64,000 nucleotides of DNA from Caenorhabditis remanei (taxonomy: Eukaryota > Nematoda > Chromadorea > Rhabditida > Rhabditidae). A model generated the notes under the pieces. That model was not told where the DNA came from and made no database searches. It saw only the letters and a program-made list of their open reading frames with translations. The stretch spans positions 17,918,001 to 17,982,000 of the forward strand of contig NC_071331.1 in the NCBI RefSeq assembly GCF_010183535.1. The letters are read 5' to 3'. The position numbers and the translations under genes were made by a program. The first letter of the stretch is position 1; each line of letters begins with the position of its first letter. This document shows, one piece after another, positions 1 through 64,000 of the stretch.

Positions 1-1
1 A

Positions 2-1347
2 ATCATTCTAATGCTTGCCGAGTATTTAGTACTCGAGACTAACAGATCTTGCATTATCAAGTTGAAAGAAGACACAAAACCCGAGTCGCATCAATTTGAA
101 ATCGACTGGAGTACTTGTGTGGAGAGTCTCAGTTTGACCAATTTGGCATTATGTATGAGATTTATCGGACAAACCGTAAACAGGTCCCATGTAAGTTAGA
201 AGACAGTATTTTCTAATTTTGGTTTAAAATTTCAGATCTCCACACAATGCCTCTGTACAGTTTTGATGCAAACCACTTCTCAGTCTTGGATTGTTTCGGA
301 ATCTGCTCAATTTGCATTGAAAATTATCGCAGAAGAGTCATCAAGAGATCAGAAGAAAAAAGACGATCCAGACGCTGTGGAGCGTCTTATTCGAAGATAC
401 AGTAGTCATATTCTGAATCGAGTCTCCCTGGCGTGCACTTCTTCTACGAACTATCACATGGCTCCGATTCTATTTCAATCATATCTGGCATATGGGGAAA
501 TTCCCGATCATTTTAATGTTTTCAAAGTTATTGTGGAGAAAATGTTGTATGCGTTGGATCGAAATCAACAGGTGTGAGTTAGGAATAACTTCTGAATAAT
601 CAGAATTCGTTTTCAGCAATACTCATACTCTCTACTTCAAGCCTTGTTGTTTTTCATGGGTTGTATGAACAGAGATTATCCGAACCATGAACCATTGTCA
701 CCTCCGAAAGATTCAGAAGACGAAAAGGATCTTCCCACTCCACAGCATATCATCGTTGAACAGATTCTTCTTCGAACAAAACATATGTTATCTTCCGAAC
801 ACATCCCTGTCAAAATCATAGTTCTACGGTTGTTATCTCAAGGAATCGAGTTCATGAAATTGTATGATGACATGCTACTTCCAATGATTCATCAGAATTG
901 GTTCGGATTGATGGCAATCGCGAAAGAGCTTGAGCCAAACACGCTAGGCGCGGTGATCGATCGAGTCGTTGATATGGCTGAAAAATCGGGAACTTTTGTG
1001 CATAACAAGATCCTGAAGGAGTTCTGGCCGCTTGTTGAAACGTACTTCATGAAGCAGATTTCAAGAAGGTAATTCCATAATTGTGAGACATGTTTATCTT
1101 CAATTTCCTTACTTTCAGAGAAGAATTCAGTCACACTTCTGAATTCGCTGTGACCACCAGATTCATCAACTCGATTCCACGAATCATTGCGAACGCTGGA
1201 ATCACCGAAAAAGAAGCGAAGAAAACTTTCATGAAAATAATCAATAATTCGATCGAAAACAAAGGAAAATTTGCATTTTATTGTGATAAACAAAAGAAGA
1301 TCATTGATGCATATTATAAGGAGGGAAAATCAGTTTATGACGAGTGA
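2..1347 (+). CDS. TTI1-like HEAT-repeat protein, C-terminal part (5'-truncated by window)
   Basis: Four exons remain in the window: 2-190, 236-571, 617-1068 and 1119-1347. Each junction has GT/AG signals and keeps frame, and the TGA stop is at 1345-1347. The product is helical and HEAT-like. The stretch around LLPMIHQNW, followed by a WPLVETYF segment, resembles the C-terminal end of TELO2-interacting protein 1. In other eukaryotes TTI1 works with TEL2 and TTI2 as an HSP90 co-chaperone that stabilises PIKK kinases such as ATM and mTOR. That role is family knowledge and the assignment comes from pattern recognition. A poly(A) signal lies at 1430 and the next gene starts about 200 bp downstream on the same strand, the spacing of a nematode operon. 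The start lies outside the window. Confidence 0.72.
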
Positions 1348-1429
1348 AAAGTTAAATGTGATAATCGAAAATATTATGTGTTCTTGCCTCCCAGTGTGAT
1401 CTTTTTGTAAATTTGATACAATCTGTCGT

Positions 1430-1435
1430 AATAAA
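1430..1435 (+). terminator. AATAAA poly(A) signal after the TTI1-like gene
   Basis: AATAAA lies 83 bp after the stop codon. Pyrimidine-rich acceptors ending in CAG follow at 1518 and 1547, just before the next start codon. Upstream polyadenylation followed closely by a trans-splice acceptor is typical of Caenorhabditis operons. Confidence 0.65.
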
Positions 1436-1548
1436 TTTTATTTAACGCCCTTTTCCCCAATTCCTCGTTGTTCTGTAATGGCATTTCCACCACTTTGTTC
1501 TTTTCCTTCCAATTTCAGAGGATATAATTATCATGTTCCAATTCCAGA

Positions 1549-2104
1549 ATGCAAATTCTGCCGTATCATTTCGAAGGAGAAGTTGTCCGTGGATTCGGAC
1601 GTGGTGGAAAAGAGCTCGGATGTCCGACAGCCAATATGGATGACACAGTTATCGAGAATCTTCCAGAAGGACTCAAAGTCGGAGTATATTACGGAAAAGC
1701 GACATTCAAAGGAAACACGTATAGTATGGCGATGAGTGTCGGATGGAATCCGCAATATCACAATGAGAAGAAGACGGTGGAAGTTCATTTGATCGATTAC
1801 GCCGGTGGCGATTTTTATGGGAAAAGATTGAGTGCAGTCATCGTTGGATACATTCGAGATATGAGAAGTTTCGCGTCGTTGGGTAAGGAAGCTATTTTTA
1901 GAGCGGCAGATTTAAAAATTCTGCTAAAAATAGTGAGAGCAGCGAACCGAAAAATACGAGATTTTTGAAGATTTGGTGTTTGGCTTGTAGACTTTGACAG
2001 CATATTTAAGACTTAAAATAATTTTTTCAGAAGAACTGAAGACTGCCATCGCGAAAGACATTGAAATCGCACGTCGTGGAACCACCGAACAAGGAAAACT
2101 ATAA
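1549..2104 (+). CDS. Riboflavin kinase (flavokinase)
   Basis: Two exons, 1549-1882 and 2031-2104, give 135 residues, close to the usual 150-residue single-domain eukaryotic enzyme. It phosphorylates riboflavin with ATP to make FMN, the first step of flavin cofactor synthesis in the cytosol. The sequence shows the family hallmarks: GEVVRGFGRGGKELGCPTAN near the N terminus (nucleotide and Mg binding, with the PTAN signature), then VGVYYG, SVGWNPQ and VEVHLID. The start at 1549 is one base after an acceptor-like ATTCCAG, which suggests trans-splicing immediately before the ATG. It is probably the downstream gene of an operon with the TTI1-like gene. By memory the C. elegans counterpart is R10H10.6. 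Confidence 0.93.
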
Positions 2105-2577
2105 TTATCTTTTCGATATATTGCATGCATAATTCTCTCTTCACTCACTTTTCATTCTCTTCCCCATTCTTGATCAATCAGGTTGTGCAATCACTTACTG
2201 AATTATAACTCAGTTTCATTCCATAATAAAATGGGGTCATTATTATTAAATTAGAAAGAGAGAGAGACAGACAGAAAGAGATCATTTGAATCGGATACAA
2301 CTTTTTTTTGACAGAGCGAAAAGATGAAAACGGGATACAAAGAGAAAGAAAGACGGGATGTGGTGAAAACAGATATTGAATTGTTTTTTTTTGAAAATGA
2401 ATGAAAAAAAGGAAAAATTGAAAAGAGAAACAAAAAATGAATGGAATGAGATACCCGAATGAGAAGGATGGTTTTGGGATGCAGTGACTGGAGGACTAAG
2501 GGCGTAAAATCTAGGCAGGAGGACAGTTTTTGGAGCACTAATGATTGGAAAGAGGCGGAGACAAACGACAGATTTCA

Positions 2578-5500
2578 TCAGCATAATCCCATTGATTTGA
2601 GATTTTTGGCAATGATCATGTCGAGACAGGCGTCCAGCACGAATTGGACGTTGTTCGTGTCGGTGGCACAGGTGTGGTGACAGTAGATTTCACGTTGGGA
2701 GGATCTGAAAATGTGTTGGAAAATTGAGATTTTTGCAGTTGCGCTTCAGTGAAAAGTAAAAAAACATGTGCTTTTAAAAACAATTAGCACGGCACGCTTC
2801 TTACAACCGTGCTCTACTGAAAACGAAGAAAATTGTGTGCGAAATTGAGGGACTAAGTGACATTTTTCAAGGGCATGTTGTTGGAGTGCGGTTGTAAGAA
2901 CTGCGGCGTGCTAATAGCAAGACTAATATCAGATTCGTTAGAGCGAGTTTTCTAAATTTAAGTATATCTACAGAACTCACCGATTCAACTGCTCAAACTT
3001 CCACTGAATATAGTTGATACACTCCGTTTGATTCTGCTGTCCCTTGTATTCTGGGAAGCATACGGTAAGTGGAGAACGAACGATCTTCTCGGCGAACAGG
3101 TCCTGAAACAAATTAGATCAAAATTTTGATTTCATGGACAGAGTCTCACCTTCTTATTCAAGAAAAGTATGAAGTGAATGTCAGCGAACCATGGACTGTT
3201 GCAGATCGAATCGAACAGTTTCAGGGATTCTTGCATTCGGTTCTGCAAATTTGATTTTCAGATTTCAAAGGTCAGATTTCAGATTTGATTCAAAACTAAC
3301 CGTGCAATTATCCTCTCTCAACGTCTGATCGTATTCTGAGAGTGAGGAGATGAAGATGATCGCATTTACATTATCGAAACAATGGATCCACTTCTTTCGC
3401 TCAGATCGTTGACCTCCCACATCAATAACTCTGAATGTCAGTCCTTTCAGCTCGAACAGAACTTCTGTGATTCCAGTCGTTTTTATTCTAGTCCTCAGAA
3501 GATCTTGTTCACTTGGAACGTAGTTTGGAGAGGAGAGACGTGGTAGGTTGTCAAGGAAACTGAAAAAAAGACATTGGTTTTACGAATCTGAATTCGAAAT
3601 GTCTTACTATTTAGCGGAATCATCAATCTGGTATTCATTACTCCTTCGATAGCATTCCCTCACACCAGGATCATGCCATAACCTCTGCATCGCCTGTGCT
3701 AATTCTTCTGTCAGTTCTTCTTTGTTGGCGTGTACTGTGGCAAATACTAGTTGAGAGTCTCGCTGGAAATATTCAAATCTTGAAATTGAAGTCTTATCTT
3801 TCTATCACTAACCACTCGATCCGGTTCGCCATATTCGATTTGTAAATGGAACATTGCTCTGAGAATCGATAGCATACTGTGAATACAATTCGAGTAGACG
3901 ACGGGTCGAATCATCTCAAGATCTTGTTGTGAGAATCCATCTTTGTGTAATATCCTCATTTGTTTTAATATTGTACTTTTTCCACTCTCTCCGGCTCCTG
4001 AAATTTGAATTTTTGAGGGCTTTGTGGCCGATTGGAAATGATTGACATTGAGGATATGCCATTGAGTCAAAATTTGTTTCACAGTGACTCCGTGACACAC
4101 TGTAAGAATTCGGTTTCAGCCAAAATTTCACCAGTGTTAATTGAAAAAAACCGATCCATACCTATTCTCAATTGCAAAAACAAGTAATTTATCCCCCTTA
4201 TCGTCTTATTAGTCTCCTATTTTAACACAAATCTCTTTGAGTGAGATTTGAACAGCAAATTCACCGCCTGATACTCAATATCACCTGTTCTAATATAGGG
4301 ACTAAAATAGATTGTGCTTCTAATCAACGATGATGTTTCATTGAATACAGGTGCATTCTGTCTAGCTATGAATCTTAGAAAACTGGTAGCACCCCCGTTT
4401 TGACATCACACAGGGTCTCGGGATGAGTAGTGAAAATAAACGCGCTCCGCTGAAATCAGCTAAAATTTTAGCGCGAAATTCAAAATAGTTTTTTATTTTA
4501 AAACTTAATTTTTTTATTTAATAGAATTGATCTTGAAAATATGCGAGGCAGTCGAAAAACTGGCCAAAAATGCGGGAAAACTGGCATAAATCGGCTCAAA
4601 AACTGGTCGATTAAGCTGCGTATCAAAATGCCACAGTGAAACAGCGAATTGCAAAAATTGAAATTTGAATTTGCCGCCAATGTCTAGTGGAGCGCATACG
4701 ATTTCACTACTCAACCCTAGACCCTGTGACATCAAGATTATGCAGTTGTTTTGCAAAAAAAGATGAAACATGTCCTTTCACACAATTATTTCCGCTGTTT
4801 GACGTCACAACACCTCGTCTTCTCCCGAAAAACTCTTTTTTTATTAGCTCCCCTCAGCGACACCATGCCTTCCAATTAGTTAGTAAGAGATGGGAGAGGA
4901 GGAAAGGGGACGTATGTGCAAGAGAGAAAGCAACACGAATTTGTAAAATGATACATTTTGGTGGGAGTTGTTGTAGAAGGAGAGGAAAAGAATGAAACAT
5001 GGGAATATTTGGAGGAGTTTTGTGTTTCGGTAGGCAGGATAAAGTGGATGTGTTCGGGGGCTTGATAAATCAAGATGAGTGTGCTCTAGAGTTGATTGAA
5101 TGGTCTAGACTCAGAGATACTTCTGGGCTCAGAGCAGCTTGAGTGAATACCTGTGGTTAGGTGATGTCACGAGCTGAAAGGGAAGACTCAAGACATTTGG
5201 AACTGAAAAATTTTGAAACCAAGGCGTTTCCAAACTGAGCACAAGTCGTTAAAATGAATAACTAAGTATTCAATGCCCTCTGTAATTAGAGTCACTAAAA
5301 CTAGAGTTTTAACAAAAATGAACGAGAATCAGTTTAAAATGAAACGGACCTTATGTGATCTACCCGTAATAGAACCAGTATTAAAGGTGGACGGAGGTCA
5401 TATTTTTTATTTCAGATTATGATAATTAAGAAAATTCTAAGAAACTTTCATAATTGGAGCACATGCTAAAATTCTCCTTCTCCTGACTCAAAAGGAGCCT

Positions 5501-6442
5501 TCGTGAAAGAGTTTTCCCACGCGAGTTTTGTCCACCGTGTAGTCCTCTCGGACACTTTTTTTCAACAAAGTTTCGTGTTTTTTTCAATTTATATCTCAAA
5601 AAAAAAAAATTCCTTTAATCAAAATCGAAGGATTCTTAAATGGCTTGTACGGTTCCAACTCGTACCGGTTCTAATACGGTCAGTTCTTATTCAGACTACT
5701 CTCATTGACACCATGTTTGCACAGAGCGCTTATGATTCAGAACATCAACAATTTGGACTTTCTTTTTTTCCGATTTCCCATTTGTTTGGATTCGAAATCC
5801 GGAGTCTGGGGTCCTACTTCCAGCTTGATGCATTATTTTATCGCACCCAGACTGTCCGTTTTTGTCTTTCCAGTAAGAGATCTCATGCATAGGCCATCAT
5901 GTTACTGATCTAATCAAAAAGAGCATAACATTTCTTTGCAAAGATAAATAAAAGATGGGCTATCCCCCCATTTAACCGGAAAAAGAAAAGGGGGGATTAC
6001 TCGGAAAATGAATGAATTACGTGATGAGAGAAGTCTATTTTAGTAAATGATCATTAATTCAGACTAGACTATTTTAGGTTCATCATTAGTGAGACGGGGG
6101 AAGACGCTGTTTGATTTTTGATGGGTAGAAGGCACCTTTTCATAAATAATAATAATAACTCTGCTCTTGTTCGAATTCTCTTTTTCACCCACAAAAAACG
6201 TTGTTCTGTTTTTCCTGTCCCCCTTGTCTTACTTTGCATCGTCTAAAGTGTGTCCACGCGGATCAAATTACAAAGGACGTCGTCCCTTCTCTGAGTTGGG
6301 TGAGAAGTCATGTTCCCCACATACCTAATAGTAGTAGTTTGATGATTCGAAGACTCATCGATTGATCCTTTTTGATTTGCTCATCGATTCGACGATTTAG
6401 GCGTTTGCCCTCTTTCTGATCTTTACTCGTGCAGTGACCCAT
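2578..6442 (-). CDS. gpa-7: Heterotrimeric G protein alpha subunit, GPA-7-like
   Basis: Seven minus-strand exons splice to 352 residues: 6442-6325, 3997-3813, 3762-3608, 3559-3301, 3242-3150, 3102-2981 and 2704-2578. All junctions keep frame. Exon 1 encodes MGHCTSK at the start, with Gly2 for myristoylation and Cys4 for possible palmitoylation, and ends at KLLLLG. It joins exon 2 to complete GAGESGKST, the P-loop. Later motifs are RTRIKTTG (switch I), [12 protein letters not shown] (switch II), FLNKKDLF (guanine specificity) and TCATDTNN. The C terminus is KSMGLC. It has no cysteine at -4, so pertussis-toxin-type modification is not expected. An AATTTCAG acceptor six bases before the ATG suggests SL1 trans-splicing. 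The gpa-7 name rests on remembered synteny with riboflavin kinase; membership of the G-alpha family is certain. Confidence 0.9.
2784..2914. mobile_element. Palindromic MITE, family 1, copy a
   Basis: About 130 bp inside the last gpa-7 intron. The ends are inverted copies of TTAGCACGGC, and inner arms containing CTTACAACCG face CGGTTGTAAG. The central part reads TTGTGTGCGAAATTGAG, which is shared with the other copies at 6847, 8436 and 9281. It is a non-coding foldback element. Confidence 0.75.
4380..6320. other. Large first intron of gpa-7 and flanking non-coding DNA
   Basis: This is most of the 2.3-kb intron between gpa-7 exons 1 and 2. I see no other gene. A purine-rich stretch at 4850-5000 and a short A-run near 5600 are the only compositional features. 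Large first introns in nematode signalling genes often carry enhancers, but no specific site is identifiable here. Confidence 0.5.
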
Positions 6443-6451
6443 TTAGTGCTG
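6443..6451 (-). promoter_or_regulatory. Probable SL1 trans-splice acceptor of gpa-7
   Basis: On the minus strand an AATTTCAG acceptor ends at 6449, six bases upstream of the ATG at 6442, with no in-frame upstream start needed. This position fits a trans-splice site and fixes the choice of start codon. Confidence 0.5.
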
Positions 6452-6846
6452 AAATTAAGAAATTAAATTGAAGTTGGGATGAGAATGGTGGAAACGTTGA
6501 AATCAAGAGATCATAGAACACATAGAAGTGAAAAAACACTAACAAGCATTTATGAATCAGAAAAATGGCTCTTGTGGGATGGTCTAGACGCCGGAATTTC
6601 AGAATTACAGCGAAAAATTATACGGTTAGGGTTCTGAAATTCTGAATCTGATTTCATTTTATTTATCACAAAAACAATAACACAAACACAAAAGTTTTAG
6701 TAGCAATTTCAAAAATAAAGACTTCAAATTTCATAAAATTGGACATTTAGAAACTGATGTATTTTGGAAATGAGGAAGAATCGTTGCGCTAAAAGATGAA
6801 GGACAAGCAATTAGGATTATGCAAAAAGAAGAATAAAAAAAGCCTA

Positions 6847-6985
6847 TTAGCACGACATGTTTCTTACAACCGCGCTCTACCGAAACCAAATAAAATTGTG
6901 TGCGAAATTGAGAGAATCAGAGAAATATAGACGTTTTTCAAGGGGAATTCGGTGGAGCGCAGTTGTATGAACTGTCCCGAGCTAA
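6847..6985. mobile_element. Palindromic MITE, family 1, copy b
   Basis: This has the same structure as the copy at 2784: TTAGCAC at the left, GAGCTAA at the right, inner CTTACAACCGCGCTCTACCG arm and shared GTGTGCGAAATTGAG core. The right arm has point changes, so it is an older copy. Confidence 0.72.
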
Positions 6986-6999
6986 TAGGTAAACGAAAG

Positions 7000-8430
7000 A
7001 CAGTACAACTTGATCTGTCCGAAGAGAGCGCAGAGAAACGAGAGTGTCTAGCTTCTCTACCGTCTCTCCACATAATCACTTCATCTCAAAGCTCCTTCCT
7101 GGTCAGAACCTCAACTATATATAACTTTGTAGGCAACAAACAGGTAGGTCAGAAAGTTCAAAGTGTGCATATATATGTCAAGTGGATTGTACAAAAGACA
7201 GAGGGTGAGAGTACAATGTACAATACAAATTTAAAAGTACAAAGAAAACAAATCGGGCAGAAGAAGAGGGGAGAGTTTGTCTAGAGAAAGCATGATCAAA
7301 AATCTTCTAAATACTATTATTTGGATACAATGACCACGAAAATGGGCAATGAGAAGCGAGAGAGAGAGCGCATCTCATGTCTCGCTCCTTGACGCTGTTG
7401 CTGCTACACCCCCCGGGCTGCTCTGCGGCTGAAAATGCGCGAAAACGGAAAAAGACAGAGAAAGAGACAAACAGGGTTGCATTTGAGTGAGGGGAGAGAT
7501 AGATGAAGAGGGATAGAGACGCAGAGGAATGGCTCTGTGAGCCTGAGGGAGAAGGCCGATAGAGAGGGATGGAGAGAGAGAGTAATGTCGCTGGGATATC
7601 TCACCCCAGCTTCTTCTTCTTCTTGCACATGCCTTTGCTGCTCCCTTCTTCTTCTTCCTTCTATCTTCCTCATTCCGCCCCCTCACCTTTCTGCCGAGCC
7701 ACCCCATCGGATTAGGACGCGCCGTTAGAGACTGTGTAGTCGTCTGCGCTTCTGAAGAGAAGAGAGGAATATTCTGAATGCAACATGTCTCGCTCATCGT
7801 CGCTTCAGAATTGGATGAGAGAGATAGATGGAGAGGAAAGAGAGGTTTTGGCTCTCAACTTTTTCTCCTGACCACTTCTTCTTGTCTTCTAATCAATAGG
7901 ATGCTCTCTCTCACTTGCAAAACGTCTTCTTCTTCTTCTTATTCTTGACGCCTTTTTGATTCAGAAAAAGGAATTTTCAAAAATAAGAAGAAGAAGAAAA
8001 AGGGAGAAAAAGAACAACAAAAACAAGAAAAAGTGAGGGTGGGCAACAATTGAATGCCCCTTGAGATTAATCAGACACATCCTTCTTCTTCGTCGTTTTC
8101 TCACAGATTGAGGGAGGAAATTCCCCGAGATTGGGATTGGGTAGAGACATGAAATTGGGAAAAAATTGAAGAAGGGAATGAGATTGTTTCAAGGAAAAAG
8201 TCCAAAGTAACAAAACAGAAAGAGCAGAAAAATAAGTTAATGGGATTTGAGCCATCTTCCTGAGCTGAAGGTTTGGAATGAACTGAAAGTTATAAAACGA
8301 TAAATTCAGAAACGGGAAAACCAGAAAAACTTTTTTTCTCAAAACTTTTCGAATTTAAATAGTCCTGTTTCAAGGTTATAACCCAGACTGACTCCCTCCA
8401 AGTCTGACGGTTACACTTCGGATTCATATC
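7000..8430. other. Gene-less, low-complexity purine/pyrimidine-rich stretch
   Basis: There is no convincing exon structure. Several tracts of GA or CT (about 7360-7640, 7790-7830 and 7980-8040) alternate between the strands. The open frames here are low-complexity (Ser/Arg or Leu-rich) and lack splice-supported continuity. Confidence 0.55.
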
Positions 8431-8435
8431 AGCTA

Positions 8436-8575
8436 TTAGCTCGACACAGTTCTTACAACTGCGCTCCACCGAAATCCACTTGTAATAATGTCTCTTTTTC
8501 TCTGAGTCTCTCAATTTCGCACACAATTTTCTTCGATTTCGGTAGAGCGCGGTTGTAAGAAGCGTGCCGTGCTAA
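8436..8575. mobile_element. Palindromic MITE, family 1, copy c (inverted)
   Basis: The left end is TTAGCTCGACAC and the right end GTGCCGTGCTAA. The shared core CTCAATTTCGCACACAA is in the opposite orientation to copies a and b, so this copy was inserted in reverse. Confidence 0.74.
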
Positions 8576-8671
8576 TACCAGGACCGGTACCAGTCTTACT
8601 GCCTCGCCAGGCCGCTATACAAAAATGAATGTGGGAAACAAACTCTCGCTTTTATATATGTCTGTCGCGAC

Positions 8672-8770
8672 AGTCCTCTTGGGAGCTGCCTAATGATTGT
8701 ATAGTCTGATTGTTATAGATTTATTACATCTGGTAAATGTTTTTCATTTTCTCAGACGCGCCTACTAGAA
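8672..8770. repeat. Dispersed ~90-bp repeat, copy 1 (reverse orientation)
   Basis: The reverse complement of this stretch shares ACATTTACCAG, TGTAATAAATCT and AGCAGCTCCCAAGAGGAC-like words with 10487-10580 and, less well, with 10365-10440. It is non-coding; its family is not recognised. Confidence 0.55.
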
Positions 8771-9280
8771 CTGATACTAATGAGAATTGGGAATATCTGA
8801 TTATTGAGATTGAGTTATGGTAGAGGATTTCTAGAATTCCCTTTTTCTCGAGCATCCATTTCATAATTGAAGCTTTCGAAAGTTGTTCCAATCTATTCAT
8901 CGCCCAAATAAAGAATAATGCTGGAGAGAGGACACAAATTAAAGAGAAATGAGCAAAGAGAAGAAGAAGATCCATTAAAAAGAGGAAGTGATGGGGACAA
9001 TAGAAGAAGAAGAGAAGGAAAAGGGCAATGAGATGAATTTGAATGAGAAGAAGCGGTTGAAATTGAGGAAAACGGATGAGATGATGATGATGATGAAGCA
9101 CACCGCGGGATGAAACATCAAACGCTTTTCTCTGAAAGTCGATCTGGCAAAAATGAGGAAAAACGGAAGAGGAGTGGGGGAGGAATTCCGAAGAGTTTAT
9201 GCTCTTGATGGGGACATTATTGGTGGGACTTGAGGATAAGTCGTAGTCGCTTACCGACAATTGGTATCAAGGTGTTTATA

Positions 9281-9416
9281 TACACGGCGCGTTTGCTACA
9301 ACCGCGCTCTACCAAAACCGAAAAAAGTTTTGTGCGAAATTGAGAGACCCAAAGAAAAAGAGACATTCTTAAGTGCATTTTGGTTGAGCGCAGTTGTAAG
9401 AAGTGTGCCGTGCTAA
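9281..9416. mobile_element. Palindromic MITE, family 1, copy d
   Basis: It contains CTACAACCGCGCTCTACC at the left, the GTGCGAAATTGAGA core and CAGTTGTAAGAAGTGTGCCG at the right before TGCTAA. The left terminus is degraded. Confidence 0.65.
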
Positions 9417-9429
9417 TATTAGTGCTACT

Positions 9430-12400
9430 CAACTTGAAGTCTCTAAAAAGTTGCAGCGTTTACTGACGCTGTGCCTTTGGCATATGCTCACCGATCCCAA
9501 CTTTTCCCAGGTTTCCGTAACTTGGTAGATTCTTACCAACTCAATTCCAGAGTTCTTTGACATTCCAAAAATTTTAAAATTTCTCAAAAATTATAGGTTC
9601 ACTTGTCAATTAGAACACTGCAAAATATGCTTCGATAATTTGAAAAAAGAGAAAGTTGACAGTGGTCAAACTAAAGAAACTCGAGATGAAACGAAATAAA
9701 GTGACATTTGTTTTTGCAATGATTTTCCAATTGGTGACATAAAAAAGAGTCGCCGACACAGTCGGTTCTAGTAGATCACGAATCTCCCTCGTAATCATTT
9801 TGTTCCGTGTAAGAACACCTGTCATTCATGGAATCAAACTCTCCCCTCAAAGAGTTGTTTCGGCATTCTTTTCATCTTTTGATTGTGTACTTTCTTTTGA
9901 GAAGAAGTGGAACGAGAAAGCTGTTTTATTTCTGGAGATTCGATCTTTGAGAGAGTGAAAATAGTTGGTTGAATAGCGTCTAAATTGGGTGCTGCAGAAT
10001 GTGAAAAAAAACGATGATGTGAAAGTGAATGGGGGTGGAAGGAAGAGGTCAAAAAGACAGAAATAACACAGAAATTTGAACTGATGGTCAACGATTGGAT
10101 GCTTAAATAAGATGGACAGTGATTGATGGGATTAAGAGTTTCTGTATTGGAATTTTTCAGATGTTCACTGCTTGGTGCTGCTCAAGACTACTACAGATGT
10201 CAGTATGAATCCTGTATCTAGATTATTCAAATCTCGCTGTTTTAAGTTAGGCGTTTCTATACTGTAATCGACAGCGCAGAAAAATCTAGGGATCTTTGAA
10301 ACGCAGCCATGTTTTCCACTCCGTTTCAATTCTCACTGGTATTCGTTTTATTTTTAATTAAACTATTGACCAGATGTTTTAGATCTGTAACAAGCAGACT
10401 ATACGATTGTTAAGCAGCTCCCATGAGAGGATAATGTTTTTCGATTAGAACCGACTCTCATTAGTATCAGTCTGCAATTGAGTGGGCGCGTTTGAGAAAC
10501 TGAAAACATTTACCAGGTGTAATAAATCTAAAACTATACAATAATTCAGCAGCTCCCAAGAGGACTATACTGATAAAAACGAAATTTGTTTGGCAGATCC
10601 GTCTGTAAAACTCTCAGGCAAGGCAGTAGGCGTGGGATAGAACTGATGCGTGTCTAGAATACCGTCTTCACTAAAACAGACTAATAGAGACAGCAAGTCT
10701 AACCGATTACCCATGATGGAACTGTTCCATTTCTCGCTTTCATGAAACGTTCCTCTTCAGAATACACTACACCCTGACGAGAAGTCGAAAAAATACTGAC
10801 GAGCGTAAACAAAATTTTGCCGGGGCCCCCCGCCGGTCGGTCGAAATAAAGTCACCAACCCAAAAGCAAGTTTTTTTGTGCATAGACGGATGGAGCCTCC
10901 TCTTTTTTCTCACACTGGAATATATAGGCGGGTAGGCATAGACACAAATAAAATACGGGCGTGGAAATGAAAAGGCACAGAAGACATGAAGATGAAGACG
11001 TCGGGTAGAAGGCGTAGAGTCATTTATATGGGAAAGAAGAAGAAGAAAAAGGAAAGAATGTTTGGTGCGCTTATTAAAATGAAAAGGAGATAGAGTGAAA
11101 AGAAGCATAATTCAGTGATGATGCATCAAAAAGGAAAAGAAAGTGCGACTGGATCGAAGAAAAGAGTGGAACCGAGGGGGGCGGACCTCCTGAAATTGGC
11201 TCAATTTGAAGAGCGAGTGCGGGTGTGCTCTGGTGGCACCGAGAGGCAAAACTAATTGGCTTTGGGATAGGAGTGTTGTTCGGGGATGGAGAGATGGTAG
11301 GAGTATTGATTGGAAATGAATCACTTGTCTGACAACAAGATCGGAAAATCATGAACTGAGCAATATTTTCAATCTAGTTTTTCAAAACTTGGGCAAGACG
11401 GATGGATCAATGTGTTAGATGGTCTCGGAGAGTTTTAGGTGTTCGGCACTACGCCTCTGACCCGGGTGCCAAATTGTTGCACAAAGAGAATCCATGATTT
11501 TGAAAGTGCAACAGGTCAAGAAACTCATCAATGAAAATTGAACCCATGTCGGTACCAACAGGATAAAGCCCTACATAACTTGGAGCAACTTAGATGCTCT
11601 GAAAGTTTCTCAAAACAAAATGTTTTCTTTTGTAAATAAAAAACACGAAAATATCCAACCTGGCGACTTTTGCTATAATGGTACAAAAATGAATTATTTC
11701 TGAAAGTGAGTATTGCTGAAAACCTAGCTCCAAACTCCAAAAATGAGTCTTCAATTTCTATTTATATAGTGGCTCAATCAATATCATAATTTCTGATTTT
11801 TTGATACCTAGGTTTCATCACAATCTTACATTACTCTAATTATAAGCATCCATATAGAAAAGCCAAAGAATGATATCATTCTTAAATAAATAAAAATTTT
11901 CATACACAACGTTACAACTTTATATACAGACACTGAGTAAATTCCCCAACGGATTCCCCCACTCTCTCTCTCCCTTAATCAGCTCAATTTCTACTCCGAA
12001 CTCAACACCCACTCGCTTCTCTCATCTGATTCATCGCTCGAGAAAATTCAAAAATACATTTTTTTCGATGAAAACCGAAGGGAAGGGAAGAAGTGAAACA
12101 CTTGTCAACTATTCCACTTATCTGAAAGGTTTTCTTCGTTTTTCGATTCACTAGAAAACGAAAAAAGAAACAAGAGAGGGGACGACTACTTGAGAGTTCG
12201 AGACACTTCTAGTCGTTCTGTTCTCAGAAATCATTGGTAGATTCTTGAAGAGAAAGAAGCTTAAGATAGTGTCTAAACAATTGATGCTTAGCAACTAGGC
12301 TTCAAGATGTCTAGAGATGGTCAAAACACTTTTTAAATCCCGCTAGTAGGTTAGAAGAACTGGACGGTCTAAAAAGTCCCATTCATATGTAAAATTGCGA

Positions 12401-14660
12401 AAATGTTCTGTTGAAAACGTGACAAATGGTGCAATACCTTAAATATAGCATATCAAACTAAAACAAAATTCCTTGAAGCATAACATAACTCCTTCAAGTT
12501 CAAAGTTGTCTCAAAACAATGATCAGGCCCAGAAAGACATGTTTCCTGCAACCGAAACCAACCGAAGCTTGAACTGAATGTGATCTATTCAAGAGACCAA
12601 ACAACTAAGTCAAGATTGGATAGACTTCTCCGTCCGGCCTCCCGCAAATCGAATGAGCAGATCTAGCGGATCAAAAAGGTGGAGTCTCTCTCCCTTCCCG
12701 CCGAGTAATTGGGCACCGAAAGAAAGTGAGAGACGTCTTCTTTTACTTGTCCCTTCCAATTTGTGGGTGTCTTTTTGATCAAAAGAAATCCGGCGGCGGA
12801 TCCTTGAAAAATGGAAAATGCACGTCTTCAGTTCTCTTCTGACGACTTCAGAAGCAAAAGAGTGTGCATTCTAATTGGCGGGTTTTCGGTGACAAGTTTC
12901 AATTTTTAGTCAGAAGAGAATTTCCAAAATCATTTTCCAAATGTTGGTGCATTTCTAGAGGTATTATAATTCTAAATTAGCCCAAAAAGGTCTAGACAAT
13001 TGGTTCGCGGGGTTAATTCGAATCTGGTGCAAAGAGGAGGTAATTCGATGTCAGATAAACGAGCAGTTTGACAATGATGAGGTCAGACGGATTGACATCT
13101 CCACCCCCTCCAAATTGGGTAAAACATCTCATTCGTCAAACAGGGAGAAGAGGAAGAGTAGGCTCTTTTCTGGACAGGATTGGATAGGAGAGTGGGAAAA
13201 ATATTGAGGAGTGAGAAGACAGGAAATTGATCGTAACTGGGATTGAAGTCATGGTTAATATGGCACATGAGGGAGATTTGGACAGGGAAGCTCAATTGAT
13301 GACTGTGCTCATTGCTACTCTCGTCGAGCGGTCCTATTCAAGTTTTAAGCAAATTTTTGTCAAAATGCAATGTTCTCAGAAATTGTTCAACTACCTTTCT
13401 GCATCGGTCGTGTCTGAAAGTTTTCGAATTCTTGAGAGAGATTATTTCCAACTATATCAGATAAAGAAGTATATTAACTAAGCTAAAAAAGCAAGTATTA
13501 CAGGCCAAAAACAGAAGTATAGGCCGGCTCTAACTATCCCGAGTCTTATTCCTTTCGATGCTCGGCTCGAACTGTCCACGAGTTTTGATTCAGATTATAA
13601 GACTTTTGAAGCTGAAGCCGTTGAATTCAGATTCCGGATATTCTTGTAGATTTTGTATATTGAGAGTTTTAAATAATAAAGAAAAGAAACTAGACACGAC
13701 TATTAGTTCAAAACTCATTGTTCAATTAGGTCACTTATTTCTCTGAAATATTTTTTCTGGAAAATATTCAAAGTTTGCAAAAACTTTCAAGCAAATCTAA
13801 GTTAACCAACGTTTCAAAGAAGCTCAATAGAAATGCTAGAAGCTCCAGAATTCGCATGAGCTCCCGTTTCCCCATTCAGTGAAACTTCATAGAACAGAAC
13901 ACCAAACCCATCCGGGAAAATGAAAAGAGTAAAACAAGACTCTGAATATCTGTTTTCAAAATGAATATTTCGTAAACTGAGATGCACTGCTCCAAGTAGC
14001 CAAAACCTACCTTCAGCCTGCCACAAAACGTGAGTTTACTCGACCGAATCCAAATTTCCAACCTCTCTAAATACGGCGGAAAAAGTGTGTTTCAAACAAA
14101 AAAGCGTTACCTTTCTATACTTTTCTTCTGACTAGTACGACATGCTGCTCTATATGCGTGTTTTTCTTCTGCAGATATTGTTTTTGGGTATTCCACAAAT
14201 ATTTCTTTCCTGGGATTAGAAAGAGAACTCAAATCTTTTTTCTTCTTTTTCTTTTCTGGAGCTTCATTATCTGAACCACTTGTACTAATCCTGGCAGGCG
14301 TTTGGCGTGTTTCTCAACCTCTTTTCACTTTATGAAAGTTTCTTTTTTCGGAGAAAAATACCTAACAAGACTGAGTTTTAGAAACATTTGGATAAGTTTG
14401 TTTTTGCACTATTTCGGTGTTGCTTAATTTGATTTTGACATCTGAAATTTCCCATTAACGGAAATAATTATAAGCAGCCCACTTGCATTCACTAGCATGT
14501 TAGTCTAACCACAAATCTCTTCTTTTTCAGAAAAACAAACTTTGAAAATAACATGACACCTACTATTTATTCATCTCCATAAACTTTCTTTTCCTCCCCC
14601 TCTTCTTCTTTTTTTCATCCGAGTCGGATATCCGATATCTGGGTCTCTTTCTCTATTTGT
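9430..14660. other. Gene-poor intergenic region
   Basis: I find no spliceable gene. Purine-rich runs occur at 11030-11110 and 13130-13210. A degenerate relic of the family-1 MITE is possible near 12530 (CATGTTTCCTGCAACCG). This DNA lies between divergently arranged genes (gpa-7 leftward, the 80-residue membrane protein rightward) and may hold their upstream regions. Confidence 0.5.
10365..10580. repeat. Two direct copies of the dispersed ~90-bp repeat
   Basis: The copies at about 10365-10440 and 10487-10580 share AAACTATACAATAATT-like and AGCAGCTCCCA-AGAGGA words. A third, inverted copy lies at 8672-8770. Confidence 0.5.
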
Positions 14661-14777
14661 CTCTATGGTAACATTTCATTTTTGGCACATCAAACGCATT
14701 GATTTCTCATCGGCACATTCCCTTCCTTCCTTCCAACACCTTTTCATTCTCTTCCTCTTCAAGTTCTTTCTTTTAGA

Positions 14778-15353
14778 ATGCCAAAGCAACAATTTGAAAT
14801 CATCGACTACGCGGCTCCGTTGTTCGTTGGAGCAGCTTTTGCACTCGTTGTTTTCTTGCTCACATTCTTTATTAATTTCGCGTTTATTGGAAGAACCGAT
14901 GAGGTCACTGCATTTGAGAAGGTAAGGAAATCAGGAGACCAAGAGATTAGAAGAGCAGCTGATTATATTCCAGAGGTGGTCTAGAGACCAATAAAGTCAT
15001 TTCATATGACGTCTAGAGTCTGATATAGTGAAGATTAGGGTATGAAAATGTGTTGATTGTTTTGATTTGATTCCTTGACACGGCCCAGAGATATTGGGCA
15101 AGAGTTGGGAACCTTGTTCGATGTTTTCATTTTGGCATAGTGACCGTTAGCCAAGGGTGACCATGACTGTGGAGGAAGTTGGTGTTCGTACTTTTTGCAA
15201 AAATGAAACAAAAACTTTTTAAAAACACACTATCTGAAAAACTATAAATTTCAGCTCGGTGCTCGATACAATCTCCGCGTTGGACCACATCGTGTCTCCC
15301 TCGTGAAGTCTGCTATGGAAAAACACGTGGATGAGGATGGACATGAATATTAA
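14778..15353 (+). CDS. Small single-pass membrane protein, 80 residues
   Basis: Two exons, 14778-14921 and 15255-15353, join in frame to 80 residues. Residues about 12-37 are strongly hydrophobic (APLFVGAAFALVVFLLTFF), enough for one transmembrane helix. A short acidic N-terminal tail precedes it, and a basic stretch LRVGPHRVSLVKS and an acidic end EDGHEY follow. I do not recognise a family. The frame is kept across a consensus GTAAGG donor and TTTCAG acceptor, and AATAAA follows at 15417. The gene converges on the CUB-VWA gene, with stop codons only 88 bp apart. Confidence 0.8.
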
Positions 15354-15416
15354 CTCTCCCCAACCAACTTTCATTTCAAAACTCTCAATTTCAATAGAAA
15401 ATCTTCATTTTTTCTT

Positions 15417-15422
15417 AATAAA
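15417..15422 (+). terminator. AATAAA poly(A) signal
   Basis: AATAAA lies 63 bp past the stop of the 80-residue membrane protein and only 20 bp from the convergent gene's stop, so the two transcripts probably overlap at their 3' ends. Confidence 0.65.
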
Positions 15423-15441
15423 GAAATGTTAACCAACACGC

Positions 15442-16878
15442 TTACGGCCCACATTGAGAGCTGAGTCCCGAGCAGATTGCATTGTTGATTTGAGGGATCA
15501 ACGATTGCAAGTTATCGTAGCTGGTGGAGAAGAAAGCAAATCCAGAAGCGTACGCAAGCTTAGAGAGTTTAGCTTGATCGAGACCAGTTCCCATTCCAAT
15601 AACGATCACTTTTGCGTCTTGCTCTGTCCGGATCTTGTGGGCGAATTCAAAGGATTCGTTGTAGTCTTGGTCGTCGCTGAAATCGTTTGTTTTCAGGTTT
15701 TACTAGTACTGTAACTGTATAATCCCAAGAGTTTAATTAAAACTCACTTCGCATTAGCCGCCACGAAAACAATAACAACTTTCTCGATTCCATATCTCTC
15801 ATCAAACTCTTTGCTGTCACCGATTCCATCATAAGCATATCGGAAAAGGCATTCCAAATCAGTGTTGTTATCTTGGGTAACATCTGGAATATAGTCCAAC
15901 ATAGTCAGAACTTCTTGTGTAACGTTGGCGTTGGTGGGCACGTCATCTGCGGCCCAAATGATGGCGTAGTCGATGTCGGTCTGCAGAACTTATGGATAGA
16001 AAAAAATTTCAGCCCCCCCCCCCCCTTTACTTGCCTGAAGATTGAGCATAACTCTGACTTTATCTAATCCAACATTCCAAGTGGGTGTCAATTGGTTTGC
16101 GATGAATTTGATTTCCTTTTCAAAGTTAGACTGGGTACCAACGTTGGCCAAACCATTAACGACGAGGAAAATGTCACGGTTGCATGGGGAAACGGCTGAA
16201 AACATCAGTTATCCCATGTTTGGATTCTCAGAAAACTTACTGTTTACCGAAGAATATTGCATAGAGAATCCAGATTTCTGAATAGTTGGGTTTGATTCAA
16301 AAGTGATGACTGCATTTCTAGTGGTAGTGTAATAAGTTCCAGGAGTTGTGACAGTTGATCCAGGTCCTCCGATTCTGAAAAATGAAAATCAACTCTAATT
16401 ATCTTATGAAGATAACTCACTGAACAAGTTTCTTCGACACTACAGTTGGTCCATCATAAATTGTCACAAAGTCACAACAAGATTCCAAGTCGAAGTGAGA
16501 AAAGGAGAATCTGAAAATCAATTTTGAGTCACCATCATCATCTAAAGCTCTTATCTCACTTCAAAACCTTTCCAGGCTCTGCAGAAATGTAATAGTAACA
16601 TTTATCATTTGGTGGATAGTTGTATGGGTACATTGGGGAATTGATGGTACCATTGTAGTAGAAATCATTGTTTGTAGGGCATCCGATGAAGTCATCGTTA
16701 GAGGAAATGGTTTTGGCGTGGCTCTAAAAGTTGCATCATTAAATTATTATCGATTTTTCCTTATTCTAAAGATGTTGAATATTTTTCAACTTACATGAGC
16801 CAACTGCTTTGTTTTATAAGCAGTTGCTCCCAGAATAGAAGCTCCAATGAGCGAAACAAGAAGGAGTTGATTCAGCAT
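15442..16878 (-). CDS. Secreted protein with CUB-like and von Willebrand factor A domains
   Basis: Seven exons splice to 366 residues: 16878-16795, 16723-16560, 16510-16421, 16374-16241, 16195-16035, 15980-15748 and 15676-15442. Residues 1-21 form a signal peptide (MLNQLLLVSLIGASILG). A CUB-like domain follows, with C-P-T-N, YNYPPNDKCYYYI, LESCCDFVTIYDGP and Cys pairs. The C-terminal half is a VWA domain starting at DIFLVVNGLANVG, where the metal-site motif DxSxS is altered to DxVNG; it continues with DYAIIWAADD and KVVIVFVAAN and ends at CSGLSSQCGP. Similar CUB/VWA proteins form a nematode family, often expressed in the gut and sometimes pathogen-responsive; that role is inference. Intron 5 uses a GC-AG donor (CAG|GCAAGT). 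Confidence 0.85.
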
Positions 16879-17099
16879 TTTATTAACACAAATGGCACGA
16901 TTCTTATCGATAAAAGAAGCACGACTCTCCTTTTTTCGTCTTTTCCGGGTGATAACAATCAATTTTAAATTGATATCACTGATAACATATTTAGAACAGG
17001 CCAATGGACTTTGATGATGAATGCTCCGATGGACTAGGGGAGAGGGTGAAAGTGATTTTCTTCCAGAAACTTCTTGTGATTCAGATTTTATATGCATAT

Positions 17100-18262
17100 T
17101 GAAAAATTGAAATACGAATTGTTTCTATTGTTTTTTCTTGTTCTTTTTGTCCTCTCTACTTTTACCATTTCATAAGTTAAGTTTTTTTTAGTCAATAAAG
17201 TTGATATTTTCAATTATTTTAAGTTATGAATACTCCTGGATAATTAAAATGTTCATGATTAGATGATTAAAGCAGAAAAACCTAAAACCGGTCCTAAAAA
17301 TTTAAGGCACCACATGTTTTGCAGTGAACACCTCCTTGCGAGTATTCTATACTTCTCTGTTTGAAATCATTCCCTGAACATTTGATATCAGTCTCAGAAA
17401 TGCTCATTGTAATGGTAGATGATAAAATGTACACTACGTCAAATGGCACACTGTCGGCAAATAATAACTTCAAAAGAAAATAAGGGTAATAAGGAAGAAA
17501 AAGAAGTATAAACTATACATATACGAAAGATCACTTTCAGAATGTGGAAGAACTTTTTTGAAAATTTTCAGTTATAAAACTTATGAAACATATTATATAC
17601 AAGATGGTTGATAAGTATGTGAACTCATGATTTGACGATTATTTCGTAATTTGGAGTCGGACATGTCAAACGCTTTCAGAAGTCGTCTGCCAAAATCGTC
17701 AGTACGCCGCAGATGTTTTCCGGAAACGTGGCTTCATATATCTTGATGTGTCATACTAAGAGATTTGATATTTAGAAGGGAATGAACCATAATTATGTAC
17801 CAGAAACTAGAAATTCTGAAAAATTCCAATCCAGCAACTGATGGAATGACCAAAAAGTGCTAAATTTTCGAATATCAGCCACCCTGTAGAACTGTTTGTC
17901 TTTTTGGAAGTAAAGTTGGTATTTAACTAGCTTGTGGTAACTCATGCTTATTTTACAAGTAAAAGTGAACAGTCTTGTTTTATTTCTTTATGCATCGATG
18001 TCGTGTTTGCCTATCTTCTGGAATCCGGTCAAAGGCCGAGACGCATTTGACGAATTATGAAACTCGATTGATCTGAAAAGTGGGTGGAGCTTTCTCTTAA
18101 AAACCAGGTAAACTTTAACCGATTTGATTGTCATGAAACATACACTCGATGTTATCTGAAAATAATCAACAAACTGATTTTTAACGATCTTTGAAATATT
18201 TGACAAAATTCTCATTCTTCAGTCTCGACACAGCAACAAACCACAAACTTCAAGTTTCAATC
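17100..18262. other. Intergenic region before transporter 1
   Basis: AT-rich DNA without a supported exon. It presumably holds the upstream regions of the CUB-VWA gene (leftward) and transporter 1 (rightward). Confidence 0.45.
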
Positions 18263-20730
18263 ATGACTGGTCTCCATCTTCATGTAAATGAAATCCCGAG
18301 CCCCTTATCCATTCTACTTTTTGGTTTACAACAAATGATGATTTGTCTATCCGCTCTACTGGTTGTTCCGTATATTGTATCAGATATGCTATGTGCTGGA
18401 GAGAAAGCACTAGAGATACGGTAGGTATCATCGTGAAATGTAAAACGAAATGAGTTTCCAGTGTTCAATTAATATCTGCCACTTTCGTCACATCGGGTAT
18501 CGCTACTATTCTTCAGACTACTTTTGGAATGCGGTTAGTTACTTTCTTTCTGTTAAGATAATCATATTGAGGAAACCATTTCACAGACTCTCTATCCTTC
18601 ATGGTCCCTCGTTCGCTTTCATTCCTGCTCTCCATACTTTCCAAGCGGAATTTCCATGTAATTCAGATACAAGCACTAACAACTGGGAAGAGAAAATGCA
18701 AATGGTACCTGACTCATTTCTCTTTATATTGCGTCTAAACGATTTTCAGATTTCCGGAAGTTGTCTCATTGCTGTTCTCATCATGCCGTTTCTCGGTTTC
18801 ACTGGTCTTATTGGAAAGATTTCGAAATACATTGGGCCAGTTACAATAGTCCCAATTATGAGTTTATTGACAATTGGTACCGTGCCAGATATCGAAGAGA
18901 AAATGGGATTACACTGGATCTCTATTGTGTCAGGTTTTCAAAAATGAACAAGAGTACGAATACTGTGTTTTCAGAGAGTTTCTAATTCTTATCGGTTTCA
19001 TCGTTTTCCTCGGGCAAACGGAAGTTCCAATACCTGTTTTTTCATTTAAAGAAAAGAAAATTAAGTTCACACGGCAAAAGGTTTTTAGTCAATTTCCTGT
19101 GAGTGTTGTTGACTGAGCAACCAAAAACCTGAGTGCTTTCTCGGGATCATCATCGCCTGGATCATCTGCCTAATCCTTACTGTGACTAATTGGGAACCTC
19201 CCGGTGGAGAAGCTAGAACTGACAAGAATGTCAGTCTCGCTGTTTTCGAAAAGACTCCATGGATTCAAATTCCAAAACCCTTGTTTTTCGGAGCACCCAA
19301 ATTCAACGCAGCTTTGATTTGTGGATTCATGGCATCATGCTTTGCAGCAATGATTGAAAGTATCGGCGACTACAGTAAACATATAATGATGATTTTCTGA
19401 AAACACGTAGATCGTTCTTTCCAGATCTCTGTGCCAAGATTTCCAAACAAACTCGTCCACCCCCCTCGAACACAAATCGCGCTTTTGTTGTAGAAGGCGT
19501 CGGTTGTATTCTGGCAGCTCTTTGGGGTGTTGGTACTGGAATAACGTGTTACGCAGAGAACATTGCTATCATGTCTGTGACAAAGGTTGGTCATTGAGAA
19601 AACGTGATTGTTGGTTTACGAGAATTATATGCAAAGATCACAAAAACGTGGGGGAAGAATTTGAATTTTAAGTGGACTGATACTTTTTTGTCATTGTTTG
19701 GACTTCACAGATTAATCCAGTCCTTATAAAAGTTTTTAGATTTTGATCTTCTGATTCATGAAGGAAAGTAAACAAAAAACTGAGTAATCCTGAAGGAAGC
19801 ACTCAGTACAATCTCATTTTATCATCCAATAAAATCGAGCCAAGTTTTAAATCAGTACAGTTCAAGAACATGCCAAAACCAATAACAATGCATATTTTAT
19901 TACTAGAAACTGTGATTGACGCCTCGTATACTTCCTTATAACATCATAAGTTTTTTGATAAGAACTAATAAAAAGAAAAAGTGTGAAAGTGTGACGACGA
20001 GTCGGGTACATGCTTGAACTAGGCAATAACAGACTGAATTCCAGGTGACAAGTCGTATCACAATGCAGATGGCAGGGCTTCTTCTTATCTTCGCAGGTAT
20101 CATTTCAAAGTTTGCCGCCTTCTTGTCAATGATTCCTGAACCGATCATTGGAGGACTTCTTGCAATGGGAGTATGTCTGATAAATGGAGTTTCATTGAGT
20201 AATTTACAAGTGAGGAGTTGGAGAAAACACTTTTTGAAGTGATACTTACAGACCGTTGATATGAAAATATCCAGGAACTTGACTATCATTGGGATAGCAA
20301 TTATCATGTCGATCACGACAGCGAGCCATTTTGAAAAGACCCCGTTAAACACTGGTATGGGTACCCATCCAGGAGACTTTTTCATCCTTCCGTTCAACTT
20401 TCAGGCAACAAAACCGTGGACGATGTTTTTGGAACTCTCCTAACTATTCGAATGCTCATTGGAGGTCTCATAGCGTTTACACTAGATAATATTGCTCCTG
20501 GAGCTACTAGAAAGCAGCGTGGATTTGTGGATGATGATGATTATGATGACGATGATGAAAAAGAGGCACTGACTAGTGTTGAACACAATGGATATGCACT
20601 TCCATCATCTGTAAACCAGTTCCTCTTGAGATATCCTTGGCTAACATATCTACCAGTGATACCTTCAAGAAAGGAGATTAAAGATATTGAAGACGAGAGG
20701 CAAGGAGACATTGGAAAGGAGAAAATATAA
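18263..20730 (+). CDS. SLC23 nucleobase/ascorbate transporter 1
   Basis: Ten exons give 548 residues: 18263-18420, 18462-18533, 18587-18704, 18750-18928, 18975-19098, 19134-19374, 19425-19585, 20045-20209, 20252-20354 and 20405-20730. The exon phases match transporter 3 one for one. It is a polytopic NAT/NCS2 membrane protein. It shows HVNEIPSPLSILLFGLQQMM at the start, the family signature ENIAIMSVTK in exon 7, and SKFAAFLSMIPEPIIGG and GVSLSNLQ after it. The C-terminal tail is acidic (a run of Asp and Glu near 20530). Family members carry nucleobases or ascorbate with sodium or protons; the substrate is not known here. Two splice signals are weak: a GTCAGG donor after 18928 and an AACCTGAG acceptor before 19134. 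Confidence 0.88.
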
Positions 20731-21039
20731 TGTTGAAACAAGACGTGAACATGTATACATGTATGAATTATGATGTAAATAATATTTCTCGGTAGTTACC
20801 AGCATCAGACAAGCAGCATAGACGCATCAGGCAAGCGTAGAGTGCTGGCCTGTTGCGGTGGTGTTGCGGTACAGTAGCCTACGTGTTGCGGAAATCTTCC
20901 TTCTGTGCTGCTCTGGCGCTGCTGCCTCCTTTGCTATATTTTCTTGCAATGAAGACAGTGTATTATTAAATTAAATTTATTTACAAACCTCAAATACAAC
21001 TACAACCTATAATAAACAAACTATGGCTTCAGGAATTTC

Positions 21040-21826
21040 TTGGCAATTGGTTTCTGATCGAGCAGGTTTTCAGTCCTACGCCTCTTCCTTAAGGTCGAAA
21101 GTAAGAGGGTTTCCCTGATGTTTCTCCTTTGAATATTCCATTCGAATCCTAGTTTTCCAGTCTGGCGACAAGAGCTTTGTCAATATCTTTGATAACCACT
21201 TTACTACTTTTGACAATTTTGTCAGACCGCTACCGTCTGCCTTCTCCAGTTCATCAATGAAAAATGTAGTTTCCTGTGATATTGAGTGACTTCCGGAAAC
21301 GAGATCGCACCTCTTGATTGAACTATATATGATCTAAGTTTATCGGTATAGAACTTCTTCATATCCTTCAATTGACCATCTGACAAAAATATTGAACAAA
21401 CAGAAGTGCAAAGAGAGACAATCCTTCTTTTTCCTACAGTATGACAATTTTTTGGAACATTTCCTGATAATCATCTGGATTAGGAGCGCTAGACTTCATG
21501 AAACCAACAAGCCGATTGTCTACCAGCATTTTACGATGGCTGGTTGGAACCCTACTGCAGAGGAGAGGTTCCGGATGCTTTGTTGCCAATCATTCTTCTG
21601 AGATCAAAAATTTCATTTCCAGATCTTCACTCATTTTCCGTTGCTTCGTGAGGTCAATCGTAGATTCCGAATACTTTGTGAATGTTTGCTTGTTTTCCTC
21701 CAATCTCAATCGTTTTACCACCTCTCGCTCATTTTCCACTAGTGCCGGTTGTCTTTGGGCTCGGTTGCATTCGATCCTAATCTCACTTAATTGTTCAGAG
21801 AGAAGTTGCATATCCTAAGTCACAAC
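21040..21826 (-). pseudogene. Remnant of a nematode coiled-coil gene, 3' portion
   Basis: Minus-strand reading gives a charged coiled-coil exon (MQLLSEQLSEIRIECN, then EENKQTFTKYSESTIDL), and further exon-like pieces such as DGQLKDMKKFYTDKL after a TTTGTCAG acceptor. No single continuous gene could be assembled. The same coiled-coil exon recurs at 42350-42460 beside F-box copy B. Here its upstream neighbour lies 11.7 kb away, at about 33500-33700, because a nested transposon insertion splits the locus. Function unknown. Confidence 0.5.
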
Positions 21827-21999
21827 CAGTGTGTGGTTTCAAGACCGCTTCGAGAAATTTCTCGAAAAAGTATTGAGAAATTTCCCGATAAACTTTATCG
21901 ATACTTTCTCGAGAAATTTATCGAGACGTTTCTCGAGAAAGTATCGAGACTTTTTTGCTCACAAAAGTATCAATACTTTCTCGATACTTTTCTCGATAA

Positions 22000-22005
22000 T
22001 TGATG
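22000..22005. repeat. Polinton target-site duplication, left
   Basis: TTGATG directly precedes the element's AGTAGTATAC end and is repeated at 32629-32634 directly after the other end. Six-base duplications are a Polinton/Maverick hallmark. Confidence 0.85.
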
Positions 22006-22866
22006 AGTAGTATACAGATTGTTTTAGGTGCATGCATAACGCAGGGGGCGGGGCTTGCGCCTCTTCCACCCACTGCGTTATGCATACGCTCCTAAAACAA
22101 TCTGTGAAAGTAAATGGTACTACTTGATAAGAAAATAAGATATTCACTGATTGGTGATAACTGATAAGAGTGTTGAGTTGAAAGATGGAGTAGTATGGAA
22201 ATTAGGTGTTGAAGGGATATGTTGAGATATGATAAAGAAGGAAATAAGGAGGTGATTACTGATAAGGTGATTACTGATAAAATGATAACGGATATGATGA
22301 TCACGGTAAAGTGGTTATCCGAACTACATTGCTCGAATTCCCAAAAAAAGTGATTAGTGATAAAGTGATAACTGATAAGGTGATAACTGATAAGGTGAGT
22401 ACTGTGAGGGGATCATCAGTTCACTACAGTATTCCAAAATCCAAAAGTAATCATTTGAGCAAGTGATAACTGATAAGGTGATAACTGATAATATGATGAT
22501 TACGGTAGAGTGGTTATCAGAACTACATTGGTCAAAATCCAGAAAAAGTGATTAGTGATAAAGTGGTAACTGATAAGGTGATAACTGGCAATACCGTGAT
22601 TACGATATAGTGGTTATCAAAACTACATTGCTTAAATCCTCGAAAAATTGATTAGTGATAAAGTGATAACTGATAAGGTGATAACTGATAATATGATGAT
22701 TACGGTAGAGTGGTTATCAGAACTACATTGGTCAATTTTCCAAAAAAGTGATTAGTGATAAAGTGATAACGGATATGGTGATACCGGATTAGATTAAAAA
22801 AAAGGAAAAAAACAGCGAAAAAAAAACCGCAGCTCGCTAGACTGCATAATGACAAGAATGAGCTAA
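22006..22866 (+). repeat. Polinton terminal inverted repeat, left
   Basis: The outer ~330 bp match the right end nearly base for base. The inner part has extra direct subrepeats (GTGATAACTGATAAG words and blocks containing ACGGTAGAGTGGTTATCAG) that make it longer than the right copy. It ends near CCGCAGCTCGCTAGACTGCAT, which is also shared. Confidence 0.8.
22014..22105. repeat. Subterminal foldback inside the left Polinton repeat
   Basis: Arm 22014-22044 (ACAGATTGTTTTAGG, then ATGCATAACGCAG) is the reverse complement of 22073-22105 apart from a small bulge. The ~28-base loop is GC-rich. The stem begins eight bases from the element end, and the same hairpin exists at 32529-32620. Confidence 0.8.
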
Positions 22867-23065
22867 TTTGGAAAATCAGACTATTATGTACTCTATGTTT
22901 CTCTAAAATCTCTTCTCTCTCATCACCATAGGTCATTGACATTTTTCAAAAGTTCACTTTTCCTTTGACACACCATCCCTCGTTTCAATAAAAAACACAG
23001 TTTTGAATTTTAATTAAAATTTATTTTCAAAAAAATTGTAAATAACAGAAAAAAGAAAAAAGTTA

Positions 23066-23617
23066 CTATTTATTTTGTTCAGTGGAAGTTGATTGATGAT
23101 TGGCCGACATTCTCGGTATTGGTTTAGGAAATTTAGCCAAGGTTGTTCGTTTTTGACAATCGACACAGAAATCGTATTCAAGAACCTCATTACTGATGGT
23201 GATTGATGGCCGGCAGCAGGGTGCCAATGCAACTGTCACACTTGCGCCACGTCCGGTGAGGACACACGGTAGCACTGAAATAACACTGTTCAATTTTTGT
23301 AATTTATTACTATTATGTTTACTTTTCTTCCATTTACTTTCTCCTTCTTCTACCAATTTTCCATCAACTGTCGTTTTCACTTCTGAAAAAAAAAGTTTTT
23401 TTTTTTGTTCATCAAACAAACCGTATAACGTTTTCGGGAACTTTTGAGCATGTGCAGGATACTTCAGAGCAAAGGTACGTTTTTCACACAAATTGCAAAA
23501 CTTTGAACGATATTTGCCATTCCGAATAGTAATAGTACTAGCACAAGAATCACACAGAGAATATACCAAAATTCCGGTTCCATTAACCAGAGCGCAAGCA
23601 GTGATATCGGACCACAT
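23066..23617 (-). CDS. Cysteine-rich protein with two zinc-ribbon-like modules, 149 residues
   Basis: Three exons join in frame: 23617-23422, 23382-23338 and 23274-23066, with short introns carrying GTTTGT and GTAAAT donors and TTTCAG acceptors. The protein contains a duplicated module: CDSC, about 19 residues, then FCNLCEKRT and a KYP ending; later PCC, then FCVDCQKRT with KFP. Such paired CxxC motifs suggest zinc-binding ribbons. An unspliced frame also stays open, so the splicing model is inferred from the signals and the better module match. It is the first gene inside the left Polinton end, transcribed towards that end. Function unknown; a nucleic-acid-binding regulator is one possibility. 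Confidence 0.6.
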   Translation of the reverse strand: MWSDITACALVNGTGILVYSLCDSCASTITIRNGKYRSKFCNLCEKRTFALKYPAHAQKFPKTLYGLFDEQKKKLFFSEVKTTVDGKLVEEGESKWKKSKHNSNKLQKLNSVISVLPCVLTGRGASVTVALAPCCRPSITISNEVLEYDFCVDCQKRTTLAKFPKPIPRMSANHQSTSTEQNK

Positions 23618-23941
23618 TGTGATTTTTTTTCTCAAACTCCTCAGTTTTATACCTATTCCTAAGCTCCGCCCCTAAAATTGTATCACCTAGAACCGGTTTT
23701 CGGAGCCGTCACCCTTTAGTTGCAGCCAAAATTGAAATGATGTCATCGAAAAACATTTCACAGAAGACGACTCAAAAACCTGTTTTCCAAAAATAGGTTA
23801 GATCCATCACATTTTGGAAGCCAACCAAGGCGGAATTGTTTCATCTAATAGTGTTTTTAAGTAAGAGAGTCCAAAGATTTCGGTAAAATAGGCTCCGCCC
23901 ACTAGCTTTATAAGGCCGGCTTCGGGGCAGTTTTCTTTGAA

Positions 23942-26900
23942 ATGGAGAAATGGAATACTCCTGGAGGTTTGTTTCATTTCATATATTCGGATTTTAATTT
24001 TGTTTTTACAGCTATCGACGAGACTATCGAAGAAGTTCGATCAAAAGTCAGACGAATTACTGGATCTGGCAAAAAAGTCAAATCACTTGAACAAATTGCC
24101 ATTGAATTTGAAAATAAGGATGGAACACAATTCATGACAGGTTAGATTGATTTAAAAAATGTAAAAAATAAAGTAAAGTTACTACAGAAGAAGAAATTTC
24201 TGAAATGAAGGAACACATTCTCTTTGAATATGAACCAAGATTTGTGTACCGTAATGAGAGCCGCGTCTCTTTACCAGAAACTCGGCTCCGGTTCAAAAAC
24301 AAAACCAATACTCCGGAAATAATGCAAAGGACATTTGATCAATTTATACGTTATTGTTTGGGAAAAGCCGGAGGAAATTTGGAAAAGACAAGAATGAGTT
24401 TTGGGTATACGTTGTTGTGTTTTTTTCAAAGAAAAAATGTTTTATTTTTAGATTTTTCCACGAAGGATTCCACAAAACTCAAGGTTTTTGGATCAATGAA
24501 AGGACGTATCAAACCTTCAATGGACAGGTGTTGTTTGATGAATTGGAACGCATTACTCAATCTAAAGAAGGAGTGGACATTGATGATACATTTATTATTC
24601 ACATGCACGTCTTTAATACATTTGAAGGAGGAGCACGTCGAAAAAACACAGTTAGTTAAAAAGTTCAAACATTAGTATATCTGATTTTAATTAAGCTTTT
24701 TGATGAGCAACTCAAAATACCTGCCCACGTCGTAGGAAGCGGTAAATGTCTACCGAAATCTGTAGCTATTTCGATGGCATTTCTTGCATCAAAGGAAAAC
24801 GAGACAAAACGTTTGGAATGGGAAAGAATGATCCGAGTAATGGTAAGTACTGTAAACGGATGGTATACTTCGATTTGTTCTTGTTTTTCAGTACAGAAGT
24901 CTAAATGAGAAACTACAGCTCAAAGCTGCAAATGTCATTCTGGAAAAAGCGGGGCTGCCCACAGATCAGCTAGTCTTTAACATTGATGATTTGGAAAAAA
25001 TTGCTGCAGTTTATCCCGAATACAAGTTTGAAGTCTACAGCAGACCCGCTTATGAAAAAGTTTACCAAATAATCAAAGAGTTGAATCTTGATGGCGAAAA
25101 AATTGTCACCATTGCTTTCAAAAAGGAAGATGAAGTTGGTCATTATGACTTCATCAAACCGTCATTAGTATACATGAAAACTTCGTAAGTGTTTACAAGT
25201 TTTTTTTGTTTTGAAATTGAACTTTTTTCCAGTTTTTGTCACAAATGCAAAAAGAAAACATCTTCGACAGGCCATTCTCAAGTTTGTGAAGCCAAGTGTG
25301 GAAAATGTGGATTTTATGAATGTGACAGAACTCAAATCGAGACAATTTATTGTGACAAGTGTAATACAAACTTTTCTAATCAAGATTGTTACAATGGGCA
25401 TTTGGAATGTGCATACAATTCGAAAAAATCAATGTGTGATAAAAGATATACGTAAGTTTTTTAAAATTAAAAAATAATGTCAGTACCGGGAAAAAGTGCA
25501 TTTCCAGATGTCGTGAATGCTTTTTTCGAGTGTGCAAAGACAAAATGTCACAAGATGAAGTTCACGAGTGTGAAAAACGTTCAAGATGTATGCAATGTAT
25601 GGAAATGTATGATAAAACTCGTTATCACAACTGCTGTTTCCAACCTCCAAGAAAAAGATTTCGAGAGTCAAAAATGAAGTCACAGAAAACTTACAAAATA
25701 TTGTGTTACGACGTTGAATCGATAGTGGTCAATTCATCTAATGGCCCAGGTAATGTGATGATTAAATCAATAAAAAACAAAGTTTTTAGATCATTCTCAA
25801 CCCCAGCCTAATCATAAGGTCAACCTCATTTGCTTCAAAATGATTTGTAACAAATGTGTCGAAGAGAGATTGGAATGTGACTGTGAATCTGGAAACTTTC
25901 ACTACTTTGAACACGTGGATCCGTTGGAAGATTTCACAGAGTTTCTATTGTACACAAAAAAGTTGGACGGAGCTTATGTCATTGCACATAATGGAGGACG
26001 GTTAGTTTTCTTAATTTTAGTCATTAAAACTTATTTTTTATTTCAGGTACGACCACAACTTTGTACTGTCAACTATGATTAAAAACTTTGGCATCATCCC
26101 TGACTACGTCTCAAATGGAACCTCATTAATAATGGCGGACATCACAAAAACAATGTGGCGTACTCAAGAGCACAACAACTTGAAATTTAGAGACTCTTTA
26201 CGGTTTATACCTATGGCTCTCTCAAAAATGCCAAAAACTTTTGGAATCACGGAGTTGAAGAAGGGATACTACCCCTACTACTTCAATCACAAGGACAACT
26301 ACGGTAAAATCTTGGATCGTCTTCCAGCAAAACATTTCTATGATCCGGAGCATATGAAACCTGAACCGTTGAGCGAGTTTGAGAAATGGTACGAAGAACA
26401 CCAAAATGATGTATTCGACGCTGACCAAGAACTATTGGCGTATTGTCAAAGTGACGTAGAAATATTGGCAGCGGGAGTGGCCGAGTATATCAAGGTACTC
26501 TTGTTTTGCTTGTTTTTAAAGAATTTTTTCTATAGATTTGCAAAAATTTGTTCAACAACTGGAACCCCATCATGTCAGCCTGCACAATTGCCAGTTATGT
26601 CCATCACATTCTAAAATTTGATCACTTTGGACGAGGCGACATAGGAATTATTCCAGAAAACGGCTTCCCCGAAAGAAATAATTCTGTTTTTGCACTAAAA
26701 ACGCTAATGTGGATCGAAAAAGAAACTGGAATTCGTATTCATCACAAACTACGTGGTCCTGAAAAGATGATCAGAATGTCGAACGGAGATTGTTATTTTG
26801 TCGATGGATTTGATGAGACCACCGACACTGTTTACGAAATTCATGGATGTTTCTACCACGGCTGTCCAAAGTGTACTAACCCTACATTGGAACACCCCAA

Positions 26901-28823
26901 TCACCCAGGTATCGAGAATAAGGCGATCTATGATGGTACAATAAAGAGAGAAGAACGGTTGAAAGAAGCTAATTACAACGTGATTAGTTGGTGGGAGCAT
27001 GAGATCAACGACATGCTCAAACAAAACTCGGAAATGAGAGATTTTTTCAACAAGGTGCTTTATTTTTTTGAAAATCTACGAATATATTTAAAAAATTTCA
27101 GTGCCGTCATGCAACACATCTCCGACCAAGAGAAGGAATGTATGGAGGTCGCACTCAACCATATCAAATGATTGTCGAATGTGAAGATGATGAAGAGTTA
27201 TGCTATGATGATTTCAATTCACTTTATCCATCTGTCAACATAATGTTCAAATACCCTAGAGGTCAGCCAATTGTCATCAAGACACATTTTCCTCCTATTG
27301 TAGTTGGTCAGCCCGTGAATAAAAGAGGTAGAATACTTGATAATATTTCAAAAAAAAATTGCATTTCTAGGACTCTACTTGTGTTCCATACTAGCACCAG
27401 CGGATATCAAAACTACCGTACTCCCCTACAAAATTCCAGGATTTTTAACATTCCCGAGTTGTAGAACATGCATCGAAAAAAATCAAAAAACTGCGTGCAC
27501 TCACAATAAAGTATCAGATCGTTATTTGACAGGAATTTGGACACATGTCGAATTAAATGCGGCGATTGAAAGAGGTGAGAAAGAGAAAAATAGACGAAAG
27601 GGAAACATTCTAATTTAGGATACCGCTTGCTTCAAATTCACGAAATTTGGTGGTGGCCTGATAGTAAATGGGAGACTGCAGACTACTTTGTCAACTATCT
27701 CAAACCAATGATACAACTCAAACACGAATCGTCCGGCTGGCCGAAAGATGATATGACCGATAACGAAAAAGATGCATATATCAGCGAGATTGCGCAAAGA
27801 GATGGTGTGACACTTGTGAAAGAAAACGTCAGAAAGGCGGACAATATGAGGGAAATGTCGAAACTATTTCTGAATACATGTTGGGGTGTGTTTGAAAAAC
27901 AGAAAAAAAAATCGAAAACGTATTTAATTCAGGAAAATTCGCGGAGAACCCGGTCAGGACGGAATCAAAAATATTTGAAACATTAGATCATGTTTCTCAA
28001 AGCGAGTACATGAGTACCCAAGGATTTGAAGTCAAAGGGATTGAAGATTGGGATTGTGGAAGGACTTTGATAACAAGGTCATCCAAAACCGAATCGGTTA
28101 AAACAAAACCGTTCACAAATGTAGCAATAGGTATGTCAACAATTAATTTTTTTTAAATTTACAAACATTTTGGACAGGGATTTACACCACTTCCTATGCA
28201 CGTCTGCGCCTCTTACAGGCAATGGAGGCAATTAGTTCTGAAAATTTGATATATGTTGGTGAGTAAGAAAAGAGAAAATTTATGAATCTAAACATTTTTT
28301 TCAGACACGGATAGTGTTATATATAAAAAGAAAATTGGAGAACCAAGTCCGGTTGAGCAGATGATTGGAGATGGTCTTGGAAAACTGAAATCAGAAATTC
28401 CTGCAGGATATCGAATGAAGAAGATTGTTTGCATGGCATCAAAAGTGTATTCTTATCGATTGGTACACACAGAAACAAAAGCAGAAAAAATTGTTACAAA
28501 GTTCAAAGGAGTAGTCCTCAATTCGTCAACCAGTCGAATAATCAACATGGAAACCATGGAATCTTCGGTAAATTTATTTAAACTTAAATTTACAAACTTA
28601 AAAATTTCAGGTCAGACAGTTTCTTGATGGCCAGACGAACATTATTTTGGCCCCGGAAAGAACAATGCGTCGAGCACAAGTATTGGGGAATGTTACGACA
28701 ACGCCTTTTGTCAAACAGCTCAAACCGGTGATGGACAAAGTTCGAGTTCTACCAGATGGTAAAACACTACCTTCTGGTTATTATCTAAATTGTCCATTAA
28801 TTGAAGATTACCCGTACTGTTGA
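23942..28823 (+). CDS. Protein-primed family-B DNA polymerase of Polinton type, 18 exons, 1366 residues
   Basis: Exons: 23942-23966, 24012-24140, 24188-24404, 24452-24650, 24696-24842, 24892-25184, 25233-25451, 25508-25749, 25790-26000, 26047-26494, 26536-27054, 27102-27327, 27371-27574, 27619-27885, 27933-28130, 28178-28258, 28305-28567 and 28611-28823. They total 4101 nt with every junction in frame and no stop. The N-terminal third has the SGKCLPKSVAIS block seen in Polinton polymerases, followed by a dense CxxC zinc region (about residues 340-440). Exonuclease motifs are YDVES (Exo I), AHNGGRYDHNF (Exo II) and YCQSDVEIL (Exo III). Polymerase motifs are DFNSLYPSVN (A), LFLNTCWGKF (B) and YVDTDSVIY (C), all with catalytic acids present. 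It should copy the element from a protein primer. The high intron number is unusual for a virus-like gene. Confidence 0.9.
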
Positions 28824-28829
28824 ATCTTT

Positions 28830-30980
28830 AAAATTCTTTATTTACTATCAAACTCTCAAGAGTCAAACTCTGCAGGGTGTCGCTCCAACCTACTTTAACT
28901 AGTTTTTTACTCTTGTGTTTTCGTTATGTCCTACAATTTTTCTATTCTATAAACATGTTTTTGTTCATTAAAAAAACTCCAGTATTCCCGAAACATGATT
29001 AATAACTAACTTTCTTAATTAAAGAAACACACAAGTGTCCAAATTAATTGGAAAACAGTAATAATCCACAAAATATGTCCACAAAATTGATAAATTATTT
29101 CATTTTTGTATGAAAAATGGAAAAACATGCGCGCGCACATTCCGAAAGAGATACCTCCTGCTGTTTTATCTCTGCATGTGTCCTTTCAATAACGGGTTAT
29201 TCTTGGGCAACGAAAAACGTTTTTCGCTGTCCAAGAATAGGCCCATAACATTTTCAATATACTGAGATTAAACTGGAAATTGAAGAACACACTAGATATC
29301 GTTCACTTTCAAAAAGAAAGTGTTGTGATAAATAGAACATTGGTTGGATTTAGTGGTGATTAATAAAACCTTTCAGCATGTATCCATATGTATTCAGTTT
29401 GTATGTACATGTGGATACATGGGTATTTATGGCTGGATATGTATGAATATGAGGGTGGTCTACAAGTATATCTATGAAAATTGGTAATTTTTCACTTTTA
29501 TTAAAGAAATTAGATGTTTTTTAATAGAAAAAAACAGGAATTGACTAACTCTTTGTGCGTAACTTGTGATTATGTGTAGATACATGTGCGGATGTGTGTA
29601 GAAATGTATGTTTATGTGGGTTAATCAATCACTAATTTCTCAATTTTTTCATTTTTCCTTTGGATATACAAAAAAATAAGGGTATTTCATCACTTTTTTC
29701 CATGATTTTCTCAATTTTCTTCCAAAATGAGGGTAATATATCTAGGTTTATCTAGTTTCATGTGCGGGAATGTGAGCGTGTGAGGGTAATTAATCACTTT
29801 TTTCCTGTACTTTCGGACGAATGCCATTGGAAAAATGGGTAACTGAGTATTTCTCCGTGTGTATTCATGTGATTGTATGAGTATGTCTGTATATGAGGAG
29901 TTATTGTTCATTTCGAAGTTATTTTCATGATTTAAATGGAAGATCTTAATAATTTAATAATTTTTCACAAGATTTTGTACATTTTCCTTCAAAATTAGTG
30001 TAGTTTGAAACTTTTAAGTGTGTACACATGTGATTATGTGTGGCTATTTGTTAGTACATATGCGGTTTATGTAGGCATAAGAGTGTTAATTGATAATTTT
30101 TTCTCTATTCTGACGAATTTCATATGAAACCTGGGTAATTGAATACTTTTTTTTGTGTGTATCCAGGCTATGAATGTGTGCATGCATGAGTATGTATGCA
30201 TAAGAGTGATAATTACACACTTTTTAGCGTGAATATATGAAATAAGCGTGTGGGTCCTGGTATTGACTTATGTCTGCCTATGGATATGTACGAAAATTTG
30301 TCAATTTCACCACTTTGGTTCAATATTTTTTCGCTTTTCAAGAGGAAATGAGAGTAATTTATCTATTTGTTTTGGTTGCACATGGAATTGAAGATGTGTG
30401 AGTACATGGGTTGATATGTAGGAGTGTAAATTTTTCAAATTTATGTCTAAGAAAATTGGTAATTTTTCACTTTTTTCCAAGAAACTAAAGGTTTTAATAG
30501 AAAAAACGGGGAACTGACCAACTTTTTGTGCGTAACTATGTGACTATGTGTGGATAAATTTATGGATACATGTGTGGATGAGTGTGGAAATGTATGTGCA
30601 CGAGGGGGATTTCAAGCACTAATTTATCAATTTTCCTTTTTGATATGCTAAAAATAGGGTATTTCGTCACATTTATCAATGTTTTTCTAGTTTTCCACCA
30701 AAATGAGGGTATTTTTCACTGTTTTTATTGTGTGTACATCTGACTATTTTCAGGTACATGTTTGTGTACGCATACATTTGGGGTATTTAATCACTGTTTT
30801 CCAAAATTTCACGCCAATCAAAAAAAAACGATGGTAAAAAATCAAACTCTTACTTTGAACTGAAAAAACACTCTGACTATTAGTGAAATTCAATCATTGA
30901 TACTGAAGGCTATTTTTAATGAATTAATTTATTTGAAAATTGAAGGATAAGAAAATAAAACAAGAACAAACAGAACAAAT
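28830..30980. repeat. Non-coding diverged repeats in the Polinton
   Basis: There is no supported gene here. The region is rich in TGTGTG and ACATGTG words. A block of about 260 bp at 29475-29740 recurs imperfectly at 30460-30730, sharing GGTAATTTTTCACTTTT, TTTGTGCGTAACT and AAAATGAGGGTA. It may be the decayed site of lost Polinton genes or a spacer. Confidence 0.6.
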
Positions 30981-30985
30981 GTCAT

Positions 30986-31557
30986 TTAAGAGTTGAGGGT
31001 TATTCCAATCATTCGTCGAGCTAATTTTTCAACTTTTCTACGAATATCATTTTTGAAGTTTAAGTCTTTAACATATCCATGTTTTCTTCCTAGAACAGTA
31101 ATCTGTTTTGACACAGATATTAATGCATCCCATCTCTCCTTCTTCTCCAACTGTTGTCGCTCTCGTATCTCTTCATCTGTCTCCGTCTCAATGTGATGAA
31201 TCAAATCGATTGGATACAAACTGCCTTTATCTTTTTTTGATATAAACATATGGACCTGATGGGTGGTTGGATTGGACCGCCCATTCCCGTTGTATGTAGC
31301 TGACTATACTCACTAAATGACCGTTTGACCACCAATACTCGTGTTTGGGGCTAAAAATAGTTTCAGATAAATATTAATCATTATGAAGCTTACTTTCTTG
31401 AGATTTGTGGAACTCCATAAATGGTACAGCGACGGTGTCGAATTCGTAAATGAATACTTCCGACAAAATCGTCCAAAATTTGGTTGAGAACATCATCTGA
31501 TAAAGATTTCCAATTGGGGAAGTTTTGGTCAAGAAAATACTCAAAACGGGAAAGCAT
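30986..31557 (-). CDS. Unknown Polinton-borne protein, 156 residues
   Basis: Three exons join in frame: 31557-31394 (GTAAGC donor), 31350-31314 (GTGAGT donor) and 31255-30986, ending TAA. The N-terminal part reads FEYFLDQNFPNWKSLSDDVL, followed by a basic patch HLRIRHRR. The C-terminal half is a charged helix with EIRERQQLEKKERW, then a basic tail ending ITLNS. No family is recognised, and nothing resembles integrase, ATPase or capsid motifs. Its position next to the right terminal repeat, transcribed inwards, mirrors the left-end gene. Non-overlapping reading frames in the exons support the splicing model. Confidence 0.55.
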
Positions 31558-31949
31558 AATGAGGCTTTGTTCATTCGTTCAAGTTTATATACATAATTTA
31601 GGCTCCGCCCACAACTGGAAAAGAGCTATTAATCAATGTCCGAGTTTGTTGAATGACATTGAATACGAACTGCACACATTTCAATTGGGTGGTAACAAGT
31701 TGTTACTAACGAACTAGAACATCTGCTATTACTGGAGAGAATGGAAATTTTAAAACGTAGCCATAGTCACATGAAAATAAAAACAGTAAAATAGGAATAA
31801 TCAGGGTTGAAAATCAAATTTCCCGTGTCGGGAAATGTTCACACATGGAAAGAACTTTGAATTCTTACTCAAAAACATGATTAATTGATCTCTTGAAACC
31901 GGTTCTCAGATTTCGTTACAAATATGGGTAGTTTTCGTGAAAAAGCTCA

Positions 31950-32628
31950 TTCTTGTCGTCATGCGGTCTAGCGAGCTGCGGTTTTTTTTCGCTCTCGTTT
32001 TTTGAATCATTTTTGAATCATTTTTTAACCTTGAACTTATCAGTAATCTTTTTTTTATCATGAAATTTTCCTCACCGTAATTTTTTTGGTTCTATCAGAG
32101 TACTGGTTATCCTCTACCAGTCAGACCTTATCTCTTATCACCTTATCAGTTATCACTTGCTCAAATAATTACTTTTGGATTTTGGAATACTGTAGTGAAC
32201 TGATGATCCCCTCACAGTACTCACCTTATCAGTTATCACCTTATCAGTTATCACTTTATCACTAATCACTTTTTTTGGGAATTCGAGCAATGTAGTTCGG
32301 ATAACCACTTTACCGTGATCATCATATCCGTTATCATTTTATCAGTAATCACCTTATCAGTAATCACCTTATCAGTAATCACCTCCTTATTTCCTTCTTT
32401 ATCATATCTCAACATATCCCTTCAACACCTAATTTCCATACTACTCCATCTTTCAACTCAACACTCTTATCAGTTATCACCAATCAGTGAATATCGTATT
32501 TTCTTATCAAGTAGTACCATTTACTTTCACAGATTGTTTTAGGAGCGTATGCATAACGCAGTGGGTGGAAGAGGCGCAAGCCCCGCCCCCTGCGTTATGC
32601 ATGCACCTAAAACAATCTGTATACTACT
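31950..32628 (-). repeat. Polinton terminal inverted repeat, right
   Basis: This is the inverted counterpart of 22006-22866, shorter because it has fewer GATAACTGATAAG subrepeats. It ends CTGTATACTACT at 32628 and is followed by TTGATG. Confidence 0.8.
32529..32620. repeat. Subterminal foldback inside the right Polinton repeat
   Basis: This is the mirror of the hairpin at 22014-22105: ACAGATTGTTTTAGG on the left arm pairs with CCTAAAACAATCTGT on the right. Confidence 0.8.
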
Positions 32629-32634
32629 TTGATG
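32629..32634. repeat. Polinton target-site duplication, right
   Basis: TTGATG matches 22000-22005. Confidence 0.85.
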
Positions 32635-33496
32635 GTATCGAGACCCGGAGTTTCGATAATTTCCCGATAAATCAAACAGTCTGCAGTGTTTTTTGAAACT
32701 GAATGTTTAGAAACCGGTCATTTCGCAGCCGGTCATTTCAAAACCGGTCATTTCGCAACCGGAGATTTCGTAACCTGCCGTTTCTCAACCGTTTCAAAAC
32801 GTCCGGTGGCGAAATGACCGGTTTTGAAACGTCCGGTTTCAAAACACACTGAAGAAAAATAACAGTGTTGAAAAAGTACAACTTCCCGGGAAAAGTATCG
32901 AGACGTCTCGAAAGTATCGAGAAAGTATCGAGAAATCACTCAAAATTTCTCGAGAAATACAGTAACAACATACGACTTTTGTACTTTACTTACTAATTTA
33001 TTAGAAGAAACTTTAAGCTTACAATAAAGGAATTAAAAGGTGGAAAACAAGGAGGAAAGTGGTCTCGGGTCGGAACCCCGTAAGAACTGCCTAGATTAAG
33101 AGAAATGTCAGCTTATACAGGGCGAAAAAAGGGCGGAGTTAATGAGTCTCTTTTGGTGGTGCCTTGGGTGATGAGCGGGAGAACCAGGAACAGCGGAGTG
33201 TCGTTGCGTCGTCGGCGGTGATGATGACAATGGCAGGTCTACGATGTTGTTTGAGAGAGACTGTGAGCGGACGCGAGCAGTTTCGACCTGAAAGATGTAA
33301 GATTGTAATGGTTAGAGATAGAGGGTTGAATGGGGGATTGGTTAAGACAGCTAGCAGGCCTAAGGTATTGACCGAATACCTTACAATACTTTCGAGACGT
33401 CTCGATACCTTTCCCGGAAATTTTCGAGAAATTTTTCCCAAGAAATTTCTCGAAATAGGCTAGTATCGAGAAAGTCATATCGATACTTACACATTG

Positions 33497-33790
33497 GTCA
33501 CAACTAGATGCAGTTTCTCTATTTTATAGTTTACCTTTTCTATATCAAAAGCGCCTTTTTTTCATTTCGGATATTTCAGTGAACATTCTCTCTTTTTCCT
33601 CCAGTTCCTATTCAACTTGATCTCGCAACTGAAAATTTTTGCTGATTTTCAAACTCTCTATCAATTTTCAAACCTTTTTTTCCGTTTCCAAATTGTTTGA
33701 ACAACATAAGAGTTCACACTTTCCAAATGATAATTGACCCAATTCGTTTTTTTGAGATGGTGATAACGCACAACCGGATTTTGATACTTA
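33497..33790 (-). pseudogene. Remnant of coiled-coil gene, 5' portion beside F-box copy A
   Basis: After a TTTTCAG acceptor the minus strand reads LRDQVE, a TAG stop, then ELEEKERM. In copy B (near 42570) the same exon has Lys in place of the stop. Together with 21590-21826 this is one locus split by the nested transposon. Confidence 0.5.
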
Positions 33791-33801
33791 GCATGGCGCT
33801 T

Positions 33802-35312
33802 TTACAAAGTCAGTGAACAGGGATCTTCTTCGCCTTGAGTTATTTTGATACCAGAGACAAAGTTGATGAATAGATTTGAATTAGGGATCGGGTATGTTTG
33901 AAGGGAGTCACGATTTTCAAGGTTCAGCGTTCTTTTGAGTGCTTCCGTGTCCAAACAGTTCCTCTTATATATTGTGCATGCAGTGAAATCGGGCGATTTG
34001 GAGAGTGCCTGAAATAATAATTATTATGATTAGGCAGCAACTAAAAGGCACCTACATCTACTAACTTGACAATCTCTTCAATTGAAATCTCTTGGACACG
34101 AATATCAAATGTATCAAAGTGGTAAAAATGCTCGATTGACGATGAGATTAATTTATTGATCGTGACATGTTTGGCCTGTTTCCACTGGTCTGTCACAGCC
34201 ATTTCATCAATATTCAGTGTGCTCTTAGACTCCTGCTCAATTGTCAGTGTTATCTTTCGAAGAATTCCAGACTTCAAACATCTCAAAACTGTGGTCACAT
34301 CTTCCACATTACTCGCCGTCATCGTTAAAAATGTCGAATGGATTTTGTGATTCATTGAGACGAGAAACCCTTTGAAATCGTCGATTCGTTTCTGACGTGC
34401 CTCATTGAATTCAGGATGAGAGTTCCATGCCCAATGTCCCGAAACCGTGGAATAATCGTAAACCAAATCAATAAATAGGAAATTTAATCGAAGCTTCGGG
34501 TTTTTCAGTTCAGGAGACACCTCTTTGAATAGAATCGCTACATCTTCTACTTTTATTTCTTCTTTTCTTTCTCTTTCTTTTTTTTCGACTGCTTCAATTT
34601 TCATTTCCAAGTTGAAATCATCACGATACTCTACGAAAAAGCCACGATCTCGAATATTGATTTGAATCTTTTTGCACGGTGGTTTCACTTCTTCATCCAA
34701 AATTTTTTGAAGTCCATGTGACACATTTCGAAGCTGTCGACTGAAAAAAATGAGACTTTTGAGGAGATTTTCAAAGGAACGACGAACACACATTTCTGCA
34801 ATATCGAACCGTTCAACGAATCTCATCACAATTTCAATCGGCAAATCGGAGAATGTGAGAAGATTGAATGGAGGGCTGCAACAGTTTTTCATCAATTTTT
34901 GAAAGTTTAAATCGATAACTCACCTTGAATTTTGAAATCTTTCGCTCCAATAATCATGATCATCCTTTTCAATTGTTTCTTTTCCAAACGCTTTTCGCAA
35001 GTCCTTTATTGATTTTTCCGTTGATTTTTCATTGATTACATCGGAAAGAACGCATAAACGAATATCTAAATCTCTGAAAATTAAATAACTTCTCGAATTT
35101 TTTTTATTCATAAACGCTTGCCTAGAGAGACTCTCCTTCGAACATAAATGGAAAAGATTCTCGAATTTTTCAAACGAAAATGGCTGCTTTCCTGTCGCGG
35201 AACACAATTTTTCGTAGTTTTCATATGATTTTTCGATCGTTTTTTGTTGATAAATATTATAGAAAATGAGTGTTCGGAGATCGATTGGAATGTTTGGAGG
35301 GATTTCGGCCAT
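33802..35312 (-). CDS. F-box protein with N-terminal HTH-like and C-terminal FTH (DUF38) domains, copy A
   Basis: Four exons give 454 residues: 35312-34924, 34875-34792, 34740-34056 and 34008-33802. The start at 35312 follows an AATTTCAG acceptor, likely a trans-splice site. Residues 1-130 resemble the Mos1-type helix-turn-helix module found in nematode FBXA proteins (RTLIFYNIYQQKTIEKSYENY). An F-box follows (FSDLPIEIVMRFVERFDIAE, then RQLRNVSHGLQ), and the rest matches the FTH domain, with FKGFLVSMNHKIHS and LRCLKSGILRKITL. F-box proteins recruit substrates to SCF ubiquitin ligases through SKP1. The family expands rapidly in Caenorhabditis and is often proposed to act in antiviral or anti-transposon defence; the substrate here is unknown. 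No damage is seen. Confidence 0.85.
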
Positions 35313-35361
35313 TTTTCTGAAATTGGCCAAAATTTATTGATTTTAAAATGAAAAAAATGTT

Positions 35362-35517
35362 GCGTCCAAAGTTGCTACAACGAAAAATCTCCGATCAAAG
35401 TTGATTTTTAGATTTGCTTATTTACAGTTATGCGTTATTGCTCATACTCAAGTTTTCAACTGCAAAACGTGCAAAATCAGCAATGTACAAATCAACGTTG
35501 GCTGGCGCAGATTTGTC
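35362..35517. mobile_element. MITE with GCGTCCAAAG ends, truncated copy
   Basis: It shares TGCGTCCAAAGTTGCTACAA and the AACGTTGGCTGGCGCAGATT segment with the fuller copy at 45578-45768, but it lacks the right terminus. It lies just upstream of F-box copy A. Confidence 0.6.
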
Positions 35518-36072
35518 GGGATTTTACTACTCGTGGCCTAGAAAAATCAGTGACTTCGGCCACCGTAACCTTACACGGTCTTCTACAAGCGAAATCGCGA
35601 TTTTGTCTCGCTGCCTGTCGCCTTCCACTCTCTCACCTCTCTAATAGTGTTATAGAAGGTAGAGAGGAAAAATGAAGGCAAAAGTGAAATCGGGATAGTT
35701 TTTTGTTATTTTTTCGATAAAAACATCGAGAAGAACATGAAAATAAAGAATCCAGTATGATTCAAAACACTTTAACATAAAAATATAGCAAAAAGCGAGC
35801 AAACGTTAGTCGACTTTCTTACTGTAAAATACAAGGTATTTGATTAATTCCGAAGAGCTCCGCAGTATTTCAGTTGATCGAAGAATACAATTAATGGACA
35901 AAATTAACGAACTAAATAAAATTAGAGCTTGATGCAGAGTCGTAGAAGTGGGAATCATCCTCAAAACTTTTCAGCTCTTCAGCGAATGTGTATCATATGC
36001 CTCGGCTAGGACCACGAAATTTAGAATAGTCAAGGTGCTCCAATTTTTGGTATGTGTGTTCTACCAACATAT

Positions 36073-36418
36073 TGTAAGGTATCGACTGGATTCAACGGAC
36101 TGATAATTCTAACTTTTAATGTCTGCGTCTCCACGCGCACTTCTATCTCTCACCCTTTGTCATTTTCACACCATTTGACCTCTCCCGTTTGCCTGACGCC
36201 CGCGGGCGCCAATGTCTCCCACCCCCGCACCAGTATATAAGGCCGAGCGCAAGCTCATTCCAGGCCGATCTTCTTGATCCCACCTTTGTTGCCTTTTACT
36301 CACTCTTGTATCCTTTATCCCCGCGCCCCTTTATCTGTAATCGTGATTAATAGACTAATAAACCTTTAGTAAAGCACATAACTGTTTAGTGTTCTAGCAT
36401 AAACGCATAATCATTACT
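36073..36418 (+). repeat. Left LTR with promoter and poly(A) signals
   Basis: It contains AGTATATAAGG (TATA box) near 36232 and AATAAA near 36357, in the order expected for an LTR promoter and polyadenylation site. Confidence 0.88.
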
Positions 36419-38142
36419 GGTAGCAGCGAGTTGCGTCTCAATTTTGAGACGTTTAAACACCCACCCACCCACCCCGTTTTTTATTGATTTTTAGTGCGCA
36501 CGGGCTTTTACTTCCTTTTTCTAGTTAACAGGAGGGCCCGCCTGTAGTTTTAGGTTAGTAATTGTAGGATTTCATTAGTATTTTAGGTAAAATTTAACAT
36601 TTTGGGTTTCATTTAGGTTATTGGGAAGCGCGACTGTAAGAACCGTCTTCACCGGTTAAAGTAGGAACTGCTGGGGTTGCCTAGATTCGTGAGCTCACAT
36701 TGGACCGCCGTCCATTGTCGCATTCCCTACTTCCCCTCTTAACAAAATTGTTAATGCATTACAATTTTTCGGCCCGTTTAAACTCGTTATCGTTTCTCTG
36801 TCCGGTTATTCCCGCCGGCAGAGCTCCCCCTCGGTTATCCCGTTTCAGCTGGTACGAAGCACATTTGGTACTTCGACGCGCAAACGACAATCTGGCATCG
36901 TCAACAGCCAAGGAATAGTTCAACGACAAAGAACATCTGCACAACTGCACGCAGTCACACAAAAGGTAAATTTATTCGAGGTCCTGGTACAGAGTAGTGC
37001 GGGAAGTTTGATAATGGGATGACCACCGCGTCATCTCTCAAACGAACCCCACAACTCTCAGGCCTCGCAGTTTCAATCTGTAACTGAGTGTGAAAGCATT
37101 CTCCACAACTAAAACCATTGCATTTCTGTTGTCGCGAGATAGCAGAAAGTGATGAGCCAATTTTTCCATTCGCGATGGTCGTCGAAGTACAGCTGATCGG
37201 ATGAAAAGTGAAGATATTTGCTCCGCTTCAGAGCATGAAGTAAGGTGAGAACAGCAAGCCTGTATACACAAGCCCCTCAAAGCAGGGATGGTCCGCAAGG
37301 TCGACACGGACATAGCGAGGTGAGAACAGCATCGTGACTGTGTCCGCTCCCCCTATAGTCACTAGGGATGACTTGCCGTAGGTGCAAGGCAGAGACAGCG
37401 CTCGGACGCGAGCATGGAAGTGGTATGTACAGAAGATTCGCGTACATACACCCCCTTCGCAGTCAAGGGATGGTCAGTAAGCAGAAAAATAGTAAGTTTA
37501 GCCCCTACGCAGGCTAGGGATGGTATCAGAAGCCTCCAACAGGAGCAGCAAGAAGTTTGGAGACAGGTAGAAGGAAGAAACCTGTAAATTTAGCCCTTTT
37601 GCACAGGGAAAACCACGCCAGAAGTGGGTTTTCAACGAAGTAGACGCGAAATGGTCATCAGTTTCCGCTCAAGGAAGCATTTCGTCGTCGAAGTTGTTCA
37701 CCGGACGCAACATCACTGTCCAATCACGGAAAACATCTGAAAAGTCTGCGGCGTTCTCTCAAAACCCCAGATTTCCAGTTATCGGCAGAGGAATTCACCG
37801 AAAATCGATGGAGTACAGTAAAAACTTATTTTCAGGTTACTGTAGTAAAGGCACACGTGCGGCGGCCGTCGACGGGTCTCAACACGAGAGCGCGCGCGAC
37901 GCGAGCCGCGTCGCCCACAGTCGACGTAAACAACAACAAAACGTCATTTCGTCATTTTCGAAACTTCGCCGACGCCGTTTTGTCGCATTTTTGCTCCTTT
38001 TTGTCGATGTTTTCGCGTTTCAGATGCTTTAAGAAATTTTTCGCAAGCGTTTCAGCAATTTTTAACGACAAAATGCTGTCAAAATTGTAGAATTTGCCTA
38101 TAAAGACACCAAATTCGTCTTGGCCTAAAATTTTCCTCGTTT

Positions 38143-40437
38143 TTGTTGTTAACATTCGTCGATTTCAGCCTATTTCCGTTCGTTTTCGTCTTAAATCGTA
38201 CGCTCATTAAACACATTTCCAGGCTGGAGCGAACATCGAACAGCGAAAAAGAAGGAGGCGTAGCCGCAGGCGTGGCCACGAGCGAAGTCGGAACATGGGA
38301 TGACCACCGTGTCATCCCTCCGTCGAACGCTTGTGGCACCGGCGAAGCCTCCACAGTGATTCACACCCAACCGAAGGATGCGTCGGGTGTAAACCCGAGC
38401 ATCAGTCAAAACCCAACCGAAACAGGTGGTATGTCGGGCGTTGGCTCGGATGCCAACCTAATTGTTAACCAATTGAAAGAGATTGGAGAACTCCGAGATC
38501 TGAAAAGCCTTTCAGATATCGATGGTACATGGAAGCATCAATTGCTTGGATACACCGAGGAACCAGTCAAGGCAACTGAAGAGGACAATGGAGAAGATTC
38601 TGTCCCTCGAGTATTGACAGAAACAGCCAGAGAAGACTGCAACGTCTCCGCTTCGGCAAACAAAGATCGAATAGCAACAATCGATGAGAAAACGTCAGAA
38701 GACGACAAGAAAAGAGCATTTCCCACTGCACGGAAGAATCTGGCAACTACATGGGATGCAGTCGAGACAATCCAAGCCGAACAACCGAACAACTTGGTAT
38801 CGCGCACCGGTCAGATGAACCGAACAATCTTCGAAGCGAGTAGAACAAGCCAATTGGTGGATTCCCCGTCGACAAAGATCAAATGCTTAGAAAGGAAGGT
38901 AAGTGAAACGTGTCTCTGTTCCGGAGTAGTGGACATGGTCGGAAAATGGGATGACCACCGTGTCATTTCTCCAACTACCCCCACTTCTCCAAGAGCTCGT
39001 TCATTGTCTTCGAACCGTGGCTTACGCCCACAGATCTCACACACCCCTGTTGTCATGAGACAGCAGGGCGTTTCTCGTGATGAATCTGCTGCCGACATGG
39101 ATTGGTCGCAGAGGTTGATCGATGCTAGAGAAGGCATCATGGAGAATAGTCATCCACCCATGGCTAACAATATGACTCCGATTAGGAACGGAAGCCCTCA
39201 ACCTGAAGAGGAGAAAGACGAGAGCATTCCACACGCTAATCCTGACATCACATCGCCAAATCCGGAAGACGTGCAAGCAGCTGTGACAGCAAGCGGAGGA
39301 ACCACATCTCCCGGAAGCACACCTCCATTGAGACTCAGCAACGGAAACTTTCCAAAGATCCAGGAAGCGGCTGCTTCTGAAGCCAACGATGAGGATGAGG
39401 ATGAAGCCAATCAAGTCAATCAAAGGCGAGCGGAGATTAACAAAGAAGAAGGCTTTCTACCTCACGTCATGGCACCACCGTTCAAGTCGGCAACTTCGTT
39501 ACCAGCCCATGAAGACATCAACAATTCCGTGCGGTCATTCAAAGATCAATTGGTCACGATCAATCCAGATGCTTCACAAGAAGACTCCAGGAGAGCATTC
39601 CTCACCGTCCTCAAGTATCGAGCACGACACAGAGCTGAAAGCATGCTGATAGAAAAGCCAGAGTCGACACTCAACGAACTGGTTCAAGGTTTGAAAGAGA
39701 TGTTCGAGTGCACTAGCCATGTGCAGCGGAACAAGACTCGTTCGCGATCAAGCAATGAGTTGCCAGGCGAGTCATCTGCCGATTCCCTCTTCCACAGGAC
39801 CATCAAACTGGCTAAGCAGTCGTACCACGAGTATCAGAAGAACCTCGAGTACCAGAAGGAAGACGTCACACTTGAGAAGTTCCTGGAAGGATTGAACCAG
39901 GCAATCAAAAGCCTGGTCATACGGGGGGCACAATCGACGATAGATCAGACCCGGTACACGGCCCGTGAAGGAGAAGCATGTCTCGTTCCCAACCAGCAAC
40001 CGCCGGAGCCCATCCAATTGCTTGCGCCACCGGCAGCTTCGTTGTCAAACACGACAACCAATCACAAAGATCAAGATGACTGTCGGGACCATCGGTCAGA
40101 ACGACACGGTCGGGACGACGACTACAGAGGTCGCAGTCTTGAGAACGATCCCAAGGTAAGTCGAAGAGAAATCTTGCTTACTTTTACAGGAAAGTGTCAC
40201 TATTGTGGTAAAGTAGGACACATGGCAAGAAGCCACAAGCTGAAGCAGCGGTCAGTGGCCAACCAGCAAAAGTCAAAGGATCCCATGAGCAACCACCAGA
40301 CCATCCAGGTGGATGCTGAAGAAGAAGCGTCATGCGGTGTACGTTCACTTTCACCCCCCACCTCTATCACAATTGCCCCCCACCTGCACGGTAGGGAATG
40401 GCCCCCCATTTTCCTTTCATTATCGATTCAGTTTTAA
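38143..40437 (+). CDS. Gag-like protein of the LTR element, up to 764 residues
   Basis: A long open frame fills the middle of the element; the true start is uncertain because the first 30 residues are hydrophobic and unlike the rest. The body is hydrophilic and repeats a WDDHRVI motif twice (near 38299 and 38949). A helical region follows (SADSLFHRTIKLAKQSYHEY, then TLEKFLEGLNQAIKSLV), typical of retroelement capsid/nucleocapsid regions. An Arg/Asp-rich stretch leads to the zinc knuckle CHYCGKVGHMARSH, which has His in the last ligand position instead of Cys. Gag would package element RNA in particles. A 34-base sequence at 40156-40189 has full intron signals; splicing it would remove the frame of the knuckle. 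Confidence 0.75.
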   Translation: MLLTFVDFSLFPFVFVLNRTLIKHISRLERTSNSEKEGGVAAGVATSEVGTWDDHRVIPPSNACGTGEASTVIHTQPKDASGVNPSISQNPTETGGMSGVGSDANLIVNQLKEIGELRDLKSLSDIDGTWKHQLLGYTEEPVKATEEDNGEDSVPRVLTETAREDCNVSASANKDRIATIDEKTSEDDKKRAFPTARKNLATTWDAVETIQAEQPNNLVSRTGQMNRTIFEASRTSQLVDSPSTKIKCLERKVSETCLCSGVVDMVGKWDDHRVISPTTPTSPRARSLSSNRGLRPQISHTPVVMRQQGVSRDESAADMDWSQRLIDAREGIMENSHPPMANNMTPIRNGSPQPEEEKDESIPHANPDITSPNPEDVQAAVTASGGTTSPGSTPPLRLSNGNFPKIQEAAASEANDEDEDEANQVNQRRAEINKEEGFLPHVMAPPFKSATSLPAHEDINNSVRSFKDQLVTINPDASQEDSRRAFLTVLKYRARHRAESMLIEKPESTLNELVQGLKEMFECTSHVQRNKTRSRSSNELPGESSADSLFHRTIKLAKQSYHEYQKNLEYQKEDVTLEKFLEGLNQAIKSLVIRGAQSTIDQTRYTAREGEACLVPNQQPPEPIQLLAPPAASLSNTTTNHKDQDDCRDHRSERHGRDDDYRGRSLENDPKVSRREILLTFTGKCHYCGKVGHMARSHKLKQRSVANQQKSKDPMSNHQTIQVDAEEEASCGVRSLSPPTSITIAPHLHGREWPPIFLSLSIQF

Positions 40438-40549
40438 AAATTCGTGACCTTTCAATGCACCGCGTGTCCCTCGAGTTCGTAGTAGCAGTTCGTTTTTATT
40501 AGGATTTCTTATTTATTTCGACTTATCGAAGACTCCAGGATGGTTATAG

Positions 40550-41310
40550 AGGCAAGTAGGGACCATTAGGGGTAAGTAAGGGTCATGTGTGAACTCTATT
40601 GGGGGTGATTATGGATATATGGACTAGTTCCACATTCCTCCCCCACTCTGATAAGGATTCCATAATTGCCCCCATGTAAAAATAGGGGGGCAATTGTGAA
40701 CTCTATGGGGGGTGATTGTGGAAACTTGGAGTAGTTCCACATTCCTCCCCCACATTTTCAGGCTCATCAATTAGTTTTTCTCTTAATCTTAGGCTTAGGC
40801 TTCTTCTGAATCTTAGGCTTAGGCTTCTTCTAAATCTCAGGCTTAGGTTTTTTTCTAAATCTTAGGCTTAGGCTTCTTCTAGATCTTAGGCTTAGGCTTC
40901 TTCTAAATCTTAGGCTTAGGATTCTTCTAGATCTTAGGCTTAGGTTCAAAGATCCAGTCTTTACTCGAACCGGGCGGGGGCAATTGTGGAAACATATAGT
41001 ACTTCCACTTTCCTCCCCCACTCTGATAGTGATTCCATGATTGCCCCCCATGGGGGGGGAGATAATATACCGTACAAGTAGGGGGGCAATTGTGAACTTC
41101 ATTGGGGGTGATAGTGGAAGTATACCTAAGGGTTCAGAATGACCCCCCATTCCCGTTCTTGGGGGGCGATCATGGACTGTCGAAAGTTCATGATCACCCC
41201 CCGCTCTGTTATAACCCCCCACCATGGAATCATACCCCAAACCTGTGGGATGGGGGGTGATACCATAACGTGGGGGGTCCTTCCGGAGTGGGGGGCGATT
41301 GTGGAAATAT
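40550..41310. repeat. G/C-run-rich tracts in the LTR element
   Basis: There are many runs of five to eight G or C, such as GGGGGTGATT, CCTCCCCCACTCTGATA and GGGGGGCAATTGTG. They occur in both orientations, so the tracts form inverted copies. No gene is supported. Confidence 0.6.
40785..40965. repeat. TTAGGC-containing minisatellite
   Basis: About seven imperfect units of roughly 24-25 bp, each with CTTAGGCTTAGGCTTCTTCT followed by AAAT, AGAT or GAAT. The double hexamer TTAGGC is identical to the nematode telomere repeat, but it is interspersed with CTTCT spacers. Confidence 0.85.
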
Positions 41311-41864
41311 ACCGCGTCATGCCTTCGCGAGATGATTCTGTGGCAGGACCTCCGAATCCACGAGCTCAAGGAGTGGAATGATAGACTCCGGAGAGACAAC
41401 AGCAGCTCCGCGAGCAGGGACCAGACAAGTCAAGCAGACCCACCAAGCGCCATGGCCCTTTGGACAATATTTGGCCAAAAGAATAAGTTTCCTAGGTCTA
41501 AGTTTAACTTGGTTTAGTAGACCAGGGACGGTCTCGTGTAAAAAAGGGAGCCGGGAAATGTCATCCTGGATGAATTTCTTGGTGTAGACCTAGGAAAAGC
41601 GGTTTCCAAAACCAATTTTCACCCCTTTTTTGAACCCCAAATTTCCATGACTTTTGTTCGGTTTCTAGAGAAACTCGTTCACTGCAACCGTTGGTTCTAC
41701 ACTGGACATTCTAGTCACGTGAGCTCTGGCCACTTCGGCAACACACTTCGTGTCAATCAGGCAACACCGTGGTCCAAACCAAGCAGCTGAAGGATGATCA
41801 ATGGATCGAATCATCAGTCCGTTCTACGAACGATCGAGGACGATCTCGAATAAAAGAAGGGAGG

Positions 41865-42210
41865 TGTAAGGTATCGACTGGATTCAACGGACTGATAATT
41901 CTAACTTTTAATGTCTGCGTCTCCACGCGCACTTCTATCTCTCACCCTTTGTCATTTTCACACCATTTGACCTCTCCCGTTTGCCTGACGCCCGCGGGCG
42001 CCAATGTCTCCCACCCCCGCACCAGTATATAAGGCCGAGCGCAAGCTCATTCCAGGCCGATCTTCTTGATCCCACCTTTGTTGCCTTTTACTCACTCTTG
42101 TATCCTTTATCCCCGCGCCCCTTTATCTGTAATCGTGATTAATAGACTAATAAACCTTTAGTAAAGCACATAACTGTTTAGTGTTCTAGCATAAACGCAT
42201 AATCATTACT
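41865..42210 (+). repeat. Right LTR
   Basis: It matches the left LTR over all 346 bp on reading and is followed by ATATCC, giving the ATAT duplication. Confidence 0.88.
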
Positions 42211-42339
42211 ATATCCCTCCGTTTTCTTAATCGTTCTTCGGACATTGAAAACTTATTTTCCAGATCTGGTGTAGCATAAGTGGCATGTCCCTCCTACAAT
42301 AAATAAATACAAAAGAAAAAAAGAGATCTTCAATCGTAG

Positions 42340-42720
42340 ATTCCGAATACTTTGTGACTGCTTGCTTGTTTTCCGCCAATCTCAATCGTTTTCCACTAAT
42401 GCCGGCTGTCTTTGGGCTCGGTTGCATTCTCACTTAATTGTTCAGAGAGAAGTTGCATATTCTAAAACACCACTGATTGCAATTTCTCAATTTTATATTG
42501 TACCTTTTCTTTAACTTCATTCATTGTGGATATTTCAATTGACATCTCTCTTTTTCCTCCAGTTCCTTTTCAACTTGATCTCGAAACTTTTTTTTTCAAA
42601 TTCTCTACCAATTTTCAAACCTTTTTTTCGTTTTCCAAATTGTTTGAACAACATAAGAGTTCATAATTTCCGAGTGGTAATTGACCTAATTCGTTTTTTA
42701 AGATGGTAATAACGCACAAC
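42340..42720 (-). pseudogene. Coiled-coil gene remnant beside F-box copy B
   Basis: It contains the same coiled-coil pieces as the copy A flank (EENKQ-like and LRDQVEKELEEKERC segments) with frame breaks. It shows that the duplicated segment included both the F-box gene and the coiled-coil neighbour. Confidence 0.5.
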
Positions 42721-43117
42721 CGGATATTGATAATTTATTAGGCAGAGAGCTTTTACAAACGCGGTGAACGGGGATCTTCTTCGCCTCGAGTAATTTTGAT
42801 ACCAGAGACAAAGTTGATGAATAGATTTGAATTAGGGATCGGGTATGTTTGAAAAGGATCACGATTTTCAAGGTTCAGCGTTCTTTTGAGTGCTTCCGTG
42901 TCCAAACAGTTCCTCTTGTATATTGTGCATGCAGTGAAGTCGGGCGATTTGGAGAGTGCCTGAAATAATAATTATTATGATTAGGCAGCAACTAAAAGGC
43001 ACCTACATCTACTAACTTGACAATCTCTTCAATTGAAATCTCTTGGACACGAATATCAAATGTATCAAAGTGGTAAAAATGCTCGATTGACGATGAGATT
43101 AATTTATTGATCGTGAC

Positions 43118-43620
43118 CAGGCTTGTTCAAAACCGGAAATCGGAATTTCCGATTTTTCCGATTTTCCGACTTTTTTCGGACAATTTTTCCGACGGAAAAT
43201 TTTCCGATTTTATTTTTCGGAAAATTTTTCCGAATGGAAATTTTCCGAATTGGGTTTTCGGAAAATTTTCGGAAAGAGTCGGAAAATTTTCCGAAAAAAG
43301 TCGGAAAATTTGATTTTTTGAGGTACTGAAAAAAAAACAAAACATTCGGTTGATGGGTTTGGCCATCAGAATAGCGGGCCTGACAATTAATATGTTGTTT
43401 TTATTGCTTACTCTCAATAATATCATTGATATATCCATTATATTCCTTGATTTCAAGCCCGAATAAGTCGTTTTTGTCATTTTCCAAAATTTTCCGAATT
43501 TTCCGGTTTTTCCGAAAAAAAAATTCGGAAAAAATTTCGGATATCCGATTTTCCGAAAAGGAAAATCGGAAAACAAATTCCGTTTCCGATTTTCCGAAAA
43601 GTTTTTTCCGAACAAGCCTG
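43118..43620. mobile_element. hAT-like MITE, TTTTCCGA-rich, in exon 3 of F-box copy B
   Basis: This is a 503-bp element with perfect terminal inverted repeats CAGGCTTGTTC / GAACAAGCCTG and an 8-bp duplication ATCGTGAC (43110-43117, 43621-43628). The intact copy A has the uninterrupted site at about 34160. Both flanks inside consist of TTTTCCGATTTTCCG-type words. No transposase. Confidence 0.88.
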
Positions 43621-44379
43621 ATCGTGACATATTTGGCCTGTTTCCACTGATCCGTCGCAACCATTTCACCAATATTCAGCGTGCTCTCAGACTCCTGCTC
43701 AATTGTCAGTGTTATCTTTCGAAGAATTCCAGACTTCAAACATCTCAAAACTGTGACCACATCTTCCACATTACTCGCCGTCATCGTTAAAAATGTCGAA
43801 TGGATTTTGTGATTCATTGAGGCGAGAAACCCTTTGAAATCGTCGATTCGTTTCTGACGTGCCTCATTGAATTCAGGATGAGATCTCCATTCCAAATGTC
43901 CCGAAACCTTGTAATAACCATAAACCAAATCAATAAATAGGAAACTTAATCGAAGCTTCGGGTTTTTCAGTTCAGGAGACACCTCTTTGAATAGAATCGC
44001 TACATCTTCTACTTTTATTTCTTTCTCTTTCTTTTTTTTCGACTGCATTAACTTTCATTTTCAAGTAGCGATTATCACGATACTCTACGAAAAAGCCACG
44101 ATCTCGAATATTGATTTGAATCTTTTTGCACGGTGGTTTCACTTCTACATCCAAAATGTTCTGAAGTCCATGTGACACATTTCGAAGCTGTCGACTGAAA
44201 AAATTCAAATTTTTAAAAGATTTTATGAGGAATGACGAACTCACATTTTTGCAATGTCGAAGCTTTCAACGAATTTCACCACAGTTTCGATCGGCAAATC
44301 GGAAAAAGTGCAAAGATTGAATGGAGAACTGCAACAATTATTCAACAATTTCGGAAAAATTAAATCGCTAACTCACCTT

Positions 44380-45133
44380 CAGTTTGTGTTTTTCGACAAC
44401 GTTCGAATAATTATTCGAAAATTTATTCGAATAATTATTCGAATATTTTTCGGATACTGTTCGAATATTTTGTTCGAATACTTATTCGAATATGTTCGAA
44501 TAAATATTCGAACTATTCGAATAATTGTTCGAATAGTATTCGAAGGCAATTTTATTCGAACAATTTTCGAATATCGTTTCTAATAAAATTTGAACATTTT
44601 TACTTTTTTTCAAAAAGTATTGTTTCCCGACGGAAAATTTTCGCAAGAATTGCTAGTTTTGTGGATAAATTTCCATCTGAACTGTTCAAAACATTCGAAA
44701 TAGCTGACACATATCTTCATTTTTTAAAATTGAGCAAAGTTTTAAATCAAAAATATAATTATACATTGAAAAAAAACGTACGAAAATCAATTCAAATTTC
44801 ATATTTATCTTTACTGTGAAAAAAATAAAGTTTGGCCAAGGATTTTCAAAAAAAATTTTCGCGCCCAAAACACTTTAGTGCATTTGTGAACTAAAGCGTT
44901 TTGGGCGCGAAAATTTTTTTTGAAAATCCTTGGCCAAACTTTATTTTTTTCACAGTAAAGTTCTTCGGTTCCAAAATCTTGCAGCTCTTCAACGAAAGAA
45001 ATGTTCGAATAATTGTTCGATTAAAATTTCGAACAACTGTTCGAACGAATATTCGAAAAATTATTCGAATAGCATTCGAATTTTTTTCGAAAATAGATAT
45101 TTTCGAATAAGAAATTTCGAAAAACACACACTG
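44380..45133. mobile_element. hAT-like MITE, TTCGAATA-rich, in intron 1 of F-box copy B
   Basis: This is a 754-bp element with ends CAGTTTGTGTTTTTCGA and TCGAAAAACACACACTG, flanked by the 8-bp duplication CTCACCTT (44372-44379, 45134-45141). Subterminal parts are full of TTCGAATAATTATTCGAA words. The centre holds a long hairpin at about 44815-44956. Confidence 0.88.
44815..44956. repeat. Long near-perfect hairpin in the MITE
   Basis: Two arms of roughly 65 bases, containing TTTGGCCAAGGATTTTCAAA and GCGCGAAAATTTTTTTTG, surround a loop of about ten bases. The arms differ only slightly, as shown by the CACTTTAG / CTAAAGCG step next to the loop. Confidence 0.85.
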
Positions 45134-45577
45134 CTCACCTTGAATTTTTAAATCTTTCGCTCCAATAATCATGATCATCCTTTTCAATTGTTTCTTTTCC
45201 AAACACTTTTCGCAAGTCCTTTAATGACTTTTCCGTTGATTTTTCATTGATTACATCGGAAAGAACGCATAAACGAATATCTAAATCTCTGAAAATTAAA
45301 TAACTTCTCGAATTTTTTTTATTCATAAACGCTTGCCTAGAGAGACTCTCCTTCGAACATAAATGGAAAAAATTCTCGAATTTTTCAAACGAAAACGGCA
45401 GCTTTCCTGTCGCAGAACACAATTTTTCGTAGTTTTCATATGATTTTTCGATCGTTTTTTGTTGATAAATATTATAGAAAATGAGGGTGCGAAGATCGAT
45501 TGGAATGTTTGGTGGAATTTCGGCCATTTTTCTGAAATTGGCTAAAATTTATTGATTTTAAAATTAAAAAAGAATGT

Positions 45578-45768
45578 TGCGTCCAAAGTTGCTACAACGA
45601 CAAATCTGCGCCGGCGAAAGTTGATTTCTAGATTTGCTTAATCACAGTTATGCGTTATTGCTCATCCTTAATTTTTCAACTGCAAAACCTGCGAAATCAG
45701 CAATGTACAAATCAACGTTGGCTGGCGCAGATTTGTCGTTTTTGCTTTTTGTAGCAACTTTGGACGCA
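45578..45768. mobile_element. MITE with TGCGTCCAAAG terminal inverted repeats
   Basis: A 191-bp element starting TGCGTCCAAAGTTGCTAC and ending GTAGCAACTTTGGACGCA. Inner arms ACGACAAATCTGCGCC and GGCGCAGATTTGTCG extend the inverted repeat. A truncated relative lies at 35362. Confidence 0.78.
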
Positions 45769-45774
45769 CCAGAA

Positions 45775-46450
45775 TGAAAAAAGAGAAAAATTTAAAATAC
45801 AAAACACAGTCTCCAACACAGACACATAAAAGAAGTGCAAGGAACGCGTAAATAGCCGAATCTTTTTGATTCTTCTCCAGCGGAGCGCGCTTGCGTCGCA
45901 CATGTTGGCGCGGAATTCAAATGAAGAAATGTTCAGAAAAGCGCAGGAGATGAAAAAGAAAGATAACTGTTGATTTACAATAGCGAAATGGGATAGAACA
46001 GAAAACGGTTAAAAAAGAAAAGTCCCCGTTTCTTGTTTTATTAGGTGTTCAACAAGTATCAACAAGGAAGACAAATTGCTGATAGGATTATATGAAAAAC
46101 AGACAAATAAAAACTGGAGGCAACTGGGGAGCTTGTTAGGAAATTTCAGGTATTTTTCCTTCGTCTACCTCCTGGCCACCGACCTCCTGTAATTTGCGAA
46201 ACTTTTTCAATATTATAGTTAGATGTGCCTTTCAAACTATACTATACTGACCATCTAATTTTCAAAGATTACAAAAGTTCCTGGTCTGCTTGAGCAACAG
46301 CAGGAACTTAATTTTTTCAGAAAGAGGTGGAGAAAACCTAAAATCTGATCACCTACAATCACCAGTTTCATTCGACCTTTTTTTGAAAAATGTAGGCAGA
46401 TTGTCGTGGAAATAATATTCCATCCATATTTCCCCAACTGGGTCAGTCTT
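45775..46450. other. Non-coding stretch between F-box copy B and LTR remnants
   Basis: No supported gene, repeat family or RNA seen. Confidence 0.4.
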
Positions 46451-49435
46451 ACTCGAAGACACCTTCACGTATAATTAAAAAGATTACTTCGGTAAACTTA
46501 TTGTTACCCTCAAAGGTTAAACCCACTAACCGAGTGACACGTGCGACATACCCACATCTGGATGACCTTTGCAACGTGTCACTGTCGATGTAAGTTATTG
46601 ATTTGCAATCAATTAGTATCGGAAGTTAGCCATCCACCGATCGACCGTCAGAAGTTACTCGCCTACCGGAAGTTCTACACCATCAAGAGGACGTGCTCCC
46701 AACAACTGCAACAATGGCACCGGATCCAAGAACTCTCTAACCAAGGTGCTCGACCTTTGGGAGTACGATAATAAACCATTTGTATTAAATGTTGTCTTGT
46801 TTCCTAAGTCATTGTCTCTCTCACTCATTGAGGTGGTTTGGGTTCACCAGCCCGATAAACATCCTCAACATGACACCTTCACGTATAATTAAAAAGATTA
46901 CTTCGGTAAACTTATTGTTACCCTCAAAGATTGATAAACTACCTTACCCACTGACCGAATGACATGCACTATTTCTTCTCACCGGAACGACCTCTACTAC
47001 GTGGCAAAGTCAACGGAAGCTCTCGAGAAACATCTAATCAGTATCTATCAGTTATCGCAGCTACACCGCCGCCACCTCTGAACGTCTTTCCTCGCCATGC
47101 CGGCTTCTCGATCATCAAGTTCGTCGTCTACTGGAACCGTACGTTCTTCGTCGTCAGGAAAAGGTATCTATCATCTTAAGTGTAACTATAATAAACCGTT
47201 TAATCTATTCCTCTTTGTCTTGCCTTCTAAGTAACCGTACCTTTCACTTCTTGAGTTGGTTTGGGTTCACCAACCCTATAAACCTCCTCAACATGGTGCA
47301 TCGACCAGAGTTAGTCGAACTTTGGTGGGGTGAGAGAATGCAGGGCTCGGAACCAATTCAACTAAAGCCGCGTTATTCGAACGTGAGCACGGTATATTTA
47401 AATCAAACTTCTGATCACCTTACTCGAAGGATACATTACTCTTATCGTAGATAAGCTATATCCAATCGCATAGCAAAGCAACTCTTATTCGAAGAAAGCT
47501 ATCGTAAAGCAAAATTGTTGCTCAATACGTGGCTGTATGGGTTCGGGTAGGATCCAAACGAGTGGCAACATACGGTCCACTGGTAGGGCGTCATATCGTG
47601 GACGTTATCCTAGCGAGACGAGAGAAGTTTCTAATCGTGAAACAGACCTATAAAATGAACCACCACAACTAAATCTGAATAGTCATTCTCTCTGAAAACA
47701 AAAAGTCTCGTACCTACCCATCATGAATAACTAAAATCTATTCATTATATCAATGATCGCATTGAATTAGCCTGAATCGTGGCACAACACCCATCGCACC
47801 TAATCGAAGGTAGCTTCTGTACATCATCTACAATATGCAATCTGGACTACGACAACATCTTGGATGTCTTCCAACTTGAAAATCTCGACAGTCATTCACT
47901 GGTGAATTTGGCCAAAAGCGAAACGTGGAATTTCCGCGACAACAACGACACAGCAAGCATCCGATCTACGCAGCTGTAAGACTTGCATGGTCGATCATCA
48001 AAGTTGTCATCGGCTTACGGACGAGGCAACAACAAAAAAAGAACTGTGCACCTTTCCAGTTCAAACCAATTGTGGTTCTATCAAACCGGAACACAACGTT
48101 GTTCAACAATTATAACCAAACTACGCAATACGCCTAAATTCATTCAGTACTCATCGGATTATACCTGACTGGAATGAAAACACCAAACAAAGGAAACCGT
48201 CCTGATTCGTAGAAACGATGAATGTCAACTTGGAAATAACCGAGCCTAGCTACGAAAAACAAATGCTCGATGTCACGATTTGGTCTATCCGACCTTAAAA
48301 TATCCCATCGAGGTCATACTGAAGCTTAGCAACGTTCAATTCGTGAACATGGACTGGATGCATTACTCTTGTTTCACAGCAAGAGAAGAACACAATGACA
48401 CTTGGTCAAAACACTAAGATATCATAAATTGTATGATAAAAAAAAACAATACACAATCGGTGATAATCACAGTGCGATGATACTCAAAACAGTCAGAAAT
48501 CGGGCAGCGAAGATCCAGGGGATGTATCGTATGTCTCACATCATGGCACCTGGAAAACTCCACCGAAACATCGCACTGATGACATTCTGAGGATGGTTTC
48601 GAAAATCAATCCTATTTGTGGTTTCATGAAAGGGCCCAAAGTAGTGGAACAGCAAAGAAGAAAGATAGACGGACCAGGAGCACTTTGCAACTGACAAGGA
48701 AGGCTACAGTACAACTTCCGCAAGTGTTCTCCGATAAAAGGACCTCACAAAATCAGTAAAAGGCTCGGATATTGCAGTCATCAATAACCGAACACCTACA
48801 TAAGAACTATCAACTACAGAGTATACAAATATCTGATCAACTCGTGATCTTGGTCATAATACCAGAGCATGAAGGAAAACTCAAATAGAAGGAAGAAACA
48901 CAAATCAAACTCAGTCCCAATCGATTCAAGCGACTACTTCGACAATTTCCATTCTGATTCCAACCTAACCCTCGTCTTGTCGAGAAAAACTCTATTATTG
49001 AGAGAATATGGGACGAACTTCCATTACGCTACCACTATGGAAGTTCTATTCCGTCCCCCCAGTGTCGTGGAAATAATACTCCATCATTATTTCCACAACT
49101 GGTATCGTCTAACTCGTAGACTTTATTACGTTATCTTTACTAATAATATTCAACAGAGTATGTCTGTCGATTTATTTGTTGCATGTCATAACTCCCTCCG
49201 TAGTGGACCAATTTTTATGAAACCTACATAGATAGATTGGAAATTTCCCTTAGATGATGCCCGAACTTTTCTTTTTTCAAAAATATCAAATTTGACGTCC
49301 TCTGGAGACGATGTCGGTTTCAACAGTAGAAAGCGTTCAGAAAAGATGTGTCCCGACAGGGTGGTTGAAAGCTCAAAACTACTGACTCGGTGTTTCTTGA
49401 CTGCATTCTCGAGAGCGCCGCGGCCGCGCGTATTT

Positions 49436-49500
49436 GGTATAGCGGTCTACGCAGATGACTCTTACGCACGGGGTAGTGAGTTCGTTCCCGCCAGGTCCGA
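49436..49500 (+). other. tRNA-like / SINE-like sequence, uncertain
   Basis: TATAGCGGTCTACGC resembles a tRNA A box, and GTGAGTTCGTTCCC a B box. They are followed by a T-rich run as in RNA polymerase III terminators. A clean cloverleaf is not evident, so a decayed tRNA-derived element is the best guess. Confidence 0.3.
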
Positions 49501-49759
49501 AAAGTTTTTTGGTTTTTTGTTTTGATAAGAGCATAGACAGTCAGTATATGAAAGTTGTAATTATGGTCGAGATTTTAGAACAAAAGGGTGGAGTAGCTAT
49601 CTTTCTGTTGACTCTATACACACCTCTACAATTCTGTCAGAAGGGATGATTGAGGTCCAACTTTGACGGTGTTTAAAAATTCACAATCCTACAAACACCG
49701 AGTCAGAAACTGATAGTAGTTAACAATAAACCTTTCGTCCGAATCTTCATGAGGAAGTC

Positions 49760-51200
49760 ATGCGGCATTGTCGCCGATCGTTAAAAAACTCAAAATTTTT
49801 TCCTTTTTTTTTAGTTAGTTAGTTTTTATTCGAGATGATGGACCAACAGCCACTAATGCAAAGAGAAAATAAAAGAAAACGACCAGGAACTTAGTAGGCA
49901 GACATGTTAAGAGTGAGATATTTAGGGGAATAAAGAGTTTTGTTTTCATTAAGAACTTTGAGAATTTTTGTGAAGCACTCAGGTACGAATGAAAAGGATT
50001 GAAATCAAAATAGACTGAATAAGGGGCTTCTTTAACTTTTGAACTTAGAAATTTGTGAAATAGTGTTAGTTTCGAAGTATTCCAGAGAAGAGAGGCGGCA
50101 TCGCCGCCGAACAGTCCAAAATTTAGGAAGCAAAACTTTTTGAATCAAATTAAACAGAAGATTTCATGAAACAAAATCTTTAAAGAATTTGGGGGAGGGA
50201 GGCGGCATCGCCGCTGATAAGTCAAAATCTTCAAAAGAATACTTTAAACGCATCTTTTGAAGATGTGAAAAGGAAATTCTCATTTGGTAAAAGGTTTCTC
50301 AGTCAGGCAAAGAACACATTCCCTGTATTTAGTACAGTTAATTCTGAGACCCATGATTTCTGAATGAGGAACTTTGTCGTAGCTCGGTTACCTTCAAAAA
50401 AGAAGCAAATTCTAGAATAAGAATTTGTTTAAATATGGCCTCAGTTTGCCATATTTGCCATATTCAGAGGAGGGTGGCGGCATCGCCGCCGATCAATCAA
50501 AAGTTTAAACTTTATATTTAGAGGATCGATTGCCTATTGATGAGAGGGAAAATAGAGTTACCAAGTTTCTGTTCTTCTGAAGTAATTTGTCGAAATCTTA
50601 TCAGAAAAATAAGAGTGTTTAAATAGTTCTCTCTAGAACGGGTTGCTCAGCTAATAAAAACTACCAACAATCGAAGAAAAGTTATAGGACCAGAAGAAAA
50701 AGAGAATTCTGATACCCCGATTGTTTGAACCATGTGAGAAGCGCCGCAGGAGCTGTAACACCTAGAAGGGTGGTGTTGAGAAGAAGGTTCAGTCGCCGTC
50801 AGGCGACGAAGGTTCTAGAATAAGGAGTTGTCTAAATATCGCCTCAGTTTGCCTTCAGAAGAGGTAGGCGGCATCGCCGCCGATCAGTCAAAAGTAAAAA
50901 AACTTAACATTTAGAGGATCACCTGCCTTTTGATAAGGGGAAAACAGAGTTACCAAGTTTCTGTTCTTCTGAAGTAATTTGTCGAAATCTTATCAGAAAA
51001 GTAAGGGTGTTTTAATTGTTTATTCTGAAACGGGCTGCTCAGCTAATAAAGACTACTAACAACTGAAGCTGAGTTATAGGACCAGAAGAAAAAGATAATT
51101 CTGAGAGCCTGATTGTTTGAACCATGTGAGAAGCGCCGCAGGCGCTGTAATACTTAGAAAGGTGGTGTTGGGAAAGAGGTTCAGTCGCCGTTAGGCGACG
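49760..51200. repeat. Tandem ~395-bp repeats with GGCGGCATCGCCGCC palindromes
   Basis: Two clear units (about 50471-50864 and 50865-51200) share GGCGGCATCGCCGCCGATCA, then GTTACCAAGTTTCTGTTCTTC and GAAGCGCCGCAGG. They finish with the hairpin TCGCCGTCAGGCGA or TCGCCGTTAGGCGA. Partial copies of the GC palindrome occur at 49767, 50096 and 50201. Confidence 0.75.
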
Positions 51201-51688
51201 TGAACCGACTGGTTATTAATATATACAACGGTGAACTTATTGTTACCCTCAAAGGTTAAACCCACTAACCGAGTGACACGTGCGACATACCCACATATGG
51301 ATGACCTTTGCTACGTGTCACTGTCGATGTAAGCTATTGATTTGCAAACAATTAGTATCGGAAGTTAGCCATCCACCGATCGACCGTCAGAAGTTACTCG
51401 CCTACCGGAAGTTCTACACCATCAAGAGGACGTGCTCCCAACAACTGCAACAATGGCACCGGATCCAAGAACTCTCTAACCAAGGTGCTCGACCTTTGGG
51501 AGTACGATAATAAACCGTTTGTATTAAATGTTGTCTTGTTTCCTAAGTCACTGTCTCTCTCACTCATTGAGGTGGTTTGGGTTCACCAACCCTATAAACC
51601 TCCTCAACACAGATAATATTTTCTAACTGTTCATCTTCATTTCTAGTGTTGGATTCACTCAGAAAGCTACAAACTTCAAGTTTCAATT

Positions 51689-53709
51689 ATGACTAGTCTT
51701 CATCTCCATGTAAATGAAATCCCGAGTCCCCTATCCATTCTACTTTTTGGTTTACAACTAATGATTATTTGTCTATCCGCTTTACTTGTTGTTCCGTATA
51801 TTGTATCTGATATGTTATGTGCTGGACAGAAAGCTCTCGAGATACGGTAGGTATCAGGGTGAAATGTGAAATGAAATGAGTTTCCAGTGTTCAATTAATA
51901 TCTGCCACTTTCGTCACATCCGGTATCGCTACTATTTTCCAGACTACTTTTGGGTTGCGGTAGTTACCGAAACGTAGGAATAGCGAAATGTATTGAACTT
52001 TTTCAGATTATCCATCGTTCGCTTTTATTCCTGCTCTACATACCTTTCAGAATGCATTCCCTTGTACTGCCAACTCAGATGTAAATAATTGGGAGGAGAA
52101 ATTACAATTGGTATAGAATAGATTGCAGTAAATGTGATCCAGTCTACAAGAAACGTTCAGATTTTCGGAAGTTGTCTCATTGCTGTTCTCATCATGCCGT
52201 TTCTCGGTTTCACTGGTCTCATTGGAAAGATATCGAAACATATTGGGTCATTTACAATAGTTCCGATTATGAGTTTATTGACAATTGGCACCGTGCCAGA
52301 TATTGAGCAAAAAATGGGTTTGCATTGGATCTCTATTGTGTAAGTAGAAGAGTTGAAAATCTTGAAAGTATGTTGAAGTTTTCTGAGAATTCCTGATTCT
52401 CATAGTTTTTGTTATATTCCTTGCGCAGACGGAAATTCCAATTCCAACTCACTCCACGACACACAAGAAATTCATCAGAAAATTTTTGGGCTGTTACCGG
52501 TCAGTAGAGTTATAACAATTACAAAAATGTTTCTCATATTGTAATATCTGCTCGGAATCATCATTGCCTGGTTCATCTGTATCATCCTTACAATCACGGA
52601 GAACCTCCCGGTGGAGAAGCAAGGACTGATAGAAATGCTAGTTTAGCAGTCTTGGAGAAAACTCCATGGAAAACTCTACAGACTTATGCGCTAAGATCTC
52701 AAGGCAAACTCGTCTTCCCCCTCGAACATCAATCGTGCCTTTGTAGTTGTTGTATTCTGGCAGCACTTTGGGGTGTTGGCTCTGGAATCACGTGTTACGT
52801 AGAGAACATTGCCATCATGTCCGTAACAATGGTTGGTTTAGTGATTGTTGGTTTAAAGGAATTAAATGAACTAAATATAAACACGTTGGCAGTTTTGCAT
52901 TTTGATCAGAATGAGTTTAAAAAATGGAACTGATCGTTTGAACTTTGCAAAGGAAGATTGCAGAACTGATGATAGCTAAATAAAACATTATATTGATTTG
53001 CTAATCATAGATTTGTTAAAAGTGGCAAAATAACATCACCAAATCTAGAAACCCTTGACCAGCATTGATTTTAAAGGTGACTAGCCGTATCACCATGCAA
53101 ATTGCCGGAGTTCTCCTGATTCTTGCTGGAATCGTTTCCAAATTTGCCGCGTTTCTCTCAATGATCCTCGAGCCAATCATAGGAGGATTACTTGCAATGG
53201 GAATGTGCTTGATCAATGGAGTTTCGTTGAGTAACCTAGCAGTAAGTATTCCCCCGAAACGTAGCATATTCTGATTCCGTTTATAGCCTGTTGATATGAA
53301 AATTTCATGAAACTTGACCCTCATTGGAATAGCAATCATAATGGCAATCACCATGTCTAGCCATTTTGAGAAGACGCCGTTGAACACAGGTGAGATTTTG
53401 CATAGTAATTTACGCTGTATCTGCCAGGCAATAAAACGATCGATGATGTTTTCGGATCCTTACTAACCATTCGAATGCTTATCGGAGGTCTTATCGCATT
53501 CACACTGGATAATATTGCTCCCGGAGCCTCACGAAAACAAAGTGGATTTCTAGATGACGAAGATATTGAAGAGAAACTAGGCGTTGAATACAATGGTTAC
53601 GCGTTTCCATCGTCTGTCAATAAGTTATCTGCCAGTGATACCTTCCAGAAGTGCCATTCAGGAAATTGAAGATGATCGAAGAAGAGAGATTTCTATGGAG
53701 AAGATATGA
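51689..53709 (+). pseudogene. SLC23 transporter 2, decayed pseudogene
   Basis: Exons 1 (51689-51846) and 2 (51888-51959) are intact and very close to transporter 1. Exon 3 then lacks 14 bases near 52018, removing the LHGPS region and shifting frame. The exon 5 acceptor near 52384 has lost its AG. Exon 6 lacks four bases near 52597, and its second half plus the following intron are deleted near 52670, joining it to exon 7. Exon 9 has an in-frame TGA at 53308, and the C-terminal LPVIPS region is deleted near 53627. The signature region reads ENIAIMSVT. A decayed LTR element abuts its promoter side. Confidence 0.9.
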
Positions 53710-54044
53710 TCTTCCGGTTTCCCAATATCTGTCCCATCAATAAAGCCTTCATCCTCCTCTTCTCCATACTCACGTGGCCCGTTCTATGTAAATTGATACA
53801 TACATATGTAGTTTGCACCGTATTCGCTAATGTTTACAACTCGGATGCGATAAAATCAAAGGAGCGCGCAAGAACACATCATAAATCAGATGCGCATCAA
53901 CATCTGGTGAAACTTTTTATTATGTCTCAACACAAGGTTAATCAAAAGCTCGCCTGATCATATTACACTTTGTGCACCCGCCTCTTTTCGGGATGAGCTG
54001 TATATAAATAGGCAGATGTATCGCTTATTGTATTGTTATTCTTG

Positions 54045-55016
54045 ATGATTGCTGTTAATCATCCCAACTTCAAATGGGATTTCCATTGCTCTGATGGTGA
54101 AGAGTCAATGGAAATCACGGAATTGATGGCAGCTGCGACACTTGATGGTATGTTTTGGAATTCTTTGAGGGTCTACTAAGCTATGATTTTTAGTTGATAT
54201 GGATACCACCGAAGCATCTGATTCAAGTGGAAACACTTCTGATAATGTGTCCGATCACATCGATGATTTTTCGATTCTTATGACTGATCGCACTGAAGAA
54301 TCGGATTCTAGAGGAGTTTCTCTTCATTCTGATTTCTCACAACTATCTATTTCTACCAATAATCATAAAGGAGAACATTTTGTTCTTTTCGACGTTTTGA
54401 GAAACATTTCATCAGACTCCAGAAGCAAATCTGAAACTCCGTCTATCGTTGAAGAAAAGAAATTTATCAAGAGGCCACTGAACCATTATATGGAATGGAC
54501 CGTGAGAAAGAGAAGTGAACTCAGCATGAGATATCCTAGCAAGAACGCCAAAGAAATTTCAATTGAACTTGGTGAGACTGTCCTAGTTTATTGAGTCATG
54601 AAACTTATCCATATACTTTTTCAGGTAAAATATGGCGCAGTATGGACATGGCCGTGAAAAAAGCTTTGAAAGAAGAGTATCAAAGAAGATTCAAACTTCT
54701 GAAACAGCACGGTGCGAAATTCAAACCTTATAAACCTGTTGGTTTAAAGATGAAGAAGGAAAAGTTTCCAGTAAATAAGGTCAATAAGGAAATTCGCAGA
54801 GAAATATATGAAGTTCCGGAGACAAAAAAGGATGAGCCGCCCCAACAAAAAGAGGAGGTAAAGGATACAGAAAATACGAGAAATAATCCAATCCTCTAAG
54901 AATTTCAGGCTGAAAAACAACCTGAACAGGATGATCATCCCGCTGAATTTAGAATCGATCTCATTGAGGAATACCACAGTTACATGTATGATATGCGCCA
55001 GATATTTGGATACTAG
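54045..55016 (+). CDS. SOX-like HMG-box protein, 273 residues
   Basis: Four exons join in frame: 54045-54147, 54194-54571, 54625-54857 and 54909-55016. The N-terminal half is acidic and Ser/Thr-rich, a possible activation or interaction region. The HMG box spans roughly residues 130-195: KRPLNHYMEWTVRKRSEL, then EISIELGKIWRSM and KEEYQRRFKLLKQH. It resembles SOX-type boxes (RPMNAFMVW in the classic form) but is divergent. A Lys/Glu-rich tail follows. HMG boxes of this type bend DNA in the nucleus. I do not recognise the gene by name. The gene sits between transporter pseudogene 2 and transporter 3. A downstream in-frame TAA at 54897 is skipped by the 51-base last intron. Confidence 0.82.
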
Positions 55017-55206
55017 TTCTATAAGAGCTCTCAATTTTCTTCACAAAACCACCCATCATTATTTCAAATGCCTTTTTTAACTCATCTATTCAAGCCTGGC
55101 CGGTGGCTGACCACCCCTCTCATCTAAAAGTTGTTTTGATCTACGGTAGGAAAACTGCAAAAGTGTTCTTCCCGCCTTGGGACCGTATCTTTGTGAGCTT
55201 CTAATA

Positions 55207-55232
55207 CCCCCCCCCCCCCCCCCCCCCCCCCC
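55207..55232. repeat. 26-base C homopolymer
   Basis: An uninterrupted run of 26 C, so G26 on the minus strand, in the 3' UTR region of the HMG gene. G-tracts of this kind can form quadruplexes and are deletion-prone in C. elegans lacking the DOG-1 helicase. Confidence 0.95.
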
Positions 55233-55470
55233 AAAACAGTCCCGTAGAAAAACCCAAAGTTCCGCTATTTTCCTTGTTTTCCGTTCACTAATCATCCTGT
55301 CTCCTGTTGTCATATTGTTCTTGTTGTTCATTTTGTTACTGTTCATTTACAATTTTAGCCTACCCGTTTTCTCTACCTAATCTCTAATAATCCAGATTTA
55401 TTTTGAAAATTCGAACATTTCTCGTTTTGAATGTAACTATGAATTTCATATGTCTCTTTTTTCTGTTTCA

Positions 55471-55476
55471 AATAAA
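55471..55476 (+). terminator. AATAAA poly(A) signal, probable end of HMG gene
   Basis: This is the first AATAAA after the HMG stop codon, about 455 bp downstream, so the 3' UTR would include the C26 tract. Confidence 0.5.
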
Positions 55477-55479
55477 ACC

Positions 55480-56455
55480 ATTGTTCACTGAACGTTCTCA
55501 ACTAATCCAAAATCTTTTATTTCGTGACCAAAGTAAAAAGATTCTAATCTTATCAATCAGTGTCTAGTTAGCGAAAAAGATGGGGACATAAAGTAATTTG
55601 GTCGCGAGTAAAAGAAATCTAGGGCAATAAATTCATGATTAAAACACGAAATTTGGTTCCTTGTTGTGACTGGGAAAGTAATAGGAACATAGTTTTGCAA
55701 TAGTGAACATGGGAAAACAAACAAACAAAAACAGGATAGTTTGGTGAATTTCAGTGGTATTTTTGTCTAGTTTTTGGTCGATAAAAATGTAAAATATTTG
55801 ATCAGTTAAAATTGAAGTTTTCAGACATGGAAGAAGGTTTTATTTAGTTTTTCTGAAAGAACATTGTCATCTGCTAGACATTTCTAAACTGAGACATCTA
55901 GGAACTAGGGAAGCCCATGAACATTACAGCATGAGTGAGACTCTTCAGATCACTCGTACATGTCCGGTTTCGAGTTGTTTCGGTTTCAAAATGTTTTCTT
56001 TCAAAAAAATGAATCGTACCCCAAATTTCTAGTTCCCCCAAAACATTCTTCAAAGGTCAAAAATTATTATTTTTAGCCCTCCTCTTTGAAGATCACTCTC
56101 CCTGGTATGACGTCAAACCACATCAGAAAACAAGATCTGTAATTCTCAAAGTTTTCTTTGCAAATCAAGGATCACTAGTCTCCTCTTCACTTCTCCTCTC
56201 CACGTCTAACCTCTTATCATTTCACAAACAAAATATATTGAAAAGAAGGGGGCGGAGCCTGCAAGAGACACAAAGAACAGTAGAGATGGAGAATTATACA
56301 GTTTCACCCTGAAAAGTCACAAGTTTGGTCTACACGCTTGTTATCTAGAAAACAAAACGATTAACTCCTCTACTAACTCACTCTATCTCTTTCACTGAAC
56401 ATTCATTTCATTTCATTTTCCAGCGGCATTCATTTCCAGAATCATTTCAAAAATC
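55480..56455. other. Intergenic region upstream of transporter 3
   Basis: No gene seen. CATTTTCCAG at 56414-56423 is an acceptor-like site 37 bp before the transporter 3 start and may be its trans-splice site. Confidence 0.45.
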
Positions 56456-56459
56456 AACC

Positions 56460-59400
56460 ATGAGTGGACTGCATTTTCATGTCAATGAGGTGCCGAGTCC
56501 CCCTTCGATTATGCTTTTCGGTCTGCAACAAATGATGATCTGTCTCTCATCGTTACTAGTTATTCCCTATGTTGTATCAGATATGTTATGCGCAGGAGAC
56601 CAGGCTCTACAAATACGGTAAGTGCTCGGGAAAAGTGCTGAAATGAGATGATAGAAGAGGTTTCAGTGTTCAACTGATCTCAGCTACATTCGTCACATCG
56701 GGTATCGCCACAATATTGCAAACTACTTTTGGAATGCGGTGAGTAGGGGATCCATTAGTCTACATTGGGATTTACCATCCAGAAATTGTATGCATCGACT
56801 TGAGTTTTTTGTGATCTACTAGAAATATTTTCTCTATCGAGACTTTGTTCAATGGCACCGCGCCAATAACTCAAATCATAAATTTTGCTCCCACACCTAA
56901 CTCATTAAAGTTCATTAATTCCCTACCTCAAGTTATTTCTGCAAAGTTCCAAAAATCATCTCCAAAAATATTTACACCATTACCATCTTTCAGTCTCTCC
57001 ATACTCCACGGTCCCTCGTTTGCATTCCTTCCTGCCCTCCACACCTTCCAGGCGACTTTCCCATGTAATGCAGACACTAACACCAATAATTGGGAGGAGA
57101 AAATGCAGATGGTAATAATAGATGAAAGGCTTCTAGAATGATAAAGGAAATTTCAGATCTCCGGAAGCTGCTTGATCGCAGTTCTCATCATGCCAATTCT
57201 CGGATTTACGGGTCTCGTTGGGAAGATTTCAAAGTATATTGGACCAGTTACAATCGTCCCAATTATGAGTTTATTGACAATTGGCACCGTACCAGATATC
57301 GAAGAGAAAATGGCCCTTCACTGGATCTCAATTGTGTAAGTTCTTCAAACTTTGCCCTTTCCCTACGAAAAATTGTTCGTATAAGACAAGGAGACCGATG
57401 ATCACATGACGTTGATCAGCTGTATAAGGCAACTTTTAAAAGTCAAAAAGTGATAAGAACGTAGGTTATCAGAGGTTTCCCGCAAAAAGGAATTCCCGAA
57501 ATATGGTGTCAGAGGGTAAACATTTCAGCGACCATTATGTTAGATGATAGAAAAAGGAAGTGAGCAAAAGAGTGTGCAAAATGAGAATAACAATTTTTGG
57601 AAAAGTGTCACCGTAGATCATGATGTTCATGTAACATAGGGTTTAGAAAACTCTTTGCTTGGGAATTTTCATATGAGCAACATTTTATTTCAGAGAGTTC
57701 CTCACATTAGTTCTGTTCGTTGTCCTTTTGGAACGTTATGAAGTCCCTCTACCTGTGTTCTCCATGTCAGAAAAGAAGATCAAGTTTACCCGTCAGAAGA
57801 TTTTCAGTCAGTTCCCAGTAAGTCTCGTTTACCTTCAACACTCTTAAACTCTCTCATTTTCAGTACCTCCTTGGAATTTCAATCGTCTGGTTTATGTGTT
57901 TCATTATGACTGTAACCAATGCAGAGCCACGTGGCGGAGAAGCAAGAACTGATCAGAACGCTTCGATCACCGTCTTCGATCAGACTCCATGGGTACAAGT
58001 GCCAATGCCGTTGTTCTTCGGACCTCCTAAATTCAATTTGGCTCTGGTCTGTGGTTTCATGGCATCTTGTTTCGCAGCGATGATTGAGAGTATTGGGGAT
58101 TATAGTGAGTCATTTAAATGGTTACTGTGAAACCATCAGTATTCTAGACCTATGCGCCAAAATTTCCAAACAAGCCCGTCCTCCTCCATCCAACACAAAT
58201 CGTGCCTTCGTCGTAGAAGGCGTTGGATGTATTCTGGCAGCACTTTGGGGTGTTGGCACTGGAGTAACAACTTACGCAGAAAATATTGCGATCATGTCGG
58301 TGACGAAGGTTGGTCAAATTTTATTCAGCGGTCATAAATTTCGGTGTGTAAACTAAAACCACGTGGGGGATTAAACTTGCTGACTATCTTGCCACCAATT
58401 GATGAACATTTGCACTGCTTTGAGAGATAGAAGGACTCCCCGTAAAGTATACAAGCCTCGTAAACCAACATGCTCACTCACCTACCAGTTTTTTTCAAAC
58501 TGTTCAAAACTATAATGCGTATTAATGATCACCGGAACAACCACTTGGTGGTTTGATTTTCAACCACATGACATTGTATACCAACCTGGAATTACGACTG
58601 TGTTCCTGAACCTGATAGTAAATAAAACAATAGAATTGACCAGTTGGAATTAAAATTTATTACGTTTTTTAACTGATAAGGGGAAGAAAACCAAGTGACC
58701 AGTTGGTCGGATTATTTGATAAGAAAAAGTAAAGGTAAAGTTGGTATTGAGAAACTGAAACTGAAAGCAGGAACTTTTTTTATTTTTTCAGGTGACGAGT
58801 CGAATCACAATGCAAATGGCCGGGGTTCTTCTCATCCTCGCCGGAGTCATTTCGAAATTTGCCGCTTTCTTGTCAATGATTCCGGAACCAATCATTGGAG
58901 GACTTCTTGCAATGGGTGTTTGTCTGATTAACGGAGTTTCATTGAGCAACTTACAAGTACGTTTCGAAATCTGACAAAGAGCATTCTCGAACAGCACAAC
59001 AGGTTGTTACAGACCGTTGATATGAAGATATCCAGGAATTTGACAATTATTGGAATCGCTATTATTATGGGATTGACAACTGCGACTCATTTTGAAAAAA
59101 CTCCATTGAATACAGGTAAGATACACAGTTTCTGAGTGTAAATGGATTTTGATTCTGTATTTTAGGAAACCAAATTGTCGATGATGTCTTTGGAACTCTC
59201 CTAACCATCCGAATGCTGATCGGAGGAGTCATTGCTTTCGTACTGGATAATATCACCGGTGGAGCAACTAGAAGACAGCGAGGATTCATTTCTGAAATGG
59301 ATGAGGAGCAATCAGATATGGAAGAGCAGCCAACAGTTGAATCAAACGGATATGCACTTCCATCGTGTGTCAATCAATTCTTCTTAAAGTATTCATGGCT

Positions 59401-59497
59401 GACATACTTGCCAGTGATACCTTCGGAACGGGAAATTCGAGAAATTGAAGAAAAGAGAAATAAGCTTGATATAATTGAGAAGATTGAGAAAGCATAA
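56460..59497 (+). CDS. SLC23 nucleobase/ascorbate transporter 3
   Basis: Ten exons give 550 residues: 56460-56617, 56667-56738, 56994-57111, 57157-57335, 57694-57817, 57864-58104, 58148-58308, 58792-58956, 59013-59115 and 59166-59497. All splice sites are near consensus. The start, MSGLHFHVNEVPSPPSIM, matches transporters 1 and 2. The NAT signature ENIAIMSVTK lies in exon 7, followed by the conserved ITMQMAGVLLILAGVISKF and PEPIIGGLLAMG helices. It is a polytopic membrane carrier; substrate specificity is unknown. This is the least damaged member of the cluster and the best reference for the others. Its 3' end faces transporter 4, with 209 bp between the stop codons. Confidence 0.93.
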
Positions 59498-59706
59498 TTG
59501 TGTTTGTACATATTGATGATAATTGTGAATAGATTGTAAAAAATTGTATAAAAAGAGCTTTAACTGGATAAATGATTCAAGAATTGAAAAAAAAGAGTAC
59601 CTGTCCATTAGATGCCGTTGGCAGTCCCGAGACTAGAAAAGCATTTCCAATTATTCAAGTTCCCAAAGTATTCATTTGTACATTACAATTATCCATACTA
59701 AAACAT

Positions 59707-61634
59707 TCAAAATTTATCTTCTAACACATTCTCCTTCACTCTTTTTGCTCTCATTTCCTCCACTCTTCTTATCTTCTTCTCCGACGGCACCACTGGCAAC
59801 CTAGTAATCGATGGAATCTTCAGAATCGTCTGATTCGCCCACGACGAAAAAGCGAATCCATCCCTCTCCACCGCCACAGCTTCTCGTTCCATTCTTCCCT
59901 CCAATCCTCTTTGTTTTCTCGTCGCTCCACGAGCCATAACATCTAGACAAAAAGCAATCAATCCACCAACGAGCATTCTCATTTTTAAGAGTGTTCCCAG
60001 TACATCATCCATTGTTTTATGACCGGTATGGAATCCGTGTTTTTCGAAATGAACGGGGATTGTGCATCCGAGAACGATAGACAATCCAACGATGGTAAGA
60101 TTTCTAGAGAGACGGAGATCCACAGTTTGGAGATTAGCAAATGCAACTCCACATATCATACTCATTCCAGCAGCGAGCACACCTCCGATGATAGCTTCAG
60201 GAATCATGGCGAGAAAGGCTGCGGCTTTTGAAAATACTCCGATAAGGATGAGGAGCAGACCAGCACATTGCATAGTGATTCTGCTTGTAACCTAGGAGAA
60301 ACAAAGCTAAATTTAATTAGAAATCCAGAAAAAACTGACTTTAGTAACTTGCATGATAGCAATATTTTCCGAGTACGTGGTCACCCCGGTCCCGCATCCC
60401 ATTTAAGCAGCCAACATACTTCCGACACCTTCCACCACAAATGCTCTGTTGATACTTGAAGATGGTGGACTCCCTTGTTGTGAGATCTGAGCGCAGATTC
60501 CTGAATACTTTTACTTAAATTTAAAAAAAATCATACGCTACCATAATTCCCTACACTTTCGATCATAACTGCCACTGTAGATGCTGTAAAAGCAATAACC
60601 AATGGGAAACTAAACTGGGGAAATCCGAATTGCATTGGGTACTGTACTTGGATCCAAGGAGTGCTATGGAACACAAATGTGCTCTCGTTTCGATCAGTTC
60701 TAGCTGGACCGCTGGCAGGCTCGATGTTTGTTACAGTCAGCAACCAGCACAAGAACCAGGCCAAGCAGATACCAAGGAGGTACTAAAAAATTTTGAATAA
60801 GCTAAGGATCATCTTTTTGAATTCACCGGAAACTGACTGAAAATCCTCATTTTTGTAGTGAAAAATTGCTTTTTGGAGAAGGAATAGCCTGGGATTGGAA
60901 CTTCGACGTCTTCTAGCAACACCACAAAAATTATGAGTAGCAAAATTTCAATAATAGAGATCCAGTGAAGGGAAATTTTTTCTTCAATATCTGGAACAGT
61001 TCCGATGCATAAAAGAACCAACATCGGGACGATTGTGATAGGTCCAATGTGCTTGGATATCTTCCCAACGAGTCCAGTAATTCCCATTATAGGCATGATG
61101 AGGACAGCGAGGAATAGGGACCCGGAGATCTGGAAGTTCTGAGTCTTAGTTTTAAGATTGTTTCAGAAAACTCACCAACTGCATTTTCTCTTTCCACAAG
61201 CTTGTATCTGTATCTTGAGTACATGGATACATTTCTTCGAATGTGTGTAGAGCAGGTAGAAATGCAAAAGATGGACCGTGAAGTATTGCTAATCTGATGA
61301 ATCTAACAAGTACAGTACCTAAGGGTGAGTTACAGTATACCTCAAGCCAAATGTAGTTTGTAGAATCGTTGCAATTCCAGTCGTTACAAAAGTGGCAGCA
61401 ATCAGTTGTACTCTAGATTCTACGGTGTCTGTCTGTGTATCTGTTTGTCCTCCTGACTCACCTTATAGCAATAGTCTCCGCACCAGCACATAACATATTA
61501 GATAAAAGATACGGAGTGACTAGAAGAGCCGAGAAACAAACCAGCATCTGTTGTAGTCCAAATAATAAAATTGCAGACAAATGAGGGATGTCATTGACAT
61601 GAAAATGAAGAAAATTTCCAGTGTCGGTGACCAT
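59707..61634 (-). CDS. SLC23 transporter 4 with a premature in-frame stop
   Basis: Seven exons: 61634-61462, 61412-61341, 61293-61176, 61129-60827, 60782-60542, 60500-60340 and 60291-59707. Together they would encode 550 residues. It is more diverged than transporters 1-3 and lacks three introns: exons 4 and 5 are fused, and exons 8-10 form one exon. A TAA at 60405-60403 replaces the Leu codon in the LAALWG-type helix. Everything after it is open and well conserved, including the ENIAIMQVTK signature, GVFSKAAAFLAMIPEAIIGG and the C-terminal LPVVPSEKKI. Options are a recent null allele, a pseudogene starting to decay, or a one-base sequence error. Truncation would remove the signature motif and the last third. 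Confidence 0.85.
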
Positions 61635-62024
61635 TGCGAATAGAATAAAAACTGTTTGGACTGAATCAGAATGGGAGAGAGAGAGGAGACGGAGAGTCAG
61701 AGAGAAAAATATCTTGTTCGTCCGTCTGACAGATAAAACCTGTACTCCTTTGTTTTGTGATGTGTTTATATAATACATATTATTTTATATTCTTTATTTT
61801 TTAAAGTCAGACAAAAATAAATATATCAGAGATCGAAAAAAGTATCATTGGGAATGGTCCACTGGGAGGGGGATTCAGAAAACTGGGGTGTACTGGGACA
61901 ACGAGGGGTCTACCGGAAAACCATCTAGCGATAAGGAATGTACTTTTTGAGAGAGAGATAGAATGAGATATTATGTACAGAAAATATATATGGCAGTTTT
62001 CTTTCAGGAAAGTGATAAACGAAC

Positions 62025-62816
62025 TTATTTAGTTGTTGGATTCGCTGAGGCAGCCGGTTCGGCGAACGGATCCGTTTTGTTGGTTTCAGAGACGATTGGA
62101 GCAACCATGTTGACGAATTCGTCAAGATCGATCTGAAACATTAAGGAGTTAGAGAGTTAAGGGGAAAGAGAGGTGACAGAGAAGCATACAGTCTAGTTTC
62201 TCTGCACACTCTCTCATTTTATTGTGATGTCTCACCTGTTCATCTCCATCCTTATCAACCTCTCGAATAATCTCATCAACCTCCTCCTCGCTGAATCTCT
62301 CGCCCATTGTAGTCATGAAATGCTTGAATTCTTGTGCAGTGATGTACCCGTTACCATCTTTATCGAACACTCTGAAAAACATTTATTTTTTGAGACTTTT
62401 TGATAAGCGGATTGAGTAACATCAAAATTTGAATAATCGAAAGGAAATGTGTGTACTGTAACCACTGGTTTTTGATCTTTTCAGTTCGAAAACTCACTTG
62501 AATGCAAGACGAATCAACTCCTGATCGGTCTCCTTATTCATCTCCTTCATCATTTTACAAAATTCTCCGAAATCAATTTTTCCGTTTCCATCCACATCAT
62601 ACTCATTGACCATATTCAGAAGCTCCTCTTCAGTTGGATTCAGTCCCAACATACGCATTGCTTCACCCAACTCTTTGATATTCATTGTATTGTTACCATC
62701 TTTATCGAATAATTTGAACGCTTGAGCAAACTCTTGAAGCTCCTCCTGAGTGAACTCATCGGCGTCGGAGCACACGGATTGATTGGTTCCTTGACGGTAC
62801 ATGTCTCGTCGGGCTA
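62025..62816 (-). CDS. cal-4: Calmodulin-like protein with four EF hands, CAL-4-like
   Basis: Exons 62816-62498, 62371-62236 and 62132-62025 join in frame and end ASANPTTK. Exon 1 here begins at a TTTGCAG acceptor, so an upstream exon may exist outside what I can identify; otherwise the first usable ATG is 62802 (MYRQGTNQS). Four EF loops are visible: [36 protein letters not shown] and DKDGDEQIDLDE. All keep Asp at position 1 and Glu at position 12, so all should bind calcium. The protein differs from calmodulin by its N-terminal extension and its C-terminal tail after EFVNMVAPI. The cal-4 name is from remembered synteny with the T07G12 NAT cluster. Confidence 0.85.
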
Positions 62817-62879
62817 CTGCAAACGGAATATGAGAATTATCAGAAAAGGACTGAAATGTGTCTGAAAATTCGAACAAAA

Positions 62880-64000
62880 GAGGGAGATAAATTGGACCTC
62901 TGAGAGAGACTACGACTCTCTACACACAAAAATACACTTGAGTTGTTTTTGTGGTGTCTGTTACATAATGAGAGATGTGTTAAAACAGTGTTAGATAAGA
63001 GAGACGCAGAGAGATATGGCGGGAAAACGAGAACAAGAAGAAATGACATGCTCTCAGTTCTTTGAGAAAATTTGATGAAATGAAATGTCGACGTCACAAA
63101 ATTGGAGAGAAAGAGATGACAGGAACATGGATTGATGGAGATAGGGAGGGGGGGACAAGCACTTTTTGAACTGATTGGGATTCTGGGTTAAGGTTTTTCA
63201 GAAGACTACTTTTCTACATAGTTTTCTAGGTATCCCCATTTTTTGTAAATCGAAAATTGTAATTTCAGCATGACAATCGCGCTCCACCAAAGCTCAAAAA
63301 TGAAATGAGAAATGATTTTGGTAGAGCACAGTTGGTAAAACTGTACCACATTTTTACAAAACTGAAACTTGAAACTATCTTACAAGGCAAAGATTCAGTA
63401 TGCTCTTGACTCCTACCGTAACGCTCAAAAATACCGTAACCACATGAAGACTACAGACAGCTCTGAAACACCGAACATTTAGTTTGGGAACCTAGAGCCA
63501 TCAAAAGTATTAGAGTCCAAAGGACACCGTGATCTCTTCGAAAAACAATTTTCTAATAACTCTAAAAGCCTCCGAGGAGCAAACGGTGCTCTCTCGGTGC
63601 CAATAAACCTGCGAAACAGTGGGGAGGTGAGTCAAAAGAATTGATGAGATATCTCACTCTGCGTCTCTCTGTCCTACACATTCTCTACCCCACCCAGTTA
63701 TTCTTCCATTAGTTTCCGGAGGAGCACAATGAAAAGTGAGAAATCTTTTCTTGAGAAAAAAGAAAAAGAAAAATGAGGGCGCGACACATCTGGAAAATTG
63801 AACATGTGGCTTTTGGCACTGGTTATATATTTCTAGAGTTCGCCTCGTTTCGCCTTCATGATTCCAAAGGTCCTTTTCTCCTGGATCATCTCAAAATAAT
63901 TGTCCATCTATCTTCGAGTTTTATGTGTCAGGAGGGAGAGAGCAAAAGACTCTTGATCCTTTTCTTTTAGTGTCATTTGGAAACGGAAGGGGAAGAGGTC
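62880..64000. other. Region upstream of the calmodulin-like gene
   Basis: No further exon could be tied to the calmodulin-like gene. Purine-rich and CT-rich tracts occur at 63000-63060 and 63640-63720. It probably holds the promoter or a missing first exon. Confidence 0.4.
63269..63345. mobile_element. Degenerate or related foldback element
   Basis: The left arm CAATCGCGCTCCACCAAA faces TTTGGTAGAGCACAGTTG, resembling the inner arms of the family-1 MITEs. It is shorter and lacks their termini. Confidence 0.45.

What the first reader, a model, noticed from the sequence alone, without database searches (positions are those of the whole stretch)
22006..32628. Compact Polinton/Maverick with intact ends but only a polymerase and two unknown genes
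The sequence shows 5'-AG ends, long inverted repeats, an exact 6-bp duplication TTGATG and a complete protein-primed polymerase. By family knowledge a Polinton should also encode a retroviral-type integrase, packaging ATPase, protease and capsid proteins. None is visible in 10.6 kb. Either this is a deletion derivative mobilised in trans, or it is a minimal lineage that replicates without capsids. Caenorhabditis Mavericks have been linked to gene transfer between species, so a reduced form is of interest.
Basis: partly seen in the sequence, partly recalled or inferred. Interest (0 to 1): 0.9.

Follow-up and report, generated by a model that had tools for sequence, protein, structure and literature searches.

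The report
Polymerase half of a split Polinton
This worm element is a virus-like transposon that has kept its own DNA polymerase but lost its integration and shell genes, and the same genome holds sister elements with a matching end motif that carry those lost genes and no polymerase, so the virus genome appears to have split into two cooperating halves.

Summary
In detail: AGTAGTATACAG ends, inverted repeats of about 490 bp, an exact TTGATG duplication and an open polymerase gene (16 predicted exons, 1354 aa). The spacer is not empty: it holds a decayed integrase C-terminus (28808-28979) and the last bases of the capsid gene (from 30882), so this is an internal-deletion derivative.

In this Caenorhabditis remanei genome the same 12-base end bounds seven polymerase-only elements ("P", window included), three polymerase-less elements ("X") with integrase, ATPase, protease and double jelly-roll capsid genes, and two short ones. 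None of these twelve is complete. All ten P/X elements have 6-bp target duplications.

Six P copies share integrase-killing deletions, so they spread with integrase supplied in trans. Yet their polymerase evolved under strong purifying selection (dN/dS 0.10-0.17). X copies share one junction that removes the polymerase region.

Best reading: a Polinton genome split into two complementary, separately integrating halves. Trans-mobilisation of P is close to shown; mutual dependence of P and X is inferred. Limits: only one X copy has all frames open, and the window's own terminal 235 bp are just 56-57% identical to X ends. The main rival is cis-acting defective elements parasitising complete Polintons.

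The parts
22000..22005 (.). left target-site duplication TTGATG
   Evidence: read directly
22006..22491 (+). left terminal inverted repeat, begins AGTAGTATACAG, with 15-bp TGATAACTGATAAGG-type tandem units
22013..22106 (+). terminal hairpin; 17 of 42 pairs show compensatory change over 12 element ends
   Evidence: DNA fold z -10.4
23066..23617 (-). Cys-rich ORF (CYS), 183 aa, matched in all seven P elements
   Evidence: no Pfam hit; 3 protein-database hits, all C. remanei
23942..28823 (+). [quoted passage not shown]
   Evidence: DNA_pol_B_2; introns chosen among candidates with GT and AG in at least 6 of 7 copies; open and in frame
28808..28979 (-). decayed C-terminal remnant (aa ~303-359) of the integrase gene
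   Evidence: 80% DNA identity to the intact integrase end in L033
28980..30881 (.). non-coding spacer, shared in pieces (70-82%) with other P elements
30882..30910 (+). last ~29 bp of the major capsid gene: the other edge of the deletion
   Evidence: start of the match to L033 8445-9309, whose capsid frame ends at 8473
30986..31553 (-). broken copy of the gene next to the capsid (ORFz)
   Evidence: 30882-31768 is 87% identical to L029
31632..31768 (-). fragments of a second small ORF (orfy) found in X elements
32128..32628 (-). right terminal inverted repeat
32629..32634 (.). right target-site duplication TTGATG

Best explanation
The element belongs to the replication half of a split (bipartite) Polinton. 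An ancestral Polinton with order pol-integrase-ATPase-...-capsid-ORFz gave rise to two complementary deletion forms that kept the same kind of ends. P keeps the protein-primed polymerase and a Cys-rich gene; X keeps integrase, ATPase, protease and capsid and lacks the polymerase and Cys-rich genes. Proposed cycle: P's polymerase, primed by its terminal-protein domain, copies both DNAs from their hairpin-bearing termini; X supplies integrase (6-bp duplications) and probably capsids. SHOWN here: complementary gene content, shared end motif, 6-bp duplications, shared dead integrase in six P copies, a shared junction in three X copies, purifying selection on pol in P and on the main X genes between two X copies. 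INFERRED: replication of X by P's polymerase, integration of P by X's integrase, packaging, and mutual dependence. The window copy is an internal-deletion member with a more diverged pol and terminal 230 bp.
For: 12 elements can be paired by this end: 7 P (window, L030, L031, L032, L034, L035, L038-40), 3 X (L029, L033, L036/37) and 2 short (109 bp at C2:2945748-2945856, by coordinates only; 421 bp at C4:21000857-21001277). None is complete. 10 of 10 end pairs checked besides the window have perfect 6-bp duplications. X genes: rve E 2.8e-9, Chromo E 1.7e-7, ATPase to Pox_A32 E 3.9e-4, just under its cut-off; protease to ASFV S273R E 7.8e-5; capsid model (of P0001, 98% identical) pLDDT 81, best fold match Sputnik capsid E 1.2e-16, then iridovirus and mavirus capsids. 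Integrase remnant in the six P copies besides the window: 2-bp deletion in 6 of 6, 4-bp deletion in 5 of 5 that reach it, no match to the catalytic part; hence dead before dispersal to six different duplications. Pol: 5 of 7 P copies open in all 16 exons; dN/dS 0.10-0.17 in 15 of 15 pairs among the six, 0.06-0.07 in 6 of 6 pairs with the window. X: L029 vs L033 dN/dS 0.06 (integrase), 0.07 (capsid), 0.12 (protease), 0.15 (ATPase); same pol-side junction in 3 of 3; no pol or Cys-rich match. Ancestral order in a degraded relative with both halves, L049/L050. Window aside, P and X ends are 80-95% identical. A second polymerase-less family with other ends exists.
Against: Mutual dependence is not tested. 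18 loci have hits to pol, integrase and capsid together (clustered) and might supply missing functions, though these ends were not found there. The window's own terminal 235 bp are only 56-57% identical to X ends, no X element with the window's end type was found, and the window's integrase remnant does not reach the shared lesions, so for the window copy itself trans-mobilisation and a live partner are less direct. Only L029 of the three X copies has all frames open: L033 has a shifted ATPase end, and L036/37 has frame breaks in integrase and ATPase, a capsid deletion and an insertion in ORFz; dN/dS against L036/37 is higher (integrase 0.25, ATPase 0.28). The end tree does not reject P and X ends as separate clades (AU p 0.16). 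2 of 7 P copies have a broken first exon, and L038-40 has another Polinton inserted in pol. 25 of the 48 end motifs are unpaired (the reversed control gives 16 matches); only one (C52) was read, and only in part. Purifying selection on pol could also reflect a polymerase that acts mainly on its own DNA.
Confidence: 0.58

Rival explanations
1. P elements are selfish deletion derivatives that parasitise complete Polintons. They keep pol because a protein-primed polymerase, whose terminal-protein domain becomes attached to the DNA it starts, works best in cis; X elements are a second, unrelated class of defective copy.
For: 18 loci carry hits to pol, integrase and capsid together. Polymerase-only elements arose in other families too: 19 loci with inverted pol pairs, one with ends and a 6-bp duplication checked; pol of two palindromic elements compared gives dN 0.03, dS 0.59. 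Two of three X copies show decay.
Against: X copies share a pol-less junction yet sit at three different 6-bp duplications, so they were copied by a pol supplied in trans. None of the twelve paired elements with this end is complete. P and X are complementary in gene content.
Confidence: 0.32
2. A minimal autonomous lineage: pol plus two small genes replicate and integrate without integrase or capsid.
For: Long persistence as a pol-bearing form: pol dS 0.07-0.26 among six copies.
Against: 6-bp duplications and AG ends shared with integrase-bearing elements; integrase and capsid-gene remnants inside P; one of the two small genes is a broken fragment.
Confidence: 0.04
3. Ordinary dead copies: each complete Polinton decayed after insertion by independent deletions, and the resemblance among copies is incidental.
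For: Some copies are broken: L032 and L038, L033 and L036/37.
Against: Junctions and lesions are shared across insertions with different duplications, and pol is under purifying selection.
Confidence: 0.06

Closest known systems
Polinton/Maverick (Polintoviricetes), e.g. Caenorhabditis briggsae polinton 1
   Same: Protein-primed PolB, AG termini, long inverted repeats, 6-bp duplications; the X partner has rve integrase with chromodomain, ATPase, Ulp1-like protease and double jelly-roll capsid. Polinton gene set as described in PMC11071308 (abstract and passages seen); the AG ends and 6-bp duplication as Polinton marks are recalled.
   Different: Known Polintons carry the whole set on one DNA; here it is divided between two separately integrated elements, each about 9-11 kb unless enlarged by insertions.
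Bidnaviridae (Bombyx mori bidensovirus)
   Same: A two-segment genome related to Polintons through its protein-primed polymerase and terminal repeats (PMC4061559, passages seen).
   Different: Single-stranded segments in separate capsids; the second segment carries reovirus- and baculovirus-derived genes rather than the complementary Polinton genes.
Multipartite viruses arising from complementing defective genomes (bipartite foot-and-mouth disease virus in culture; the 'cheating' model)
   Same: Complementary deletions with common ends. PMC5680193 (passages) reports the culture case; PMC10159356 (abstract, outline and passages) gives the theory.
   Different: RNA virus or theory; here a double-stranded DNA, genome-integrating animal element. 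Table 2 of PMC5680193, as seen in a passage, lists only Polydnaviridae among dsDNA families with segmented genomes in one capsid.
Cytoplasmic linear plasmids (pGKL type)
   Same: Capsid-less replicons with a related protein-primed polymerase, derived from (proto)polintons by loss of the morphogenetic module (PMC11071308, passages).
   Different: They are not integrated with 6-bp duplications and have no capsid-bearing partner with the same ends (recalled).

Membership tests
Polinton/Maverick (window element alone) | terminal inverted repeats with 5'-AG ends and 6-bp target duplication | tested here: met
[quoted passage not shown]
   relatedness to the pol of loci that also hold integrase and capsid. 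Terminal-protein and OTU domains were judged only by position and by PMC11071308, not by a model hit
Polinton/Maverick (window element alone) | retroviral-type integrase | tested here: not met
   only a decayed ~57-codon C-terminal remnant
Polinton/Maverick (window element alone) | packaging ATPase, Ulp1-like protease, double jelly-roll capsid | tested here: not met
   in 28600-31100 the best ATPase match is E 0.014 and protease E 0.65; only the last ~29 bp of the capsid gene remain
Polinton/Maverick (X partner elements) | integrase, ATPase, protease and capsid present | tested here: met
   all frames open only in L029
Polinton/Maverick (X partner elements) | polymerase | tested here: not met
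   no pol exon matched in L029, L033, L036, L037; integrase lies next to the terminal region
Bipartite (split-genome) virus | complementary gene sets on two DNAs with common ends | tested here: met
   for the window copy itself only the 12-base motif and the subterminal region are close to X
Bipartite (split-genome) virus | both parts maintained by selection | tested here: met
   dN/dS well below 1 for pol in P and for integrase, capsid, protease and ATPase between L029 and L033; the third X copy is decaying
Bipartite (split-genome) virus | each part depends on the other for propagation | not testable with these tools
   needs population sequencing or experiment
Bipartite (split-genome) virus | both parts packaged in virions | not testable with these tools
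   no particle data

The most novel reading that the evidence does not exclude
A double-stranded DNA virus lineage of animals has become bipartite: its genome is divided into two genome-integrating halves (replication and integration/virion) with shared hairpin ends, arisen by complementary deletion. Similar losses in other Polinton families of the same genome (a second polymerase-less family and 19 loci with inverted polymerase pairs) suggest that such division is recurrent.
Probability: 0.47. Interest if true: 0.9.

Novelty: new variant of a known kind. Interest (0 to 1): 0.77.

Why it matters
Polintons are thought to be near the root of many eukaryotic DNA viruses, yet are described as single-piece genomes. 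A Polinton divided into complementary halves would be a rare split dsDNA virus and a natural test of the idea that multipartite genomes arise when complementary cheats displace the complete virus (PMC10159356, abstract). It also changes how 'defective' Maverick copies are read: the polymerase-only copies here are not plain debris, because their polymerase is under selection. Searches of open-licence PMC papers showed no title or abstract start reporting a split Polinton. The most relevant paper, Jeong et al. 2023 on nematode polintons, was not held, and most subscription papers are not, so this is not proof of priority.

Tried and rejected
Considered and rejected: (a) a single odd copy, since six more P copies exist; (b) post-insertion decay as the origin of the forms, since lesions and junctions are shared; (c) a minimal autonomous lineage. 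Led nowhere or inconclusive: Pfam on the Cys-rich ORF and ORFz; the AU test on the end tree; the search for a polymerase partner of the second polymerase-less family, where beyond its own two elements only short fragments matched its ends; palindrome ends as a query, which gave no match near an integrase hit, though a capsid fragment lies about 8 kb from one match on contig C49. In the clustering I left out second hits of one gene, integrase rows below about 108 bits except six remnants, and many weaker capsid rows; its class 'integrase/capsid without pol' (39) is unreliable because pols of distant families may be missed, and it is not used. dN/dS for pol used matches that run into introns and is superseded. 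The per-domain part failed with an error after the main table and was not repeated.
Full report
WHAT WAS CLAIMED AND WHAT IS THERE. The window is G000:C4:17918001-17982000 of a 130.47-Mb genome in 186 contigs. A C. remanei protein in the database lies on a contig of 25,790,997 bases, the exact length of C4, so the host is Caenorhabditis remanei. The element 22006-32628 has the stated ends, inverted repeats and TTGATG duplication. Its polymerase matches Pfam DNA_pol_B_2 over the cut-off in two exon pieces and weakly in a third. Fifteen predicted introns divide it into 16 exons, open and in frame for 1354 aa. The introns were picked among candidates already filtered for GT and AG in at least 6 of 7 copies, and no transcript was available.

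THE SPACER IS NOT EMPTY. Between pol and the right end, 28808-28979 is 80% identical to the 3' end of an intact integrase gene on the opposite strand, with indels. 30882-31768 is 87% identical to a stretch that starts in the last ~29 bp of a capsid gene and runs through the next gene, ORFz. ORFz is broken in the window: its two parts lie in different frames. The window copy is therefore an internal deletion of a larger Polinton, from integrase to capsid, with 1.9 kb of non-coding filler.

SISTER ELEMENTS. The window's terminal repeat gave 53 matches in its own genome, and the 12-base end occurs 48 times against 16 for the reversed control. Ten pairs of ends were aligned: all ten begin AGTAGTATA and have perfect 6-bp duplications. 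Nine are long elements and one is a 421-bp element; with the window and a 109-bp pair seen by coordinates only, twelve elements can be paired. P (pol plus Cys-rich gene): window 10.6 kb, L030 9.4, L031 9.4, L032 9.9, L034 8.8, L035 9.7, and L038-40 27.7 kb with another Polinton inserted in pol. X (no pol): L029 11.1 kb, L033 10.6, L036/37 13.6 kb with an insertion in ORFz; no pol exon matches in the loci read. None of the twelve has a complete gene set. 25 of the 48 motifs remain unpaired and, one contig apart, unread.

WHAT X CARRIES. Integrase with rve and chromodomain, and an ATPase matching Pox_A32 just below its cut-off; a cysteine protease whose only PDB match is the African swine fever virus protease S273R; and a capsid protein. 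The model of its 98% identical database relative P0001 (pLDDT 81) matches Sputnik, iridovirus and mavirus major capsid proteins. Several further ORFs are unassigned. All frames are open only in L029: the L033 ATPase end is shifted, and L036/37 has frame breaks in integrase and ATPase, a capsid deletion and the ORFz insertion. P0001 is C. remanei CRE_13793, and a Cys-rich homologue is CRE_11462; that the CRE_ prefix marks another strain is recalled. If so, genes of both halves occur in a second strain.

ANCESTRAL ORDER. A degraded relative at C6:21.379-21.399 Mb (L049/L050) carries pol, then integrase, ATPase, capsid and ORFz in the order that P and X together reproduce. X lacks pol and the Cys-rich gene, with one shared junction in 3 of 3 copies. 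The six P copies besides the window keep nothing recognisable beyond an integrase remnant, and their right end is an inverted duplicate of the left end, about 1.0-1.5 kb, including part of the Cys-rich gene.

P MOVED WITHOUT ITS OWN INTEGRASE. In those six copies the integrase remnant has no match to the catalytic part and shares a 2-bp deletion (6 of 6); the five that reach the site share a 4-bp deletion. The gene was dead before these copies spread to six different duplications, so integrase came in trans. The window's own remnant does not reach those two sites.

BUT P KEPT ITS POLYMERASE. Among the six, dN/dS is 0.10-0.17 in 15 of 15 pairs, and 0.06-0.07 in 6 of 6 pairs with the window, where dS of 1.7-2.1 is near saturation (Nei-Gojobori in my own script, pairs not independent). 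5 of 7 copies are open in all 16 exons; L032 and L038 have a shifted first exon, and L038's last exon is cut by the inserted Polinton. L034 has no ATG at the window's start position. With pol dS up to 0.26 among the six, the reduced form has lasted. X genes are also constrained: L029 versus L033 gives 0.06 for integrase, 0.07 capsid, 0.12 protease and 0.15 ATPase, while TM (0.54) and ORFz (0.44) are not clearly so, and values against the decaying L036/37 are higher for integrase and ATPase (0.25, 0.28).

ENDS. Window aside, P and X ends are 80-95% alike, and some P ends are nearer to X ends than to other P ends; the window's are 56-57% identical to X ends. The tree does not separate P from X, but one X clade is not rejected (p-AU 0.16). 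The first ~105 bases fold into a hairpin (z -10.4). Over 12 ends, 17 of 42 pairs have compensatory changes; 0 of 500 shuffles reach that number, though the count of pair types is no higher than shuffled (179 of 500), and slid controls reach at most 5 pairs. Correction of one arm by the other during replication could also produce this.

THE WINDOW COPY IS A MOSAIC. Against other P copies its terminal 230 bp are 58-60% identical and pol dS is 1.7-2.1, yet the Cys-rich stretch 23056-23655 is 90-97% identical and the ORFz region 87% identical to X. Chiefly the ends and the polymerase are diverged, which fits co-evolution of a polymerase with its own origins and exchange of the rest. This is inference.

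RECURRENCE. A second polymerase-less family, with AGTAGTATG ends, has integrase next to the terminal repeat at C5:15998020-16008894 (duplication ATTGCT) and C2:17820870-17834195 (TGCATT). 19 loci hold two pol genes in inverted orientation. In the four read, the long arms are 98.5-100% identical; one, C5:16136640-16157410, has ends AGTAGTGATT and duplication TACATC.

MECHANISM AND CONFIDENCE. I think it likely (0.58) that P and X form a two-part system: P's polymerase replicates both from hairpin ends; X supplies integrase and probably capsid. Trans-mobilisation of the six P copies is near certain (about 0.9); mutual dependence is inferred. The main rival is that pol acts mainly in cis and that P and X separately exploit complete Polintons: 18 loci hold hits to pol, integrase and capsid, though these ends were not found there. 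Against it, X spread with no pol in cis. Interiors of five unplaced contigs with these ends remain unread, although no pol, integrase, capsid or Cys-rich hit lies on them.

LITERATURE. Seen: PMC11071308 (abstract and passages), PMC4061559 (passages), PMC5680193 (passages), PMC10159356 (abstract, outline, passages), PMC6431247 (passages). The listings showed no split Polinton. Jeong et al. 2023 was not held.

Noticed in passing
C2:5474000-5489500, C4:1873000-1889000, C5:16136640-16157410, C4:5188000-5207999 (L041-L048, L055): Giant near-perfect palindromes with a Polinton polymerase in each arm and no integrase or capsid hit: 19 loci with inverted pol pairs by search hits, four read, one with ends and a 6-bp duplication. 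Pol between L043 and L047 has dN 0.03, dS 0.59. They look like inverted-dimer (copy-back) derivatives.
   Followed up: partly
C5:15998020-16008894 and C2:17820870-17834195 (L053, L054, L056, L057): A second Polinton family without polymerase, integrase directly inside the terminal repeat; no polymerase partner with the same ends found.
   Followed up: partly
22013-22106 and mirrored at the right end: Terminal hairpin with compensatory changes across 12 element ends.
   Followed up: yes
L052 (C52:13500-20000): A terminal repeat of the same family interrupted by about 4 kb with long ORFs resembling a non-LTR retrotransposon (judged by eye); contigs C13, C78, C94 and C107 show the same spacing between end and repeat array. 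Interior not read.
   Followed up: partly
L038-L040 (C4:24286678-24314355): A P element with terminal repeats identical over 1308 bp whose pol gene holds another Polinton with its own integrase and polymerase.
   Followed up: partly
C4:32654-33137, C2:4839826-4840295, C43:17066-17546: Weak (30-39%) homologues of the Cys-rich protein lie on the capsid side of loci with pol, integrase and capsid, but next to pol in P elements; unexplained rearrangement.
   Followed up: no
window 34041-34919 (-) and 38104-40437 (+): Flanking ORFs: an F-box-like protein and a gag-like ORF with a CCHC knuckle (judged by eye, recalled motifs).
   Followed up: no
P0021 (C. nigoni): A C. nigoni capsid fragment (52% of the query covered) is 82% identical to the X capsid protein, closer than the 56-63% of several other C. 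remanei copies in the same list: possible transfer between species.
   Followed up: no
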